Assembly: GCF_003003215.1 (NCBI RefSeq)
Contig: NZ_PVUF01000004.1
Location: 186,001-250,000 of the forward strand
Source: Tritonibacter scottomollicae
GTDB lineage: Bacteria; Pseudomonadota; Alphaproteobacteria; Rhodobacterales; Rhodobacteraceae
Length of the DNA stretch: 64,000 bases
Direction: 5' to 3'
Shown here: piece after piece, positions 1 through 64,000 of the stretch
Layout: each line of letters opens with the position of its first letter
Position numbering within the stretch: position 1 is the first letter of the stretch
Notes under the pieces: generated by a model
Seen by the model: only the letters and a program-made list of their open reading frames with translations
The model's database searches: none
Told to the model about the DNA's origin: nothing
Made by a program: the position numbers and the translations under genes

Positions 1-2
1 CG

Positions 3-3000
3 GCGGACGGTTCTGGCCCGCAGCGCTTTGGCGATCCCGGCACCTGGGCACAGACCGCCAACCCCATGGTTATCGCCTATAACGTCCTGCGCGGGATCAC
101 CCTGCCAGACGGTCGGATCTGGGGCGGCGGGTTTGACGCCGAGGATCTGCCCTTTGCCGATTGGTCGGATGCGATGGACGCTTGCGATCTGGGCATCGGG
201 GCGGAGACCCGTCCGCAGTTCACAGCCGGGTTTGAAGTCAAGTTTGAAGAGCCACCGGCTGACTTCCTGCAGGAGCTGTTCGCCTCGGCGAATGCGCAAA
301 TTGTCGAGATGGGCGGCTATTGGTTCCCCATGGTCGGCAGTGCGTCGGCGGTGTCTGCGCAGGTGGGCGATGATGACCTGCTGGTGACTGAGCAATGGCA
401 GCATGACCCTTTTCCCGGCCTTGAAAACACCTTCAATGCGGTGACCACGACCTACACCAGCCCCGCCTCGCTGTGGGAGGCCTCGACGCTGGAGAGCATC
501 GTGAAGGAGGATTGGGTCGCCGAGGACGGGCGACAGAAGCTCTTCGAGCTGCGCTTGCCGATGGTCTATGCCCCGGAGCAGGCCCGCCAGCTTGCCAATG
601 CGCTGCTGCTGGAAAACCGCCGGTTTCGGTCACACCGCCTGCCGCTGCCCGGTGAGTTCGCGCGTCTGCGCCCGCTGCAGAACATTGCCCTGTCGCTGGC
701 AGACTATGGCTATGAGCAGAAGGTGTTCCGCATCATCGAGGCGGCCTATGACCTTCAAACGCTGAACGTCTCGCTGTCGCTTCGCGAAACCGATCCCAGT
801 GACTTTGACCCGGATCCGGGGCTTGAGCTGCCGGAGACCCCGCATCCGGTTGGACCGATCGCGCCCACCGACGCCGGTGTCGTCGGCTTTGCGGTGGCGG
901 GCGAGACGGTGAAGAACGACAGCGGCGCGGCGTTTGCCCCGGCGATCCGCATCGTCTGGGACGGGCGTCTGTCGGACACCTGCGAGGGGCTGACGTTCCA
1001 GGTGCGTCTGCAGGGGCAGACCGACGAGGACACGATCAGCACGACGAATGTGGCCAGCGGCACCTATCGCCACCAGCCGGTGCAACCGGCGTCGGAGTAT
1101 GAGGTCCGGGCCAAGGCCATTGCGTCCAGACGGGCCACCGCGTGGAGCGTCTGGCTGCCGGTCAGCACCCCGGATGTGAGGATCTCGCCCGCGCTTTTGG
1201 ACGATGCCGTCTGGGAGGCCATCAGCACAGACGCGGCCAGCGTGGCCTCTGCCCTTGATGCGGAGCTGACGGCCGAGGTGATCGCGCCGATTGCTCGCGA
1301 TCTGGAGCTGCGCACCGTCGAGCAGCGCACCGTTGCGGAGGCGGTGGGGATCATCGGCGAGCAGGTGGTCTGGGCGATCAGTCGCCTGTCGGACGTGGAC
1401 GGGCGGCTGTCTGATGCGGGCATCGTGCAGGACCCGGAAACCGGCACCGTTCGGATCTATGCGCTGGAGCATGAGGCCGAGCGGATCAGCGAGACGGAAA
1501 TCCGCCTCAACGCGGCGGAGGCGTCCCTGTCGCTCTCCGCCACTGAGGCTTGGGTCAATGAGCAGATCTCGCTCGCGGTTCTCGACCCGTCGCAGATCCC
1601 GCTGGTCGATGACCTACAGATGCAGGTCAACCAGGTGCGGGTGGATCTGGACGCCGCCGAGGCGGAGCTGGCGCTGTCGGCGTCGCAAACCGAAGTGGAC
1701 GGCATGTCCGCGCGGCTGTCCACGGCAGAGGCGGATCTGGACGCGGCAGAGGCGGCGATTGCTTTGAAGGCCGAGCAGTCGCAATATGAGGATCTGCAGG
1801 GCCGCGTGCAAACCGCAGAGGTGCAGATCGACGCGCTCGACGGGGCGCAGATCACGCAGACCGTCGCGGACACCCGGCACCTTCTGAACAGTGATGATGC
1901 GGCGGCGGTCCAGACGCTTGCCAACCTGCTGCACGCCCATGAGGCGGGCGAGCGTGTGCAGCAGGACATCGCCTATGCGACACAGGATCTGCGGGCACGG
2001 GTCAATGAGGATCGCGAGGCCGTGGCGGCGCTTGGCGTCACCTTGGGCGCGTCCATCGACAATGCCGTGGCGCTGGTGCAGGCGGAGACGCTCGCCCGCG
2101 CGGCGGCGGATAGCGCTCTGGCCTCGGATGTGGTCACGCTGGATGCGCGTCTGGAGGATGCCGAGGGCGAGATTTCCGGGCAGGCGCAGGCGCAATCACA
2201 ACTGGCAAGCCGGGTCACGTCGCTGGAAGGCACGACCAGCAGTCAGGCGCAATCCATCACGTCCCTGACCGCGCGTCTGACCGTGGCGGAGGACGAGCAG
2301 GGCGATCAGGCGACGGCGGTGCACTCCCTGACCACGCGCATGTCGGATGCCGAGGGCACGATTACGGCGCAGGCGCAGTCACTGGCGTCCCTGTCGACCA
2401 CGGTTGGCACCAATACCAGCACGGTGCAGACCGTTTCGGAAAGCGTCGACGGCGTGCTGGGGCGGCATATGCTGCGCGTCAATGTGAACGGTGTGGCCAC
2501 CGGCATGGTGATCGCGTCTGAGGCGGGCGATGACGGGGCGGTCAGCAGCACTATCGCCTTTGCGGCGGATGCCTTCACGATTTCCGCGCCAAGCGGGGCC
2601 GGGGCGGTCTCGCCCTTTGCGGTCTATACCTCGGGCCGCACCATCGGCGGGATCTACTATCCGGCGGGCGTCTATCTGGAACGCGCCTATATCGGGCAGG
2701 CCGCCATCGGGCGGGGGCAGATCACCGACACGCTGCAGTCTGACAACTACGCAGAAGATGGCGATGGCCGTCCGACTGCCGGTCTAAAGCTAGACTTCGC
2801 GGCTGGTGAGCTGAAGGCATTCGGTGCGGTCATGTCCCGCGATCAGGTGCTGGCGTCTGGATCATTTACCTACGGTGGGCAGATCGGCAACGGCGCGGTG
2901 TTCCGGTTTGTGAACACCGGGATCCGCGTGTCATCGACCGATGTGCGCTCTGTCACCGAGGCCTCTTTGATTGTCGAGGCGGGCATCAAGACATTCAGTC

Positions 3001-3260
3001 AGGCGGCCAGTGGCTTTGATCCCAACAATTCATGGTGGTGCGCCAAATGCACCCTCCTGAACGGGCCGCGCTGGTACGGGTTCAACGCCAGCCGCCCGCA
3101 ACCCGCCGTCAGCTACCGCCAGGACCCGGCGGATCTTGTCGATCCCTATTGGGCGACCGGCATTGATCAGCGCGTCTGGTTGGAAATCGAGGTTGTCCTG
3201 GAGGGCATCCCCTGGATCGAAAACCCCACCATCGAGTGGATCGTCAAGCAAGTCACATAA
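3..3260 (+). CDS. Phage tail tip / host specificity protein, 5' truncated by window
   Basis: The reading frame is open to the first base and the residues before the first ATG (66) look coding, so the gene begins upstream of the window. At least 1086 residues are visible. The N-terminal part resembles the J/tail-tip family (NPMVIAYNVLRGI motif). A fibronectin-III-like segment lies roughly at residues 290-390. A long central coiled-coil region follows, with repeated units of the type SQAQSITSLTARL (about residues 480-830 of the part after the ATG). The C-terminus is a beta-rich tip domain. Such proteins sit at the distal end of siphovirus tails and contact the host. A tail fibre gene follows 9 bp downstream. 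Confidence 0.85.
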   Translation, partial: ADGSGPQRFGDPGTWAQTANPMVIAYNVLRGITLPDGRIWGGGFDAEDLPFADWSDAMDACDLGIGAETRPQFTAGFEVKFEEPPADFLQELFASANAQIVEMGGYWFPMVGSASAVSAQVGDDDLLVTEQWQHDPFPGLENTFNAVTTTYTSPASLWEASTLESIVKEDWVAEDGRQKLFELRLPMVYAPEQARQLANALLLENRRFRSHRLPLPGEFARLRPLQNIALSLADYGYEQKVFRIIEAAYDLQTLNVSLSLRETDPSDFDPDPGLELPETPHPVGPIAPTDAGVVGFAVAGETVKNDSGAAFAPAIRIVWDGRLSDTCEGLTFQVRLQGQTDEDTISTTNVASGTYRHQPVQPASEYEVRAKAIASRRATAWSVWLPVSTPDVRISPALLDDAVWEAISTDAASVASALDAELTAEVIAPIARDLELRTVEQRTVAEAVGIIGEQVVWAISRLSDVDGRLSDAGIVQDPETGTVRIYALEHEAERISETEIRLNAAEASLSLSATEAWVNEQISLAVLDPSQIPLVDDLQMQVNQVRVDLDAAEAELALSASQTEVDGMSARLSTAEADLDAAEAAIALKAEQSQYEDLQGRVQTAEVQIDALDGAQITQTVADTRHLLNSDDAAAVQTLANLLHAHEAGERVQQDIAYATQDLRARVNEDREAVAALGVTLGASIDNAVALVQAETLARAAADSALASDVVTLDARLEDAEGEISGQAQAQSQLASRVTSLEGTTSSQAQSITSLTARLTVAEDEQGDQATAVHSLTTRMSDAEGTITAQAQSLASLSTTVGTNTSTVQTVSESVDGVLGRHMLRVNVNGVATGMVIASEAGDDGAVSSTIAFAADAFTISAPSGAGAVSPFAVYTSGRTIGGIYYPAGVYLERAYIGQAAIGRGQITDTLQSDNYAEDGDGRPTAGLKLDFAAGELKAFGAVMSRDQVLASGSFTYGGQIGNGAVFRFVNTGIRVSSTDVRSVTEASLIVEAGIKTFSQAASGFDPNNSWWCAKCTLLNGPRWYGFNASRPQPAVSYRQDPADLVDPYWATGIDQRVWLEIEVVLEGIPWIENPTIEWIVKQVT

Positions 3261-3269
3261 GGAGACATC

Positions 3270-4571
3270 ATGGCTTGGGTATCATCTGGCACGGTGAGCG
3301 TGACCAACGGCAGCACCACCGTAACCGGCACCGGCACCAGCTGGTACGGCGGTCTGCAGAATGGCTGGGGCTTTGTCGGCCCGGACGGTCGGGTCTATGA
3401 GATCCTGACCGTCGATGACGCGGCCACGCTTACATTGAAAACCCCGTATCAGGGCGCAACGGCGGGCGGGCAGGTCTATGCGGCGTTCCCGACCGGATCC
3501 CTGACGGCGGATCTGACGGCCTCGCTGCAGGAGCTGATCGCGAATTACCAGGGCGTCTATGACACCGTGGGGCAGGGGCGGTTTACCAGTGATCTGGTGG
3601 CCGACAACGACCGCGATACCGGCTTGAGCTGGTTGGCAAGCAATCATCTGGGGATCTTGGTCGGCGGCGCTGTTGTCGCGGCAATGAAGGCGGGCAAGTT
3701 GGGCGTGAACGTCCAGGATCCCTCGGCCCCGCTGGAGGTGCTGGGCGCGCCCGGCGTGCTGGCTAAGTTCCGCGATGGCGTTGCCTCCAACCTCCTTGTG
3801 CAGACCGATGGCAACAAAACCACCATCGGCAATGCGGCGGGCAGTTCCCGGCTGGCGCTGATGGCGGGCAATCAGGAGGCTATCGAGTTCGACAGCAACG
3901 GTCGCGCATCCGGCGCGGCGGTGCAGAGTAGCCCTACTGATACAACTGCCGGGCGGTTGATGACGGTGCCAGCTTTTGGTCTAGGAGTGATGGATGGCAT
4001 GACGTCCGTCGATGTTGATGACATGGATACTGCCCCTTCGGGGTTTGGCAGGATCTCTGGAAACACCACAGGTGTGAGACCCACTGGCGTTACCAGTGGG
4101 GCGGTTCTTACACTTGCGAACCAAGATGGGCGTTCAAGCCAGTTGGTCTTTCGCGCGGCCAGCAACCGGGTCTATGCGCGTACAAAACACGATGGCGCCT
4201 GGCGTCAGTGGTCCGAAATATTCTGCTCAGAAAACCTGATCGGTACCGTCTCGCATTCCGGCGGCACCCCCACCGGCGCCGTGATTGAGCGCGGCAGCAA
4301 CGCCAACGGGGAATATGTGCGCTTTGCCGATGGCACGCAGATTTGTATGAGTGAAGTTTCAACGTCTGCCTCTGGCGGCGTTTCATGGACATTTCCGGCC
4401 GCATTCGCGGCTCTGGTCCACTACGGAGGGGCGGCCATCGCCGCAGCGGCTCCACTATTCATCGCATGTTCATCGCCAACGGCAACGTCCTTGCTGATCC
4501 ATGGGTGGTCTGCCGCTGAGGCGCGATCAGCTTTTAATTGCAAGGTCGTGGCGATTGGCCGCTGGTTCTAA
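3270..4571 (+). CDS. Phage tail fibre protein, probable receptor-binding tip
   Basis: 433 residues. The N-terminal 130 residues (TVSVTNGSTTVTGTGTSW, then a beta-rich segment) resemble the particle-binding head of tail fibres. The middle holds repeats typical of fibre shafts. The last 90 residues (VRFADGTQICMSEVSTS ... VVAIGRWF) look like a fibre tip ending in the aromatic-rich C-terminus common in receptor-binding fibres. An AAGGAG site at 3259-3264 precedes the ATG. The gene lies between the tail-tip gene and two small genes that look like fibre accessory genes. Exact receptor and family membership cannot be told from sequence. Confidence 0.75.
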   Translation: MAWVSSGTVSVTNGSTTVTGTGTSWYGGLQNGWGFVGPDGRVYEILTVDDAATLTLKTPYQGATAGGQVYAAFPTGSLTADLTASLQELIANYQGVYDTVGQGRFTSDLVADNDRDTGLSWLASNHLGILVGGAVVAAMKAGKLGVNVQDPSAPLEVLGAPGVLAKFRDGVASNLLVQTDGNKTTIGNAAGSSRLALMAGNQEAIEFDSNGRASGAAVQSSPTDTTAGRLMTVPAFGLGVMDGMTSVDVDDMDTAPSGFGRISGNTTGVRPTGVTSGAVLTLANQDGRSSQLVFRAASNRVYARTKHDGAWRQWSEIFCSENLIGTVSHSGGTPTGAVIERGSNANGEYVRFADGTQICMSEVSTSASGGVSWTFPAAFAALVHYGGAAIAAAAPLFIACSSPTATSLLIHGWSAAEARSAFNCKVVAIGRWF

Positions 4572-4585
4572 AGGAGCATCACAGC

Positions 4586-4921
4586 ATGCAAATCTCACTC
4601 ACACCCATGCGCTGCGACACGGCGCTGACCGCAACCCGCCAGGGCGATGTGCTGACCCTCAACGGCGAGACCTTCGACTTCACCGCATTGTCCGAGGGCG
4701 ACGTGCTGCCCCGCGAGGCGGTGACCTGCGATTGGCTGGCCTCGGAGGTCACCCGCGAAGGCGGCGCGCTCCACCTGACCCTGATCCTTCCCCATGGGCC
4801 GCACGCGCCAGAGGAAACCCGCTTTCCGCAGCCTGTGACCCTGACCGGAGACGGGCCGGTGCCCCTGCCGCCCTATGAGGTGGAGCAGACTCCAACTGAT
4901 GAAACGGAGGGCGAGGCATGA
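4586..4921 (+). CDS. Small phage tail-associated protein
   Basis: 111 residues from the ATG at 4586, chosen because AAGGAG (4571-4576) lies at good spacing; an upstream in-frame start at 4538 lies inside the fibre gene and has no such site. The N-terminal half has a pattern of short beta strands (LTLNGETFDFTALSEGDVLP) and the C-terminus is acidic. Small proteins of this kind often lie between fibre and fibre-assembly genes in siphophages of alphaproteobacteria. The stop overlaps the next start (ATGA). Function not known. Confidence 0.65.
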   Translation: MQISLTPMRCDTALTATRQGDVLTLNGETFDFTALSEGDVLPREAVTCDWLASEVTREGGALHLTLILPHGPHAPEETRFPQPVTLTGDGPVPLPPYEVEQTPTDETEGEA

Positions 4922-5325
4922 GCAACATCGACTTTTCCAAAGTGGTCACCGCTGCCGCGCGCATCGAACAGGACCGGGCCAAGGCGCTGTCCGACCTCGC
5001 CGATATCCGCTGGCAGTGTGCCATGGCGGGCGTGGTTCTGCCGGGCGGTCTGCAGGTGCCGGGCGATGAGGTGACGCGGGTGTCGCTCTCCGGCGCGGTC
5101 AGTGCCTTGCAGCAGGGCATGATCAGCGAGCCGCTGGCGTGGAAAACACCCACCGGCTTTGTGGAGCTGACGCAGGCGCAGGTCGAGGCGGCGGCGCAGG
5201 CTGTGGTGCAGCACATTCAGGCCTGCTTTGCCGCCGAGGCCAGTGTGGCCGCGCAGATCGAGGCGGCGAGCGATCCGGCGGGCTTTGACATCCAGGCGGC
5301 CTTTGGCGCGGCGCTCGCCGCATAA
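4918..5325 (+). CDS. Phage DUF4376-like protein, possible tail fibre assembly factor
   Basis: 135 residues. The C-terminal half (WKTPTGFVELTQAQVEAAA, then VVQHIQACFAAEA) matches the pattern I know for DUF4376, a domain found after fibre genes and thought to act in fibre assembly or as a fibre accessory. The N-terminus is helical and charged. The start overlaps the stop of the preceding gene by 4 nt, so the two are probably translationally coupled. It is the last gene of the tail block. A hairpin with 8-bp arms (5341-5362) follows. Confidence 0.65.
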   Translation: MSNIDFSKVVTAAARIEQDRAKALSDLADIRWQCAMAGVVLPGGLQVPGDEVTRVSLSGAVSALQQGMISEPLAWKTPTGFVELTQAQVEAAAQAVVQHIQACFAAEASVAAQIEAASDPAGFDIQAAFGAALAA

Positions 5326-5340
5326 CGCAATCGGGAGGCT

Positions 5341-5450
5341 GAGAGGCGCGCAAACGCCTCTCAACACGGGGCTTACATTCTCACACGCAACCCCGCCGAC
5401 CAGCTATCGCTTCATGGCCGCTCCCTGTCCTCGAGGACGGCCTTCTTTGG
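5341..5450 (+). terminator. Two hairpins between tail block and com operon
   Basis: GAGAGGCG (5341-5348) pairs with CGCCTCTC (5355-5362) around a 6-nt loop, without a T-tract. A second structure, GGCCG ... CGGCC enclosing the palindrome GTCCTCGAGGAC, is followed by TTCTTT near 5443. These may end tail transcription, or may be part of the leader structure of the com operon. In Mu, RNA structure in this operon is the target of Com. Confidence 0.4.
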
Positions 5451-5461
5451 AGTGATTCCAC

Positions 5462-5680
5462 TTGAAGCTGCAAGACCAACGTTGTGGCGGATGCCGCAAG
5501 TTGCTATTCAAACTGGAGCCCGGCGCACTTGTCGGGGCGTTGTCTATCAAATGCCCCAGGTGCCGCGCTCATATCGAATTGAGGCCCTTGAGCCCTTCAC
5601 CAGAACGCCCCGAGCGTGACGGAAAGGACCGGCCTAGTGCCCAAATCCCAAACCATCCCATTGCCGCCTCTACCGGCTGA
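5462..5680 (+). CDS. com: Com-like zinc-finger translational regulator
   Basis: 72 residues from a TTG codon at 5462, with GGAG (5449-5452) 9 nt upstream. Four cysteines in two CxxC pairs (C8/C11 and C31/C34) and the flanking residues RCGGCRKLLFK and IKCPRCRAHIEL match the Com protein of phage Mu closely. Mu Com is a small zinc-binding RNA-binding protein. It melts an inhibitory stem in the mRNA so that the overlapping mom gene is translated late in infection. Here com overlaps the next gene by 44 nt and leads a four-gene cassette, so a similar control of the downstream modification genes is likely. The family call is strong; the target is inferred. Confidence 0.85.
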   Translation: MKLQDQRCGGCRKLLFKLEPGALVGALSIKCPRCRAHIELRPLSPSPERPERDGKDRPSAQIPNHPIAASTG

Positions 5681-5819
5681 TACCCACGGCAAACCCAAGG
5701 GCAAGCGCTACAAACAGCAGTTTGGCGTGATTGCCCTTGTCCAGGACGAGCAGGCGCAGAAAGCGCTGTTCGAGCGGCTGACCTCCGAAGGCCTCAAGTG
5801 CAAGGTGGTGAACACATGA
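5637..5819 (+). CDS. Small conserved phage protein (60 aa)
   Basis: 60 residues from GTG 5637, preceded by GGAAAGG (5621-5627); a GTG at 5616 is possible but lacks a ribosome site. The gene lies in a different frame from com and overlaps its end by 44 nt, as mom overlaps com in Mu. The sequence is a basic linker (KPKGKRYKQQ), then FGVIALVQDEQAQKALFERL, then LKCKVVNT: a small alpha/beta unit of a type common in phage genomes and without known function as far as I recall. The stop overlaps the start of the ABC-GNAT gene (ATGA). Confidence 0.6.
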   Translation: MPKSQTIPLPPLPADTHGKPKGKRYKQQFGVIALVQDEQAQKALFERLTSEGLKCKVVNT

Positions 5820-6892
5820 AGATTACCGTTCACCACCCGTCGCCCATTCCCGCAACCTATCGTGCAGCGCGGGTGTCCAGCCTGTTCAATGTCGAAGGCG
5901 ACGCGGACTTCAAGATCAGCTTTGAAGCCCCTTTGAAGGACCGGCCATGGCAGGTCGGTCTGATCAAGGGGCCGTCAGGATCCGGCAAAAGCTCCATCGC
6001 GCGCCGCCTGTTTGGCGCGCGCCGGGTCAAATGCGCCAACCGCTGGCCGGGCAAAGGGGCCATCGTGGATGAGATCACCCCTGACGGGTCGTTTGATGCG
6101 GTGACGGCGGCGCTGTCGGCGGTGGGGCTTGGGTCGGTGCCGTCCTGGCTTCGCCCCTATGCTGCCCTGTCCACGGGTGAGAAGTTCCGGGCCGATCTGG
6201 CGCGCGTACTGTGTGAGCGGCCCGGCCTTTATGTGATGGATGAGTTCACCTCCGCCATCGACCGGCGGGTGGCGACCATTGCGGCCGGGGCATTCGGCAA
6301 GGCCTGGCGGCGCGGGGCAGGGCAGTTTGTCGCCGTGGCCTGCCACGATGACGTGGAGGACTGGCTGCAGCCCGATTGGGTGATCGACACCGGCCGGGGC
6401 GGTGAGTTTGCATGGAGGCGTCTTCGACGATGCCCCAGCCTCGAAGTCGACATCCACCAGGTCGACGGCAGCCTCTGGCCCGCCTTTGAGCCGCATTACT
6501 ACCTGAAATTGAACGCGATGCCGAACGCTGCCTATTTTGTCGGCCGGGTCAACGGCGAGGATGTCGCGCATGTCGCATTCTCGCCGCGCCCTGGCATGAC
6601 GGAAATCCGGGCAAGCCGCCTTGTGGTCATGCCAGAATGGCAGGGCGCGGGCATCGGGCTGCGGTTCCTGAACGAGCTGGCGGCGCTGTGGCGGCGCGGG
6701 CTGAACCGTTGGGAGAAGCCGCTGCCGACGCTGTTCCACACATCCCACCCCGGCCTCGCGGCGGCGCTCCGGCGCGATCCGCTCTGGGCGCAGACCTCGG
6801 CTGCGCTGCACGGGGCCACAAAGAAACCGCTCAAATACGGTGGCCATTTCCGGCCGGTGCAGGGCTTCCGCTACATCGAGGGCATGGCATGA
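5816..6892 (+). CDS. ABC ATPase-GNAT fusion, candidate Mom-like DNA modification enzyme
   Basis: 358 residues from ATG 5816 (ATGA overlap with the gene before). Residues 1-205 form a complete ABC-type ATPase: Walker A GPSGSGKS (52-59), signature LSTGEKF (118-124), Walker B LYVMDE (138-143), D-loop SAIDR (146-150) and switch His177. No membrane segment is present, so this is not a transporter subunit. Residues about 210-330 are a GNAT-type acyltransferase with the cofactor loop VMPEWQGAGIGLRFL (271-285). Mu Mom, which converts adenine to an acetamido form, is also a GNAT-fold protein translated under Com control. I infer a role in modifying phage DNA bases, with the ATPase supplying energy or DNA remodelling. 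The chemistry is unknown. An alternative is a GNAT acting on protein or tRNA. Confidence 0.7.
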   Translation: MKITVHHPSPIPATYRAARVSSLFNVEGDADFKISFEAPLKDRPWQVGLIKGPSGSGKSSIARRLFGARRVKCANRWPGKGAIVDEITPDGSFDAVTAALSAVGLGSVPSWLRPYAALSTGEKFRADLARVLCERPGLYVMDEFTSAIDRRVATIAAGAFGKAWRRGAGQFVAVACHDDVEDWLQPDWVIDTGRGGEFAWRRLRRCPSLEVDIHQVDGSLWPAFEPHYYLKLNAMPNAAYFVGRVNGEDVAHVAFSPRPGMTEIRASRLVVMPEWQGAGIGLRFLNELAALWRRGLNRWEKPLPTLFHTSHPGLAAALRRDPLWAQTSAALHGATKKPLKYGGHFRPVQGFRYIEGMA

Positions 6893-7431
6893 AGGTTCTT
6901 CTCTTCGGCAACAAACACCTCGGCGCGCTTGTCCTGGACATGCTTCTGGCGCGGGGCCACGAGGTCACGGTGGTCACGGCAGACGCTCAGAATGCCTGTG
7001 CGGTCTGGGCGTCGCGGCTTGGCGTGAACACCATCGTGAAGGCAAACAGCATGCCGCTGGTGGGGGAGGACATCCCGGCCGGGCTTGACCTGATTGTCTC
7101 GGCGCATTCGCACCGCGTCCTGCCGGGGTGGGTGACCGCGCGGGCAGGGCGCGGCTCTGTCGGCTATCACCCGTCGCTCTTGCCCCGGTTCAAGGGCCGC
7201 AATGCGATTGCCGACGCGCTGGCCGCTGGCGTGCCGTTCACCGGTGGGACGGTCTACCACCTGACGGGGGAGCTGGACGGCGGCGCGGCGGTGCGGGCGC
7301 GGGGGCGTGCGTTGCAGCGCGCGGTCCAGGTCATTTGGGGGGAGAGTGCCGCGCAGATCTGGCGGCGCGCCCTACTGCCCTTGGGGGTGGAGCTGCTCAC
7401 CGCTGCGGTTGAAGAGTTCGAAGGGGCTTAA
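6889..7431 (+). CDS. Phage formyltransferase-family protein, single catalytic domain
   Basis: 180 residues, a lone formyltransferase Rossmann domain related to PurN and the N-terminal half of methionyl-tRNA formyltransferase. The nucleotide-binding start is KVLLFGNKHLG; the core motif is HPSLLPRFKG (94-103); the conserved Asp is in GELDGG (D130). The usual catalytic Asn of the N-x-H motif is Gly here (G92-Y-H94), a visible departure. There is no C-terminal tRNA-binding domain. It overlaps the ABC-GNAT gene by ATGA and so belongs to the cassette. By the family, the donor would be 10-formyltetrahydrofolate. The acceptor may be the amino group made or used by the GNAT, which is inference. Confidence 0.75.
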   Translation: MKVLLFGNKHLGALVLDMLLARGHEVTVVTADAQNACAVWASRLGVNTIVKANSMPLVGEDIPAGLDLIVSAHSHRVLPGWVTARAGRGSVGYHPSLLPRFKGRNAIADALAAGVPFTGGTVYHLTGELDGGAAVRARGRALQRAVQVIWGESAAQIWRRALLPLGVELLTAAVEEFEGA

Positions 7432-7469
7432 ACGCCCCTTCAATCCCATGTCAGACCAAAACCGCGTTG

Positions 7470-7530
7470 CTGTAAAAAAGTCTGTAAATCACTGTAAAAA
7501 AGTCCGTCACGCTACAACAAAGACGCTACA
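7470..7530 (+). repeat. Direct repeats at probable prophage right terminus
   Basis: CTGTAAAAAAGTC occurs at 7470-7482 and again at 7492-7504, 22 bp apart, with a partial copy (CTGTAAATCA) between. ACGCTACA occurs at 7509-7516 and 7523-7530. Read inward from 7530 the end begins TGTAGCGTC. Mu-family transposases bind several ~22-bp-spaced sites at each phage end and the terminal dinucleotide is CA, so this block fits a transposase-binding end. Confidence 0.5.
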
Positions 7531-7533
7531 GGA

Positions 7534-7589
7534 ATGGGAAACCATGGCCCGGTTCACGGGAAATCATGGGCGGTATGGGAAATCATGGC
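7534..7589 (+). promoter_or_regulatory. Cluster of six ATGGG-type boxes, possible MraZ operator
   Basis: ATGGG or one-mismatch variants start at 7534, 7544, 7556, 7566, 7575 and 7585, i.e. at 9-12 bp steps, with AAATC or AAACC spacers. MraZ of E. coli binds its own promoter at TGGG repeats with about 10-bp phase, so this could be an MraZ operator. It lies ~330 bp upstream of the probable leader promoter, further than expected. The same block can be read as three repeats of GGGAAATCATGGC 19-22 bp apart belonging to the phage end. Confidence 0.4.
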
Positions 7590-7885
7590 CCGCCGCCAAG
7601 TTTGGCGTAAAACGAATCACATAAATTGAGAAAAGCAGCGGTTGGAGGCGGTATTTTGCATGCTGTGTGTGAACAAGGGGTGAACAAATGCTCCCGCCTG
7701 TCATCTGCCTAAAGGAATCGTGGGAAATTAGGGGAGATTTTTCACAGACGCAAGCGTGCCATATATATGGTGTTGATCTGAAGTTTCTGCCCCACATGCA
7801 GCTGTATTCGAGTATTTCGGCCTTGCGGACGACTTTGAAGTGCGACTCGGAGGGGCGATTCTCACCCTGCTACCTGTAGAAATCC

Positions 7886-7918
7886 CTTGCGGGGCCATGC
7901 ATTCCCATTGTATCCCTA
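7886..7918 (+). promoter_or_regulatory. Probable promoter of the mraZ leader with minus-strand MraZ-like boxes
   Basis: A -35-like TTGCGG (7887-7892) is followed after 18 nt by TATCCC (7911-7916), giving a start near 7923 and a leader of about 273 nt. GCCAT (7894), CCCAT (7904) and CCCTA (7914) lie at exact 10-bp steps; on the minus strand these read ATGGC, ATGGG, TAGGG, similar to MraZ boxes, and they overlap the promoter. The -10 is weak, so the call rests mainly on leader length and position. A pair TGGGA/GGGGA with the same phase lies at 7721-7735. Confidence 0.4.
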
Positions 7919-7922
7919 ATTC

Positions 7923-8135
7923 ATCGGATGAGAACGAAGAGCACGGGGCAACAAACGACCCCAACCTTACAAAACGGCAGGTTTCATACAGGCCTTCGCT
8001 TTCATCAATGAAGAGATCCGGCGCGCGAGCGAGCAGACATCCCCCCAGGTGGCGCGCGCAGTCGGACACCCCGCATAGCGGGTCAAGGCGGCGGGTTGAT
8101 CAGTGGCAGCGGATCAACTCGCCCCTTTTGGTTTT
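7923..8135 (+). ncRNA. upsM: UpsM-like leader RNA upstream of mraZ
   Basis: In Rhodobacter sphaeroides the dcw mRNA has a 268-nt leader with an intrinsic terminator; when transcription stops there it yields the sRNA UpsM (about 206 nt), reported as confined to Rhodobacteraceae. Here the distance from the inferred start (near 7923) to mraZ is ~273 nt and to the end of the terminator T-tract ~213 nt, which agrees well. No open reading frame with a ribosome site is seen in the segment. The 5' end is approximate, and sequence similarity to UpsM was not tested. Confidence 0.6.
8091..8135 (+). terminator. Intrinsic terminator in the mraZ leader
   Basis: GCGGGTTGATC (8091-8101) pairs along all 11 positions (one G-U) with GATCAACTCGC (8112-8122) around a 10-nt loop, followed by CCCTTTTGGTTTT. 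It lies 60 nt before the mraZ start, so it can attenuate the whole dcw operon and define the 3' end of an UpsM-like RNA. Confidence 0.75.
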
Positions 8136-8195
8136 AAGGCCCCGGGTTCAGGACGAAGCCGGGGAAACGCGCGGGACGCGGGAAAGGGCGGCGCA

Positions 8196-8699
8196 GTGGG
8201 TCGCAGGTTCAGAGGCGAGAGCCACCACAAGGTGGACAGCAAGGGGCGGGTGTCTATCCCAGCCTCCTTTCGCCGTGTGCTGGAATCCTCCGACCCGAAC
8301 TGGCAGCCCGGTGACAGTCCCGAACTGGTGATCGTTTACGGCGACCACCGCCGCCAGTACCTCGAATGCTACACCATGGAGGCCATTGAAGAGGTCGACG
8401 CCAAGATCGCGGCGTTGCCCCGTGGCTCTCGCGGGCGCAAGGTCCTTGAGCGTATCTTCAATGGTCAGTCCCTGCCCACCACCGTCGATGAGACCGGTCG
8501 CCTTGTGCTGCCGGCCAAACTGCGGCAGAAGATCGACCTCGATAACGAGGCCTTCTTTATCGCATCCGGCGACACCTTTCAGATCTGGAAGCCCGAGACC
8601 TACGATGAGGTCGAGATGGCCGAAGCTGAGAAGCTGCTGGACGATCTGCCCGAAGACTTCGATCCCCTTGAATTCCTAGACGGCGCCGGAGGCGCGTAA
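8196..8699 (+). CDS. mraZ: Transcriptional regulator MraZ
   Basis: 167 residues from GTG 8196 (AAGGG at 8184-8188 upstream); longer in-frame starts run into the terminator region and are not conserved. Two SpoVT/AbrB-like modules carry the MraZ signatures DSKGRVSIPASFR and DETGRLVLPAKLR. MraZ forms ring oligomers and represses the dcw promoter by binding spaced TGGG repeats. It is the first gene of the cluster, 3 bp before rsmH. TGGG-like boxes upstream (7534-7589, 7894-7918) suggest autoregulation. The C-terminus is acidic. Confidence 0.93.
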   Translation: MGRRFRGESHHKVDSKGRVSIPASFRRVLESSDPNWQPGDSPELVIVYGDHRRQYLECYTMEAIEEVDAKIAALPRGSRGRKVLERIFNGQSLPTTVDETGRLVLPAKLRQKIDLDNEAFFIASGDTFQIWKPETYDEVEMAEAEKLLDDLPEDFDPLEFLDGAGGA

Positions 8700-8702
8700 C
8701 TC

Positions 8703-9692
8703 ATGTCGGACCGCCCCGCTGCTTCTTCCGGTCCCCATATCCCCGTCCTGCTGAAGCCGCTGCTGGCGGCTGTGGCGCCGGTCCGGGGGCGCTGGCTCGA
8801 TGGCACATTCGGGGCAGGGGGCTATACCAAGGGTCTGCTGGCCGCCGGGGCCGATCAGGTCATCGGCGTCGACCGCGATCCGCTGGCTTTCGAGATGGCG
8901 CAGCCCTGGGCGGCGGACTACGGCGACAAGCTGGTGCTGCAGCAGGGGGTCTTCTCCCGCATGGATGACTACGCGCAGGATCTGGACGGCGTGGTGCTGG
9001 ACCTTGGTGTCTCCTCTATGCAGCTTGACCTGGCCGAGCGGGGGTTTTCCTTCATGAAGGACGGCCCGCTCGATATGCGCATGTCGCAGGACGGCCCCTC
9101 TGCCGCGGATCTGGTGGCAGAGCTCACCGAGGTGCAACTGGCGGATATCATTTACAATTTCGGCGAGGAGCGTGCCTCGCGCCGGATCGCCAAGGCCATC
9201 GTGCGCGAGCGCGCCATTGAGCCGATCACCACCACCCTGCGCCTGACCGAGATCATTGAGAGCTGCCTGCCGCGTCCCAAGCCCGGCCAGTCGCATCCCG
9301 CCACACGCAGCTTTCAGGCGCTGCGCATCGCGGTGAACGGCGAATACGAGGAGCTGATGGGCGGTTTGCTGGCTGCCGAACGGGCGCTGAAACCCGGCGG
9401 CCTCTTGGCGGTGGTGACCTTCCATTCGGTCGAGGATCGCATGGTCAAACGCTTCTTCCAGCACCGCGCCAACAAGACCGGAAATGCCAACCGCTACGCC
9501 CCCGCACTTGAAGAGCTGCCAAGCCAGTTCGAGCTGGTCACCCGCAAGGCCGTTGGTCCCGATGACGAGGAGCTGGCGCAGAACCCTAGATCGCGCTCGG
9601 CCCTGTTGCGCGTGGGGCGCCGTACGGATGCGGCCCCGACCGAAATCACCGCCCGCGAACTGAGCATGCCGCAGTTGAAAGAGACGCGCTGA
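8703..9692 (+). CDS. rsmH: 16S rRNA m4C1402 methyltransferase RsmH
   Basis: 329 residues. RsmH methylates N4 of C1402 in 16S rRNA using S-adenosylmethionine. Visible signatures are [10 protein letters not shown] at the start, the SAM-binding [21 protein letters not shown], and [15 protein letters not shown] with [10 protein letters not shown] in the C-terminal half. It is the usual second gene of the dcw operon; its stop overlaps the ftsL start (TGATG), giving translational coupling. Length is as expected. Confidence 0.96.
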
Positions 9693-10039
9693 TGAGAACC
9701 CTTGCCTATATTCTGACGATCCTCGCGGTCTTTGGTCTGGCATTCTGGGCCTACCGCGAGAATTACGCCACGCAACAGGTGCTGAAAGAAACCCGCGGCC
9801 TGCGCAGCAATATTGCCGCGGCCCAGGTGCGTCTCAGCGTGTTGCGGGCGGAATGGGCCTATCTCAACCGCCCGGATCGGCTGCGCAATCTTGCCGAGCT
9901 GAACTTTGACAGCCTCGGTCTGGTGCCGCTGCGTCCGGATCAGTTTGGCCGCGTCGACGAAGTGTCCTTTCCGCCCTCAGGTCTGGTGATCGAAGAGGGC
10001 GTTGAAGTGTCCGCCTATGGGCAGGAGGACGACCAATGA
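9692..10039 (+). CDS. ftsL: Cell division protein FtsL
   Basis: 115 residues with a short cytoplasmic start, one membrane segment (about residues 4-20, YILTILAVFGLAFWAY) and a periplasmic coiled coil, the FtsL plan. FtsL joins FtsB and FtsQ in the divisome and activates FtsWI. Sequence conservation in FtsL is low, so identity rests on topology, size and place between rsmH and ftsI. It overlaps both neighbours (TGATG upstream, ATGA downstream). Confidence 0.85.
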   Translation: MRTLAYILTILAVFGLAFWAYRENYATQQVLKETRGLRSNIAAAQVRLSVLRAEWAYLNRPDRLRNLAELNFDSLGLVPLRPDQFGRVDEVSFPPSGLVIEEGVEVSAYGQEDDQ

Positions 10040-11820
10040 TCCGCACGCCTCTGCGTCCCTTGGCCCGTGTGCTGCCAGCCCGTGCGCGCGGCGAGAACCC
10101 GGACCTGATCGAGCGCGAGAACCTCGCGCAGCGCCACAGCGAGATGGAGGTGCGCGCGCGCACCCGTGCCGAGGGCCGGCTGCTGGTCTTGGCGGCGTTC
10201 TTTGTCTGTGCCTATGTGGCGATCGGCGGGCGTATGGCGTTTATGGCAACCTCCGAGCCGTCAGAGCCGGTGGCCTCCGTCGGGGGCAGCGCGATTGCCA
10301 ACCAGCGGGCCGATATCGTGGACCGTGATGGCCGCATCTTGGCGACCAACTTCGAGACCCATTCGCTCTATGCGCAGCCGCCGCAGATGATTGATCCCGT
10401 CGCCGCCGCCGACAAGCTGGTGGCGATCTTCCCCGATCTGGAGCGCGAGCGCCTGCTGAAGGATTTCACGGGTAAGCGCAAGTTCCTGTGGATCAAGAAG
10501 AAAATCAGCCCGGAACAGCTTCAGGCAGTGCATGATATCGGTGATCCGGGGTTGATGTTCGGGCCGCGTGAAATGCGCCTGTATCCCAATGGTCAACTGG
10601 CGTCCCATGTGCTGGGCGGTGCGTCCTTCGGCAAGGAGGGCGTGAGCGCGGCCGAAGTGATCGGTGTAGCCGGGGTTGAAAAACAATTCGACGACTACCT
10701 GCGCGACCCGGCCAATGCGGGTAAGCCGCTGGAGTTGAGCCTCGATCTGTCGGTGCAGGACGCCTCCGAAGAGGTGCTCTATGGCGGCATGAAGCTGATG
10801 AACGCCAAGGGGGCGACTTCGATCCTGATGGACGTGCACACCGGGGAGGTGATCTCGGTCGCAAGCCTGCCGGATTTCGACCCCAACGAGCGGCCCCGGC
10901 CGCCAACCTCCGGTTTCGACCCGTCGCAAAGCCCGCTGTTCAACCGCTCGGTTCAGGGGGTCTATGAGCTGGGCTCCACCTTCAAGATCTTCACCGCGGC
11001 GCAGGCGATGGAGCTGGATCTGGTGACGCCGGACACGGTCATCGACATTCGTGGCCCCCTGCGCTGGGGCAAGTTCTCGATCAAAGATTTCAGCAACTAC
11101 GGCAAGGAGTTGACGGTTTCCCGTATCATCGAGAAATCGTCCAACATCGGCACGGCGCGCATGGCCCAGCAGATCGGGGCCGAGCGTCAGCGGGCGTTCC
11201 TCGACCGGCTCGGCATGCTGAAGCCCACCCCGTTCGAGATCGTCGAGGCCTCCGGTGGTCAGCCGCTGTTGCCCAAGAACTGGTCGGAACTGTCAACAAT
11301 GACCATTTCCTACGGTCACGGTATTTCCACCACCCCAATGCATCTTGCGGCGGGCTACGCGGCGATTGCCAATGGCGGGCGCTATGTGGCGCCAACGATC
11401 CTGAAGCAGACTGGCCCTCAGATGGGTGAGCGCATCGTGAGTGAAGAGGTGGCAAAGGCGTCACTGGACATGCTGCGACTGGTCGTCAGCAACGGCACAG
11501 CCTCCATGGCTGAGGTGAAAGGCTACAGCGTGGGTGGGAAAACCGGCTCCGCTGACAAGCCAAAGCCGATGGGCGGCTATTACAAGGACAAGGTGATCGC
11601 GACCTTTGCGGCTGTCTTTCCCACCGATGAGCCGAAGTATGTGTTGGTGGTGACGCTCGATGAACCTGAAATCATCGCCCATGGCGAGGATCGTCGCACC
11701 GCGGGTTGGACTGCGGCACCGGTTGCCGGAGAGATGATTGCACGGCTGGCGCCGCTGCTTGGCCTCAGACCGCAGATTGAACCCGCCCATATCTCTGGTG
11801 TAACCCTCACCTCAAACTAA
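10036..11820 (+). CDS. ftsI: Septal peptidoglycan transpeptidase FtsI (PBP3)
   Basis: 594 residues, a class B penicillin-binding protein. One N-terminal membrane anchor (about residues 50-68), a pedestal domain, then the transpeptidase domain with active-site STFK (in YELGSTFKIF), SSN (KSSNIG) and KTG (GGKTGSADKP). It cross-links septal peptidoglycan with its partner FtsW. The N-terminus is extended by about 40 basic residues before the anchor, as is common in alphaproteobacteria. The start overlaps ftsL by 4 nt and murE follows 14 bp downstream. Confidence 0.95.
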   Translation: MIRTPLRPLARVLPARARGENPDLIERENLAQRHSEMEVRARTRAEGRLLVLAAFFVCAYVAIGGRMAFMATSEPSEPVASVGGSAIANQRADIVDRDGRILATNFETHSLYAQPPQMIDPVAAADKLVAIFPDLERERLLKDFTGKRKFLWIKKKISPEQLQAVHDIGDPGLMFGPREMRLYPNGQLASHVLGGASFGKEGVSAAEVIGVAGVEKQFDDYLRDPANAGKPLELSLDLSVQDASEEVLYGGMKLMNAKGATSILMDVHTGEVISVASLPDFDPNERPRPPTSGFDPSQSPLFNRSVQGVYELGSTFKIFTAAQAMELDLVTPDTVIDIRGPLRWGKFSIKDFSNYGKELTVSRIIEKSSNIGTARMAQQIGAERQRAFLDRLGMLKPTPFEIVEASGGQPLLPKNWSELSTMTISYGHGISTTPMHLAAGYAAIANGGRYVAPTILKQTGPQMGERIVSEEVAKASLDMLRLVVSNGTASMAEVKGYSVGGKTGSADKPKPMGGYYKDKVIATFAAVFPTDEPKYVLVVTLDEPEIIAHGEDRRTAGWTAAPVAGEMIARLAPLLGLRPQIEPAHISGVTLTSN

Positions 11821-11834
11821 CATGTGGGGACACC

Positions 11835-13319
11835 ATGAACGACAAACCAGCGCTTAAGCTCAGCCAGTTGGGGCTGACCGCACGTGGCGGTATCGATCCG
11901 GTGATTTCCGGGCTGGCGGTGGACAGCCGTGATGTGCGGCAAGGCTTTGTTTTTGCGGCCCTGCCGGGCACCCGTGTGCATGGGGCCGAATTTGTCCCGC
12001 AGGTTCTGGAGCAGGGCGCAGTTGCGATTCTGACCGATGCCCATGGTGCAGAGACCGCAGGGGCGGCAATTGCGGCCGCCGGGGCCGCGCTGGTTGTCAC
12101 AGAGGACCCGCGGCAGGCCCTGTCGGGCGCGGCGGCGCTGTGGTTCGGCGGACAACCGCCGGTCGCGGTGGCGGTGACCGGCACCAACGGCAAGACCTCG
12201 GTTGCCACCTTCCTGCGCATGATCTGGACGGAACTCGGCCATCAGGCGGTGAACCTTGGCACCACCGGGATCGAGGGGGCATGGACCCATCCGCTCGCCC
12301 ATACCACGCCGGAGCCGATCACGCTTCACCGTGCCCTCGCGGCGGCGGCAGAGGCGGGTGTCACCCATGTGGCGATGGAGGCATCTTCGCACGGGCTGGA
12401 TCAGCGCCGCCTGGACGGCGTGCAGCTTCTGGCCGGGGGCTTTACCAACTTCACGCAGGATCATCTCGACTATCACGAAACCTTCGAGGCCTATTTCGCC
12501 GCCAAGGCCGGTTTGTTTCGCCGTGTCATGTCGGAAGATGACGTGGCCGTTATCAACATGTCTGACCCGCGCGGTGCGGAGATGCGGGCCATTGCAGCTG
12601 CACGCGGCCAGGAGGTGATCTCCGTTGGTCGCGGCCTCGGGGATCTTGCGTTGATGGGCATGCGGGTGGATGCCACCGGGCAGGATATCCGCTTCACCTG
12701 GCATGACCGCCCCTTTGCCAAGCGGCTCAACCTGATCGGCGGTTTCCAGGCGGAGAACATTCTGGTTGCGGCGGGGCTTGCCATTGCCAGCGGCGAGGTG
12801 CCGGAGCAGGTGTTTGAAACACTGCCGCATCTCAGCACAGTGCGGGGCCGGATGGAGCTGGCCGCGACGCGTGATAATGGCGCGACGGTTTTTGTCGATT
12901 ACGCCCATACGCCCGATGCGGTGGCCACCGCGATCAAGGCCTTGCGCCCGCATGTGCTGGGACGTCTTGTGGCCATCGTTGGTGCGGGCGGCGACCGGGA
13001 CGCAACCAAGCGCCCCCTGATGGGGCAGGCGGCGCATGACCACGCGGATGCGGTGATCGTCACCGACGACAACCCCCGCTCGGAAGATCCCGAAGCGATC
13101 CGCGCTGCCGTCATGGGTGGTGCGCCAAATGCCCTGAACGTGGGCGACCGGGCCGAGGCGATCCTGCGCGGGGTCGACATGCTGGAGCCGGGTGACGCGC
13201 TGCTGATTTGTGGCAAGGGCCATGAGAGCGGCCAGACCATTGGCAACGACGTGTTGCCCTTTGACGATGTGGAACAGGCCAGCATGGCCGTCGCCGCGCT
13301 GGATGGGAGGCTGGCATGA
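11835..13319 (+). CDS. murE: UDP-MurNAc-tripeptide synthetase MurE (meso-diaminopimelate adding)
   Basis: 494 residues. MurE adds the third residue of the stem peptide. The ATP-binding loop is GTNGKTSVATF; the substrate-selecting motif is DNPR (in TDDNPRSEDP), which marks enzymes using meso-diaminopimelate, as expected for a Gram-negative. The C-terminal GKGHESGQ motif is also present. The stop overlaps the murF start (ATGA). The three-domain Mur ligase layout and length are normal. Confidence 0.96.
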   Translation: MNDKPALKLSQLGLTARGGIDPVISGLAVDSRDVRQGFVFAALPGTRVHGAEFVPQVLEQGAVAILTDAHGAETAGAAIAAAGAALVVTEDPRQALSGAAALWFGGQPPVAVAVTGTNGKTSVATFLRMIWTELGHQAVNLGTTGIEGAWTHPLAHTTPEPITLHRALAAAAEAGVTHVAMEASSHGLDQRRLDGVQLLAGGFTNFTQDHLDYHETFEAYFAAKAGLFRRVMSEDDVAVINMSDPRGAEMRAIAAARGQEVISVGRGLGDLALMGMRVDATGQDIRFTWHDRPFAKRLNLIGGFQAENILVAAGLAIASGEVPEQVFETLPHLSTVRGRMELAATRDNGATVFVDYAHTPDAVATAIKALRPHVLGRLVAIVGAGGDRDATKRPLMGQAAHDHADAVIVTDDNPRSEDPEAIRAAVMGGAPNALNVGDRAEAILRGVDMLEPGDALLICGKGHESGQTIGNDVLPFDDVEQASMAVAALDGRLA

Positions 13320-14707
13320 GCCTTTGGACCGCACAGGAGGCCGCCGCCGCAACGGGCGGGCAGGCCATAACCGACTGGCGCGTCGACGGGATTTCCATCG
13401 ACACCCGTAGCCTGCAACCGGGCGATCTGTTCGTGGCGCTCACTGCGGCGCGGGACGGGCATGACTTCGTGGCGCAGGCGCTGGAAAAGGGGGCGGGGGC
13501 CGCATTGGTGTCGAGCATCCCTGAAGGGGTCGCCGCCGATGCGCCGCTCTTGGTCGTGGAGGACGTACAGGCCGGGCTTGAGGCATTGGGACGGGCCGGG
13601 CGGGCCCGGACGCAGGCCCGCGTGGTTGCGGTTACGGGGTCTGTCGGCAAGACCTCGACCAAGGAAATGCTGGCCGCGATGCTGGCGCCGCAGGGCCGCA
13701 CCCATGCCGCTGTGGCGAGTTTCAACAACCACTGGGGCGTGCCGCTGACACTGGCGCGGATGCCTGCCGATACGGAATTTGCGGTGATCGAGGTCGGTAT
13801 GAACCACCCCGGCGAGATCGCGCCACTGGCCCTGCAGGCGCGCCCGCATGTGGCCATGGTGACCACCGTCGCCGCCGTGCATCTGGAAGCGTTTGAGGAT
13901 GTGGCCGGCATCGCCCGCGAGAAGGCGGCCATCCTTGAGGGGCTGGAGCCCGGCGGGGTTGCGGTGCTGAACGCCGACCTCGACGAAAGCCCGGTGCTGG
14001 GTGAGGTGGCCGTGGCCAAGGGCTGCGAGACCCGCTGGTTTGGACGCAGCGCATCAGACTATGCGCTCTGCGCCGTGGAGCTGGACGGTGATGTCACCCG
14101 CGCCTCCTATCGCTTTGAGGGGCGCGAGATCAGTGCAGAGATCCAGTCGCTTGGTGCGCATTTTGCCATGAATGCCATTGGCGCGCTTGCGGCGGTCACA
14201 GCACTTGGCGCGGACCTCGATCTGGCGCTGGCCGGGCTGGCGGGCTGGTCGCCGGTCAAGGGGCGCGGCGCGCGCTTCACTGTAGATCTACCCGACGGCA
14301 CCGTCACCGTGCTGGACGACGCCTATAACGCCAACCCCACCTCGGTCACGGCGGCGCTGACGGTGCTGGCCGCGACCAAGGGCGAGGGGCGCAGGATTGC
14401 CTTTCTGGGCGATATGGGCGAACTGGGCGACGAGGCCGCGACGCTCCATGCGCAGCTGGCCGCGTTTCCGGCGATGGACAATATTGATACCGTTCACTGT
14501 ATCGGACCGTTGATGGCAGCGCTGCATGCGGCTCTGCCCGAGGCCAAACGAGGCCTGCGGGTCGCAACCAGCGCCGAGGCGGTGGCAGCCCTCAAGGGGG
14601 AAATCCGCGCCGGCGATGTGGTCTTGGCCAAGGGCTCTCTCTACATGCAGATGGCGCGCGTGGTTGACGCGATCCGGGAAATCGGTCAAGGCAACGCACC
14701 TTCATGA
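13316..14707 (+). CDS. murF: UDP-MurNAc-tripeptide D-Ala-D-Ala ligase MurF
   Basis: 463 residues. MurF adds D-Ala-D-Ala to complete the UDP-MurNAc-pentapeptide. The N-terminal substrate domain has [16 protein letters not shown]; the ATP loop is [14 protein letters not shown]; the third domain has [10 protein letters not shown], all MurF signatures. It overlaps murE by 4 nt and stands 40 bp before mraY, which uses its product. Confidence 0.96.
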
Positions 14708-14747
14708 CACATCAACTTGCACCACTCAGAACAGGAACCGCTCTGGT

Positions 14748-15830
14748 ATGCTTTACTGGCTGACCGCCCTGTCGGACGGGGGGGACTTTTTCAACCTCTT
14801 CCGCTACATCACCTTCCGCGCTGGCGGAGCTTTCCTGACCGCGCTGATCTTTGGCTTCGTGTTTGGCAAACCGCTGATCAACGTGCTGCGCCGCCGGCAA
14901 GGCAAGGGGCAGCCGATCCGCGACGACGGGCCGGAGGGGCATCTGGCCAAGGCCGGCACCCCCACCATGGGCGGCTTGCTGATCGTGGGGGCGCTGTTGT
15001 TCTCGACCCTCGTCTGGGCGCGCTGGGACAACCCGTTTGTCTGGCTGGTGCTGTTTGTGACCATGTCGTTCGGCCTGATCGGGTTTGCGGATGACTATGC
15101 CAAGGTCTCCAAGCAGAACACCAAGGGCGTGCCGGGCAAGGTGCGGTTGGCGTTGGGGTTTGCGATCGCGATCATCGCGGCGCTTTGGGCCAGCTGGAGC
15201 CATCCGGTCGAGCTGCAGAACCAGCTTGCTCTGCCGGTGTTCAAGGACACGCTGGTAAACCTCGGGCTGCTCTATGTGCCGTTCTGCATCTGCGTCATCG
15301 TCGGCGCGGCCAACGCGGTGAACCTGACGGATGGCTTGGATGGTCTGGCGATCATGCCGGTGATGGTCGCGGCGGGCACGCTGGGCATCATCGCCTACGC
15401 GGTGGGGCGTGTCGATTTTACCGAATACCTGGATGTGCACTATGTGCCGGGCACCGGTGAAATTCTGATCTTTACCGCGGCGCTGTTTGGCGGCGGGCTG
15501 GGGTTCTTGTGGTACAACGCGCCACCGGCTGCTGTGTTCATGGGCGACACCGGCTCTCTCGCGCTGGGTGGGGCCCTTGGTGCGATCGCCGTGGCGACCA
15601 AACACGAACTGGTGCTGGCCATCGTGGGTGGGCTGTTTGTGGTCGAGGCGCTGTCGGTGATCGTGCAGGTGCTCTACTTCAAGCGCACCGGCAAGCGGGT
15701 GTTCCTGATGGCGCCGATCCATCACCACTACGAGAAAAAGGGCTGGGCAGAGCCGACCATCGTGATCCGCTTCTGGATCATCTCGCTGATCCTGGCGTTG
15801 ATCGGACTGGCAACACTGAAGGTCCGCTGA
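14748..15830 (+). CDS. mraY: Phospho-MurNAc-pentapeptide transferase MraY
   Basis: 360 residues from ATG 14748; an earlier in-frame start lies deep inside murF. MraY is an integral membrane enzyme of about ten helices that links phospho-MurNAc-pentapeptide to undecaprenyl phosphate, making lipid I. Signatures: AGTPTMGG near the start, [20 protein letters not shown] and the His-rich loop [11 protein letters not shown]. It ends the first half of the cluster; a 521-bp repeat-rich gap follows before murD. Confidence 0.96.
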
Positions 15831-15843
15831 GGCCCAAGCGAAA

Positions 15844-15900
15844 GGGCAGCGCCCGACCCTGGGTGGGTGCAAAGCGCCCTCCCAGGGTCGGGCGCTGTCC
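15844..15900. repeat. Palindromic element, family member 1
   Basis: GGGCAGCGCCCGACCCTGGG (15844-15863) and CCCAGGGTCGGGCGCTGTCC (15881-15900) form inverted arms matching at 19 of 20 positions around 17 nt. The arm core AGCGCCCGACC recurs in the element at 49208-49359. It lies 13 bp after mraY and may also end or stabilise that transcript, although no T-tract follows. Confidence 0.7.
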
Positions 15901-16351
15901 GACCTCTCGGTCGAACGGGGGGGAGGCATCCAATCCACCTTGGGCACCCGACCTGCTGGCGGGGCGCTCAAGCGTTACTCTGAGATATGTGACACCGCGT
16001 TGGGGAAGCCTTGCGCGGTTTCGTCGTTAAGAAAGGCGGCGCCGCCGGAGGGGCGGAGCATGGGCTGGCCTGTTTTAAGGGCCAAATCCAGTGAGGCCTC
16101 GGGTGGATCCGCCCTGCACCCAATGAGGGGGTGGTCTCGGGACGGGCCGAACTCCTGTGGGTCTTTGATGTCGCGACGCATCAAGACTAGCACGCTGGCA
16201 TGAAGGTGGTGTCAGCAGGGAGCGCGCGAGGATGGCAACGGTTCGGTCCGACCTCTCGGTCAGGCGCTTTCCGGGTGCTCAAGCCCGCTTGCATTCCCGC
16301 CGCGCTCCGGTGCAGTGTCGCGCCGAACAGAGATGTCAGAAGAGGTGCGGC
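15901..16351. other. Gap before murD with 16-bp direct repeats
   Basis: GTCCGACCTCTCGGTC occurs at 15897-15912 and again at 16246-16261. Short open frames exist here on both strands (for example minus 15975-16193, 72 codons) but none has a convincing ribosome site or recognised domain. The stretch looks like inserted or decayed repeat DNA inside an otherwise compact operon. No promoter could be assigned. Confidence 0.5.
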
Positions 16352-17755
16352 ATGATCCCGGTTAAAGGTGTCACAGGGCAGAAGATTGCGGTCTTGGGGC
16401 TGGGCCGGTCCGGCCTCGCCACGGCGCGGGCGCTGCGCGAGGGCGGCGCGGAGGCGATCTGCTGGGACGACAACCCCGCCGCGCGGGAGGCCGCCGAAGG
16501 TGAGGGCTTTGCCTGCCGCGAGCTGACCAGACAGGACGCGTTCGACGATATCGCGGCGCTGATCGTGTCGCCGGGTATTCCGCATCTCTACCCCAAGCCA
16601 AACCCGGTGGTGCGCGCCGCCCTGATTGCGGGCGTGCCGGTGGACAATGACATCGGGCTGTTTTTCCGCTCTGTCGCCTCGGGCGAATGGGACGAGTTTG
16701 TCACCATGCCCAAGGTGATCGCGATCACCGGATCCAACGGCAAATCCACCACGGTGGCGCTCTTGAATCATATCCTTGAGCACGTGGGCCGCGACAGCCA
16801 GATGGCGGGCAACATCGGCCGCGGGGTGCTGGACATCGACCCGCCTGGCGATGGCGGCGTGGTGGTGCTGGAGCTCTCGTCCTACCAGACGGATCTGGCC
16901 CGGGCGCTGACGCCGGATGTGGCGGTCTTTACCAATCTGACGCCGGATCACCTGGACCGTCACGCCGGTATGGGCGGCTATTTTGCGGCCAAGCGACGGC
17001 TGTTCGCCGAAGGTGGTCCCGACCGCGCGGTCATCGGCGTTGACGAGGACGAGGGGCTGTTCCTGGCCGGGCAGCTGAGCGAGGGCAATGGCGATGACCG
17101 GGTGATCCGGGTGTCGTCAGGGCAGAAGCTGTCGGGCGGCGCGGGCTGGACGGTTTTTGCCCGCAAAGGGTTCCTGTCGGAATATCGCAAGGGGCGGCAG
17201 GCAGGATCGATCGACCTGCGCGACATTCCCGGTCTGCCCGGAGCGCACAACCATCAGAACGCCTGTGCGGCCTATGCGGCGGCGCGCACCCTGGGCCTGG
17301 CGCCCCGGGTGATCGAGGCGGCGATGCGCACATATCCCGGTCTGCCACACCGCAGTCAGCGCGTGGCCGAGGTGGATGGGGTGTCTTATGTGAATGACAG
17401 CAAGGCCACCAATGTCGACAGCGCGGCCAAGGCGCTAAGTGCCTTCAAGAAGATCCGCTGGATCTGCGGCGGGCTGGAGAAGGAAGGCGGGCTTGAGGGC
17501 CTCAAAGGCGCGACCGACGAGGTGGTCAAAGCCTATGTGATCGGCCGCGAGGCGGCGCAGTTCGCCATGCAGCTGGACGTGGAAGCCGAGGTCTGCACCT
17601 CCATGGCGCAGGCGGTCGCGCGCGCGGTGGCGGATGCAGAGCCGGGCGAAACCGTGCTGCTGGCTCCGGCGGCGGCAAGTTTCGACCAATACGACAGCTT
17701 TGAGAAGCGCGGCGAGGATTTCATCGCCGAAGTCACGGCCCGATTGCAACTCTGA
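16352..17755 (+). CDS. murD: UDP-MurNAc-L-Ala:D-Glu ligase MurD
   Basis: 467 residues from ATG 16352 (AGAGGTG upstream); an in-frame start at 16232 would add 40 residues from repeat DNA with no MurD similarity. MurD adds D-glutamate as the second stem residue. Seen: the N-terminal nucleotide-fold [12 protein letters not shown], the ATP loop [22 protein letters not shown], and DSKATN in the third domain ([13 protein letters not shown]). It is separated from ftsW by three unrelated genes, unlike the usual murD-ftsW order. Confidence 0.95.
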
Positions 17756-17792
17756 GGTCTGAGGCTGCCCGGACCTGCTGGCGCGGCCTTGG

Positions 17793-17954
17793 TCACAGGC
17801 CGAGGTCGCGCAGCATGTGGTCGGACATATGCGACAGCTCACGGCGGGCGTGGCGGTGCAGCGCGTGCTGACTCGGGCCGCGTTTGTGCGTGGGGCGGGT
17901 AAAAAACCTGCTGATGGCGGCCCAAAGGCTCAGCTGTGCGATCATGGTGGTCAT
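17793..17954 (-). CDS. DUF1127-family small basic protein
   Basis: 53 residues from the ATG at 17954, preceded on the minus strand by AAGGAAG at proper spacing; the longer open frame upstream lacks one and runs into the LysR gene. The C-terminal RRELSHMSDHMLRDLGL matches DUF1127 (the YjiS type, with the L..LSD..L.DIGL pattern). Proteins of this type are small, basic and often stress-induced; some bind RNA or act in phosphate and carbon metabolism. It is divergent from the LysR gene. Confidence 0.75.
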   Translation of the reverse strand: MTTMIAQLSLWAAISRFFTRPTHKRGPSQHALHRHARRELSHMSDHMLRDLGL

Positions 17955-18046
17955 GGCAGTCTTCCTTGCGTGATGTCCCATAGATGTGTGCGTTGCAGCG
18001 GCAAATGACCAATTGAAACTCAAGGGGCTTGGTATAAGCTGCCCTA

Positions 18047-18946
18047 ATGGATAAAGCGAAATCCCCCCTACCACCCCTGCCTGCGGTGCGCGCCTTTGAG
18101 GCGGCGGCCCGGTTGGGCAGTTTCAGCCGCGCCGCGGAAGAGCTTGCGATGACGCAGGCGGCGGTCAGCTATCAGATCAAGCTGCTTGAGGATCGCGCCG
18201 GTCAGCCCCTGTTTCGGCGCCTGCCGCGTGGCGTGGTGCCAACAGCGGCGGGCAAGGCGCTGCAGCTGCAGGTTGGTGAGGCGCTGGACATGGTGCGTCG
18301 CGGCTGGGCAGAGGTGCGCGGTGGCGGTGGGCAGGAGCTGGTGATCAGCGCCATTGCCAGTTTCGCGGCCTTCATTCTGGGCCCGCGACTGGGTCTGTTT
18401 CAGGTCGCCCATCCCGGCATCACCACGCGGGTCGAGGTCAATCACCGTTACGTCGATCTGGAGGCAGGCGAGGCCAGCGTGGCCATTCGTGTCGGACATG
18501 GCAGCTGGCCCGGGTTGGCTGCGGACCTGTTGTTTCGCTCCAGCTATACGCCGTTACTGACCCCGGCCCTGATGGAGACCTATGGCCCGATCACGCAGCC
18601 AGAAGATCTGCTGCGGGTGCCCTTGGTGGATGCGGCTGATCCGGCCTGGGAGATGTGGTTCCGGGCGGCCGGTGTCGATTATGTTCCGCAGGCAGAACGG
18701 CACAGTCTGGGCACTCAGGTGCTGGAGGTGCAGGCGGCCTTGGCGGGGCATGGGGCTTGTCTGCTGACCCCGGCCTATGCCAGCGGCATGATCGCCAGCG
18801 GCGCGTTGGTGCAGCCGTTTGATCAGGTGACGGAGGATGATATCTCGGTGTGGCTGGCCTATCCGGAAGCGCGTCGCGCGGACCCTGCGGTTGCCGCCTT
18901 TCGCAACTGGCTGCTGGCAGAGGTTGCGGATTTCGACAGCAACTGA
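18047..18946 (+). CDS. LysR-family transcriptional regulator, GcvA-like
   Basis: 299 residues. The N-terminal helix-turn-helix (residues ~10-65: RAFEAAARLGSFSRAAEEL ... TQAAVSYQIKLLEDRAG) is typical of LysR regulators. The phrase LPPLPAVRAFEAAARLGSF and the following RLPRGV resemble the GcvA subgroup. Residues ~90-290 form the periplasmic-binding-like effector domain. It is divergent from the DUF1127 gene across 92 bp, the usual layout for a LysR target, so it may control that gene. The effector is not evident. Confidence 0.88.
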   Translation: MDKAKSPLPPLPAVRAFEAAARLGSFSRAAEELAMTQAAVSYQIKLLEDRAGQPLFRRLPRGVVPTAAGKALQLQVGEALDMVRRGWAEVRGGGGQELVISAIASFAAFILGPRLGLFQVAHPGITTRVEVNHRYVDLEAGEASVAIRVGHGSWPGLAADLLFRSSYTPLLTPALMETYGPITQPEDLLRVPLVDAADPAWEMWFRAAGVDYVPQAERHSLGTQVLEVQAALAGHGACLLTPAYASGMIASGALVQPFDQVTEDDISVWLAYPEARRADPAVAAFRNWLLAEVADFDSN

Positions 18947-18983
18947 GGCGGGTTGGATCGCAGTGCCTGTGTCAGGGCGCGTA

Positions 18984-20165
18984 TCAGGCGCTGGTGGCGA
19001 TGGCCTGTCCAGCGGCAAAACCGGAGGCCCAGGCCCATTGGAAGTTGTAGCCGCCGAGCCAGCCTGTGACATCCACCGCCTCGCCGATCGCATAGAGGCC
19101 GGGCTGGGCCTTGGCCTCCATCGTGCGCGAGGAGAGCGCGTCGGTGTCGATCCCGCCAAGGGTCACTTCGGCGGTGCGGTAGCCTTCGGTTCCTGTCGGT
19201 TTCAGGCGCCAGTTGTGCAGCCGGTCGCACAGCGCCTGCAAGGCGGCGTCGGACTGATCTGCAAGGCGTCCCTTTAGGCTGCCATCGGCGGCGAGGTCTT
19301 CGACCAGCCGGGCGGGCAGGTGGCGCGCAAGCTCGGTGGTCAGATCCTTGCGCCCGCTTTGCTGACGCTGGTCGCGCAGGGCGCTGAACAGGTCGAAGTC
19401 GGGCAACAGATGCGCGGTGATTTCCTCGCCTTCATGCCAGTAGCTGGAGATCTGCAGCACCGCCGGGCCCGACAGGCCACGATGGGTGAACAGCAGCGCC
19501 TCGTCAAAGCTGGTGCGCGCGTTCGACAGGCGCGCGGGCAGCGCGACGCCGGCCAGCGGCTTGAACCGGTCCGCGCCAAACGTGAAGGGCACGAGGCCGG
19601 GGCGGGTGTCCAGCACCGAGAGGTCGAATTGCTGTGCGATGTCATAGGCCAGCCCGGTGGCGCCCATCTTGGGGATTGATTTGCCGCCGGTGGCCAGCAC
19701 CAGGTTCTGCGCGGTGACGGTGATCGGTTTGCCTTCGCGCTCCAGCCGGACTGTGTATCCACCGGCGCCGTGGCGCACATCCACCACCGAGGTTTGCAGC
19801 CACAGATCCGCGCCCGCATCGCGCAGTTCTTTCACCAGCATGGCAACGATTTGGCGGGCCGAGTCATCGCAAAACAGCTGCCCGAGGGTTTTTTCGTGCC
19901 AGGCGATGCCGTAGCGGGTGACCAGGTCGATGAAATCCCACTGGGTGTAGCGGGCCATGGCCGATTTGCAGAAATGCGGGTTCTGCGAGATGTAGTTCTC
20001 GGGCGTGGCATACATATTGGTGAAGTTGCAGCGCCCGCCGCCGGAGATGCGGATTTTCTCGCCCGGGTTCTTGGCGTGATCCACCACCAGACAATCGCCG
20101 CCCGCATGAGCCGCACACATCATGCCAGCTGCGCCGGCGCCGAGAATCAGGGTCTTGATCTGCAT
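18984..20165 (-). CDS. HI0933/YhiN-type flavoprotein, NAD(P)/FAD-dependent oxidoreductase
   Basis: 393 residues from ATG 20165, which puts the FAD-binding fold at the N-terminus (QIKTLILGAGAAGMMCA); an ATG at 20174 is possible. Signatures of the HI0933 family: PGEKIRISGGGRCNFTN near residue 35-50, LVLATGGKSIPKMGATG, and the C-terminal GLYAIGEAVDVTGWLGGYNFQWAWASG with a final FAD contact. The family is widespread but of uncertain function. It is convergent with the LysR gene and divergent from ftsW, breaking the dcw cluster. Confidence 0.88.
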   Translation of the reverse strand: MQIKTLILGAGAAGMMCAAHAGGDCLVVDHAKNPGEKIRISGGGRCNFTNMYATPENYISQNPHFCKSAMARYTQWDFIDLVTRYGIAWHEKTLGQLFCDDSARQIVAMLVKELRDAGADLWLQTSVVDVRHGAGGYTVRLEREGKPITVTAQNLVLATGGKSIPKMGATGLAYDIAQQFDLSVLDTRPGLVPFTFGADRFKPLAGVALPARLSNARTSFDEALLFTHRGLSGPAVLQISSYWHEGEEITAHLLPDFDLFSALRDQRQQSGRKDLTTELARHLPARLVEDLAADGSLKGRLADQSDAALQALCDRLHNWRLKPTGTEGYRTAEVTLGGIDTDALSSRTMEAKAQPGLYAIGEAVDVTGWLGGYNFQWAWASGFAAGQAIATSA

Positions 20166-20388
20166 GAGCCGCATCGACCACGAAAGCTGTGTCCGCGCAA
20201 GCATCGCCGCTGCGGGCAATTGTGGTCGCTACGGGGCCGAACTGCGGTAATTTCCCGTGTGATCGGGGAGGAAGTGACTGGCCTGCGCAGCGTTATCAGG
20301 TTACACTTTATGTAATAAGTCCCGCAAATGGGACATTTTCGAGGCAAAACCGGCGCTGATTTCAGCGCCCAATCAAGGCAGTGAACCC

Positions 20389-21558
20389 ATGACTGAGATG
20401 GTCTATGGCGCGCTCCCCGCGCAAGAAGGGGAGCCGATTCTTCCCAAATGGTGGCGAACACTGGACAAGTGGACGATGACCTTTGTGGTCACATTGTTCA
20501 TTGTCGGGCTTCTGCTGGGCCTGGCGGCCTCGGTGCCGCTGGCGGCCCGCAACGGGTTTGACAATTTCCACTATGTGCAACGTCAGGCCTTCTTTGGCTG
20601 TACCGCGCTGGTGGCGATGGTGCTGACCTCGATGATGTCCCCGACACTGGTGCGACGGCTGGCTGTGATCGGATTTGTCTGTGCCTTTGTCGCGATGGCC
20701 TTGCTGCCGATCTTCGGCACCGATTTCGGCAAGGGGGCTGTGCGCTGGTACAGCCTTGGGTTTGCCTCGCTGCAACCGTCGGAATTCCTGAAGCCGGGCT
20801 TCATCGTGCTGGCCGCCTGGATGATCGCGGCGAGCCATCAGATCTATGGCCCGCCGGGCACCTTGCTGTCCTTTGGCCTGTGTCTGTCGGTGGTGATGCT
20901 GCTGGTGATGCAGCCGGACTTTGGTCAGGCCTGTCTGATCCTCTTTGGCTGGGGCGTGATGTATTTCGTCGCCGGGGCGCCGATGCTGCTGCTGGTGGGC
21001 ATGGCGGCTGTGGTGATTTTTGGCGGCGTTATCGCCTATTCCAACTCCGAACACTTTGCCCGTCGTATTGATGGCTTCCTGAGCCCGGATCTCGACCCGA
21101 CCACGCAGCTGGGCTATGCCACCAACGCCATTCGCGAGGGCGGCCTGTTTGGTGTTGGCGTCGGTGAGGGGCAGGTGAAATGGTCCCTGCCGGATGCGCA
21201 TACCGATTTCATTATCGCCGTGGCGGCCGAGGAATACGGGCTGGTGCTCGTGTCGATCATTATCTTCCTCTACGCCATGATCGTCGTGCGGTCGTTGTTC
21301 CGCCTGATGCGCGAGCGGGATACATTCATCCGTCTGGCGGGGGCCGGTCTGGCCTGCTCCTTTGGTGTTCAGGCGATGATCAACATGGGGGTTGCGGTGC
21401 GGCTTCTGCCCGCGAAAGGCATGACTTTGCCGTTCGTGAGCTATGGTGGCTCCTCCCTGATTGCAGGCGGCATCGCAATGGGTATGCTCCTGGCCTTCAC
21501 CCGGTCCCGACCTCAGGGCGAAATCGCGGACGCATTGCGCGGACGTGGGCGCGGATAA
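20389..21558 (+). CDS. ftsW: Septal peptidoglycan polymerase FtsW (SEDS family)
   Basis: 389 residues, about ten membrane segments. FtsW polymerises lipid II at the septum together with FtsI. SEDS motifs visible: KGAVRWYSLGFASLQPSEF with the catalytic-type W/R region, DFGQACLI, AHTDFIIAVAAEEYGL and LPFVSYGGSSLIAGG near the end. The cytoplasmic N-terminus is ~30 residues longer than minimal. murG follows after 46 bp. The gap upstream (20166-20388) should hold its promoter; none was assigned. Confidence 0.94.
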   Translation: MTEMVYGALPAQEGEPILPKWWRTLDKWTMTFVVTLFIVGLLLGLAASVPLAARNGFDNFHYVQRQAFFGCTALVAMVLTSMMSPTLVRRLAVIGFVCAFVAMALLPIFGTDFGKGAVRWYSLGFASLQPSEFLKPGFIVLAAWMIAASHQIYGPPGTLLSFGLCLSVVMLLVMQPDFGQACLILFGWGVMYFVAGAPMLLLVGMAAVVIFGGVIAYSNSEHFARRIDGFLSPDLDPTTQLGYATNAIREGGLFGVGVGEGQVKWSLPDAHTDFIIAVAAEEYGLVLVSIIIFLYAMIVVRSLFRLMRERDTFIRLAGAGLACSFGVQAMINMGVAVRLLPAKGMTLPFVSYGGSSLIAGGIAMGMLLAFTRSRPQGEIADALRGRGRG

Positions 21559-21604
21559 GAGAGGTGGGCCGGTCAACGGATAAGAACGCGAAGGCAGGCA
21601 CGAA

Positions 21605-22702
21605 ATGACACAGAAACTGCTCCTGATGGCGGCGGGCGGCACCGGGGGGCATATGTTCCCCGCGCAGGCGCTGGCAGAGGCGATGTTGCGCAAGGGCTGG
21701 CGGGTGAAGCTCTCCACCGATGCGCGCGGCGCGCGCTACACTGGCGGCTTTCCCCATTCGACCGAAATCTCCGAGGTGCCTTCGGCCACATTTGCCCGTG
21801 GCGGGCTGCTGGCCAAGGCGCTGGTGGGGCCGAAGATCCTGTCGGGCGTGGCGCAGATGGCACTGGACATGAGGCGCGACCGTCCCGATGCGGTGGTGGG
21901 CTTTGGCGGCTACCCGTCGATCCCGGCGCTGGGTGCGGCGACGCTGTTGGGCCTGCCACGGATGATCCACGAACAGAACGGCGTGCTGGGCAAGGTGAAC
22001 CGCAAGTTCGCCACGCGCGTGGCGCAGGTGGCCTGCGGTGTCTGGCCCACGGACCTGCCGGAGGGCGCGCAGGGCGTGCATGTGGGCAATCCGGTGCGCG
22101 GCGCGGTGCTGGAACGTCAGGGCGCGCCCTATATTCCGCCCGGGGATTACCCGATGTCGATCCTGGTGATCGGCGGCAGCCAGGGCGCACGCATCCTGTC
22201 CGACGTGGTGCCAGAAGCAATTCTGGCCCTGCCACCCGAGCTGCGCCAGCATATGCGGATCAGCCACCAGGCGCGCGGCGAGGATGAGGCGCGGGTGGCC
22301 AAGGTCTATGCCGACAATGGTATTGATGCCGACGTGCAGCCGTTCTTTACCGATGTGCCGTCGCGCATTTCCGAGGCGCAGCTGGTGATATCGCGCTCGG
22401 GTGCGTCGTCGATTGCCGATATTTCCGTCATCGGGCGGCCCTCGATCCTGATCCCGCTGGCCTCGGCCGCTGGCGATCACCAGACCGCCAATGCGCGCGG
22501 GCTGGTTGAGGCCGGAGGTGCCATCCGCATCCCCGAAAGCGCCCTTGACAGCAACAGCCTTGCAGAGCAGATCGCCGCTGTTCTGACCCATCCGCAAGGG
22601 GCCACCCAGATGGCCAATGCGGCGATGAACGCCGGAATACCCGATGCCACGGACCGTCTCGTGGCGCTTGTTGAACACTTGTCCGAGGAAGCTGCCCCAT
22701 GA
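21605..22702 (+). CDS. murG: Lipid II synthase MurG (GlcNAc transferase)
   Basis: 365 residues, GT-B glycosyltransferase. MurG adds GlcNAc to lipid I on the inner face of the membrane. The N-terminal [14 protein letters not shown], the lid region [18 protein letters not shown] and the sugar-nucleotide site [11 protein letters not shown] ... [15 protein letters not shown] are all in place. It overlaps murC by ATGA. Confidence 0.96.
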
Positions 22703-24108
22703 CACCTGCCACCAAACTGCCCGGCGACGTCGGCCCGATCCATTTTGTCGGTATCGGTGGCATCGGCATGTCCGGCATCGCCGAAGTGCTGTTGAACCTT
22801 GGCTATGTGGTGCAGGGGTCCGACCTGAAGTCCTCCAAGATCACCCAGCGGCTGGAAACCCTCGGGGCCACCGTGTTCGAGGGCCAGCGGGCCGAGAACC
22901 TGGAAAACGCCGAGGTGGTTGTGATTTCCTCCGCCATCAAACCCGGCAATGCCGAGCTGGACGAGGCGCGCGCGCGAGGCCTGCCGGTGGTGCGCCGGGC
23001 CGAGATGCTGGCGGAGCTGATGCGGCTCAAGTCCAACATCGCCATCGGCGGCACCCACGGCAAGACCACCACCACCACCATGATGGCCGAGCTGATGGTC
23101 GCGGGCGGCTTTGATCCCACCGTGGTCAACGGCGGCATTATTCATGCCTATGGCTCCAACGCGCGGATGGGGCAGGGCGAGTGGATGGTGGTCGAGGCCG
23201 ACGAGAGTGACGGCACCTTCAACCGGCTGCCCGCCACCATCGCCGTGGTGACCAATATCGACCCCGAGCATATGGAGCATTGGGGCGACTTTGATCGCCT
23301 GCGCGACGGGTTTTATGAGTTTGTCTCCAATATTCCCTTTTACGGTCTTGCGGTTTGCTGCACCGACCACGCCGAGGTGCAGGCGCTGGTGGGGCGGATT
23401 TCGGATCGCCGCGTGGTGACCTATGGCTTTAACGCGCAGGCGGACGTACGTGCGGTGAACCTGACCTACAAAGGCGGGGTGGCGCATTTCGACGTGCTGC
23501 TGCAGGCCGAAGGGCAGAAGATCGAAGGCTGCACCCTGCCGATGCCGGGCGATCACAACGTCTCCAACGCGCTGTCGGCGGTGGCGGTGTGCCGTCATCT
23601 GGGCATGAAGCTCGATGAGATCCGCACCGCGCTGGCGGCCTTTGGCGGCGTGAACCGGCGCTTCACCAAGGTGGGCGAAGTCGACGGCGTCACCATCATC
23701 GACGATTACGGCCACCACCCGGTGGAGATTGCCGCCGTGTTGAAGGCGGCGCGTCAGGCCATCGGCAGTGAGGGTGAGGGCCGTGTTATCGCGGTGCATC
23801 AGCCCCACCGGTATTCGCGCCTGTCGAGCCTGTTCGATGATTTCTGCGCCTGTTTCAATGACGCCGATGTGGTCGCCATCGCCGAGGTCTTTGCCGCCGG
23901 TGAAGACCCCATCGAAGGCGCGGGCCGCGACGATCTGGTGGCGGGGCTGATCCGCCATGGTCACCGCCATGCGCGCGCGATCCTCAACGAGGACGACCTG
24001 CTGCGGCTGGTGCGCGAACAAGCCCGCCCCGGCGACATGGTTGTCTGCCTCGGCGCTGGTACGATTTCCGCCTGGGCGAACGGGCTGCCCGAAAGGCTGC
24101 AGGGATGA
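22699..24108 (+). CDS. murC: UDP-MurNAc:L-alanine ligase MurC
   Basis: 469 residues. MurC adds the first stem residue, L-alanine. The N-terminal fold has [17 protein letters not shown]; the ATP loop is [21 protein letters not shown] and [10 protein letters not shown] are the Mur-C-specific motifs. Starts inside the end of murG (4-nt overlap). Two small membrane-protein genes follow instead of murB directly. Confidence 0.96.
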
Positions 24109-24151
24109 GGCGGCGCGCACTCCGGCCCGTGGTGGCAGAGGGGAGGGACGC

Positions 24152-24415
24152 ATGATGTCGTTCTCGCTCCTTGCCGCCGTGGTCTGGGTGCTCTGCGCCA
24201 GCGTGGTGGCGTTCCTGCCACTGCGCTATCAGCGTCCGCCGGGACTGCTGTTGCTCTTGGTGGCGCCGCTGTTGATCTGGCTGCTGTATCGTGATTTCGG
24301 CCTGCTGGCGGCGGGCTTTGGCCTGTTTGCGCTGCTGTCGATGTTTCGCAAGCCGCTCTCCGCCTTGCTGCGTCGCGCTGCTGTTGGGTGCGAGACCGGA
24401 GGGCCACGCCCATGA
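24152..24415 (+). CDS. Small membrane protein, DUF2484-like (first of a tandem pair)
   Basis: 87 residues from ATG 24152 (GGGAGGG upstream, 24141-24147). Two to three hydrophobic segments (SLLAAVVWVLCASVVAFL, GLLLLLVAPLLIWLLY, GLLAAGFGLFALLSMF) and a basic tail. It aligns by eye with the next gene product in spacing of hydrophobic blocks and of the final KPLSALLRR/WPVIYLVRW region, so the two look like paralogues. Small proteins of this kind between murC and murB are typical of Rhodobacteraceae. Role unknown, possibly tied to envelope synthesis by context. Confidence 0.7.
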   Translation: MMSFSLLAAVVWVLCASVVAFLPLRYQRPPGLLLLLVAPLLIWLLYRDFGLLAAGFGLFALLSMFRKPLSALLRRAAVGCETGGPRP

Positions 24416-24660
24416 ATACCTCCCTGATCCTGGCCTGTCTCTGGGTGGTGCTGGCCAACCTGCTGGCGATGATCCCGTCAAAGGACAACCACTGGTCCCG
24501 CGCGTATGTGCTGATTGCCATTGGCATTCCGCTCCTTGGCTATGTGACCTATGAGAACGGCCCCTGGTGGGGGCTGGCGATGCTGGTCGCAGGCATGTCG
24601 ATCCTGCGCTGGCCGGTGATCTATCTGGTACGCTGGCTGCGCGGTGTGCGGCGCGGGTAG
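24412..24660 (+). CDS. DUF2484-family small membrane protein
   Basis: 82 residues from ATG 24412 with GGAGGG (24398-24403) 8 nt upstream; the start overlaps the previous stop (ATGA). The pattern LILACLWVVLANLLAMIPSKD, then YVLIAIGIPLLGYVTYENGPWWGL, then SILRWPVIYLVRWLR matches what I know as DUF2484, found in Rhodobacteraceae dcw clusters. Two or three membrane helices and a basic C-terminus. No known function. It is followed by a 154-bp gap and murB. Confidence 0.75.
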   Translation: MNTSLILACLWVVLANLLAMIPSKDNHWSRAYVLIAIGIPLLGYVTYENGPWWGLAMLVAGMSILRWPVIYLVRWLRGVRRG

Positions 24661-24814
24661 GCGGAGGCCGTCTGGTCTACGGTCCTCGACACGCGCTATG
24701 CGGCGCAGATCCAAAGGCGGCGAAACACGCGCAAACGGCAGGCGGAGTGGGCTCTGGGGTTTTCCTTCGCGCGGGCATGGCCTAAACCCACGTCGAAACC
24801 AGAAGTGAGCCGTG

Positions 24815-25741
24815 ATGACCGATCTTCCAGCCGTGCGCGGGCGCCTGACGCCGAACCGAGACCTCTGTGACCTCACATGGCTGCGTGTGGGCGGGCCTGC
24901 GGATTATCTGTTCCAGCCCGCCGATCTACAGGACTTGCAGGATTTCCTGCGGGATCTGCCAGCGGATGTGGAGGTTTTCCCCATGGGGGTGGGGTCGAAC
25001 CTGATCGTGCGGGATGGTGGCTTGCGGGCCGTGGTGATCCGGCTGGGGCGCGGTTTCAACGCGATCGAGGTCGAAGGCGACACCGTGACCGCAGGCGCGG
25101 CGGCGCTGGACGGCCATGTGGCGCGCAAGGCCGCAGAGGCGGGTGTCGATCTGACCTTTCTGCGCACCATTCCCGGCAGTATCGGCGGGGCGGTGCGGAT
25201 GAACGCGGGCTGCTATGGCGCTTATGTAGCGGATGTCTTTGTCTCGGCTCAGGTGGTGCTGCGGGATGGCAGCGTAAAGACCCTGACGGCGGAAGATCTG
25301 CAGTTCGAGTATCGCCAGACCGACCTGCCGGAGGGCGCCGTTCTGGTGTCGGCCACCCTGCGCGGACCTGCGGGCGCGCCCGAAGCGCTGGCGGCGCGCA
25401 TGGAGGAGCAGCTGCGCAAGCGCGACGAAAGCCAGCCCACCAAGGAGCGTTCGGCAGGATCGACATTCCGCAATCCGGCGGGATTTTCCTCGACCGGCAA
25501 GGCCGATGACGTGATGGACCTCAAGGCCTGGAAGGTGATCGACAACGCCGGCCTGCGTGGCGCGACCCTTGGCGGGGCGCAGATGAGTGAGAAGCATTCC
25601 AACTTCATGATTAACACCGGTGGCGCAACCGCCGCAGATTTGGAACAGTTGGGCGAAAATGTGCGAAAAAAGGTTTACGCGGACTCCGGCATTTGGCTAA
25701 AGTGGGAAATCATGCGTATAGGCGATCCCAAGCGAGTGTGA
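24815..25741 (+). CDS. murB: UDP-N-acetylenolpyruvoylglucosamine reductase MurB
   Basis: 308 residues from ATG 24815; a GTG directly before it (24812) would add one residue. MurB reduces the enolpyruvyl group to make UDP-MurNAc using FAD and NADPH. Signatures: [25 protein letters not shown] (FAD loop), [19 protein letters not shown] and the catalytic-Ser region [12 protein letters not shown] normal length for the shorter MurB class of alphaproteobacteria. Confidence 0.95.
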
Positions 25742-26018
25742 TCCAGGAAAATTCAGCGATTTCAATAACCTGACCCGGTGCGGCCAATTTGCGTCCCGTC
25801 AGGTTTGCGCAAGCGCAGATGCTGAAGTCCCGAACATGCGGGAAACTTGGTGAACAGCCTTTGTGTTTTGGCCCTGTCACGGGGCGCGCAGGTGTGATGT
25901 TGCCATCGGGATGCAGGTCCCATGGTGTTGAAGGCCGAGGTCTTTGCGGGAGCCGGAAAACCGGCACCGGAATAATTATAAAGGGCAACAATGCCCGGTA
26001 GAAATTGAGGCAGTGATC

Positions 26019-26939
26019 GTGGGTGGAGCGAGCAGAACACTCCCGAAGGTTGCGATGTTGATGGGTGGCCCCTCCGCCGAGCGGGAGGTGTCTCTGTCCA
26101 CGGGGCGTGAATGCGCCGGCGCACTGAGGGGAGAAGGCTACGAGGTGGTCGAGGTCGATGCAGGCCCGGACCTTGTGGCGCAACTGCAGGACATCAAGCC
26201 GGATGTGGTTTTCAACGCGCTGCACGGCCGTTGGGGCGAGGACGGCTGTGTGCAGGGCATTCTGGAATGGATGCGCATTCCCTATACGCATTCCGGTGTG
26301 CTGGCCTCGGCGCTGGCGATGGACAAGGAACGCTCCAAGGCGACCTATCGCACCGCCGGTCTGCCGGTGGTGGACAGCGTGATCGCCGCCAAGGACGAGG
26401 TGATGGCGCGCCATGTGATCGCGCCGCCCTATGTGGTGAAGCCCAACAACGAAGGCTCCTCTGTCGGGATCTATATCGTGCATGAGGCGGCCAACAGCCC
26501 GCCGCAGCTGTCCCAGGAAATGCCCGCGCAGGTAATGGTGGAGACCTATGCGCCGGGGCGCGAGTTGACGGTCACGGTGATGGGAGAGCGGGCGCTTTGC
26601 GTGACGGATATCATCACCGATGGCTGGTATGACTACGAGGCGAAATATGCCGACGGTGGTTCGCGCCACGTGTTGCCCGCCGAGGTCCCCGAAGAGATCA
26701 CCCAGCTGTGTCTCGACTATGCGATCCGCGCGCATGACGTGCTGGGCTGCCGGGGCCTGTCACGCACCGATTTCCGCTGGGATGAGGCGCGTGGCACCGA
26801 CGGGCTGATCCTGCTTGAAACCAACACGCAGCCGGGCATGACGCCAACCTCGCTGACACCTGAGCAGGCGCAGCATTGCGGTCTGAGCTTTGGCCAGCTG
26901 TGTGCCTGGCTGGTGGAGGATGCCTCATGCGAGCGCTGA
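26019..26939 (+). CDS. ddl: D-alanine-D-alanine ligase
   Basis: 306 residues from GTG 26019, chosen because GAGG (26007-26010) is 8 nt upstream and the length then matches the family; the frame is open to 25944 but that part lies in non-conserved DNA. Ddl joins two D-alanines for MurF. Seen: [16 protein letters not shown], the ATP-grasp region [17 protein letters not shown], and [14 protein letters not shown] at the metal site. It overlaps ftsQ by 13 nt. The 277-bp gap upstream probably holds a promoter, not resolved. Confidence 0.94.
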
Positions 26940-27826
26940 CATCACGCAGGTCCAAAGCACATGCGGCCGAGAACAAGGCCGATCCGGCACCGTCGCGTCT
27001 GAAGTATCGTGTTCAGCGCTGGATGCTGACGCCGGGTATCCGCATGGGGCTGCGCGTGGGGCTTCCGGTCTGCGCGGTGCTGGCTGCTGCCGGGGGCTAC
27101 CTGGCGAGCGAGGCGCGGCGCGACCATCTGGTCGGACTTTATACCGAGGCCCGTGCGGCCTTTGAGACGCGGCCTGAGTTCATGGTCAACGTGATGGCCA
27201 TCGACGGCGCAGGGGAGAGCGTGGCGACGGACATCCGCGAGGTGACCTCGCTGGATCTGCCGCTCAGCTCGTTTGATCTGGACCTCGCGGCCATTCGCGA
27301 TCTGATCGTCGGGCTGGACCCGGTGAAAACCGCAGCCGTGCGCATTCGTCCCGGCGGCATTCTGCAGGTGGATGTGGTGGAGCGTCAGCCCGCCATCGTC
27401 TGGCGCAGCCGAGACGGGCTGGCTCTGCTGGATGAAACGGGCGCTTTTGTCGCCGAGCTGGGCCAGCGCGGGTTGCATCCCAACCTGCCATTGATTGCGG
27501 GCAGGGGCGCGGACCGGGCTGCCGTGGAGGCGCTGAAGCTGTTTGCAGCCGCGCGTCCCCTGGGGGAACGCCTGCGCGGCATTGTTCGTGTGGGGGAGCG
27601 GCGCTGGGATGTGGTGCTGGACCGTGGCCAGCGCATTCAGTTGCCGGTTGAACGCCCGGTTGCGGCGTTGGAGCGTGTGATCGCTGTCAGCGAAGTGAAG
27701 GACCTATTGGAACGGGATGTGGCGATCGTGGACTTGCGCCTGCCGACCCGTCTGACCGTGCGGATGAACGCGCCAGCCGTTGAGGACTGGTGGCGCATTC
27801 GCCAATTGAACGAGAGCTCTTATTGA
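26927..27826 (+). CDS. ftsQ: Cell division protein FtsQ
   Basis: 299 residues from ATG 26927. A basic cytoplasmic tail, one membrane segment (about residues 44-62, [17 protein letters not shown] region), a POTRA-like region with [16 protein letters not shown] and VAAVRIRPG-type strands, then the beta domain with ERQPAIVWR. FtsQ links FtsL/FtsB to the divisome. It overlaps the end of ddl by 13 nt and ends 1 bp before ftsA, the standard ddl-ftsQ-ftsA-ftsZ order. Confidence 0.92.
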
Positions 27827-27827
27827 T

Positions 27828-29162
27828 ATGACAGACCTGTATCAATCCCAACGTGCGATGCGGCAGATGCGCCGCCAGGCCATGCAGCGCGGTGTGGTGG
27901 CCATTCTGGATGTGGGCAGTTCCAAGATCTCCTGTCTGGTGCTGCGGTTCGATGGTATCGGACGGCTGAGCGAGGACAATTCCATCGGCTCATTGGCCGG
28001 TCAGTCGGGATTTCGCGTCATCGGCGCGGCAACGACGCGGTCGCGCGGCGTGCAGTTTGGCGAGATTTCCGCCATGCAGGAAACCGAACGGGCCATCCGC
28101 ACCGCTGTGCAGGCGGCGCAGAAGATGGCCGAGGTGCGGGTGGATCACGTGATTGCCTGTTTCGCCGGTGCGACGCCGCGCTCCTACGGGCTGGACGCCA
28201 CGGTGGAGCTGGAAGGCCAGGAGGTCACGGAAAACGAGATCGCCCGCGTTCTGGCCGCCTGCGAAGTGCCGGAATATGGCGCCGGACGTGAGGTGCTGCA
28301 TGCGCAGCCGGTGAATTTCGCGCTTGATAACCGTTCCGGTCTTGAGGACCCGCGCGGCCAGATGGGGCAGGCACTGTCGGTCGACATGCATATGCTGACG
28401 GTGGAGGCCGCCACGATCCAGAACCTGGTGCGCTGCGTGCAGCGCTGCGATCTGGAACTGGCGGGGATTGCCTCCTCGGCCTATGTCTCTGGCGTCTCGG
28501 CGCTGGTAGAGGACGAGCAGGAGCTGGGCGCGGCCTGCGTCGACATGGGCGGCGGAACCACCTCGATCTCTGTCTTCATGAAGAAGCACATGATCTATGC
28601 CGATGCGGTGCGCATGGGCGGCGACCATATCACCAGCGACATCTCGATGGGGCTGGGGGTGCCGGTGGCCACCGCTGAGCGGATCAAGACCATGTCCGGC
28701 GGCGTGCATGCCACGGGCGCGGATGATCGCGACATGATCGACATCGGTGGCGAGACCGGCGACTGGGAGCGCGACCGCCGCACCGTCAGCCGGGCGGAGT
28801 TGATCGGCATCATGCGCCCCCGGGTCGAGGAGATCCTGGAGGAGGTGCGGGTGCGGCTGGATGCAGCCGGGTTCGATCATCTGCCGAGCCAGCAGATCGT
28901 GCTGACCGGGGGCTCCAGTCAGATCCTCGGACTGGACGGTCTGGCGAGCCGCATTCTGGGCCAGCAGGTGCGTCTGGGTCGCCCGATGCGGGTGCATGGC
29001 CTGCCGCAGGCGGTGACTGGACCGGGATTCGCCTCTGCCGTCGGCATGTGCCTGTTCGCGGCTCATCCGCAGGACGAATGGTGGGATTTCGACGCGCCGG
29101 TGGACCGGATGGCGGGCGGATCGATGCGCCGCGTCGTGCGTTGGTTCAAAGACAACTGGTAA
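27828..29162 (+). CDS. ftsA: Cell division protein FtsA (actin-like Z-ring anchor)
   Basis: 444 residues of the actin/Hsp70 ATPase fold. The phosphate loop is AILDVGSSKISCLVL; the second is ACVDMGGGTTSISVF; the adenosine motif is IVLTGGSSQILGL. The C-terminal MRRVVRWFKDNW is an amphipathic helix that attaches FtsA, and through it FtsZ, to the membrane. It follows ftsQ by 1 bp. A 420-bp gap with regulatory features separates it from ftsZ, so ftsZ is likely transcribed separately as well. Confidence 0.95.
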   Translation: MTDLYQSQRAMRQMRRQAMQRGVVAILDVGSSKISCLVLRFDGIGRLSEDNSIGSLAGQSGFRVIGAATTRSRGVQFGEISAMQETERAIRTAVQAAQKMAEVRVDHVIACFAGATPRSYGLDATVELEGQEVTENEIARVLAACEVPEYGAGREVLHAQPVNFALDNRSGLEDPRGQMGQALSVDMHMLTVEAATIQNLVRCVQRCDLELAGIASSAYVSGVSALVEDEQELGAACVDMGGGTTSISVFMKKHMIYADAVRMGGDHITSDISMGLGVPVATAERIKTMSGGVHATGADDRDMIDIGGETGDWERDRRTVSRAELIGIMRPRVEEILEEVRVRLDAAGFDHLPSQQIVLTGGSSQILGLDGLASRILGQQVRLGRPMRVHGLPQAVTGPGFASAVGMCLFAAHPQDEWWDFDAPVDRMAGGSMRRVVRWFKDNW

Positions 29163-29174
29163 TGCGCGCGGCGC

Positions 29175-29192
29175 TCGGCAAAGCTTTGCCGA
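29175..29192. repeat. Perfect 18-bp palindrome after ftsA
   Basis: TCGGCAAAG (29175-29183) is followed directly by its exact complement CTTTGCCGA (29184-29192). No spacer or T-tract, so it looks more like a protein-binding site than a terminator. It lies 22 bp before the DnaA-like boxes. Confidence 0.45.
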
Positions 29193-29213
29193 TCTGCGCC
29201 GTTTCGCGGGATC

Positions 29214-29244
29214 TTATCCACCGGTTACCCACAGTTTTTCCACA
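29214..29244 (+). promoter_or_regulatory. Three DnaA-box-like sites in 11-bp phase upstream of ftsZ
   Basis: TTATCCACC (29214-29222), TTACCCACA (29225-29233) and TTTTCCACA (29236-29244) each differ from the DnaA box TTATCCACA at one position and start exactly 11 bp apart, so they lie on one face of the helix. They end 6 bp before a -35-like GTGACA. In Caulobacter, DnaA is known to raise ftsZ transcription. Confidence 0.65.
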
Positions 29245-29250
29245 TACCCC

Positions 29251-29279
29251 GTGACAGGGGTCTTCACTTGCGTTAAAAA
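29251..29279 (+). promoter_or_regulatory. Sigma70-like promoter upstream of ftsZ
   Basis: GTGACA (29251-29256; 5 of 6 to TTGACA), 17-nt spacer, TAAAAA (29274-29279; 4 of 6). Start expected near 29286, giving a ~297-nt leader to ftsZ. DnaA-like boxes lie directly upstream at an activator position. A GACTC (GANTC, CcrM-type methylation) site occurs at 29500-29504 in the leader. Confidence 0.5.
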
Positions 29280-29582
29280 TCGTCCCAATACGCTGAAATC
29301 AGCGATGTGCGAGGCCGAGCAGGGGTTCGCAATCATATCAAGATCGGTCTGGCGTGCCTGTTCTGGCAGGCGCGGAGAGATTGTGTTTATGTATCGACCC
29401 TCTGCATACCACCATATTTCGCCTGAATGGCGATATTCGGCAAAGTCCCCCACCATTTGGCCCATATTTTGTGGGTGAATGCGCTTTTGGGGATGACGAG
29501 ACTCCTGCATCGCGATAGGATTAAGGCAGAAGAGTGACAATCGACGCCCTTGCGGGAGGGCTAAAACACAGGCGGAAAAAGC

Positions 29583-31322
29583 ATGACCCTGAACCTTTCG
29601 ATGCCCGGACAAGAAGAGCTGAGCCCCAAGATCACCGTATTCGGTGTCGGCGGCGCGGGCGGCAATGCCGTCAACAATATGATCGCCAAAGAGCTCGAGG
29701 GTGTGGATTTTGTTGTGGCCAACACCGACGCGCAAGCGTTGCAGCAGAACGCGGCCAAGAGCCGGGTGCAGCTGGGTGTGAAAGTGACCGAAGGTCTGGG
29801 TGCCGGCGCGCGTGCCTCGGTCGGGTCCGCCGCTGCGGAAGAGAGCATCGAACAGATCGTGGATCACCTTGCGGGTGCGCACATGTGCTTTATCACCGCT
29901 GGCATGGGCGGCGGCACCGGCACCGGTGCGGCACCGATCATCGCGCAGGCCGCGCGTGAGCTTGGCGTGTTGACCGTTGGCGTTGTGACCAAACCCTTCC
30001 AGTTCGAAGGTGCCAAGCGGATGCGCCAGGCCGAGGAGGGTGTCGAAAACCTCCAGAAGGTCGTGGACACGCTGATCATCATTCCGAACCAGAACCTGTT
30101 CCGTCTGGCCAATGAAAAGACCACCTTCACCGAAGCGTTCTCGCTTGCGGATGACGTCCTGTATCAGGGTGTGAAGGGTGTGACCGATCTGATGGTCCGT
30201 CCGGGTCTTATCAACCTCGACTTTGCGGACGTGCGCGCCGTGATGGACGAGATGGGCAAGGCGATGATGGGCACCGGCGAGGCCGAAGGCGAAGATCGCG
30301 CCATCCAGGCCGCCGAGAAAGCCATAGCGAACCCGCTGCTGGACGAAATCTCCCTGCGCGGCGCCAAGGGTGTTCTGATCAACATCACCGGCGCGCATGA
30401 CCTGACCCTGTTCGAACTGGACGAAGCAGCAAACCGCATCCGCGAAGAGGTCGATCCGGACGCCAACATCATCGTCGGCTCCACGCTGGACACGGCGATG
30501 GAAGGCAAGATGCGAGTCTCCGTGGTTGCAACCGGTATCGATGCCACCGAAGACGTCCACGACGTTCCGGTGCCGCGCCGTCCGATGTCCGCGCCGCTGA
30601 CCAAGACCGTCAGCGTCGAGGACAACCGTCGCGCGCCGCTGGAACTGAAAGAGCCTATGGAAGCCGCTCCGGCTGTCGCAGCAGATGCGGTCACCGGGCA
30701 GGAGCCTTCGCTGTTTTCCGAGTTTGACAATGACCGGGCGGCAGCCCAGGCGCAGAACGACGAGCTGATCGAAGACGTGAACGAGAGCGCCGACGCCAAT
30801 GACGGCCTGCCGCCCCCGGCATACCGCCCGCAGCCGCAAGTGCAGCCGCAACAGGTGCAGCAACAACGTGTCGCTCAGCAGCCTGCGCCGCAGCAACACC
30901 AGCAGATGGCTCAGCCGCAACCTGCACAGCAACAGCCTGCCACGACCCAGGCCGAGGGCTTTGTCGCGCCGCGCGCTCCGGCTCCGGGTGCTCCTTCGCA
31001 AGATGCCATTGTGCGTCTGCGCGAGGCGGCGCAGCGTCATCAGAGCGGCCAGCAGAAGGCTCCGCAGCATCAGCAGCAACCTGCCGCAGCGCAGCAGCAG
31101 CGCCCGGCTACGGATCCGCAGGAGCAGCGCCGGTTTGGCCTGAACTCCCTGATCAATCGGATGACCGGCCACCCGCAGGAAACCACGCAGAACCGTCCGC
31201 AGGCCGCACAACGGACGCAACCGAGCATGCAGTCCGCGCAGCCGCAACAGGCCGAACAGCCGCATGATGAAGATCAGGAACGCATCGAAATTCCCGCATT
31301 CCTGCGTCGTCAGGCCAACTAA
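29583..31322 (+). CDS. ftsZ: Cell division protein FtsZ (tubulin-like GTPase)
   Basis: 579 residues, much longer than the 383 of E. coli. Residues 1-320 hold the GTPase: [18 protein letters not shown], the tubulin signature [11 protein letters not shown] and the T7 synergy loop region ([15 protein letters not shown]). Residues ~325-560 form a long disordered linker rich in Gln, Pro and Ala ([17 protein letters not shown] and similar). The last residues [13 protein letters not shown] are the conserved tail that binds FtsA and other partners. The long linker is normal for alphaproteobacteria but this one is strikingly Gln-rich. A strong terminator follows. Confidence 0.97.
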
Positions 31323-31342
31323 TTACTCACGGAAAACGATGA

Positions 31343-31368
31343 AAAGGCCGCCAGTTGGCGGCCTTTTT
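31343..31368 (+). terminator. Intrinsic terminator of ftsZ
   Basis: AAAGGCCGCC (31343-31352) pairs perfectly with GGCGGCCTTT (31357-31366) around AGTT, ending in a run of T. It lies 20 bp after the ftsZ stop and closes the dcw cluster proper. Confidence 0.9.
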
Positions 31369-31530
31369 TATTTTGAATACAGTGGCTTAACATGGCCGTG
31401 GCGGTGTTCTGCCGAACTGTAATATTCATGTTTCATTTGGTTGCAAAGATTGAGTTGAGGCGCAGGCATGGAGCGCTTAGGTGTACCGGCGAGATGGTCA
31501 GTGCGACCCGAACAACCCATGAGGCACCCT

Positions 31531-32466
31531 GTGCAGAACACGCTCAAAGCAGCAGTTACGTTTGAAGGCATCGGCCTGCACTCCGGCAAGCCGGCCAAGA
31601 TGGTCGTGCTTCCCGCCGCAGCGCAGCATGGTGTGACCTTCAAACGGACCGACATTGCCCTGGGCAACACCGTCATCCCGGCGCGCTGGGATATGGTGGA
31701 GCGCACGGCGCTTTGCACGCGTCTGGTGAATGCTGCCGGTGTTTCCGTCTCCACTGTCGAACACATCATGGCGGCGCTGGCCGGCTGTGGTGTGCACAAC
31801 GCGCGGGTGGAGATCGACGGACCGGAAGTGCCGATCATGGACGGGTCGTCCGCTCAGTTCGTGCGTGAAATCATGGCCACCGGCATTCAGCGCCTGCACG
31901 CGCCAGTGCGCGCCTGGAAAGTGCTCAAGCCGGTGATGGTCGAAACGAAGGACGCACGGGCAACCCTGCTGCCGTGTGACCGCCTGAAGATTTCCTTTGA
32001 TATCGAATTCGCCGAAGAGGGCATCGGCCATCAGAGCCGTGAACTGGACCTGCGCAACGGCACCTTCGCGCGCGAGCTGTGCGACAGCCGCACGTTCTGC
32101 CGCCGCGTCGATGTCGAGGAGATGCAGGCCAATGGTCTGGCTCTGGGCGGCGTGCCGGGTGAAAACGCGGTGGTGTTCGACGGTCCTGTCGTGCATGCGG
32201 GATCCGGTCTGCGCCATTCTGATGAACCTGTGCGCCACAAGATGCTCGATGCGCTTGGCGATCTGGCGCTGGCCGGTCTGCCGATCTTTGGCCACTACGT
32301 GGGCGAACGTGCGGGCCATTCGATGACCAACACCCTGTTGCGCGCCTTGTTCAACGAGCCCGGCGCGGTTGCCGAGGTCACCTGTGATCCGGTTATGACT
32401 GCACGTCTGCCGGGGCAGGGGCTGGTTTGGTCCGAAATCCCCGCTCAGGTGCGCCGCGTCGCCTAA
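31531..32466 (+). CDS. lpxC: UDP-3-O-acyl-N-acetylglucosamine deacetylase LpxC
   Basis: 311 residues from GTG 31531, which has GAGG (31521-31524) 6 nt upstream and gives the usual start QNTLKAAVTFEGIGLHSG; ATG 31519 is an alternative without a site. LpxC is the committed zinc-dependent step of lipid A synthesis. Zinc ligands and catalytic residues are in STVEHIMAAL, HKMLDALGD and the final GHYVGERAGHSMTN. Its place after ftsZ is conserved in proteobacteria. It is flanked by terminators on both sides, so it is probably transcribed on its own. Confidence 0.95.
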   Translation: MQNTLKAAVTFEGIGLHSGKPAKMVVLPAAAQHGVTFKRTDIALGNTVIPARWDMVERTALCTRLVNAAGVSVSTVEHIMAALAGCGVHNARVEIDGPEVPIMDGSSAQFVREIMATGIQRLHAPVRAWKVLKPVMVETKDARATLLPCDRLKISFDIEFAEEGIGHQSRELDLRNGTFARELCDSRTFCRRVDVEEMQANGLALGGVPGENAVVFDGPVVHAGSGLRHSDEPVRHKMLDALGDLALAGLPIFGHYVGERAGHSMTNTLLRALFNEPGAVAEVTCDPVMTARLPGQGLVWSEIPAQVRRVA

Positions 32467-32498
32467 GCCTGCGGGCATGTCTTTACAATCGCATTAAT

Positions 32499-32523
32499 GG
32501 TCGGCCTGTCGCCGGCCGTTTTT
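32499..32523 (+). terminator. Intrinsic terminator of lpxC
   Basis: GGTCGGC (32499-32505) pairs with GCCGGCC (32511-32517; one G-U) around CTGTC, followed by GTTTTTC. The remaining gap to bamD (32524-32785) holds a weak TTTTGC/TAGACC promoter-like pair (32648-32653, 32671-32676) and no open frame that I support. Confidence 0.75.
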
Positions 32524-32785
32524 CTATGTGCGGGGGCTTCTGTAGGGATCACCGGATTTCAGGCGGATTGCGGGGGTGCAGTGCGGCATGCAGACTTGAC
32601 CCTCGCAAGCTTTCTCTGCCAATTGAACGGGAGCAGCGTGAAAGGCGTTTTGCACATCATATGAATGTGCTAGACCGTGGCGACGCCGGGCGTCATGTTT
32701 GACATGGACAGTCCGGGCCGCGCCAGTGCGCAGGCAGAGGATGCGACCTGCGGGTTGTAGAACAAGACGGTGAAGTGAGGCAGGA

Positions 32786-33637
32786 ATGATCGGCATCAGG
32801 GCAGCAGCCAAAGGGATCGGAGCGGTCGCACTGATGGCGACTCTCGCCGCATGTGGCGGTGCAGATGGCGACGCCCGGCAATCTTCTCAGAACCTGGAAG
32901 TTTATACTCCGGAACAGATCTATGAGCGCGGTGAGTTTGAGCTGGCGCGTGATCGCGAAGGGGATGCAGCCTATTATTTCTCCGAGGTTGAGCGTCTTTA
33001 CCCCTATTCCGAATGGGCGAAGCAGTCGCTGATCATGCAGGCCTTCACCTACCATCAGGCCGAGGACTACGAGAACAGCCGCTCGGCGGCGCAACGCTAC
33101 ATTGATTTCTACCCAACGGAAGAAGATGCAGCCTATGCGCAGTATCTGCTGGCCCTGAGCTACTATGACCAGATTGACGAAGTGGGCCGCGATCAGGGGC
33201 TGACCTTCCAGGCGCTGCAATCGCTGCGGACCGTGATCGAGGTCTATCCTGACAGCGAATATGCCACCTCTGCGATCTTGAAATTCGACCTCGCCTTTGA
33301 CCATCTGGCGGGCAAGGAGATGGAAATCGGGCGGTATTACCTGAAGCGTCAGCACTATACTGCGGCGATCAACCGGTTCCGCGTCGTGGTCGAGGACTTC
33401 CAGACCACATCACACACGGCCGAGGCGCTGCATCGTCTGGTCGAATCTTATCTATCGCTGGGCCTTACGGATGAGGCACAGTCTGCGGGGGCCATCCTCG
33501 GCCACAACTTCCGTTCGACCGAATGGTATGAGGACAGTTTCAAGCTGCTGACATCGCAGGGGCTGAAGCTGAAGGATCGCGGCAACAACTGGCTTGCCAA
33601 GATCTATCGTCAAACGGTCAAGGGCGATTGGCTCTGA
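32786..33637 (+). CDS. bamD: Outer membrane assembly lipoprotein BamD
   Basis: 283 residues. The N-terminus is a lipoprotein signal (MATLAACGG; lipobox L-A-A-C with Cys23). Five TPR-like repeats follow (for example ARDREGDAAYYFSEVERLYPYSEWA and NSRSAAQRYIDFYPTEEDA in part), as in BamD. BamD with BamA inserts beta-barrel proteins into the outer membrane. AGGCAGG precedes the ATG. recN follows 21 bp after, so the two may be cotranscribed. Confidence 0.93.
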   Translation: MIGIRAAAKGIGAVALMATLAACGGADGDARQSSQNLEVYTPEQIYERGEFELARDREGDAAYYFSEVERLYPYSEWAKQSLIMQAFTYHQAEDYENSRSAAQRYIDFYPTEEDAAYAQYLLALSYYDQIDEVGRDQGLTFQALQSLRTVIEVYPDSEYATSAILKFDLAFDHLAGKEMEIGRYYLKRQHYTAAINRFRVVVEDFQTTSHTAEALHRLVESYLSLGLTDEAQSAGAILGHNFRSTEWYEDSFKLLTSQGLKLKDRGNNWLAKIYRQTVKGDWL

Positions 33638-33658
33638 CGGCATTTACGGGGCATCTTG

Positions 33659-35308
33659 ATGCTGCGCGCGCTTGATATTCGCGACTTACTGATCATCGAC
33701 CATCTGGAGCTTACGTTCCAGTCAGGTCTCAATGTTCTGACCGGCGAAACCGGGGCAGGCAAATCGATTCTGCTCGATTCACTGGGCTTTGTTCTCGGCT
33801 GGCGGGGGCGTGCTGCGCTGGTGCGTCAGGGTGCGGATCAAGGCGAGGTGGTGGCGGAATTTGATCTGCCCGAGGGCCACGCCGCCCGTGCCGTGCTGGA
33901 AGAGGCGGGGCTGCCTGTCTCGGACAGTCTGCTGCTGCGCCGGGTGAACACCGCTGACGGGCGCAAGACGGCCTGGGTCAATGACCGGCGCTGCTCGGGC
34001 GAGGTGCTGCGGGCGCTGTCGGACACTCTGCTGGAATTACACGGACAACATGATGACCGAGGGCTGCTGAACCCGCGTGGCCACAGGGCCATGCTGGATG
34101 AGTTCGCCGGTGTCGACGCCTTGGTCGGCGAGGTCCGTACAGCCTGGACCGCGACGGCAAAGGCGCGCAAACGGGTCGAGGAAACCCGCGCAGCACTTGA
34201 GGCGGTGCGGGCGGAAGAGGAATTCCTGCGCCATTCTGTGGGCGAGCTTGACCAGTTAAACCCGGAGCCGGGCGAGGATGAGAGCCTCGATGCGCGTCGT
34301 CGTCAGATGCAAGCGGCTGAACGTATTCGCGGCGATATCGCCCGTGCGCACAGCCTGCTGTCCGAGGGGGCCGAGGGCACCATGGGCGAAGCGCAGCGCT
34401 GGCTGGAGGCGGTGGCCGGAGATGCGGGCGAGGCGCTGGACGCGCCGCTGGCAGCCCTGAGCCGCGCGATGATAGAGCTGGGCGAGGCGCAGGACGGTGT
34501 GGAACGCGTCCTTGAGGGGCTGGAGTTCAATCCCGGCGATCTGGAGGATTGCGAGGAGCGTCTGTTTGCGATCCGCGCTCTGGCGCGCAAGCATAATGTG
34601 CAGCCCGATGATCTGGCCGACTACGCCGATGTGCTGCGTGAAAAGTTGCAGGCGCTGGACGCAGGCGATCAGAACCTGGCCGATCAGGAACTGGCGCTGA
34701 AATCGGCAGAGGCAACCTATGCCACGGCAGCAGATCGGCTGTCGGCCAAACGCCGGGACAGCGCCGCGACGCTGGATGCAGCCGTGATGGCGGAGTTGGC
34801 GCCACTGAAAATGGAACGCGCGGTGTTTGAGACCCTCATCACCCCGGCCGAGGCAGGACCAGAGGGCGTGGATGCGGTGGCCTTTACCGTGGCGACCAAC
34901 CCCGGCGCGCCTGCGGGACCGTTGAACAAGATCGCGTCGGGCGGTGAGCTGAGCCGCTTCCTGCTGGCGCTGAAGGTCTGCCTGCGCGGTGAGGATTCGG
35001 CCAAGACGCTGATTTTCGACGAGATCGACCGCGGCGTCGGTGGCGCCACGGCGGATGCGGTTGGCCGCCGCCTCAAGGCGTTGGCCGATGGCAGTCAGGT
35101 GCTGGTGGTGACCCATTCGCCACAGGTTGCCGCGCAGGGCGCCCATCACTGGCGGGTGCAGAAGTCCGTCGAGGATGGCGTAACCCTGTCACAGGTGGTG
35201 CCCCTGAGCGCTGATGACCGCGTGGATGAGATCGCCCGCATGGTGTCGGGCGACAGGATCACACCGGAGGCACGGGCCGCCGCCAAGGCGCTGTTGCAAG
35301 GCGATTAA
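33659..35308 (+). CDS. recN: DNA repair ATPase RecN (SMC-like)
   Basis: 549 residues from ATG 33659; a TTG one codon earlier is possible. RecN is an SMC-like ATPase used in double-strand-break repair. N-terminal ATPase half: SGLNVLTGETGAGKSILLDS with Walker A. Long coiled-coil arms occupy about residues 150-370. The C-terminal half has the signature IASGGELSRFLLALK and Walker B TLIFDEIDRGVGG. Length is normal. The bamD-recN order is common in alphaproteobacteria. Confidence 0.94.
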   Translation: MLRALDIRDLLIIDHLELTFQSGLNVLTGETGAGKSILLDSLGFVLGWRGRAALVRQGADQGEVVAEFDLPEGHAARAVLEEAGLPVSDSLLLRRVNTADGRKTAWVNDRRCSGEVLRALSDTLLELHGQHDDRGLLNPRGHRAMLDEFAGVDALVGEVRTAWTATAKARKRVEETRAALEAVRAEEEFLRHSVGELDQLNPEPGEDESLDARRRQMQAAERIRGDIARAHSLLSEGAEGTMGEAQRWLEAVAGDAGEALDAPLAALSRAMIELGEAQDGVERVLEGLEFNPGDLEDCEERLFAIRALARKHNVQPDDLADYADVLREKLQALDAGDQNLADQELALKSAEATYATAADRLSAKRRDSAATLDAAVMAELAPLKMERAVFETLITPAEAGPEGVDAVAFTVATNPGAPAGPLNKIASGGELSRFLLALKVCLRGEDSAKTLIFDEIDRGVGGATADAVGRRLKALADGSQVLVVTHSPQVAAQGAHHWRVQKSVEDGVTLSQVVPLSADDRVDEIARMVSGDRITPEARAAAKALLQGD

Positions 35309-35393
35309 AGATTTACCGCACGGATAGAACTGTTTGCTAAAGTTATTGGGTCCCGCGCGACTGATTTATCGGTGAATTGATCGGAGAACCCCA

Positions 35394-37088
35394 ATGCCGC
35401 GATTGCAAAGCACGGCCCTGTCCTCATATCTCGCCCAGACACGGGCGACGCTGAAGGACGCACAGCGTGTGCTGCTGCATCGCGGACCGAGCCAGCTGCA
35501 GTTCTGGCTGATCGCGTTGGTGATTGGTGTGCTTGCCGGTTTTGCCGCCCTGTTCTTCCGCAAGGGGATCACAGCACTGCAGGGCGCTGTCTACGGCGCC
35601 GAAGACCTTGACTACCTTCATAGTTTCGCGGCGACCTTGCCCTGGTACCTGCTGTTGCTCGTGCCGGTAATGGGCGGGCTTGCGGTGGGGGTGATCCTGC
35701 ATCGGTTCACGCCGGATGGTCGCGTGCGGTCTGTTGCCGATGTCATCGAGGGCGCCGCGCTGCGCGACGGGCGGGTGGAAATCCGCGAAGGTCTTGCATC
35801 GGCCTGCGCCTCCTTTCTGACGCTCTCCACCGGGGGGTCCTCCGGACGGGAGGGGCCGGTGGTCCATATTGCCGGCATGATCTCCACCTGGGTGAGCGAC
35901 CGTATTCGCGCTGATGGGGTCACGGGGCGGGATCTGCTGGGCTGTGCGGTGGCTGCAGCGGTTTCAGCCAGCTTCAACGCGCCGATCGCCGGGGCCCTGT
36001 TTGCCATGGAGGTGGTGCTGCGGCACTTCTCGGTCAACACCTTTGCGCCCATCGTGGTGGCCTCGGTGGCGGGTACGGTGATCAACCGGCTGGAATACGG
36101 CGATGTGACAGAATTCGTGCTGACCACGCCCGGCGCGCTGCAGTTCTATGTTGAGCTGCCCGCATTTCTGATCCTCGGGGTGATTTGCGGCGTGGTGGCC
36201 GTGCTGCTGATGCATTCGATCTTTCTGGCAGACCGGCTGGGAACGGCGGTGCAGAGTGCGCTTGGCGTGCCGCGTTGGCTGCGCCCTGCGGCGGCGGGTT
36301 TCCTGCTTGGGCTCATTGCGATCTGGTTTCCCCATATCATCGGGGTTGGTTACGAGACCACCGTTCTGGCGCTGTCGGGCCAGCTGCTGTTGAGCCAGGC
36401 GATCCTCTTTACCATCGTGAAGGCTGCGGCAGTGTCCATCACCATGGGCGGACGCATGGGCGGCGGCGTGTTCTCTCCGTCGCTGATGGTGGGCGCGTTG
36501 ACCGGGCTGGCCTTCGGGATCATCGCCACCGCCACGCTGCCCGATGTCTCCGGGACACATACGCTCTATGCGTTTGCCGGAATGGGGGCAGTGGCCGCAG
36601 CGGTTCTGGGCGCGCCGATTTCCACCACGCTGATCGTGTTTGAGCTGACCGGCGACTGGCAGATTGGTTTGGCCGTGATGGTCTCCGTTTCCATGTCCAC
36701 GGCGCTGGCCTCGCGTCTGGTGGATCGGTCTTTCTTCCTAACCCAGCTGGAAAAACGCAATCTGCGCTGTTCGGCGGGCCCTCAGGCCTATCTGCTTGGC
36801 ACCCTGCTGGTGGGCAAGGTGATGCGGCCGCTGTCGGCATCCGACCCGGAGAGCGCGCAGGCGCTGATGGATGAAGGCATTGCAATCAGCCCCCTGGCGA
36901 CGCTGGAGGCGGCGCTGCCGATCTTTGACCGAGCAGGGGTGGAGTTCATCCCGGTGGTGGAGGAAGAGGAGCGGTCAGAAGAGACCGGAGAGCCGCAGCT
37001 GACGCTGATCGGGGTGATCCATCATCTGGACGCGTTGAAGGCCTATAACCGGGCTCTGGTGGCGAGTTCTGCAGAAGAGCATCGCTGA
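35394..37088 (+). CDS. CLC-family chloride channel with C-terminal CBS-like region
   Basis: 564 residues. Ten or more membrane helices, with the CLC filter motifs TGGSSGREGP (146-155, gating Glu153) and GGGVFSPSL. In NAPIAGALFAMEVV the residue matching the proton glutamate of CLC-ec1 (E203) is Val207, while the preceding Glu is kept. In known CLC channels this position is hydrophobic; in H+/Cl- exchangers it is acidic. That points to a passive channel. The last ~90 residues look like a degenerate CBS pair. It stands alone, 85 bp after recN. Confidence 0.9.
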   Translation: MPRLQSTALSSYLAQTRATLKDAQRVLLHRGPSQLQFWLIALVIGVLAGFAALFFRKGITALQGAVYGAEDLDYLHSFAATLPWYLLLLVPVMGGLAVGVILHRFTPDGRVRSVADVIEGAALRDGRVEIREGLASACASFLTLSTGGSSGREGPVVHIAGMISTWVSDRIRADGVTGRDLLGCAVAAAVSASFNAPIAGALFAMEVVLRHFSVNTFAPIVVASVAGTVINRLEYGDVTEFVLTTPGALQFYVELPAFLILGVICGVVAVLLMHSIFLADRLGTAVQSALGVPRWLRPAAAGFLLGLIAIWFPHIIGVGYETTVLALSGQLLLSQAILFTIVKAAAVSITMGGRMGGGVFSPSLMVGALTGLAFGIIATATLPDVSGTHTLYAFAGMGAVAAAVLGAPISTTLIVFELTGDWQIGLAVMVSVSMSTALASRLVDRSFFLTQLEKRNLRCSAGPQAYLLGTLLVGKVMRPLSASDPESAQALMDEGIAISPLATLEAALPIFDRAGVEFIPVVEEEERSEETGEPQLTLIGVIHHLDALKAYNRALVASSAEEHR

Positions 37089-37461
37089 CGCGGCAATTCG
37101 GGTCTGACGCGGCGATCGCGCAATGGCCCTTTGCTTTGACATTCGCGCACATGCTCATCGGCACATTCCAATCGGTTCGGTGCCGCGCATTTGAATGTTG
37201 GCGATGCCAAAGCGGCGTCAATACGCAAGCAGGGTTCAGGGATGGAGCAGGCCGCTGAGGTGAGTGTGGTTCTGTTGCGGTTCGTGCGCAGCGGACATGA
37301 CCACGCGACCCTGCGCATCAATTTCTCATAATAAATTTTCGCAAACGCAGCGTCAAATTTCGCTGATATGCAATAAGCCAATTCTAGGTTTGAACCCGTC
37401 CGCATTTTATACTTGATAACAAAGGTTAATCCGGGCACTTAATATTACTAAAAGATTAACA
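37089..37461. other. AT-rich intergenic stretch
   Basis: From about 37320 to 37480 the DNA is clearly richer in A and T than its surroundings, with several TTAA motifs (37427, 37440 and 37456 regions) just before the small gene at 37462. No promoter, terminator or coding frame could be supported. It may be a regulatory region or recently acquired DNA. Confidence 0.4.
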
Positions 37462-37683
37462 ATGGCAGGCATCGGGTGGACGAAAATAATGCGTGCTTGG
37501 GCAGATGACCTCGCAGAGGTCGCGTCCTTCGGGACAACCAAAGAGCAGGAAAATGAGCGGGCGGCACTAACCGCCCTCATAGACTATGTTGTTGAAACAA
37601 CTTGCGATTCCCAGTCTAGCATTGGGAGGGACGGGGCCGATGACCTGCGTCGAAGTCTGAGCGCAGCGGTGCTTTCAGCGTAA
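37462..37683 (+). CDS. Small hypothetical protein
   Basis: 73 residues, mostly helical and acidic (WADDLAEVASFGTTKEQENE), not recognised. Base composition is less GC-rich than nearby genes and there is no clear ribosome site before the ATG, so translation is uncertain. It follows an AT-rich stretch. It may be a real orphan gene of foreign origin or a chance open frame. Confidence 0.35.
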   Translation: MAGIGWTKIMRAWADDLAEVASFGTTKEQENERAALTALIDYVVETTCDSQSSIGRDGADDLRRSLSAAVLSA

Positions 37684-37838
37684 GTCTCAGACCATCTCAA
37701 CTGTGGTCAGATCATGCGTTCCGCGAATGTGTCTCCGGAAACGGGGAGTGCAGAACTGCGGTCTGCGACCTGCTGTTTTATTCACGAAAATGGAATGCGG
37801 AGCGTCCGGGGACTGAGAAAACCCAGGAGTGTTGCAAA

Positions 37839-37864
37839 AAAGCCGGACGCAATTGCCCGGCTTT
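37839..37864. terminator. Hairpin terminator, possibly bidirectional
   Basis: AAAGCCGG (37839-37846) pairs with CCGGCTTT (37857-37864) around 10 nt, with A-rich sequence on the left and T-rich on the right. It lies between the small gene ending at 37683 and the DUF427 gene ending at 37953 on the other strand. It can serve both. Confidence 0.65.
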
Positions 37865-37952
37865 CTATATCCTGTTTCTTGTGAATTGGTATGGTTTGTA
37901 CCATTCCAATTTCAATCACAGTATCAGTCTATTGAGGGGGATCTCTGCGATT

Positions 37953-38294
37953 TCAGACCTGTTCAACTTTGACAGAGTCGAGATGCAGGAACGCCAGGTG
38001 ACCTTTGATCTCGGTCACGGCCTCCAGTGGGGCCTCATAGCTCCAGACCGCGTTTTCGGTCACGGAGGATTTGTTGACGATGGAATAGAAGCTCGCGTCG
38101 CCCTTGTGCGGGCAATGGGTTGTCTTGTCGGATTTGTCGAGGAAGGCCATGGCGACATCTTCCCGCGGGAAGTAGATCACCGGGGCCAGATCGCCCTCGC
38201 TCAGTTCCAGTGCGTTCGAGGTCTCGCCCAGAACGGCGCCGCCCGAACGGACAACCCATCTGCCTGTCGCTTTGCGGATCGTGATCTTGCTCAT
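37953..38294 (-). CDS. DUF427 domain protein
   Basis: 113 residues. The whole protein is one DUF427 domain: VVRSGGAVLGETSNALEL, PVIYFPREDVAMAFL, HCPHKGDASFYSI and AVWSYEAPLEAVTEIKGHLAF are its standard motifs. The fold is a small beta structure with a conserved His/Cys patch; the function is not established. AAGGAGG lies before the ATG on the minus strand. Transcribed in the same direction as aminopeptidase P, 61 bp downstream of it. Confidence 0.88.
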   Translation of the reverse strand: MSKITIRKATGRWVVRSGGAVLGETSNALELSEGDLAPVIYFPREDVAMAFLDKSDKTTHCPHKGDASFYSIVNKSSVTENAVWSYEAPLEAVTEIKGHLAFLHLDSVKVEQV

Positions 38295-38355
38295 CGGGTT
38301 CCCCCTCCTTCTAGCTTTGGTAAGGCTTCTGCCCGGTCAATGTAACAGTCGAATA

Positions 38356-40140
38356 TCAGAGCGGCGCACAGGCCGTCTCCAACCACTTGGCCGCAGTTGC
38401 GCTGAGGCGCGGTGCGATGTTGCGGTATACGTCTGCGTGATAGCTGTTGAGCCAGTCGCGCTCACCCGTTGACAGCATCTCGGGCACCACCAATCGGTGG
38501 TCGATGGGCGCAAAGGTCAATGTGCGCCACGTGTGCATCTTGCGGTCTGCGTCGCTGGTGTCAAGGGGGGCAGCGTCCTCGACCACCAGGAGATTTTCGA
38601 TCCGGATGCCAAAGGCGCCCTCGCGGTAGTAGCCGGGCTCGTTCGACAGGATCATGCCGGGCTCCAGCGGCACGGTATTGAGCCGCGACAGTCCCTGCGG
38701 GCCCTCATGCACGCTGAGATAGGCGCCGACGCCATGGCCTAGCCCATGGTTGAAGTCCTGACCGGCCATCCACAGGGGCAGGCGGCCGATCGCCTCCAGC
38801 TCGCGCCCTGAGCGCCCCTCGGGCCAGCGTAGGCGGGAGATGGCGATCATGCCCTGCAGCACGCGGGTGAAGGCTTCGGCCTCGTCGCGCCCCGGGGTGC
38901 CGATGGCGATGGTGCGGGTGATGTCGGTGGTGCCGTCGAGATACTGGCCACCGCTGTCCAGCACCAGCAGGTGGCCGTCCTGCAACGTTGTGTTGGTCTC
39001 CTCGGTGACCCGGTAGTGCATCACCGCGCCATTGGGCCCGGTGCCGGAGATGGTCTCGAAGCTGATGTCGCGCAAGCTCGGATCGGCAGCGCGGAAGCCT
39101 TCGAGGGTTTTGACCACGTCGATCTCGGTGATGCTGCCGGGGGGCTGCGCGTCGAGCCAGGCGAGGGTTTCCACCACGGCGGCGCCATCACGCAGATGGG
39201 CGGCGGCGCTGCCAGCGATCTCGGCGGCATTCTTGCGCGCCTTGGGCAGGGCGCAGGGATCGCCGGTCATGGCCATGCGCCCCTCGAGGAGGTTGGCAAG
39301 CGCTTGCGGCAGGCTGCGCTCGTCCACCGCGACCTGTCCGTTGAGGCCCGCGACCGCATCGGCAAAGCCCTCAGGCGCGTGGCAGGTGACATGGGAACCG
39401 AGGTCGAGGCCGCCGAGTTTTTGCGCCTCCATGAAGAGGTCCACACGCCCGTCGCTGTGCAGGATGGCAAAGCCATGCGCCACCGGGTTGCGCGGGATGT
39501 CGGCGCCGCGGATGTTCAAGAGCCACATGATGCTGTCGGGCAGGGTGATGACGGCGGCGGATTGGCCGGTCTTGCGCAGCCCTTCGGCCAGCCGCGCGGC
39601 TTTGGCGGCGGCACTTTCGCCGGCGATATCTTCGGGATGCGCGGTGGCGGGCTGCATCGGCGGCGCGGGCTGATCGGCCCAGATGCGATCCACCAGATTA
39701 TCCGTCTCCACCAGCGTGATGCCACTGCCCTTGAGCCGTGTCGTCAGTTCGCGGATTTCGCGAGCGGCGTGCAGCCAGGGGTCATAGGCGAGGGTGCCGC
39801 CCTCGGGCAGCTGCTCCACCAGCCAGTCGCCCAGCGTGACCTCGGGCCAGGGCACGGGGGTATAGACATCGGCCACCTGCCGCTTCACCTGGGTGCGGTA
39901 GCGCCCGTCGATGAAGACGCCGGCACTGTCACGCAGCGCGGCGCAGAAGCCCGCAGAGCCGGTAAAGCCGGTGAGCCACGACAGGCGTTCGTCGCGCGGG
40001 GCGACATATTCGCCCTGATGGGCATCGGCGCGGGGGATCAGGAAGCCGTCATAGCCGTCTTTCTCCAGCTCCGCGCGCAGGGCGGCAAGCCGGTCCGGGC
40101 CTTGCTCGGGGCGTGCGGTGACGTCGAAGGTCTGGAACAT
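38356..40140 (-). CDS. pepP: Xaa-Pro aminopeptidase (M24B family)
   Basis: 594 residues from ATG 40140, which has AGGAGAG upstream. The three-part architecture (two N-terminal creatinase-like domains, then the pita-bread catalytic domain) and the length match the larger aminopeptidase P type. Metal ligands are visible in LVLDSGGQYLDGTTDITRT (two Asp), GHGVGAYLSVHEGP (His), LSNEPGYYREGAFGIRIEN (Glu) and a final Glu. It removes N-terminal residues before proline. Gene symbol is by family; specificity not tested. Confidence 0.9.
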   Translation of the reverse strand: MFQTFDVTARPEQGPDRLAALRAELEKDGYDGFLIPRADAHQGEYVAPRDERLSWLTGFTGSAGFCAALRDSAGVFIDGRYRTQVKRQVADVYTPVPWPEVTLGDWLVEQLPEGGTLAYDPWLHAAREIRELTTRLKGSGITLVETDNLVDRIWADQPAPPMQPATAHPEDIAGESAAAKAARLAEGLRKTGQSAAVITLPDSIMWLLNIRGADIPRNPVAHGFAILHSDGRVDLFMEAQKLGGLDLGSHVTCHAPEGFADAVAGLNGQVAVDERSLPQALANLLEGRMAMTGDPCALPKARKNAAEIAGSAAAHLRDGAAVVETLAWLDAQPPGSITEIDVVKTLEGFRAADPSLRDISFETISGTGPNGAVMHYRVTEETNTTLQDGHLLVLDSGGQYLDGTTDITRTIAIGTPGRDEAEAFTRVLQGMIAISRLRWPEGRSGRELEAIGRLPLWMAGQDFNHGLGHGVGAYLSVHEGPQGLSRLNTVPLEPGMILSNEPGYYREGAFGIRIENLLVVEDAAPLDTSDADRKMHTWRTLTFAPIDHRLVVPEMLSTGERDWLNSYHADVYRNIAPRLSATAAKWLETACAPL

Positions 40141-40321
40141 CTCTCTCTCCTGAATGCGGAGCCCGGACCCGAAAGGCGGGCAGCAGGCAAGAATGTGGGG
40201 CATCGGTGCTGCCGCTGTGGGGGCCGGGTTACGGCGCGCGGTGACCGGGAGTTGTTTTGTTACAGATCACGCCTGCGCAGACAAGCCCATGTGACGTGAT
40301 GACTGTGGAGCGTCGGGGGGG

Positions 40322-40537
40322 GGGCTCCCGCCCGTTGCCCAGGGTCCCTTGCAGGACCCCGTGCGCCCGTTGGGCCGGGCGCCGCGCCTCCCGAGGGGAG
40401 GCGCGGCGCGGTTGCGCCTTGATTGGGCCGAAGCACGACGGTCGCATGGGAGTGCGGGCGCCGCGCGCCGCAAGGCGCGCGGCCGGGCCCAAGGCTTTGG
40501 CTCGCATCTGTGATGCGGGGCAAAGGGGCGGGAGCCC
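40322..40537. repeat. Long GC-rich palindromic element with nested hairpins
   Basis: GGGCTCCCGCCC (40322-40333) and GGGCGGGAGCCC (40526-40537) are perfect inverted ends; pairing continues with TTGCCC against GGGGCAA. Inside are at least two strong hairpins, one around 40381-40410 (CCGCGCCTCCC / GGGAGGCGCGG) and one around 40456-40485 (GCGCGCCGCAAGGCGCGC). It fills the cobT-pepP gap. No coding frame is supported here. Confidence 0.7.
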
Positions 40538-40557
40538 TGCGCCCGCCGCAGGCGATG

Positions 40558-42435
40558 TCAGCTAACCTTGCGCATGCCCATGACGCGGGCACGGGCGCGC
40601 GGGTCGCTGTCAAACAGCGCGGCCAGCTGTTCGGTCATGGCACCGGCCAGCTGCTCCACATCGGTGATCGTCACCGCGCGGTCATAATAGCGGGTCACGT
40701 CATGGCCGATGCCGATCGCCAGCAGTTCCACCTGCTTTTTCTTCTCCACCATGGCGATCACGTCGCGCAGGTGTTTCTCAAGATAGTTGGCCGGGTTCAC
40801 CGAGAGCGTGGAATCATCCACCGGCGCGCCATCGGAGATCACCATGAGGATCTTGCGCGCCTCGGGACGGCCCGCCATGCGGCGATGGGCCCATTCCAGT
40901 GCCTCGCCGTCGATGTTCTCCTTCAGGAGGCCTTCCTTCATCATCAGACCAAGGTTCGGGCGCACCCGGCGCCAGGGCGCATCGGCGCTCTTGTAGATGA
41001 TGTGGCGCAGGTCGTTCAGGCGCCCGGGCAGCTGCGGGCGACCGTCGTTGAGCCAGGCCTCGCGCGACAAGCCGCCTTTCCAGGCCTTGGTGGTGAAGCC
41101 GAGGATCTCCACTTTGACGTTACAGCGCTCCAGCGTGCGGGCCAGAACGTCGGCGCAGATCGCGGCGATGGAGATCGGGCGACCGCGCATCGAGCCGGAG
41201 TTGTCCAGCAGCAGCGTCACCACGGTATCGCGGAATTCGGTGTCCTTCTCGACCTTGAACGACAGCGGCGTCGTGGGGTTGGCCACCACGCGCGCCAGTC
41301 GGCCGGCGTCCAGAACGCCTTCTTCCTTGTCGAACTCCCAGGAGCGGTTCTGCTGTGCCTGCAGGCGCCGCTGCAGCTTGTTGGCCAGACGCGAGACCGC
41401 GCCTTTCAGCGGCTCCAGCTGCTGGTCGAGATAGGCGCGCAGCCGTTCCAGCTCCTGCGGTTCGGCCAGATCCTCGGCGGCGATCTCCTCGTCATGGGTG
41501 TCGAGGAAGACCCGGTAATCCGGGTCAGCATCCGAGACCGGTTGCGGTGCGGGCGGCTCCAACGGCGCTTCGCCGTCGGGCATCTCGGTCTCGTCAGTGA
41601 CCTCTTCCTCGGCCATGTCGTCGGCGGAGACCTGCGCCTGGCTCTCGTCCTGCTGCTGTTCCTGCGCCTGTTCGGGGGAGGCGTCGGCCTCTTCCTCGTC
41701 GCTGTCGTCCTGACCGGAGCTGTCGGGCTGTTCCTCTTCCTCGGCGGTCTCTTCCGACTCGTCGTTCATCTCGTCATCGAGATCATCCGGGTCGTCGCCC
41801 AGCTGGTCACCATAGCCGAGATCGGAAATCACCCGCCGGGCGAATTTGGCAAAAGCGGCCTGATCGGCAATCGTTTCATCTAGGTTTTCCAGCGTTTCGC
41901 CGGCCTGTGCCTCGATAAAGCCACGCCACAGGTCCATCACGTTGGCCGCGGCCTCGGGCAGAGGTCTGCCGGTGGCGAGGTGGCGGATCAGGTAGCCTGC
42001 GGAGACTGCCAGTGGCGCCTCGGAGGCGGAGGTCACCTGATCGTAGCCGCGCCGCAGCGCTTCGGTCTTGATCTTAACGTCGATGTTGGAGGCGGTGCCG
42101 GGCATGTCGCGGGCGCCGACGGCCTCGCAACGGGCGCTTTCCATCGCGTCATAGAGTTCGCGCGCCATGTCGCCGGAGGGGGCATAGCGGCTGGCGACGC
42201 CCTCGTCATGGTACTTGCGGCGCAGGGCAAGTGCGTCGGCGGTGCCACGGGCCAGCAGCACTTCCTCGCGGGTCATCCGGCGCGAGACCTGCGGCAGACG
42301 CATGGTGTCGCCGCTCATGCCGGAGGGGTCGACCGAGTAGTTCACCGTCAGTTCGGTGTCATCGGCCATCACCTTGGTGGCCTCGGCGAGGGCCTTCTTG
42401 AACGGATCTGCCGGGTTGTCGTTTGGTTTGCTCAT
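40558..42435 (-). CDS. cobT: Cobaltochelatase subunit CobT
   Basis: 625 residues. CobT with CobS forms the ATP-driven part of the aerobic cobaltochelatase that, with CobN, inserts cobalt into hydrogenobyrinate diamide for vitamin B12. A long acidic linker (about residues 215-320, rich in Glu, Asp and Gln) precedes a C-terminal von Willebrand A domain with the metal site DNSGSMRG. N-terminal part begins [18 protein letters not shown]. cobS is upstream on the same strand, 159 bp away, separated by hairpins. Confidence 0.95.
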
Positions 42436-42506
42436 GAACCGGTGCTCCTACGGGGCAAGCATTCGTCCTTTGCGCGGCGCTGTCCAGTCATTTGAAAAAT
42501 GACCGT

Positions 42507-42584
42507 CCCCGCCCCGCCGGGGGCGGGGTGCCGAGACCCCCGTCGAGGGGGCCTCGGCACCGGTCGGACGGCGAAGCCGTCCGA
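42507..42584. repeat. Three consecutive hairpins between cobS and cobT
   Basis: CCCCGCCCC/GGGGCGGGG (42507-42515 and 42520-42528), TGCCGAG/CTCGGCA (42529-42535 and 42553-42559, with an inner CCCC/GGGG) and TCGGACGGC/GCCGTCCGA (42564-42572 and 42576-42584) are packed one after the other. They may protect or cut the cobS-cobT mRNA. Confidence 0.65.
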
Positions 42585-42594
42585 TCCCCGCTCC

Positions 42595-43581
42595 TTAGCC
42601 GAGGCTGACGTTTGCAGCACTTTCGGGCAGTTCTTCATCAAAGCAGCGCTGATAGAACTCTGCCACGGTCTGGCGTTCTAACTCGTCGCATTTGTTGAGG
42701 AAGGACAGGCGGAAGGCATAGCCTACGTCGCGGAAGATCTCGGCGTTCTGGGCCCAGTTGATCACCGTCCGGGGCGACATCACGGTGGAGAGGTCGCCGT
42801 TCATGAAGGCGGTGCGGGTCAGGTCGGCAACCGTCACCATGCGGGCGATCTGCTGACGGCCCTCGGCGGTGTTGTAATGCGGGGCCTTTGACAGCACGAT
42901 CGCGGTTTCCGCATCATGGCTGAGGTAGTTCAGCGTTGCCACCAGCGACCAGCGGTCCATCTGGGCCTGGTTGATCTGCTGAGTGCCGTGATAGAGCCCG
43001 GTGGTGTCGCCGAGGCCCACGGTATTGGCGGTGGCAAACAGGCGGAAGAACGGGTTCGGCGTGATGATCTCGTTCTGATCGAGGAGCGTCAGCTTGCCGT
43101 CATGTTCCAGCACCCGCTGGATCACGAACATCACGTCGGCGCGGCCGGCGTCATATTCGTCGAACACGATCGCCACCGGGTTGCGCAGGGCCCAGGGCAG
43201 GATGCCCTCGTGGAACTCGGTGACCTGCTTGCCGTCGCGCAGCTTGATCGCGTCCTTGCCGATGAGGTCGATCCGGGAGATGTGGCTGTCGAGGTTGACC
43301 CGCACGGAGGGCCAGTTCAGGCGCGCCGCGACCTGTTCGATATGGGTGGATTTGCCGGTGCCGTGGTAGCCTTGGATCATCACACGGCGGTTGTGGCTGA
43401 AGCCTGCAAGGATCGCCAGCGTGGTGTCGGGGTCGAACTTGTAGGTCGAATCCATGGCTGGCACCCGGTCGGAGCCCTCAGCGAAGCCCTTCACCGTCAT
43501 GTCGGTGTCGATGCCAAAGACCTCGCGGACCGAGATCGTCTCGGTGGGTTTTGCGTTCATGTCCTGCAGGCCGTTGGTCAT
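42595..43581 (-). CDS. cobS: Cobaltochelatase subunit CobS (AAA+ ATPase)
   Basis: 328 residues from ATG 43581, the length usual for CobS; the frame stays open upstream to 43746 but without family similarity. AAA+ features: Walker [15 protein letters not shown], Walker [12 protein letters not shown], and sensor-like [17 protein letters not shown]. It drives cobalt insertion with CobT. First gene of a cobS-cobT unit. The family is also related to MoxR chaperones, but the N-terminal [10 protein letters not shown] and gene pairing make CobS the right call. Confidence 0.95.
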
Positions 43582-43894
43582 AGGTGTCAGTCCTTGTCTT
43601 GTCAGTCTCGGCGCGGGCGTGGTGGCGTCTGTCAGGCGGCCCGTCGGCCAATCTCGGGATGCGTCTTGCGCACAATCGCAGGATTGGTGCCTGAAGATGC
43701 CGGGGAGGGCAAGGGAAACTCGTGTGTCGATACGCCAGAGCCGCAACGGTGAGCGGTTTTATCGCGGGCGTGGCTGCGTGCGGGCGCAAAGCTGGCATAA
43801 AAAGGCCCTGCACGCGGTGGACGCGGCAGGGCCAATCTGTCCCGGAATATGGCGCCTGAGCGCGTCGCCTCTGAAAGGGCCTCGGAGGGGGGCG
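43582..43894. other. Gap before cobS with a leftward terminator
   Basis: GGCCCTGC (43804-43811) and GCAGGGCC (43826-43833) form a hairpin which, read on the minus strand, is followed by TTTTTATG, a good intrinsic terminator for the methyltransferase gene ending at 43895. The rest, next to cobS, should hold its promoter; I could not assign one, and I see no cobalamin riboswitch. Confidence 0.65.
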
Positions 43895-44494
43895 TCAGAG
43901 CGCGGCGCGCAGGCGCTCCAGGCTGCGTTCGTCAACAAAGCGCGGTGTTGAGCGCATGTAGTCGGCAAAGGCCTGGCCGTAGCCTTTCATCAGCCAGCGT
44001 TCCTCGTTCAGCACAAACAGGAAATAGAGCGCAAACAGCACCAGTGCCAGCGCGACGGTCAGCCAGGAGCCGGTGGTGATGCCGAGGCCGATGGTCGCCA
44101 GCACCGAGGTCACATACTGCGGATTGCGGGAATACTCATACATGCCGCCTGTGACCAGCCCGCCGCTGTCGCAATAGGTGTTGTCCAGCCCCAGAAAGCG
44201 GTAGCCCCAGAGGGTGATGCCAAAGGCCACCACCATGATCGGCAGGCCCACCACATAGCGCAGCCAGTGGCCCCAGCCGTTGACGCCGATTTCGGCAAGC
44301 GCAAACACCACGGTGGCGCCGCAGAAGATCCGGAACAGGCCAAAGGCCAGGTGGTGGCGCCAGCCCTCAGAAGCGGGCCAGAGGCCGAGGTCGGGCCGCT
44401 TCAGGCTGTAACCGAGATGGGCGGCCAGGGCGAGGGCGGCCCCGGCGGCGATGAGGAGGGCGATGTCATGCAAGGTCAGGACAAGGTCGTACAT
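43895..44494 (-). CDS. Integral membrane methyltransferase, isoprenylcysteine-methyltransferase-like
   Basis: 199 residues from ATG 44494 (AAAGGGA upstream). Four to five membrane helices. The C-terminal GGLVTGGMYEYSRNPQYVTSV, then EERWLMKGYGQAFADYMRSTPRF is the signature of the ICMT/PEMT-type membrane methyltransferases, which use S-adenosylmethionine on lipid or small substrates. In bacteria the substrates are mostly unknown. It lies between cobS and the J-domain gene but has its own terminators at both ends. Confidence 0.85.
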   Translation of the reverse strand: MYDLVLTLHDIALLIAAGAALALAAHLGYSLKRPDLGLWPASEGWRHHLAFGLFRIFCGATVVFALAEIGVNGWGHWLRYVVGLPIMVVAFGITLWGYRFLGLDNTYCDSGGLVTGGMYEYSRNPQYVTSVLATIGLGITTGSWLTVALALVLFALYFLFVLNEERWLMKGYGQAFADYMRSTPRFVDERSLERLRAAL

Positions 44495-44680
44495 GGCGGC
44501 AATTGATCCCTTTCTGGAGGTCTGGACGTCTGCTCTGAACGGTCGGTCCGGAACGTGGATCCGGTGTGCCGGGCGCACACCCGGTTGACGCCTCGCGTAG
44601 CAATTCAATGTAACAGAAAAGTGGTGCCGACCTGCGTGTCAGGCGGTTCAAACCGTGTCACGCCTGCGCGATTTTCCCAA

Positions 44681-44717
44681 AAGGAAACCGCCCGGACGCT
44701 GGGGGGCGTCGGGCGGT
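44681..44717 (-). terminator. Intrinsic terminator of the J-domain gene
   Basis: GCGTCGGGCGGT (44706-44717) pairs with ACCGCCCGGACGC (44687-44699) with one bulged G; on the minus strand the hairpin is followed by TTTCCTTTT. It lies 59 bp after the J-domain gene stop. Confidence 0.65.
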
Positions 44718-44775
44718 CTGGGCAATCGGATGTGGCACCGGCAGGGCGCAGCGCGGGGAGGGCGCAGCGCGTAGC

Positions 44776-45402
44776 CTACTTGAAGCTGCGGCTGTCCTTG
44801 ACCTGGTCCCAGGCCCACATGACCTCCTGCAGCTGTTCTTCCTGGCTGCGGTCGCCGCCGTTCATGTCCGGGTGCAGCACCTTGATGAGCTTCTTGTAAG
44901 CTTTGCGAATCTCGGCCTTTGTCCAGTCATCCTTGGCCTCGAGGATCTCCAGCGCGCGGCGTTCTGGCGGCGGCAGGCGGCGGCCTGCGGCCTGGCCGTT
45001 CTTGCCGGGGTTCTGTGTCGCGTTTGCGCCGAGCACCTGATGCGGGTCCTCTATCCCGAGGCGGGCCCAGGCACGCGCCTCGGGATCGCCCAGCGGCTTG
45101 GTGGTGCGTTCCCACACCTTGTCCTTGGAGGCCTGTGCGTTCAGCTCGGCCTCGGTGGTGCCTTCGAAGAAGTTCCACTTCTGGTTGTACTCGCGCACAT
45201 GCTGCTGGCAGAACCAGAAGAAATCGTCGAGAACATCGGGGGCCTTGGGGGCGCGGAACTTGCCGGCCTCCTCGCAACCTTCATGATCGCAGAGACGCAC
45301 GGAGGTTTCGGAGGCGCCAGACATGCTGCGCCGCCCCCGCGGATTTTTCTTCTTCGCGGAGCGGATCGACATATCGAATCCAAAGGGATCGGATTTGGTC
45401 AT
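44776..45402 (-). CDS. J-domain protein with N-terminal Cys/His motif
   Basis: 208 residues. The C-terminal 60 residues are a J domain with the essential HPD (KVLHPDMNGGDRS), which stimulates a DnaK-type Hsp70. The N-terminal half carries a Cys/His pattern (CDHEGCEE ... FWFCQQHVREYN) that could bind zinc. The J domain at the C-terminus, not the N-terminus, is like the DjlA type and its alphaproteobacterial relatives. It stands divergent from bolA, 117 bp apart, in the arrangement usual near cobST in Rhodobacteraceae. Client unknown. Confidence 0.85.
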   Translation of the reverse strand: MTKSDPFGFDMSIRSAKKKNPRGRRSMSGASETSVRLCDHEGCEEAGKFRAPKAPDVLDDFFWFCQQHVREYNQKWNFFEGTTEAELNAQASKDKVWERTTKPLGDPEARAWARLGIEDPHQVLGANATQNPGKNGQAAGRRLPPPERRALEILEAKDDWTKAEIRKAYKKLIKVLHPDMNGGDRSQEEQLQEVMWAWDQVKDSRSFK

Positions 45403-45519
45403 GCGGGAGCACCTTCTAGACGCATCTGTTCGACTCGGAGGCAGCAGTTTAGTCTAACGGTCGAGAGATAAAAGGGGGGCGGGCACAGTTTTATGAACTA
45501 CAGACGGAGTGACGCAGAC

Positions 45520-45774
45520 ATGAGCGTAAGAGACGAGATCGAAACGAGCCTGCGAGCCGCCTTTGACCCCAGAGAGATGGAGGTCGAAGATGACAGTGAC
45601 AGTCATGTGGGTCACGCAGGGCATGACGGCAAGGGGGAAAGCCATTTCAATGTCAAAATCAGGGCCGCGGCCTTCGAGGGCATGAGCCGCGTCGCGCAGC
45701 ATCGCGCGGTGCACAAGGCTATGGGCGACATTGTACCACGCATCCATGCGCTGGCCCTGGATATCGGGTCCTGA
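45520..45774 (+). CDS. bolA: BolA-family protein
   Basis: 84 residues from ATG 45520; a start at 45493 would add 9 residues. One BolA domain: EIETSLRAAFDPREMEVEDDS, then SHFNVKIRAAAFEGMSRVAQHRAVHKAM with the conserved His and the class motif at the C-terminus. BolA proteins pair with monothiol glutaredoxins in iron-sulfur cluster and iron handling. A strong hairpin follows (45805-45830). Confidence 0.92.
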   Translation: MSVRDEIETSLRAAFDPREMEVEDDSDSHVGHAGHDGKGESHFNVKIRAAAFEGMSRVAQHRAVHKAMGDIVPRIHALALDIGS

Positions 45775-45804
45775 CGGTCCTTACATCCGGCACGATCAAC
45801 GCGT

Positions 45805-45830
45805 CCCCGGTCACCGCATGGTGACCGGGG
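45805..45830. terminator. Hairpin between convergent bolA and DUF4177 genes
   Basis: CCCCGGTCACC (45805-45815) pairs perfectly with GGTGACCGGGG (45820-45830) around GCAT. No T-tract on either side, so termination is likely but not certain. Confidence 0.55.
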
Positions 45831-45861
45831 CACAGAGATCAGACCACTGAAGCGATGAGCC

Positions 45862-46446
45862 TCACTCGTCCGGTTTGCCCCGACTGGCCCGTGCCTTCAG
45901 CGCGGCGGTGAGGCCGGAGACCGGGCTCAATTCTTCCACCCCATCATCGGAGACCATGCGTCGGGCACCGGGTCCCGGCACGGGAATCGCTTCTGGCGGG
46001 GCCTCTGGGTCGCCGGCAATGGCAGTCAGCGGTGCTGGCGCGGCTGCCGGCTGGGCGGATGGCGCAGCGACGCGCTCGGTTTCCGCGATCAGTTCTGCAT
46101 TCGGCTCGGGGGCCGCGGCTTCGGAGGGTGTGGTTGCGGCGACAACGGGCTGTGCCGCGGTCGCGGGCGTCGGCTCTGTGGTCGCAAGCGTTGGAGTAGT
46201 ACGGCTCGCGGCGGACAGCGCCCGGCGGAACACCAACAGGTTACGCCAGGTGGTCTTGGTGCCGGTCAGCCCGGAGCGTTCCTCGCTGGGCAGCATTTCG
46301 GCGCGCTGGTACTCCCAGCCCTCTGCCGCCATTTCGTTCAGCACGCCCTCAATTCCATTGGCAAAGCGGGCCTCTGGCGTTTTCACGCCGCGCGCCTTCT
46401 TGCCACGGTTGGGGGCGGGGACGACCTTGTACTCGTAGTTCTGCAT
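45862..46446 (-). CDS. DUF4177-like protein with long Ala/Pro-rich tail
   Basis: 194 residues from ATG 46446. The first ~75 residues (QNYEYKVVPAPNRGKKARG, then VLNEMAAEGWEYQRAEMLP ... LLVFRR) form a small domain of the DUF4177 type. The rest is a low-complexity Ala/Pro/Glu-rich tail ending in a short conserved-looking stretch (VEELSPVSGLTAALKARAS). Function unknown. Convergent with bolA and divergent in place from pepT, same strand. Confidence 0.7.
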   Translation of the reverse strand: MQNYEYKVVPAPNRGKKARGVKTPEARFANGIEGVLNEMAAEGWEYQRAEMLPSEERSGLTGTKTTWRNLLVFRRALSAASRTTPTLATTEPTPATAAQPVVAATTPSEAAAPEPNAELIAETERVAAPSAQPAAAPAPLTAIAGDPEAPPEAIPVPGPGARRMVSDDGVEELSPVSGLTAALKARASRGKPDE

Positions 46447-46522
46447 CAATTGTTCCTGTGCGGCCCACGCCTGCAATCTAGCAGCATTGCGGGGCAGAGA
46501 GAAAGAAGATCAAAGGCAGATG

Positions 46523-47767
46523 TCACTTTTGCGTGGCGGCGGCACGGGCTGCCAGCTTCAGGCACATCTGCGTCGCCAGCGACATATCCTGAACCGAGAT
46601 CCACTCCAAGGGGCCATGAATGCATTGCATGCCGGTAAAGACATTCGGCGTAGGTGTGCCGAATTCGGTCAGGCGGGAGCCGTCGGTGCCACCGCGGATC
46701 GGCACCGAGACCGGCTCCAGCCCGAGATCGCGGCAGGCGTCGCGGGCCAGCTCCACCGGAGTCATGTCCTGTTCCAGCCAGTAGCGCATGTTGCGGTATT
46801 GCGGCGTGATCTCGCAGGTGATCTCGGCCCTCGGTTCCGTGGCGGCGACCGCGGCACAGACCTGACGCAGCAGCGCGCCCTTGGCCTCCAGCCCGTCACG
46901 TTCGAAGTCGCGCAGGATGAAGCGGATCTCCATCTCGGAGGAGCCGCCCAGCATGTCGGTGGCATGGATGAAGCCGTCGCGCGCATCGGTGGTTTCCGGC
47001 GTCATGGTGGCCTGCGGCAGGGTCTGAACGATCTTTGAGGCGAGGTGGATGGCGTTGACCATCTTTTCCTTGGCAAAGCCCGGGTGGATCGACACGCCGG
47101 TGATTTTCACCACGGCGCGGTCGGCAGAAAAGCTCTCATATTCGATCTCGCCCACTCTGCCACCGTCGAGCGTATAGGCAAAATTTGCCCCCAGGTCCTG
47201 TTCCAGCTGTGGCTGCACGCCACGGCCGATTTCCTCATCCGGGGTGAAGGCTATGCGGATCGGCGGGCGGGGGGCATCGGGGGTTTGCAGCAGATGTTCG
47301 GCCATAGTCATGATGATCGCGACGCCGGCCTTGTCATCCGCGCCCAGCAGCGTGGTGCCGGAGGCGGTGATCAGGTCGTGGCCGATCTTTTCGGCCAGAT
47401 AGGGGTGGTCGGCGGGGGAGAGTACCAGGTCGGGATCGTCCGGAAAGCTGATGTCGCCGCCGTTGTAGCCTTTGATGACGCGGGGTTTGACGCCGGTCGC
47501 GTTGAACTGCGGTGCGGTGTCCACATGGGCGAGGAAACCCACGGTGGGGGCGTCCGTTGTGCCGGGTATGGTGGCGAGCACAGCGCCGTAGCCGGTGAGA
47601 GTGACGTCCTGCGCGCCTATCGCGGTCAGCTCGTCCCGCAGGAGGTTCAGCATGTCGAACTGGATTTCGGTGCTGGGCGCGGTGGGGGAGTTTTCGTCGC
47701 TCTGGCTGTCGATGGCGGCGTAGCGGGTCAGGCGGGATTCGAGGACGGCGTTGAAGGCGTTGGACAT
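46523..47767 (-). CDS. pepT: Peptidase T (M20B tripeptidase)
   Basis: 414 residues from ATG 47767. PepT removes the N-terminal residue of tripeptides. Metal and catalytic motifs: HVDTAPQFN (first zinc site), LLGADDKAGVAI (bridging Asp), FTPDEEIGRG (catalytic Glu), YTLDGG and the final ECIHGPLEW-type His (MQCIHGPLEWIS). Upstream in-frame residues show no PepT similarity. The length matches the family. Confidence 0.94.
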   Translation of the reverse strand: MSNAFNAVLESRLTRYAAIDSQSDENSPTAPSTEIQFDMLNLLRDELTAIGAQDVTLTGYGAVLATIPGTTDAPTVGFLAHVDTAPQFNATGVKPRVIKGYNGGDISFPDDPDLVLSPADHPYLAEKIGHDLITASGTTLLGADDKAGVAIIMTMAEHLLQTPDAPRPPIRIAFTPDEEIGRGVQPQLEQDLGANFAYTLDGGRVGEIEYESFSADRAVVKITGVSIHPGFAKEKMVNAIHLASKIVQTLPQATMTPETTDARDGFIHATDMLGGSSEMEIRFILRDFERDGLEAKGALLRQVCAAVAATEPRAEITCEITPQYRNMRYWLEQDMTPVELARDACRDLGLEPVSVPIRGGTDGSRLTEFGTPTPNVFTGMQCIHGPLEWISVQDMSLATQMCLKLAARAAATQK

Positions 47768-47889
47768 CGGGGTGGCTCCTGCTGTTGGCGGCAAGATCGC
47801 GGAGGGGCGCGGGGAGGTCAAGCGCCCTTGCGGTGCAGCACGCGCCGGGGCAGGGTGCAGGGATTGGATGGGGACGGTTTGGGCAGGCA

Positions 47890-49200
47890 ATGGTTCAGGT
47901 TGAAGAGATTACGGATCGCGAGAGTTTTGAGGTGTGGCTGGAGGCGCTGCCGGAGGATCGGCGCTATGAGGTCGCGGTCACTTTGGCGACACGCTGCGCG
48001 CTGCGGGTGTTTCCGATCTGGGCCGCGGCGATGCAGCAGCGCTGGGCGCGCACAGGTGATTTGATACCCTTACCGTCATTGCGCAGCATGTTGATATCCG
48101 GGGGGGCGGTCAAAACGCCAACCCCGGATATCAGAAACGCCGTCCGCGCCGCCGCCGCCGACGCCTACGCCTACGCCGCCGTCCGCGTCGCCGCCGCCGC
48201 CGCCGCCGCCGCCGCCGTCCGCGCCTCCGCCGCCTCCGCCGCCGCCGCCGACGCCGCCGCCTACGTCAACGCCTCCGCCGCCTACGCCGCCGACGCCGCC
48301 GACGCCGCCTACGCCTCCGCCGAAATATGGGGTCTTCTCCGTCAAGATATTCAGGTGATTGTTCGTGGGGACGACCTGCTGACGCTGCCACTTTGGCCCG
48401 AGGCGACCCCGGACAATATTGCAACCGCTTGGACCAGCGGTCGGACCTGGATGCAGGACACTCCCGGCTACAGCTTCTGGATACGCTGGTATGAGGCCAT
48501 TCTAGAAGGGCGCCCGCTGACGGGTGACTGGCAGAGCCATTGGCGGTTGATGCATGACATCGCCCTGATCGCGCCAGAGGATTGGGACAAGGGGGCAGAG
48601 CATTTGGCGGGGGTGGTTGAGGAGATCGAAGATCGGAATAGACAAAAGAACCCGCCGGTTTCGACCCAGACTGCAACACTGTCCCAGATTTCTACGCGAA
48701 CTGTGCAAGCCGCCCTTCGCAGTAATCGTTTGACGCTTCCACCGACACTGGATGCCATCTATGGGCACCTTGATCTTGAAATTCAACGTCTTAAGGGCAT
48801 CAATCACTGGCCGGATCAGGCAACTCTGGATGAAGCGCGCGCGCTGATTGCGCGGCTTTGTGCAATGCTGGAGGCTGTGCGGCAGCTGAAAGAGGAAAGT
48901 GAGGCGCTGCCGCAGGTCCCGACGATGGAGGATGCAGAAAGGGTAAAATTCTCGCTCAGTAAGCTCCATCGCGAACTGACGTCTTGGCCCGCCGGAAAAG
49001 AGCCTGAACTTGCAGACGCCTCCTGGAGAATGGGGCTTGTTGGCTTGTCGGCAGGTGTCTTTTGCATGTTTGGTGCCCCAGCTTTGGTCGGTGCCGGGGT
49101 AGGGGCGATGTTCTTCGGTTCAAAGCACTTGGAGCAGGGGGCAAAAGCTGTGAAGTCTCTTCAGGGAATAAAGGTTGGTGCCGGTGACGGTGACGCTTGA
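47890..49200 (+). CDS. Uncharacterised protein with Ala-rich repeat and C-terminal hydrophobic segment
   Basis: 436 residues from ATG 47890. Domains in order: residues 1-82, helical with conserved-looking Trp and Arg; 83-144, a tract of Ala with Tyr, Asp, Ser, Val and Arg in which all 62 codons end in C; ~145-235, a Trp-rich domain (LTLPLWPEATPDNIA, then FWIRWYEAILEGRPLTGDW and APEDWDKGAEHL); ~270-370, helical; ~378-412, a Gly-rich hydrophobic hairpin (GLVGLSAGVFCMFGAPALVG) that could span or insert in a membrane. I have seen the Trp-rich part in other uncharacterised alphaproteobacterial proteins but know no function. It is an accessory-looking gene between pepT and gatB, followed by a palindromic element. 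Confidence 0.75.
   Translation: MVQVEEITDRESFEVWLEALPEDRRYEVAVTLATRCALRVFPIWAAAMQQRWARTGDLIPLPSLRSMLISGGAVKTPTPDIRNAVRAAAADAYAYAAVRVAAAAAAAAAVRASAASAAAADAAAYVNASAAYAADAADAAYASAEIWGLLRQDIQVIVRGDDLLTLPLWPEATPDNIATAWTSGRTWMQDTPGYSFWIRWYEAILEGRPLTGDWQSHWRLMHDIALIAPEDWDKGAEHLAGVVEEIEDRNRQKNPPVSTQTATLSQISTRTVQAALRSNRLTLPPTLDAIYGHLDLEIQRLKGINHWPDQATLDEARALIARLCAMLEAVRQLKEESEALPQVPTMEDAERVKFSLSKLHRELTSWPAGKEPELADASWRMGLVGLSAGVFCMFGAPALVGAGVGAMFFGSKHLEQGAKAVKSLQGIKVGAGDGDA
48136..48321 (+). repeat. Degenerate GCC-type trinucleotide repeat in the coding frame
   Basis: 62 codons in a row drawn only from GCC, TAC, GAC, TCC, GTC, CGC and AAC, including nine consecutive GCC near 48190-48216. Every codon ends in C. 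The pattern suggests growth by replication slippage of a GCC array with later substitution, held in frame. Confidence 0.85.
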
Positions 49201-49207
49201 ACACGAA

Positions 49208-49359
49208 GGGCAGCGCCCGACCGAGGAGGGGCAAAGCCCCCGCCGTTTTGCCGGAGGCAAACCTGCGGTTTGACGCGGCGGGCGGGGGCTGCCCGGCCTG
49301 TCGTCCGGGCCGAGGGCTTGAATGGCTGTTTCATACCCACCCGAGGTCGGGCGCTGTCC
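49208..49359. repeat. Palindromic element, family member 2
   Basis: GGGCAGCGCCCGACC (49208-49222) and GGTCGGGCGCTGTCC (49345-49359) are inverted arms with one mismatch, shared with the element at 15844-15900. The ~120 bp between the arms include further GC-rich inverted segments (GCCCCCGCCG ... CGGCGGGCGGGGGC). It lies between the Ala-rich gene and the gatB terminator. Confidence 0.65.
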
Positions 49360-49370
49360 AGTTGTTGCAA

Positions 49371-49404
49371 AACGAAAGAGGGCGACCCGATGGGCCGCCC
49401 TTTG
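49371..49404 (-). terminator. Intrinsic terminator of gatB
   Basis: AGGGCG (49379-49384) pairs with CGCCCT (49396-49401); on the minus strand it is followed by CTTTCGTTTT. It lies 22 bp after the gatB stop. Confidence 0.6.
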
Positions 49405-49425
49405 TCATTCGATTGATCCCGAGCC

Positions 49426-50934
49426 TCAGCCCAGTTTCTTGGCAACCAGCTCGTTCACCGCCTTGGGGTTGGCCTTGCCACCGGTGGCTTTCATCACCTG
49501 ACCGACGAACCAGCCCGCGAGTTTCGGGTTCTGTTTCGCCTTTTCCACCTGTGCGGGGTTGGCGGCGATGATCTCGTCCAGGGCGGACTCGATGGCGCCG
49601 GTATCCGTCACCTGCTTCATGCCGCGCTCTTCGACGATCTGCGCCGGGTCGCCGCCTTCGGTATAGACGATCTCGAACAGATCCTTGGCGATCTTGCCGG
49701 AGATGGCGTCCGAGGCGATGAGGTCGATCACGCCACCGAGTTGCGCCGGGGAGACCGGGCTGTCGGTGATGTCCTTGTCATCCTTCTTCAGGCGACCGAA
49801 GAGTTCGTTGATAACCCAGTTTGCAGACAGCTTGCCGCTGCGTCCCTCGGCCACGGCGTCGAAGTAATTGGCGCTCTCCAAGTCTGCGGTCAGCACCGAG
49901 GCATCGTAGTCGGTAAGGCCGAAGTCCTTGATGAAACGCGCTTTCTTTTCGTCCGGCAGCTCGGGCAGGTTGGCTTTGATACCGTCCACCCAATCCTGTT
50001 CGATCTCCAGCGGCAGCAGGTCCGGGTCGGGGAAGTAGCGGTAGTCATGCGCCTCTTCCTTGGAGCGCATCGAGCGCGTCTCGCCCTTGTCGGGATCATA
50101 AAGCCGGGTTTCCTGATCCACAGTGCCGCCACCTTCGACGATGGCGATTTGCCGGCGGGCCTCGACCTCGATCGCCTGCTGGATAAAGCGCATGGAGTTC
50201 ATGTTCTTGATCTCGCAGCGGGTGCCGAGATGGGAGAAATCCTGTGTTTCTTGATATTTCTCATACTGACCGGCGCGGCAGATGGAGACGTTCACATCGG
50301 CGCGCAGGTTGCCGTTTTGCATGTTGCCGTCGCAGGTGCCCAAGTAGCGCAGGATCTGGCGCAGCTTGACGATATAGGCGGCGGCCTCTTCGGGGCCACG
50401 GATGTCAGGGCGCGAGACGATCTCCATCAGGCAGACGCCCGTGCGGTTCAGGTCCACAAAGGACATCGACGGGTCCATGTCGTGGATCGACTTGCCGGCG
50501 TCCTGCTCCATGTGGATGCGCTCAATCCGCACTGTGCGCGCGGTGCCGTCGCCCAGTTCCACCAGCACTTCGCCTTCACCCACGATAGGATGGTAGAGCT
50601 GCGAGATCTGATAGCCCTGCGGCAGATCGGGGTAGAAATAGTTCTTGCGATCAAAGGCGGACCAGAGGTTGATGTCAGCCTTGAGGCCCAACCCGGTGCG
50701 CACGGCCTGTTCGACGCAGTAGTCGTTGATGACGGGCAGCATGCCGGGCATGGCCGCATCCACAAAGGCGACGTTGGAGTTCGGCTCGGCGCCAAACTGG
50801 GTGGAGGCACCGGAAAACAGCTTCGCATTGGAGCTGACCTGGGCATGCACCTCCATGCCGATGACCAGTTCCCAGTCATGCTTGGCGCCCGCGATCACCT
50901 TGGGCTTGGGGAGTTCATATGTCAGGTCGAGCAT
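49426..50934 (-). CDS. gatB: Asp/Glu-tRNA amidotransferase subunit GatB
   Basis: 502 residues from ATG 50934 with AAGGG upstream. GatB binds misacylated Glu-tRNAGln or Asp-tRNAAsn and, with GatA and GatC, amidates it. Signatures: [20 protein letters not shown] at the start, [42 protein letters not shown] and the C-terminal helical and tail domain ending in [15 protein letters not shown]. gatA and gatC are not in this window. Divergent from tex; the 214-bp gap holds both promoters. Confidence 0.96.
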
Positions 50935-51148
50935 GTGCAGCCCTTTTTTGATTGATCCATCTGTTCCCTCGCGTTCTAGGCGGGCGCGGGCAGAGGGGCA
51001 AGGGGGCAATGGTCCAAACCGTCGTCCACTGTGGCCTGCGAGGGGCCGCCGGTGGTGCAATGCCCTCTTGGCGGGCGTCGCGCGCGTCGGTATGACGGAT
51101 GTCCCGGCGCGTCGTCGTGCCGCGAGAATTCTGACAGGAGGCCGTTCC

Positions 51149-53509
51149 TTGGACACCACGCCCGAGACCCATGTGCGCATTGCCCAGACGATTGCAGGCG
51201 AAATCAACGCCAGCGCCAAACAAGTCAGCGCCGCGGTGGCGCTGCTGGACGAAGGGGCGACCGTGCCCTTCGTTGCGCGCTACCGCAAGGAAGCCACGGG
51301 CGGGCTGGATGACACCCAGCTGCGGACGCTGAATGAACGGCTGGACTACCTGCGTGAGATGGAAAAGCGCCGCGCGGCGATCCTCGAGTCGATCCGGTCG
51401 CAGGACAAGCTGAGTGATGACCTGGCGCGCGCCATCGCCAAGGCGGAGACCAAGGCGCAGTTGGAAGACATCTATCTTCCCTACAAGCCCAAGCGCCGCA
51501 CCAAGGCGATGATCGCGCGGGAAAACGGGCTGGAGCCGCTGCTGGAGGCCATTCTTGCGGATCGCAGCGCCGATCCCGAAGCGCTCGCGGCGGGCTACCT
51601 GTCAGAGGCGGTGCCGGGCAGCAAGGACGCGCTGAACGGTGCGCGCGACATCCTGACCGAGCGCTTGACGGAAAACGCCGATCTGCTGGGCCGCCTGCGT
51701 GGATATATGCAAAGCGAGGCGGTGCTGACCGCCAAGCTGGTCGAGGGACAAGAGCAGGCGGGGGCGAAATTCTCCGACTATTTCGATCATTCCGAGGCCT
51801 GGAAAAACGTGCCTTCGCACCGGGCGCTGGCGATGCTGCGGGGATCGAACGAAGGCGTGTTGACGCTGGACATCGCCCCGCCGGGCGAGGAGGGCGTGAC
51901 CCGCGCCGAGGAAATGGTTGCGGCCGTCCTCGATGTGCGCGGCAGTGCACCGGGTGACAAATGGCTGCGCAAGGTGGCGGGCTGGTGCTGGCGGGTGAAG
52001 CTGTCGCTGTCGATGATGCTGGAGCTGATGGGCGATCTGCGGGGTCGTGCGCAGGACGAGGCAATCCAGGTCTTTGCCCGCAATCTCAAGGATTTGCTGT
52101 TTGCCGCCCCGGCCGGTGCGCGACCGACTCTCGGGCTGGACCCGGGCATTCGCACCGGCGTCAAGGCGGCGGTGGTTGACGCCACCGGGAAAGTGGTGGC
52201 CACCGAGACCCTGTACCCATTCCAGCCGAAGAACGATCTGCGCGGGGCGCAGGTCTCCATCCTGAAGCTGATCGCAGAACATGGCGTCGAGTTGATCGCC
52301 ATCGGCAATGGCACCGCCAGCCGCGAGACCGAGCGCATGGTGGCCGAGGTCATCAAGAACCTACCCGCAAAGGTGAAGACCCCGACCAAGGTGGTGGTCT
52401 CCGAAGCGGGGGCCTCGGTCTACTCGGCCTCCGAGCTGGCGGCGCGGGAGTTCCCGGATCTGGACGTCAGCTTGCGCGGTGCAGTGTCGATCGCCCGCCG
52501 CCTGCAGGACCCGCTGGCGGAACTGGTCAAGATCGAACCCAAGAGCATCGGCGTGGGGCAATACCAGCACGATGTGGACCAGCACAAACTCTCCAAATCG
52601 CTGGAGGCAGTCATCGAGGATGTGGTGAACGCGGTGGGCGTCGACCTCAACATGGCCTCGGCGCCGCTCTTGGCGCATGTCTCGGGCCTTGGTCCCGGTT
52701 TGGCCGAAGCCATTGTGGCCCATCGCGACATCAACGGGGCCTTTGCCACCCGCAAGGAGCTGCTGAAAGTCGCCCGCCTCGGTCCCAAGGTGTTTGAGCA
52801 ATGCGCCGGGTTCCTGCGTATCCAGAGCGGAAAGGAGCCGCTGGACGCCTCCGCCGTGCACCCCGAAAGCTATGACGTGGCGCGCAAGATCGTCGCCGCC
52901 TGCGGGCGTGACATCCGCCAGATCATGGGCGACGACAGCGCCCTCAAGGGCGTGCGGGCAGAAGAGTTCGTCGCCGGGGATGTCGGCCTGCCGACGGTGC
53001 GCGACATCTTTGCCGAGCTGGAAAAACCGGGCCGCGACCCGCGTCCGAGTTTCGTGACAGCAAGCTTCACCGATGGGGTGGAGCAGATCACCGACCTCAA
53101 ACCCGGCATGGTGCTGGAAGGCACGGTGACCAATGTCGCGGCCTTCGGGGCCTTTGTCGACGTCGGCGTGCATCAGGACGGGTTGGTGCATGTCAGCCAG
53201 CTGGCGGATAAATTCGTCAAGGATCCGCATGAGGTGGTCAAGACCGGTCAGGTGGTGAAGGTCACCGTGGTCGAGGTGGATGTGCCCAGAAAGCGCATTG
53301 GCCTGACCATGAAGAAGGACGGCGGTGCCTCGGCACGGGATGAGCGCAACGCCCGTGGCCCGGCCAAAGGCGACAGCAAGGGCGGCCCCAGGGGGCGCGG
53401 TGCGCAGGCGCCACGGGGCAAGATGTCCGCGGCACCAAAGGGCAGCAAGCCGGGCAATGACACCGGGGCGCTGGGCGCGGCCCTGATGGACGCGTTCAAG
53501 AAGAAATGA
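51149..53509 (+). CDS. tex: Transcription accessory protein Tex
   Basis: 786 residues from TTG 51149, chosen because AGGAGG (51136-51141) lies 7 nt upstream and the protein then starts at the usual place; in-frame ATGs further up lie in gatB. Tex is a nucleic-acid-binding factor related to Spt6. Domains: N-terminal helical ([21 protein letters not shown]), YqgF-like fold ([17 protein letters not shown]), helix-hairpin-helix ([20 protein letters not shown]), and a C-terminal S1 RNA-binding domain ([20 protein letters not shown]), then a basic tail. Length normal. Confidence 0.95.
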
Positions 53510-53515
53510 AGCGAC

Positions 53516-53542
53516 AGAGGGGGCCCGGCGCCCCCTCTTTTA
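53516..53542 (+). terminator. Intrinsic terminator of tex
   Basis: AGAGGGGG (53516-53523) pairs with CCCCCTCT (53531-53538) around 7 nt, followed by TTTT. It starts 7 bp after the stop codon. Confidence 0.8.
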
Positions 53543-53588
53543 CATTCAGTCGAAGATCCCGGAGCTGAGGGGGCAAGGCCTGGGCCTC

Positions 53589-54986
53589 TTAGCCCGCCAT
53601 CACCTCTGGTCCATCGGGGGTGAACACCACCCGGTGGCCAGCCTCGATCTCGTCCCGGAACAGATCGGCAATGGCGCGCAGGGCATCCTTGCGGCCCCGC
53701 TCGGCAAATTGCCGGACAGAACGCACCTGGGCATCATTGTCGAACCCCGCCGCCGCATGAGCCCAGATCATCGGATGCAGTTCGCGCAGGTGATTGCGGA
53801 TCAGCCAATGGGCGGCCTCGGCGATCTCGGCGCGCACCTGTGCGGCTGCTGGCGGGGTGTCCTGTCCGGGTTTCAGCGCAATGCTGCAATAGGCCGACAG
53901 CAGGTTGATGCGCTCCTGACTGGGAGCGCGGGCCACGATATCGGCCACCCCGTCCAGAAAGAACGCCACATCCACCCCGAGACAGGCCGCATCGGAGCGG
54001 GCCAGCGCGTCGAAATAGACCCACGTGTAACCGGCGGCACCCCAGTGGTCCTGCACCTGCGCCGCGACACGGCGGGCCTCCAGCTCCAGCGCCGAAAGGC
54101 CGCTTGGGCCCTGTTCGGCCAGATGGGTGCCCAAGGCGCGCAGGTGGCGCGGATTGAGCGGATCAAGCCGGATCAGACCGATATAATCATCAGCGATCTG
54201 GCGCAGGTCGGAGCCGGTGTCGCCACAATAGAGCGCGCAGCGCGCGGCGGCCACGAAGGGGCGCGCGGCATCAGGTACTTGCGACAGGAGCGCGCTGGCG
54301 CGGCTCTGATGAGCCTCGGCGCGGCTGGTCAGCGAGGCCCGTGCCCTGTGGTGCGGCTTGCGGGCGAGGGTGCGGCGGCAGGCCCAGGCAATATCCAGAT
54401 GCGTCAGCGCCACCATCGTCGACAACAGCGGCGCGCGGGCCTGCTCCAGGCGCACCCGTTCCAGTGACATGATACCATCCAGCGTGACCCGCTCTGTCAG
54501 GGCCAGACCTTCGTTCAGTGCGTGCTCAACAGCATTCACCACATCGGCGCGGGCGCCATAGGCGATGAGGTCGGCCATGGGCGCCCCGCCCGGGGTCGCC
54601 TCGCGCGCGGCATCGGCGGCGGCGATGCGCTGTTCCAGCGCCTCCCAGCGCTCCTGTCGGGCGAAGAACCGGCCTTCGGCAATGGCGGCATCGGCGGCCT
54701 CGTCCTCGGCATTGGTGGCAAGCACCGGGATCGACAGCACGTCCTCCAGGCTGAGGGGGGCGGCACGATCCGGCGCAGCATCGCCCTTGCGGGACAGCGG
54801 CATGGAGCGCGGCAGGGATAGCCCGCCGGACGACCGCAGCGGTGGTACGTGGCTGGAGATCAGGCGCAGCGCCTTCTTCAAGCCGTCTTTTGCCGGAAGA
54901 GCAGAGAGTGGCATCAGGTGGTCCCGGAGTTGTTCAGCAGTCTTTGGTCTGTCTCCGAGTGTCGGCAAGGTTTGGGGCGCAAACAT
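53589..54986 (-). CDS. Hypothetical protein, alpha-helical
   Basis: 465 residues from ATG 54986; later ATGs (for example 54914) are possible and no start has a clear ribosome site. No domain recognised. Residues 120-465 are almost wholly helical, with repeated helix pairs (ARRTLARKP, LRQIADDYIGLIRLDPLNPRH, then LRALGTHLAEQGPSGL) that look like a TPR-type superhelix. The middle has Cys-containing segments; no signal peptide or membrane segment. Convergent with tex and upstream of no clear partner. A role in protein-protein contact is plausible, no more. Confidence 0.7.
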   Translation of the reverse strand: MFAPQTLPTLGDRPKTAEQLRDHLMPLSALPAKDGLKKALRLISSHVPPLRSSGGLSLPRSMPLSRKGDAAPDRAAPLSLEDVLSIPVLATNAEDEAADAAIAEGRFFARQERWEALEQRIAAADAAREATPGGAPMADLIAYGARADVVNAVEHALNEGLALTERVTLDGIMSLERVRLEQARAPLLSTMVALTHLDIAWACRRTLARKPHHRARASLTSRAEAHQSRASALLSQVPDAARPFVAAARCALYCGDTGSDLRQIADDYIGLIRLDPLNPRHLRALGTHLAEQGPSGLSALELEARRVAAQVQDHWGAAGYTWVYFDALARSDAACLGVDVAFFLDGVADIVARAPSQERINLLSAYCSIALKPGQDTPPAAAQVRAEIAEAAHWLIRNHLRELHPMIWAHAAAGFDNDAQVRSVRQFAERGRKDALRAIADLFRDEIEAGHRVVFTPDGPEVMAG

Positions 54987-55105
54987 GGCAATGAAGGGGT
55001 GTTCGGCGGATGAATTTCGACAGGTCGCCGAGGAATGGCGGCAAAAGCGCGGCATTCTGCCGAATGCGAGCGAGAACTGCGCGAAATTCGGCTGATTGAT
55101 GCAGC

Positions 55106-55552
55106 TCAGAGAACAGTAAAATGCTGTCTTTTAACGACGATAGACCGTTTGGCCAACGCTTCTTCCAGCGCCTGCGGCTTTGGCGTGACTTCGGCCGGAA
55201 TGCGGTGATGGGTGCCGATCTTGGTATGCACGGTGGCCCGGATGGAGAAATCCCAGCGAGTGACCAGCATCACATGGTCGATCTCGTGCAGCGCAATGTC
55301 GGCGGTGCTGCGCGCAGCTTGCCAGCGCAGGTGGTCATCCGTCAGTTCCAGCCAGGCGGCGGGGTTGCGCCACAGCTCCCACAGGGCGGGCAGCACCGGC
55401 AGGGCCAGCAGTACCACGATCCAGCCGCGCGCCTGAAATACCGCCCAGAGTGCGATGAGCGCACAGAGCCAGGCGGCCAGCACGAGCAGGGCGGCGACAG
55501 AGCGCGCGTTCCGTGTGAAACGGAACGCGCCGGGGGCGCCGGGATCAGGCAT
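55106..55552 (-). CDS. Two-helix membrane protein with PH-like C-terminal part
   Basis: 148 residues. Two membrane segments (VAALLVLAAWLCALIALWAV and WIVVLLALPVLPALWEL) followed by ~80 residues of short strands (WLELTDDHLRWQAARS ... IDHVMLVTRWDFSIRATVH), an arrangement like bacterial PH-like membrane proteins. Function unknown. The ATG overlaps the pepN stop by 8 nt, so it is cotranscribed and probably translationally coupled with pepN. Confidence 0.75.
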   Translation of the reverse strand: MPDPGAPGAFRFTRNARSVAALLVLAAWLCALIALWAVFQARGWIVVLLALPVLPALWELWRNPAAWLELTDDHLRWQAARSTADIALHEIDHVMLVTRWDFSIRATVHTKIGTHHRIPAEVTPKPQALEEALAKRSIVVKRQHFTVL

Positions 55553-58109
55553 CGAGGATGCGGCTCACCATCTCATTGGTGTCGCGGCTGAGGCCCGAAG
55601 TCGATTTGATGCGCTCCAGCTCGGCCAGCATCAAGGCCTGCCGGGCGTCGTCATAGCGCTTCCAGGTCTGGAAGGCGGTACACATGCGCGCGGTGGTCTG
55701 CGGGTTCAGCGCGTCCAGCGCGATCAACTGATCGGCCAGCAGGCGATAGCCGCTGCCATCCGCCTGATGGAAGCCTGCGTGGTTCATCGACAGCGCCCCC
55801 ATCACCGCGCGGAACCGGTTGGGGTTCTTGATGGTAAACAGCCGGTGCTTGGTCAGTTCCGCCGCCACGGTGGGCGCGCGTTCAGGACGGGCCGTGGCGA
55901 CCTGCAGGGCAAACCACTTGTCCATCACCAGCCGGTCGTCTTGCCATTGTTCGAAGAAGGCGCGGCTTTGGCTCTCGCCCTTTTCGGCCTTCAACAGGCA
56001 GGCCAGCGCGGTGTTCTGCACCGTCATGTTGTCGGCCTCTTCGTATTGCCGCGCCGCCGCTTCGCCGCCGTCGATGCGGGTCATGAGGCCGAGCAGGCGA
56101 CCGTTGAGGGCGCGCGAACCGGCGCCGATGGCATCGGGCTGATAGGGGCCGTCGACCAGCGTGGCGGCAAACAGGCGCGGCAAGCTGTCGGAGAGGCTCT
56201 GCGCCAGGGTTTGGGAGAAGGTCTCTGCCGCGTCGTGGATCGCATCCGGGTCCGGGGTGACGCCCTGATCCGCCAGCGCCTGGGCAATCTCGCTCTCGCT
56301 GGGCGGGGATAGCACGAGGGCGCGGAAGGCCGGATCAAGCGTGTCGTCGCGGACCAGCGTTTTCAGCGCCTCCAGATAGGCCGCATCCGGGCTGGCGCCG
56401 TCCTTTACCATGGCGATGCGCGAGGCCTTGGCCAGTTCGCGCCCCGCTTCCCAGCGGGTGAAGGGGTCGGTGTCATGGGCCAGCAGGAAGGCACGTTCCT
56501 GCGCCGAGGTTTCGCGGTCAAGGATCACCGGCGCGGAGAAATCGCGCAGGATCGACGGCACCGGCTGGGCGTCGAGACCCTCAAAGGAGAAACTCTGCTC
56601 CGCCTGCGTCATCTCCAGCACCGTGGTCGGGACCAGCTCCGCGCCCTCGGCGCTCAGCAGGCCAACGGCGATGGGGATCACCTTGGGATCCTTGTGGTCC
56701 TGACCCGGCGTCGGCGGGGTGCTCTGGCGGAAGGTCAGCGTATAGGTGCCATCGGCGAATGTCTCCGAGACCTTGAGGCGCGGGGTGCCGGCCTGACTGT
56801 ACCAGTTTTTGAACTGCTGCAGATCGCGGCCGGTGCTGTCCTCGAAGACCTTGATCCAGTCCTCGATGGTGCAGGCCTGACCGTCGTGACGGTCGAAATA
56901 GAGATCCACCGCGGTGTAGTAGGCCGCATCGCCAACCAGTCGTTTCAGCATGCCGATCACCTCGGCGCCCTTCTCGTAGACGGTGGCGGTGTAGAAGTTG
57001 TTGATCTCCTGAAAGGACTCGGGCCGCACCGGGTGGGCGAGGGGGCCGTTGTCCTCGGGGAACTGACGGGCGCGCAGGTCGATGGCATCCTCGATCCGCT
57101 TCACCGGGGCGGAGCGCATGTCGGCGGTGAACTGCGCGTCGCGATAGACCGTCAGACCCTCTTTGAGGCAGAGCTGGAACCAGTCGCGGCAGGTGATCCG
57201 GTTGCCGGTCCAGTTGTGAAAATACTCATGGGCGATAATCGCCTCAATTCTCTCAAAATTGGAATCAGTTGAGGTCTCAGGGCTGGCGAGGACGCAGGAA
57301 GAGTTGAAAATGTTCAAGCCCTTGTTCTCCATCGCTCCCATGTTGAAGTCATCCACGGCGACGATATTGAACACGTCGAGGTCGTATTCGCGGCCATAGA
57401 CTTCCTCGTCCCAGGTCATCGACTTCTTTAGCGCGTCCATGCCAAAGGCGCATTTGTGCTCATCGCCCGGACGCACCCAGATGTTGAGCATAACCTCCTT
57501 GCCCGATCGGGTGGTGAAGCGGTCGGGGTGGTTGACCAGATCGCCCGCCACCAGTGCAAAGAGGTAGGCCGGTTTGGGCCAGGGATCGTGCCATTCGGCA
57601 AAACCGCCACCAGCATCCACCGGGTTGCCGTTCGACAGCATCACCTTTTCGTCGCCCTCGATGCGCACGCTGAAGGTGGACATCACGTCGGGGCGGTCGG
57701 GGTAGTAGGTGATCTTGCGAAAGCCCTCGGCCTCGCATTGGGTGCAATACATGCCGTTGGACATATATAGCCCTTCGAGCGCGGTATTGGCCTGTGGGTT
57801 GATCTCCACCTCGGCTTCCCAGACGAAGGGCTGGTCCGGCACATCGCAGGTGAGGCCGCTGGCAGTGAGCTCGGGCGTGACCTCGGCGCCGTCGATGCGG
57901 GCGGAGATCAGCGACAGCTGCTCGCCATGCAGAAAAAATGTTCGATCCGCGGCATCTGATTTCGGGGTGAAATGGATCTTTGACAGCACCCGCGTGGTGT
58001 CCGGAGCGAGGCGAAAGATCAGCTCGACACGATCCACCTCAAAACCGAATGGCGTGTAATCTTTCAGGTAAAAGGTCTCGGGCTGCGTGGCTGGAGCGGC
58101 ATCGTTCAT
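55545..58109 (-). CDS. pepN: Aminopeptidase N (M1 family)
   Basis: 854 residues, with AAGGAT before the ATG. PepN is the main broad-specificity aminopeptidase. M1 motifs: the exopeptidase motif GAMENKGLNIFN, the zinc motif HEYFHNWTGNRITC with the third ligand Glu in LKEGLTVYRD. N-terminal beta domain, catalytic domain, a small beta domain and a long helical C-terminal domain match the E. coli type. The short gene at 55106 follows in the same operon. Confidence 0.96.
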   Translation of the reverse strand: MNDAAPATQPETFYLKDYTPFGFEVDRVELIFRLAPDTTRVLSKIHFTPKSDAADRTFFLHGEQLSLISARIDGAEVTPELTASGLTCDVPDQPFVWEAEVEINPQANTALEGLYMSNGMYCTQCEAEGFRKITYYPDRPDVMSTFSVRIEGDEKVMLSNGNPVDAGGGFAEWHDPWPKPAYLFALVAGDLVNHPDRFTTRSGKEVMLNIWVRPGDEHKCAFGMDALKKSMTWDEEVYGREYDLDVFNIVAVDDFNMGAMENKGLNIFNSSCVLASPETSTDSNFERIEAIIAHEYFHNWTGNRITCRDWFQLCLKEGLTVYRDAQFTADMRSAPVKRIEDAIDLRARQFPEDNGPLAHPVRPESFQEINNFYTATVYEKGAEVIGMLKRLVGDAAYYTAVDLYFDRHDGQACTIEDWIKVFEDSTGRDLQQFKNWYSQAGTPRLKVSETFADGTYTLTFRQSTPPTPGQDHKDPKVIPIAVGLLSAEGAELVPTTVLEMTQAEQSFSFEGLDAQPVPSILRDFSAPVILDRETSAQERAFLLAHDTDPFTRWEAGRELAKASRIAMVKDGASPDAAYLEALKTLVRDDTLDPAFRALVLSPPSESEIAQALADQGVTPDPDAIHDAAETFSQTLAQSLSDSLPRLFAATLVDGPYQPDAIGAGSRALNGRLLGLMTRIDGGEAAARQYEEADNMTVQNTALACLLKAEKGESQSRAFFEQWQDDRLVMDKWFALQVATARPERAPTVAAELTKHRLFTIKNPNRFRAVMGALSMNHAGFHQADGSGYRLLADQLIALDALNPQTTARMCTAFQTWKRYDDARQALMLAELERIKSTSGLSRDTNEMVSRILDA

Positions 58110-58232
58110 AAAAGCATCCTTCGAGAAATTTTGGAACCTGCGCGGCGGACGCGCGTTTGTCTACCAAGACCTATGCAAGAGAGGGCAGGCGGGCAAGCGC
58201 CCTTCGTGCTCTCGCTATGAAAGGAGAAGCTC

Positions 58233-58451
58233 ATGGCTGAAGCTGATACACCAATGACCACCCAGCGTGAGGTCCGTGAACGCAAGCGCGGGCTATATTG
58301 GCTGATCGCGGCACTTGTTCTGCTCGTGCTCTGCTTTGCCGTCTTTGGCCTGGCATATGACTTCGCTGAGGAAGGTGCCGCGACGCTGGGCGATGATAGC
58401 AGCGCTGTCGTTTCCGGAGAGGCCGAAGCCGTCGGTGTCGACGGGGAATAG
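58233..58451 (+). CDS. Small single-pass membrane protein
   Basis: 72 residues with AAGGAG before the ATG. A basic N-terminus (REVRERKRG), one membrane helix (LYWLIAALVLLVLCFAVFGL) and an acidic, small-residue tail ending in GDDSSAVVSGEAEAVGVDG. It resembles the next gene product in plan (basic head, one helix, acidic tail), though the sequences differ. Function unknown. Divergent from pepN. Confidence 0.7.
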   Translation: MAEADTPMTTQREVRERKRGLYWLIAALVLLVLCFAVFGLAYDFAEEGAATLGDDSSAVVSGEAEAVGVDGE

Positions 58452-58511
58452 TTCCCGGCCGAGAGGCGCTCCCGCCAAGAAATACCCTAAACGCACAGAC
58501 CCGGAGGTCAC

Positions 58512-58712
58512 ATGTCCGCACCTGACACCAACATCGAAAAAGAAGAGAAGCGCCACAAACCCAGCCTGATTGCCATTCGCGTCTCCATCGTCGTTGTATT
58601 GGTGATGCTTGGGGTTTTCCTGCTGTCCGTCGCCAACAACGCGTCTGATGAGGAGGTGGCCACCGATGAGGTTCCCTCGCTGACGGATGAGCAGGTCGGT
58701 GTGAGCGACTAA
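58512..58712 (+). CDS. Small single-pass membrane protein, second of a pair
   Basis: 66 residues with CGGAGG just upstream of the ATG. Charged N-terminus (NIEKEEKRHKPS), one helix (LIAIRVSIVVVLVMLGVFLL), acidic tail (ASDEEVATDEVPSLTDEQ). Same plan as the gene 60 bp upstream; the pair is probably one operon. Function unknown. Confidence 0.65.
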   Translation: MSAPDTNIEKEEKRHKPSLIAIRVSIVVVLVMLGVFLLSVANNASDEEVATDEVPSLTDEQVGVSD

Positions 58713-58982
58713 GATTTGTTGAGCGCGAATATGTAGAACTCGCGGTTCAGGTGCAGCCCGTCATCGTAAAGGGCAGGGTGGTCGTGTGCGGTCGTTGAAA
58801 GATGCAGCGACCCTCGTCGGTGTATCGCGCTCTCGTCCCTCGGTGGTTGCTGGAAATTTTGAGCACTTTCTTGGAAAACAAGAAGATGCGTTTGCATTTC
58901 CAGTTTGCCGGTTTTGTTGCCGATGCGAAACTTTTCCCGTATCACACGGCATGCAATCGTGTACCGCCAAGAGGGGTGAACT
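58713..58982. other. Gap before glcB, possible gene remnant
   Basis: On the minus strand, residues before a stop at 58709 read HDHPALYDDGLHLNREFYIF, which looks like the end of a methyltransferase-type protein, but the frame is only 78 codons and has no recognisable start. It may be the 3' end of a lost gene. No glcB promoter could be assigned with confidence. Confidence 0.3.
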
Positions 58983-61112
58983 ATGAGCCGGATCGAACGG
59001 AATGGACTTCAGGTGGCCTCCACACTGGCGGCCTTTGTCGAAGAAAGCGCCCTTCCGGGCACAGGGATCAGCGCCGACGCGTTCTGGGACGGGCTGTCCG
59101 GTCTGGTGAACGGAATGGGCGACGAGAACCGCGCACTTCTGGCCAAACGTGAGTCCATTCAGGGTCAGATTGACGCCTGGCATCTTGAGCGGCGCGGTCA
59201 GCCCCATGACGCTGCTGCCTACAAGAGTTTTCTCGAAGAGATCGGCTATCTGGTACCTGAGGGCGCGGATTTTGAGGTGGAGACCACCGATGTCGATCCC
59301 GAGATCGCGCATATTCCCGGCCCTCAACTGGTGGTGCCGATCACCAATGCGCGCTTTGCGCTGAACGCGGCGAATGCCCGTTGGGGCAGCCTCTACGATG
59401 CGCTCTATGGCACTGATGCCATGGGCGATCTGCCGACCGGCAAAGGCTATGACGCCGCGCGCGGTGCACGGGTGATTGCCTGGGGGCGCAGCTTCTTGGA
59501 TGAGATTTTCCCGCTGGCCGAGGGATCGTGGAGTGACGTGGCCGCGCTGGCGGTCAAAGACGGACAGTTGGTGCCTGGACTGCAAGACGCTGCAAAATTC
59601 GCCGGCTTTGCTGGCGACGCGGCTACACCCTCACGTGTTTTCTTGAAAAACAATGGCTTGCACCTGATCCTTGAAGTGGACCGCTCCGGCAATATCGGCG
59701 CTGTGGACACTGCTGGGATCAATGACATCACGCTTGAGTCGGCGCTGTCCACGATCATGGACTGCGAAGATTCCGTGGCCTGTGTTGATGCCGAAGACAA
59801 GGTGACGGCCTATGCCAACTGGCTTGGCCTGATGAGACGTGACCTGGCCGAAGAGGTCTCCAAGGGCGGCAAGAGCTTTACCCGCGTGCTGAACGGCGAT
59901 GTGGACTACACAACCCCCGCAGGCGAGGCGGCATCCCTGAAGGGGCGCTCGCTCCTGCTGGTGCGCAACGTGGGCCACCTCATGACCAACCCGGCGGTGC
60001 TGGACAGCGAGGGCCGCGAGGCGGGCGAGGGGTTCCTTGACGCCATGATCACCGTGCTGATCGCGATGCACGACCTGAAAGCAGAGGGCGGCAACTCGCT
60101 GCATGGCTCTGTCTATGTGGTCAAGCCGAAGATGCACGGGCCGGAGGAAGTCGCCTTTGCGGTGAAGATCTTTGATCATGTCGAGGACGCGCTGGACCTG
60201 CCGCGCAACACCGTCAAGATCGGCATCATGGACGAGGAGCGCCGCACCTCGGTGAACCTCAAGGAATGTATCCGCGCCGCAAAATCGCGTGTGGCCTTTA
60301 TCAACACCGGGTTCCTTGACCGCACGGGGGATGAGATTCACACTTCGATGGAGGCCGGCCCGATGCTCATGAAGGGTGAGATGAAGGGCACCGCCTGGAT
60401 CGCCTCCTACGAGGATCGCAATGTCGATATCGGGCTGGCCTGTGGTCTCAAGGGGCGCGCGCAGATCGGCAAGGGCATGTGGGCCATGCCGGATCGTATG
60501 GGCGAGATGCTGGAGGCGAAAGTCGGCCATCCGCAGTCCGGTGCGACCTGCGCCTGGGTGCCATCGCCCACCGCCGCGACCCTGCACGCAACCCACTACC
60601 ACCGTGTCGATGTGCATGCCCGTCAGGACGCGCTGAAGGCGGCGGGCGCCCGTGGGACGCTGGCTGATCTGCTGACCATTCCAGTCATGGACGGCCAGAA
60701 CCTGTCAGATATCGAGATCGCGCGCGAAATCGAGAACAATGCGCAAGGCATCCTCGGCTATGTCGTGCGCTGGGTCGATCAGGGCGTTGGCTGCTCCAAG
60801 GTGCCGGACATCAACGACGTGGGCCTGATGGAAGACCGCGCCACCTGCCGGATCTCCAGCCAGGCGCTGGCAAACTGGCTGCACCATGGCGTTGTGTCCG
60901 AGGAACAGGTGATGGCTGCGATGCAGAAGATGGCCGCCGTGGTTGACGGGCAGAACGCGTCTGATCCGACCTACCACGCGATGTCGCCGGGGTTCGACGG
61001 TGTCGCGTTTCAGGCCGCCTGTGATCTGGTGTTCAAAGGTCGTGTGCAGCCCTCAGGCTATACCGAACCAGTGCTGCATGCGCGGCGTCTGGAGTTGAAA
61101 GCAAAAGGCTAA
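58983..61112 (+). CDS. glcB: Malate synthase G
   Basis: 709 residues. The enzyme condenses glyoxylate and acetyl-CoA to malate. Length and domains fit isoform G (TIM barrel with inserted beta domain and C-terminal plug), not the shorter isoform A. Visible: [82 protein letters not shown] and [21 protein letters not shown]. Isocitrate lyase is not in the window, so its role may be glyoxylate use in general. AGAGGGG precedes the ATG; a terminator follows. Confidence 0.96.
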
Positions 61113-61169
61113 GTCGCCTGCTTGATTGATTTTGAATGTCCGGTTGAGCCGTATGGCTGACCTGAACAG

Positions 61170-61198
61170 AAAGCCGGGGGCGCACCCCGGCTTTTCTT
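61170..61198 (+). terminator. Intrinsic terminator of glcB
   Basis: AAAGCCGGGG (61170-61179) pairs perfectly with CCCCGGCTTT (61185-61194) around GCGCA, followed by TCTTTT. It lies 58 bp after the stop. The following 170 bp hold no frame that I support. Confidence 0.85.
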
Positions 61199-61374
61199 TT
61201 GGGGACGCGCGCGCCGCTCTCTCGGTGCTATCTGTCGTCGCGTATCTTTCATGCAAAGGTGTGCCGACTGAGTGTGTCCGATTTATCAACGATTTGCGTA
61301 CACCATGCGCGTAGCGCGCGCAGAATACGTCAGCGAAGACGCAGATGCGGTCATGTGCGTCAGTGAACAGAGCT

Positions 61375-61403
61375 TTGCGCCATTGGCGGACTTGCGCTAA
61401 AAT
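61375..61403 (+). promoter_or_regulatory. Sigma70-like promoter of the glutamine amidotransferase-like gene
   Basis: TTGCGC (61375-61380), exactly 17 nt, TAAAAT (61398-61403; 5 of 6 to consensus). The start would be near 61410, giving a ~30-nt leader to the ATG at 61442. Confidence 0.55.
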
Positions 61404-61441
61404 CGAAAGGCGCTTTAGGGTGATGTGCAGCGTCTGATCTC

Positions 61442-62248
61442 ATGAACAAACCTGAACTGGAGACCTCTATCGTGCGCCCCACAGTCGGCATTATCGGCAA
61501 TTCCTACCTGATGAATGATCAATATCCGACCCATGCGGGAGGGACGATGAACTCGGATGCGGTGGCCAATGTTTCTGGCTGTCTGCCGCTGCTGATCCCG
61601 ACCGATCCGCGCTACGTGAGCGTTGAGGAGCTTCTGGAGAGTTTTGACGGTTTCCTGCTCACCGGTGGGCGCCCCAACGTGCACCCGGAGGAATACGGCG
61701 AGGATCCGACGGAGGCGCATGGGGATTTCGATCGGGCGCGGGATGCGATTACGCTGCCGCTGGTGCGGGCCTGCGTGGAGCGCGGTCAGCCGTTTCTAGG
61801 GATCTGTCGCGGTTTTCAGGAGGTGAATGTTGCGCTTGGCGGGACGCTCTATCCGGAAATTCGTGATTTGCCGGGGCGGTCCAACCACCGGATGCCCCCC
61901 GATGGCACCATCGAAGAGAAATTCGCACTGCGCCATCCGGTGACGCTGACCGAGGGCGGCCTGTTCCACCAGCTGTTCGGTGCGACCGAAGTGATGACCA
62001 ATACGTTGCATGGGCAGGGCATCAAGACGGCTGGCGCGCGTATCGTCATCGACGGTCAGGCGCAGGACGGCACGCCGGAGGCGATTTACGTCAAGGACGC
62101 GCCGGGGTTCACGCTCGCGGTGCAATGGCACCCGGAGTATCGCGCTGGCGAAGACCCGGTGTCGAGGCCGCTGTTCGAGGCCTTTGGCACCGCAGCGCGA
62201 TCCTGGCTGGCGGGGGTGAGACCGGCCCCCCTGCAGCTCTCGGCCTGA
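61442..62248 (+). CDS. Class I glutamine amidotransferase-like hydrolase (PuuD / peptidase C26 family)
   Basis: 268 residues. The catalytic Cys is in FLGICRGFQEVNVALGG, the His in LAVQWHPEY, as in gamma-glutamyl-gamma-aminobutyrate hydrolases. LTGGRPNVHPEEYG is also a family motif. PuuD cleaves gamma-Glu-GABA in putrescine breakdown, but no other puu genes are nearby, so the substrate is uncertain. A hairpin GCGAGGC/GCCTCGC (62266-62282) followed by ATATTTTT ends the transcript. Confidence 0.88.
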   Translation: MNKPELETSIVRPTVGIIGNSYLMNDQYPTHAGGTMNSDAVANVSGCLPLLIPTDPRYVSVEELLESFDGFLLTGGRPNVHPEEYGEDPTEAHGDFDRARDAITLPLVRACVERGQPFLGICRGFQEVNVALGGTLYPEIRDLPGRSNHRMPPDGTIEEKFALRHPVTLTEGGLFHQLFGATEVMTNTLHGQGIKTAGARIVIDGQAQDGTPEAIYVKDAPGFTLAVQWHPEYRAGEDPVSRPLFEAFGTAARSWLAGVRPAPLQLSA

Positions 62249-62265
62249 AGCCGCCGGGGTTGGCA

Positions 62266-62297
62266 GCGAGGCTCTGCCTCGCGCTCCGAGATATTTT
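62266..62297 (+). terminator. Terminator-like hairpin
   Basis: GCGAGGC (62266-62272) pairs with GCCTCGC (62276-62282) around TCT. A T-run (ATATTTTT) comes about 10 nt after the stem, further than ideal. I have seen the following GAGATATTTTTGAAAAGATG type of sequence in other Rhodobacteraceae gaps. Confidence 0.5.
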
Positions 62298-62393
62298 TGA
62301 AAAGATGAAAACAGGGCCGTGCGCTCTGCGTCTGGCCCGGGAAGAACTTCAGGATCAGGGGGTGAGGCCCAATCTCCGATGCGCTGGCGCAAC

Positions 62394-63146
62394 TTAGATC
62401 TGTCCGCCGGCGATCTCGATGGCCTGGCCGCTGACCGACTCCGACCCTGGCCCACAGAGCCATAGGGCGGCGGCGGCGACCTCTTCCGGGGCGATCAGTC
62501 GTTTGTGGCGGTTCGACTTCACCATCATCTGCAGCGCCGCGTCGGGGTCTATCCCGGCACGGTCGGCGATGGAGGCGGTATTGCGCGCCACGATCGGGGT
62601 GTCGACATATCCCGGGCAGAGGGCGTTGAAGGTGAACGGTGTGCCAAGGTAATCCTCGCTCAGCGACCGGGTCAGACCGATCAGCCCGTGTTTGCTGGCG
62701 CTGTAGCAGGGCGCGCCCTTCAGCCCCCGGACCCCGGCGATGGAGGAAATGGTGAGCACACGTCCCCAATCCGTCTGGTGCATCGATTTCATGCATTCGC
62801 GAATGGTCAGAAAGGCGCCGTCCAGATTGGTGGCCATCATGTCGCGCCAGAACTGCAGGCTCATTTTGTGCAACGCCTTGCCTTCGGCCACGCCGGCATT
62901 GGCGACGCAGATCTGGATCGGCCCGCGCGCCGCGACCGCAGCGGCCACCCGGGTGCGCACATCCTCTTCGTCGCGTACATCCATCGTCATTGCGTGCAGC
63001 CCTGCGGTGGCGACCTCCTCGAGCACCTGTTGGCGCCGTCCGGTGATGGTGACCTGCGCGCCTTCGGCGGCGAGCGCCCGCGCAATGGCAAGACCGATCC
63101 CGGTGCCGCCGCCGGTGACAAGCGCGTGTTTTCCAGAAATGCTCAT
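62394..63146 (-). CDS. Short-chain dehydrogenase/reductase
   Basis: 250 residues. Classical SDR: NAD(P)-binding TGGGTGIGLAIA at the start, NAG motif in CVANAGVAEG, catalytic Ser (ISSIAG), Tyr and Lys (CYSASKHGL). The end GQAIEIAGGQI is also typical. The overall pattern is near 3-hydroxybutyrate dehydrogenase and FabG-type enzymes, so the substrate cannot be fixed. AGGGAGGA lies before the ATG on the minus strand. Divergent from pntA. Confidence 0.88.
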   Translation of the reverse strand: MSISGKHALVTGGGTGIGLAIARALAAEGAQVTITGRRQQVLEEVATAGLHAMTMDVRDEEDVRTRVAAAVAARGPIQICVANAGVAEGKALHKMSLQFWRDMMATNLDGAFLTIRECMKSMHQTDWGRVLTISSIAGVRGLKGAPCYSASKHGLIGLTRSLSEDYLGTPFTFNALCPGYVDTPIVARNTASIADRAGIDPDAALQMMVKSNRHKRLIAPEEVAAAALWLCGPGSESVSGQAIEIAGGQI

Positions 63147-63438
63147 GACGAAGTCCTCCCTTGATGACTGAGCCTATCCCGAGCCTGCGCCAGGGCAAGC
63201 ACGCCGTCCCGTCATAATGTTGTGCCGGATTGGACAATCTGGCAGTTTGCGGGGTGAAATTGGCGCGAACAGAGGTTGAATTGTCGCAATGGGCGAGAAT
63301 TCTGAGGAGGATGCTTTTCATTCTCGCGCACATCTGTTGCTTTGAGCGCGAGCGTCCGGTGTCCAGTGACTGGTAGGTTCCATGCAAGACGCGGAACTGC
63401 CTGATATCCCATGGACTTGCCGCGACGCAGCGAAAAGC

Positions 63439-63467
63439 TTGCGCAATAATATTGCGCCGTGTATGTA
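63439..63467 (+). promoter_or_regulatory. Promoter with 17-bp palindromic operator upstream of pntA
   Basis: TTGCGC (63439-63444), 17-nt spacer, TATGTA (63462-63467). The palindrome GCGCAAT-AAT-ATTGCGC (63441-63457) covers the -35 and most of the spacer, the typical place for a repressor. The start would be near 63474, 54 nt before pntA. The rest of the 63147-63527 gap shows nothing I can support. Confidence 0.5.
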
Positions 63468-63527
63468 GGGTATTTGCGAAACGTGCGCAGCCGGTCGAGG
63501 TGATCGGTGCAGACAGGGGGAAGACTG

Positions 63528-64000
63528 GTGAAAATAGGCACACCAAAAGAGATAGCTGAGGGCGAGGCACGCGTTGCAATGACGCCTGCGTCGGCTCTGG
63601 ATCTTCAGAAACTGGGGTTTGAATGCTGTATCGAGGCCGGGGCCGGACAGGCGGCGGGCTTTACCGATGCAGCCTATTCCGAGGCTGGCGTTGAGGTGGT
63701 CAAGACCGCCGCCGCGCTGTGGAAAACAGCCGACATCATCGCCAAGGTGCGGCAGCCAAACGAGACCGAGCTGAAGCGATTGACCAAGGCAAAAACGCTG
63801 ATCTCCTTCTTCAACCCGGGCGGCAATAAGGATGGGCTTGAGCTGGCCAAATCCAAGGGCGCCACGGTGATCGCCATGGAAATGGTGCCGCGGATCTCCC
63901 GCGCGCAGAAGATGGACGCGTTGAGTTCGATGGCGAATATCGCCGGCTATCGCGCGGTGATCGAGGCAGGCAACAACTTTGATCGCTTCTTCACTGGCCA
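63528..64000 (+). CDS. pntA: NAD(P) transhydrogenase subunit alpha, 3' truncated by window
   Basis: 157 residues visible from GTG 63528 (AGGGGGAAG upstream). Begins KIGTPKEIAEGEARVAMTP with the dI-domain motifs ISFFNPGGNKDGLEL and AMEMVPRISRAQKMDALSSMANIAGYRAV, which is characteristic of PntA and related to alanine dehydrogenase; the RISRAQKMDALSS motif favours PntA. The enzyme couples proton transfer across the membrane to hydride transfer between NADH and NADP. The nucleotide-binding loop and membrane part lie beyond the window. Confidence 0.92.
   Translation, partial: MKIGTPKEIAEGEARVAMTPASALDLQKLGFECCIEAGAGQAAGFTDAAYSEAGVEVVKTAAALWKTADIIAKVRQPNETELKRLTKAKTLISFFNPGGNKDGLELAKSKGATVIAMEMVPRISRAQKMDALSSMANIAGYRAVIEAGNNFDRFFTG

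Follow-up and report, generated by a model that had tools for sequence, protein, structure and literature searches.

What is made by the genes behind com at the right end of a Mu-like prophage of Tritonibacter scottomollicae, where an ABC ATPase-GNAT fusion and a formyltransferase-fold protein are encoded? The prophage in the DNA analysed (the window, a stretch of 64,000 nucleotides) was identified as Mu-like by profile search (MuA, PF02914, E 1.8e-48; Mu portal, PF06074, E 1.8e-93). Between tail-fibre genes on one side and the prophage right end on the other lie four genes (Table 1), all of which were open reading frames as the original prediction had it. ATGA overlaps link the ABC-GNAT gene to its neighbours, the stop of the small-protein gene overlapping its ATG and its own stop overlapping the ATG of the fourth gene. 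From the sequence evidence below, the segment 5462–7431 is very probably a DNA-modification cassette, and would be late and Com-controlled. To this extent the original prediction, a Com-associated DNA-modification cassette, was upheld; the kinship with Mom and the order of acyl transfer and then formylation that it also proposed were not.

Table 1. Features of the cassette and its surroundings (window coordinates)
Feature	Position	Strand	Basis
com, translational regulator with a zinc ribbon (CxxC pairs: two); starts at TTG	5462..5680	+	PF10122, phrog_6417, phrog_13819
Predicted hairpin inside com	5594..5628	+	MFE folds, alignment of relatives
Small protein, stand-alone ParB-like C-terminal tail, likely GTG start, ~60 aa	5637..5819	+	phrog_28816
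ABC ATPase-GNAT acyltransferase fusion, 358 aa	5816..6892	+	phrog_11143, PF00005, PF00583
Formyltransferase-fold protein, 10-formyl-THF-dehydrogenase type	6889..7431	+	PF00551, family profile
Exchangeable cassette; C5-cytosine methyltransferase in its place elsewhere on the contig	5631..7419	+	Self-BLAST
Right end of the prophage, conserved, carrying short repeats	7420..7516	+	Contig self-BLAST, comparison with L124

Com had been recognised from its two CxxC pairs, and a genuine Com was confirmed by PF10122 (E 7.5e-8, 32.2 bits against a gathering cut-off of 22.9), phrog_6417 (9.5e-12) and phrog_13819 (gpCom, 8.9e-6). It was 36% identical to Mu Com in alignment, and C8, C11, C31 and C34 were invariant among 15 aligned Coms, Mu included. 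The whole genome gave two com matches, the window's com being one of them. In Mu, Com controls translation of the following gene. A hairpin was predicted in MFE folds of the window and its relatives, its 3′ arm pairing with the Shine-Dalgarno AAAGGA (5623–5628) of the small-protein gene; L294, lacking the hairpin, was excluded from the alignment. On nine hand-picked sequences, a small set within a coding region, 95.6% of alignment cells were paired (equalled in 2 of 500 shuffles), two of the ten pairs had two-sided changes (29/500) and covariation was 0.144 (1/500; 0.022–0.094 for slid versions), and there was no excess of further pair types over shuffles (500/500 as high). These folds are no more than suggestive of control by Com over the translation start of the small-protein gene.

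To see what com leads to elsewhere, IMG/VR viral contigs were searched with the Com of Mu and 14 others taken from ABC-GNAT loci, a query set biased towards ABC-GNAT, and the first gene after com was classed by tblastn of seven proteins, Mom among them. The best-scoring 80 of at least 220 confirmed com loci were surveyed, these being the best per scan and not a random sample. In all 80 com led to a methyltransferase or to ABC-GNAT, starting at most 226 nt past com: the first recognised gene was a DNA methyltransferase in 62 and ABC-GNAT, sitting behind the tail gene, in 18. Mom was the best match at none of the 80. By a 12-mer test 71 of the 80 loci were distinct, with ABC-GNAT in 12 of those. 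The methyltransferases comprised 33 C5, 18 + 2 N6/N4, 8 D12 and one other (L151, domain PF13489, which by eye also appears to carry a ParB part). These counts allow for five loci (L139, L154, L166, L185 and L187) where the best-scoring D12 gene lies ~1 kb off and a C5 gene comes first; L192 was a weak match (43 bits).

The same exchange was found within one genome. A second Mu-like prophage end on the contig keeps com and the right end, with a C5-cytosine methyltransferase between them. The two ends were 94.3% identical over 669 bp up to window position 5630 and 93.9% identical in a 98-bp match at 7420–7516, with no BLAST match between 5630 and 7420, so that homology breaks off just past the Shine-Dalgarno of the next gene. 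Together with the survey, this swap bore out the predicted link of Com to DNA modification. The cassette in the window thus resembles the com and DNA methyltransferase cassettes of Mu-like phages, with which it has com, the Shine-Dalgarno and the right end in common within one genome, but has a putative acyl-transfer cassette in the methyltransferase's place.

The small protein is a real gene, matching phrog_28816 (E 4.2e-9). It likely starts at GTG 5637, 8 nt past AAAGGA, rather than at GTG 5616, and ends at 5819. An HMM built from three stand-alone small proteins matched 148 ORFs and no shuffled ones; 44 of the 148 were at least 150 aa long, and in 42 of these 44 presumed ParB-like ORFs the match lay at the extreme C-terminus. 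It fell inside full-length ParB-like matches such as L004 and L012 (PF02195 present in L012, below threshold in L004), and phages without com carry a ParB-like protein upstream of the same ATPase. What had been called simply a small protein is therefore a homologue of the C-terminal tail of a ParB-like protein, and probably serves as an adaptor for ABC-GNAT.

The third protein matched phrog_11143 (E 2.6e-122), and both PF00005 (3.2e-7) and PF00583 (2.3e-4) were above cut-off, with PF13508 just below. Among 60 aligned relatives the invariant positions were G52, S54, G55, K58, S119, G121, D142, E143, D149 and H177 in the ABC part and V270, P273, Q276 and G277 in the GNAT part, where G279 and G281 were kept at ≥90%; we take these to be Walker A, signature, Walker B, D-loop, H-loop and acyl-CoA loop. 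The ABC part has a Walker A, a signature, a Walker B with its Glu and an H-loop, and the GNAT part the acyl-CoA loop Q/R-x-x-G-x-G/A, in agreement with the predicted fusion of a complete ABC ATPase to a GNAT. Acyl transfer to DNA by the GNAT is probable. As a presence tally phrog_11143 was rejected, all 292 genomes of the window's order and 14/14 controls being matched through ordinary ABC ATPases. The strong intact loci among these 292 genomes were L093, L094 and the window only, and one further genome had two truncated ABC-GNAT copies (one of them L096). By host names, relatives occur in phages and prophages of Proteobacteria, Bacteroidota, Actinomycetota, Bacillota and others. A PADLOC match to mad3 (1.1e-11) was confined to residues 113–192 of the ABC part.

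The fourth protein (FMT-like) has the formyltransferase fold (PF00551, E 3.9e-16) that had been predicted. As a lone query the window's protein matched GART best (4e-10); the family profile, searched against structures, matched the N-terminal domain of 10-formyl-THF dehydrogenase (Nt-FDH, 6.9e-47) ahead of Met-tRNA formyltransferase (2.5e-28), the best PurN/GART (1.1e-17), HoxX (1.2e-13) and the formylation domain of linear gramicidin synthetase (1.6e-12). Amine formyltransferases (PurN, Fmt, ArnA: Asn-x-His ... Asp) need the catalytic Asn (PMC4388273, in part). Among 113 FMT-like proteins (those with >120 aligned residues, near copies included) this Asn was kept in none, and His, Ser and Asp were kept in all 113; Asn-x-His was kept in 2/2 cyanophage PurN-like controls. 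The window's protein has H94, S96 and D130, with G92 in the place of Asn, and this position is Gly in 84/113, where FDH has Ile. The proteins are thus of the FDH/HypX type, and a plain formyltransferase reading was rejected by the missing Asn and the best profile match. According to the part of PMC4388273 that bears on it, in Nt-FDH Ile104 stands at the Asn position, the attack on the formyl group comes from a thiol, and H106, S108 and D142 form a kind of triad; for HypX, the corresponding part of PMC6802093 proposes formyl-CoA by the same chemistry with a modified triad, formyl-CoA being without direct proof. Folate binding by the FMT-like protein is putative only, because the FDH Phe89 position is varied (among the 113, F in 61, K in 20 and Y in 18; the window's protein has V) and because most of these proteins have A72/H73 at positions where FDH has other residues. 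Compared with the N-terminal domains of ALDH1L1 (10-formyl-THF dehydrogenase) and HypX, the phage protein is alike in profile, FDH being its best structural match, and in having the FDH-type His/Ser/Asp and a non-Asn residue at GART-N106, but is short and stand-alone, beside a GNAT and without a carrier or dehydrogenase domain.

Co-conservation of the four genes in other phages had been set beforehand as the point on which the prediction would fall. Of the best 80 genome loci among 246, 77 had sufficient flanking sequence, and 37 of these 77 carried com, tail, ABC-GNAT and the formyltransferase-fold gene as a set. So did a phage in culture, Pseudomonas phage Komp_PAO1_1, whose com lacks an annotation; conservation of the set is beyond chance. 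The system is also carried by Gordonia phages, several of them cultured, including Axumite with an FMT-like gene. The FMT-like gene adjoins ABC-GNAT in 68 of the 77 loci, and at L352 the two are fused in one ORF. In a quick LG+G4 tree of ABC-GNAT, which carried a long-branch warning, the FMT-like gene was present in 101/111 scorable rows of one clade (SH-aLRT 100) versus 0/38 of the rest. This tree omits near-identical rows, and with them some that have no FMT-like gene, such as L292 and L296; also omitted are genes that were split or short and repeated reads of the locus in the window. Tenacibaculum phage pT24 is not among its rows. GNAT residue 252 was His in 118/118 members of the FMT clade versus Phe in 37/39 of the clade without the partner, and the FMT clade had G342 (116/118), G343 (117/118) and H344 (117/118). 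Within the FMT clade the gene was missing from ten of 111 scorable members, and the GNAT can therefore live without the FMT-like protein or use a host donor.

The order of formyl activation and then GNAT transfer is favoured because the catalytic Asn is missing from all 113 members and the family profile fits 10-formyl-THF dehydrogenase best. By family resemblance, the FDH-type protein would move formyl from 10-formyl-tetrahydrofolate to a pantetheine thiol, probably that of CoA, giving formyl-CoA, and the GNAT would pass it to an exocyclic amine of a phage DNA base, adenine N6 or cytosine N4. We know of no precedent for free formyl-CoA as a GNAT donor. The ABC ATPase might load the enzyme on DNA or open the base, and the ParB tail might dock the complex, standing in for the full-length ParB-like partner that other phages have. 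The gene arrangement is observed; by the Mu precedent Com would free the start of the first cassette gene, and the mark would therefore be made late. It would shield phage DNA against host nucleases. To this whole account, formation of a formyl-thioester by an FDH-type protein and then GNAT formylation of a DNA base under Com control, we give a probability of roughly 0.45; that the acyl group is formyl is put forward tentatively.

That the acyl group is acetyl, with ABC-GNAT using acetyl-CoA on the base and the FMT-like protein in an accessory role (as a hydrolase of formyl-THF, or as one that trims or takes off acyl groups), is rather unlikely. GNATs normally take acetyl-CoA, the clade without an FMT-like partner works alone (0/38 scorable rows), and plain acetylation could be the ancestral function of ABC-GNAT. 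ASCH-domain genes also recur downstream where the FMT-like gene is absent: one lay within 600 nt at 14 of 69 such loci having at least 600 nt of flank, a tally in which seven of the 14 are HMM seeds, L080 is weak (E 0.02) and the ASCH frequency in phages is uncontrolled. Another stood at seed L006, with a shorter flank and outside the 14/69; at the 47 loci with an FMT-like gene ASCH was found only at L043, 4.8 kb away. PF04266 was above cut-off in five of seven ASCH proteins scanned, and the link of these neighbours to ABC-GNAT is a lead only. In the parts of the two papers concerned, the E. coli ASCH protein YqfB hydrolyses N4-acetyl-deoxycytidine (PMC6972931) and isolated Nt-FDH is a hydrolase (PMC4388273). 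However, acetylation leaves unexplained the overlap coupling of the FMT-like gene and its fusion at L352, the triad kept in 113/113 proteins and the changed GNAT residues of the FMT clade. The order first proposed, in which the GNAT adds an amino-acyl-like group whose amine the FMT-like protein then formylates, agrees with the gene order, the ATGA coupling, the formyltransferase fold and the related domain of linear gramicidin synthetase, which acts on a tethered aminoacyl group. It is improbable: the Asn that amine formyltransferases need is gone in 113/113, FDH is the nearest relative by profile, and profile search of the cassette's other genes gave no aminoacyl-activating domain.

A protein or RNA target (e.g. 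host RNA polymerase, ribosome or aminoacyl-tRNA) in place of DNA is still less probable. Passages of PMC7824862 discuss phage GNATs modifying host proteins, and passages of PMC7641849 discuss GNAT-EVE systems as possible aminoacyl-tRNA acetylators. Against such a target, com led to a DNA methyltransferase at 62/62 loci without ABC-GNAT (best 80 of at least 220), the cassette is swapped for a DNA methyltransferase within one genome, and the partner is ParB-like, that of Gordonia phage Axumite resembling a type II methyltransferase N-terminus (PADLOC MTase_II, 1.2e-7). Least credible is a divergent Mom making the Mom base, glycinamide-adenine. The place after com at the right end is that of Mu, and the two profiles share a short, weak HHY match (E 0.0013 for a single comparison) that would allow a remote kinship, but hhalign gave a probability of 18% over 48 columns with 4% identity, the QGxGxG loop kept by ABC-GNAT was absent by eye from six aligned Moms, and Aeromonas phage PX29 has Mom and ABC-GNAT as separate genes. 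The window's cassette and Mu com-mom are alike in the Com protein, the right-end position and the overlap of com with the next gene; the enzyme here is not Mom by profile and comes with an extra ATPase, a ParB tail and a folate-enzyme-like protein.

The combination had been thought undescribed. For its core this did not hold: section 3.4.7 of PMC7824862 already predicts, citing Iyer 2013, DNA-base acylation by phage ABC ATPases that are coupled to a GNAT, the arrangement found in the window protein, and the window's ABC-GNAT matched Tenacibaculum phage pT24, an example of that system, by tblastn (3e-32, 33.6% identity). The two share this core and a DNA base as the predicted site of acylation; that section differs in making no mention of an FDH-like partner, a separate ParB tail or Com control. 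The literature searched, Iyer 2013 being outside the search, likewise held no description of any of these with ABC-GNAT, nor did it report an enzyme that formylates DNA by acyl transfer. The relevant parts of the papers on LE3/LE4 (PMC6078989) and on Leptospira transposable prophages (PMC8705779) contained nothing on DNA modification by ABC-GNAT.

Phage DNA formylation in which an ATP-driven GNAT, supplied with a formyl-thioester by the FDH-type enzyme, writes N-formyl-adenine or N-formyl-cytosine, with a sister clade lacking the folate enzyme that writes acetyl and has ASCH readers or erasers, is possible and somewhat doubtful. If formylation is true, one-carbon folate metabolism would be linked directly to a DNA mark, and a predicted, uncharacterised family of phage DNA acylation would gain a concrete chemistry. 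Cultured carriers (Pseudomonas phage Komp_PAO1_1, several Gordonia phages) put the question within reach of mass spectrometry. Com appears as a switch for exchangeable DNA-modification cassettes.

Four overlapping genes on the + strand (5462–7431) were originally predicted to form a DNA-modification system at the right end of a Mu-like prophage, and all four were confirmed by open frames and profile matches. The small gene and the third gene (ABC-GNAT), and the third and the fourth (formyltransferase-fold, FMT-like), were each coupled by an ATGA overlap. A MuA transposase gene (PF02914, 1.8e-48), followed by an AAA ATPase in the place of MuB, was located ~31 kb upstream of the cassette, and a Mu portal ~21 kb upstream. 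Judged by eye, the gene beyond the prophage right end looked like host mraZ. A related prophage end of Tritonibacter mobilis (L292), without a formyltransferase-fold gene, lay beside similar flanking DNA.

Features of the cassette and of comparison loci (plain coordinates, window; L-numbers, fetched loci; L124, another stretch of the window's own contig, C4)
Feature	Position	Strand	Evidence or remark
com	5462–5680	+	TTG start; PF10122 7.5e-8, above cut-off; phrog_6417 9.5e-12
AAAGGA	5623–5628		8 nt before GTG 5637
Small gene	start probably GTG 5637	+	phrog_28816 4.2e-9
Third gene, 358 aa		+	phrog_11143 2.6e-122; ABC_tran and GNAT domains
Fourth gene	6889–7431	+	Formyl_trans_N 3.9e-16
Flank similar to L292	7880–8110		91% identity over 232 bp, upstream of mraZ-looking gene
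Second com with its methyltransferase	L124:3968–5042 (C4:149968–151042)
SEFIR/TIR-domain gene	L124:5849–7309
KAP P-loop NTPase	L124:8913–11132
ParB_N gene	L124:13123–14079		immediately 5′ of MuA transposase
com of Komp_PAO1_1	L002:3683–3931		unannotated
Axumite gene 3	L004:1805–2452
Gene annotated aspartate decarboxylase, phage Jace	L005:5086–5511		after ABC-GNAT
Single open frame for ABC-GNAT plus formyltransferase-fold protein	L352:1245–2846		single MAG contig
ASCH gene downstream of ABC-GNAT, no formyltransferase-fold gene	L066, L067, L068, L084–L087, L006, L009, L012, L208, L209, L237, L240; L080		L080 weak

Viral contigs were scanned with 15 Com proteins, and the DNA after com in the best 80 of at least 220 confirmed loci was searched by tblastn with seven reference proteins. 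A match was found in all 80 (weak in L192). The first gene encoded a C5 methyltransferase in 33 loci, an N6/N4 enzyme in 18 + 2, a D12 enzyme in 8, another methyltransferase in one (L151) and ABC-GNAT in 18; Mom was first in 0/80. Methyltransferases started within 217 nt of the com end; ABC-GNAT, which is preceded by the small gene, began no more than 226 nt from it. In five of the C5 loci (L139, L154, L166, L185 and L187) a D12 methyltransferase followed ~1 kb on. By a 12-mer test 71 of the 80 loci, including 12 with ABC-GNAT, were distinct. Since the com query set favoured ABC-GNAT, the methyltransferase majority was not an artefact of the query.

The whole genome contained two com matches; the second sat at another prophage right end, on the window's own contig and ~41 kb upstream. 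Identity between the two ends was 94.3% over 669 bp that took in a tail gene and com and ran as far as window position 5630, and 93.9% across the 98 bp of the right end itself. Between these shared parts, a C5-cytosine methyltransferase (PF00145, 2.9e-26) replaced the window's three genes, and homology broke off right after the Shine-Dalgarno sequence. The methyltransferase was apparently frameshifted, its N- and C-terminal halves seeming to lie in different frames. This swap and the 80/80 com loci bore out the predicted Com-linked cassette by association, which strongly supported the four-gene set as a DNA-modification cassette. Two genes that lay between the prophage parts, one with a SEFIR/TIR domain and the other for a KAP P-loop NTPase, were possibly defence genes.

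A hairpin sequence able to pair with the Shine-Dalgarno sequence was common to com loci of three cassette kinds (ABC-GNAT, C5 and D12). In an alignment of nine hand-picked sequences, from which L294 (folded without the hairpin) was left out, 95.6% of cells were paired. Double-sided changes numbered four, in two of ten pairs (shuffles as high in 1/500 and 29/500), and further pair types were no more numerous than in shuffles. This was a hint, not proof, of Mu-like control by Com.

The cultured Pseudomonas phage Komp_PAO1_1 carried the small-protein gene, ABC-GNAT (54% identity) and the formyltransferase-fold gene in the window's order, with com in front, where the deposited annotation had another frame. 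The same three genes were found in a Porphyromonas phage record. In Gordonia phages ABC-GNAT was accompanied by a ParB-like gene and by a formyltransferase-fold gene of the family described here (gene 3 of Axumite, see table), which six of ten records labelled “tRNA-methyltransferase”. An ABC-GNAT relative occurred in 53 of 50,697 named-phage records. Among 77 genome loci with enough flank (from the best 80 of 246 confirmed), the FMT-like gene adjoined ABC-GNAT in 68 and com was present in 44; by HMM, 71 matched the tail but not a full ParB, five had a full ParB-like gene and one had neither. All four genes were present in 37 of these 77, so that co-conservation, seen also in Komp_PAO1_1, was upheld. 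A Pasteurella-type group had the ParB-like gene upstream in 45/45 loci and the FMT-like gene in 0/45. No formyltransferase-fold match was detected within the fetched stretch of the Gordonia/Rhodococcus phage Jace.

A quick tree of 157 ABC-GNATs placed every FMT-linked member that it included in a single clade of 118 (SH-aLRT 100), in which 101 carried the gene, 10 lacked it and 7 reached a contig end first; of the other 39, none had it, 38 lacked it and one was cut off. Its presence changed 10 times in all. The clade was marked by distinctive GNAT residues: H252 in 118/118 (F in 37/39 others), W275 (118/118), G342 (116/118), and G343 and H344 (117/118 each). On one MAG contig both proteins were in a single frame. 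Two near relatives of the window, L292 and L296, were left off the tree because other rows were almost identical to them; both lacked the FMT-like gene, indicating that it was separable.

A profile built from three stand-alone small proteins matched 148 ORFs and no shuffled ORFs. Of the 44 matched ORFs of at least 150 aa, counted by length rather than by ParB domain, 42 had the match ending at the C-terminus. The tail match fell within full-length ParB-like matches (e.g. L004 and L012). Among three ParB-like proteins scanned, PF02195 was detected in L009 and L012 and was below reach in L004; the L009 protein gave no tail match. Most simply, the small protein would be a ParB-like partner's tail that is retained where a ParB domain is missing, and it may dock on ABC-GNAT. 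The ParB_N gene on the same contig could supply the ParB function missing from a tail-only cassette.

Searched singly, the fourth protein matched GART best (4e-10). Its family profile matched the N-terminal domain of 10-formyl-THF dehydrogenase (FDH, 6.9e-47), then Met-tRNA formyltransferase (2.5e-28), sugar formyltransferase (1.2e-24), ArnA (1.1e-20), PurN/GART (best 1.1e-17) and HoxX (HypX, 1.2e-13). All 113 FMT-like proteins conserved the FDH triad residues (His, Ser, Asp), whereas the GART catalytic Asn position held G (84), I (19), A (6) or V (4); two cyanophage PurN-like controls retained Asn. In Nt-FDH, where Ile104 stands in place of Asn and its change to Asn leaves <10% activity, the attack on the formyl group comes from a thiol (PMC4388273); in ALDH1L1 4′-phosphopantetheine carries the formyl (PMC8748788), and HypX was proposed, without direct proof, to transfer formyl to CoA (PMC6802093). 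Thus, the most economical reading was that the FMT-like protein supplies a formyl-thioester to the adjoining GNAT.

An ASCH-domain gene lay ≤600 nt downstream in 14 of 69 loci without the FMT-like gene (7 of the 14 were search seeds); among 47 loci with it, only one had such a gene, 4.8 kb away. The products of these downstream genes may read or erase an N-acyl base. YqfB, an ASCH protein of E. coli, is a hydrolase of N4-acetyl-dC and N4-acetyl-dCTP (PMC6972931); this activity and the ASCH recurrence weakly suggest that systems without the FMT-like gene may acetylate cytosine. Aeromonas phage PX29 (L011 and L288) carried both a Mom-like and an ABC-GNAT gene, indicating that they were not mutual substitutes in that phage.

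The pairing of a GNAT with an ABC ATPase had already been predicted to acylate a DNA base, a modification that is uncharacterised (PMC7824862, citing Iyer 2013). A ParB-acetyltransferase fusion that binds GTP was mentioned in a survey of ParB-CTPase folds from 2025, whose main text contained neither “GNAT” nor “formyl” (PMC12704722). A literature search covering few subscription papers recognised no description of this gene combination or of DNA formylation. The original prediction had likened the GNAT to Mom and had placed acyl transfer before formylation; kinship with Mom was not supported, nor was the order, the fourth protein being FDH-like and without the catalytic Asn. Most likely, the FDH-type protein would first activate formyl and the GNAT would then transfer it to a DNA base, in a cassette under Com control.
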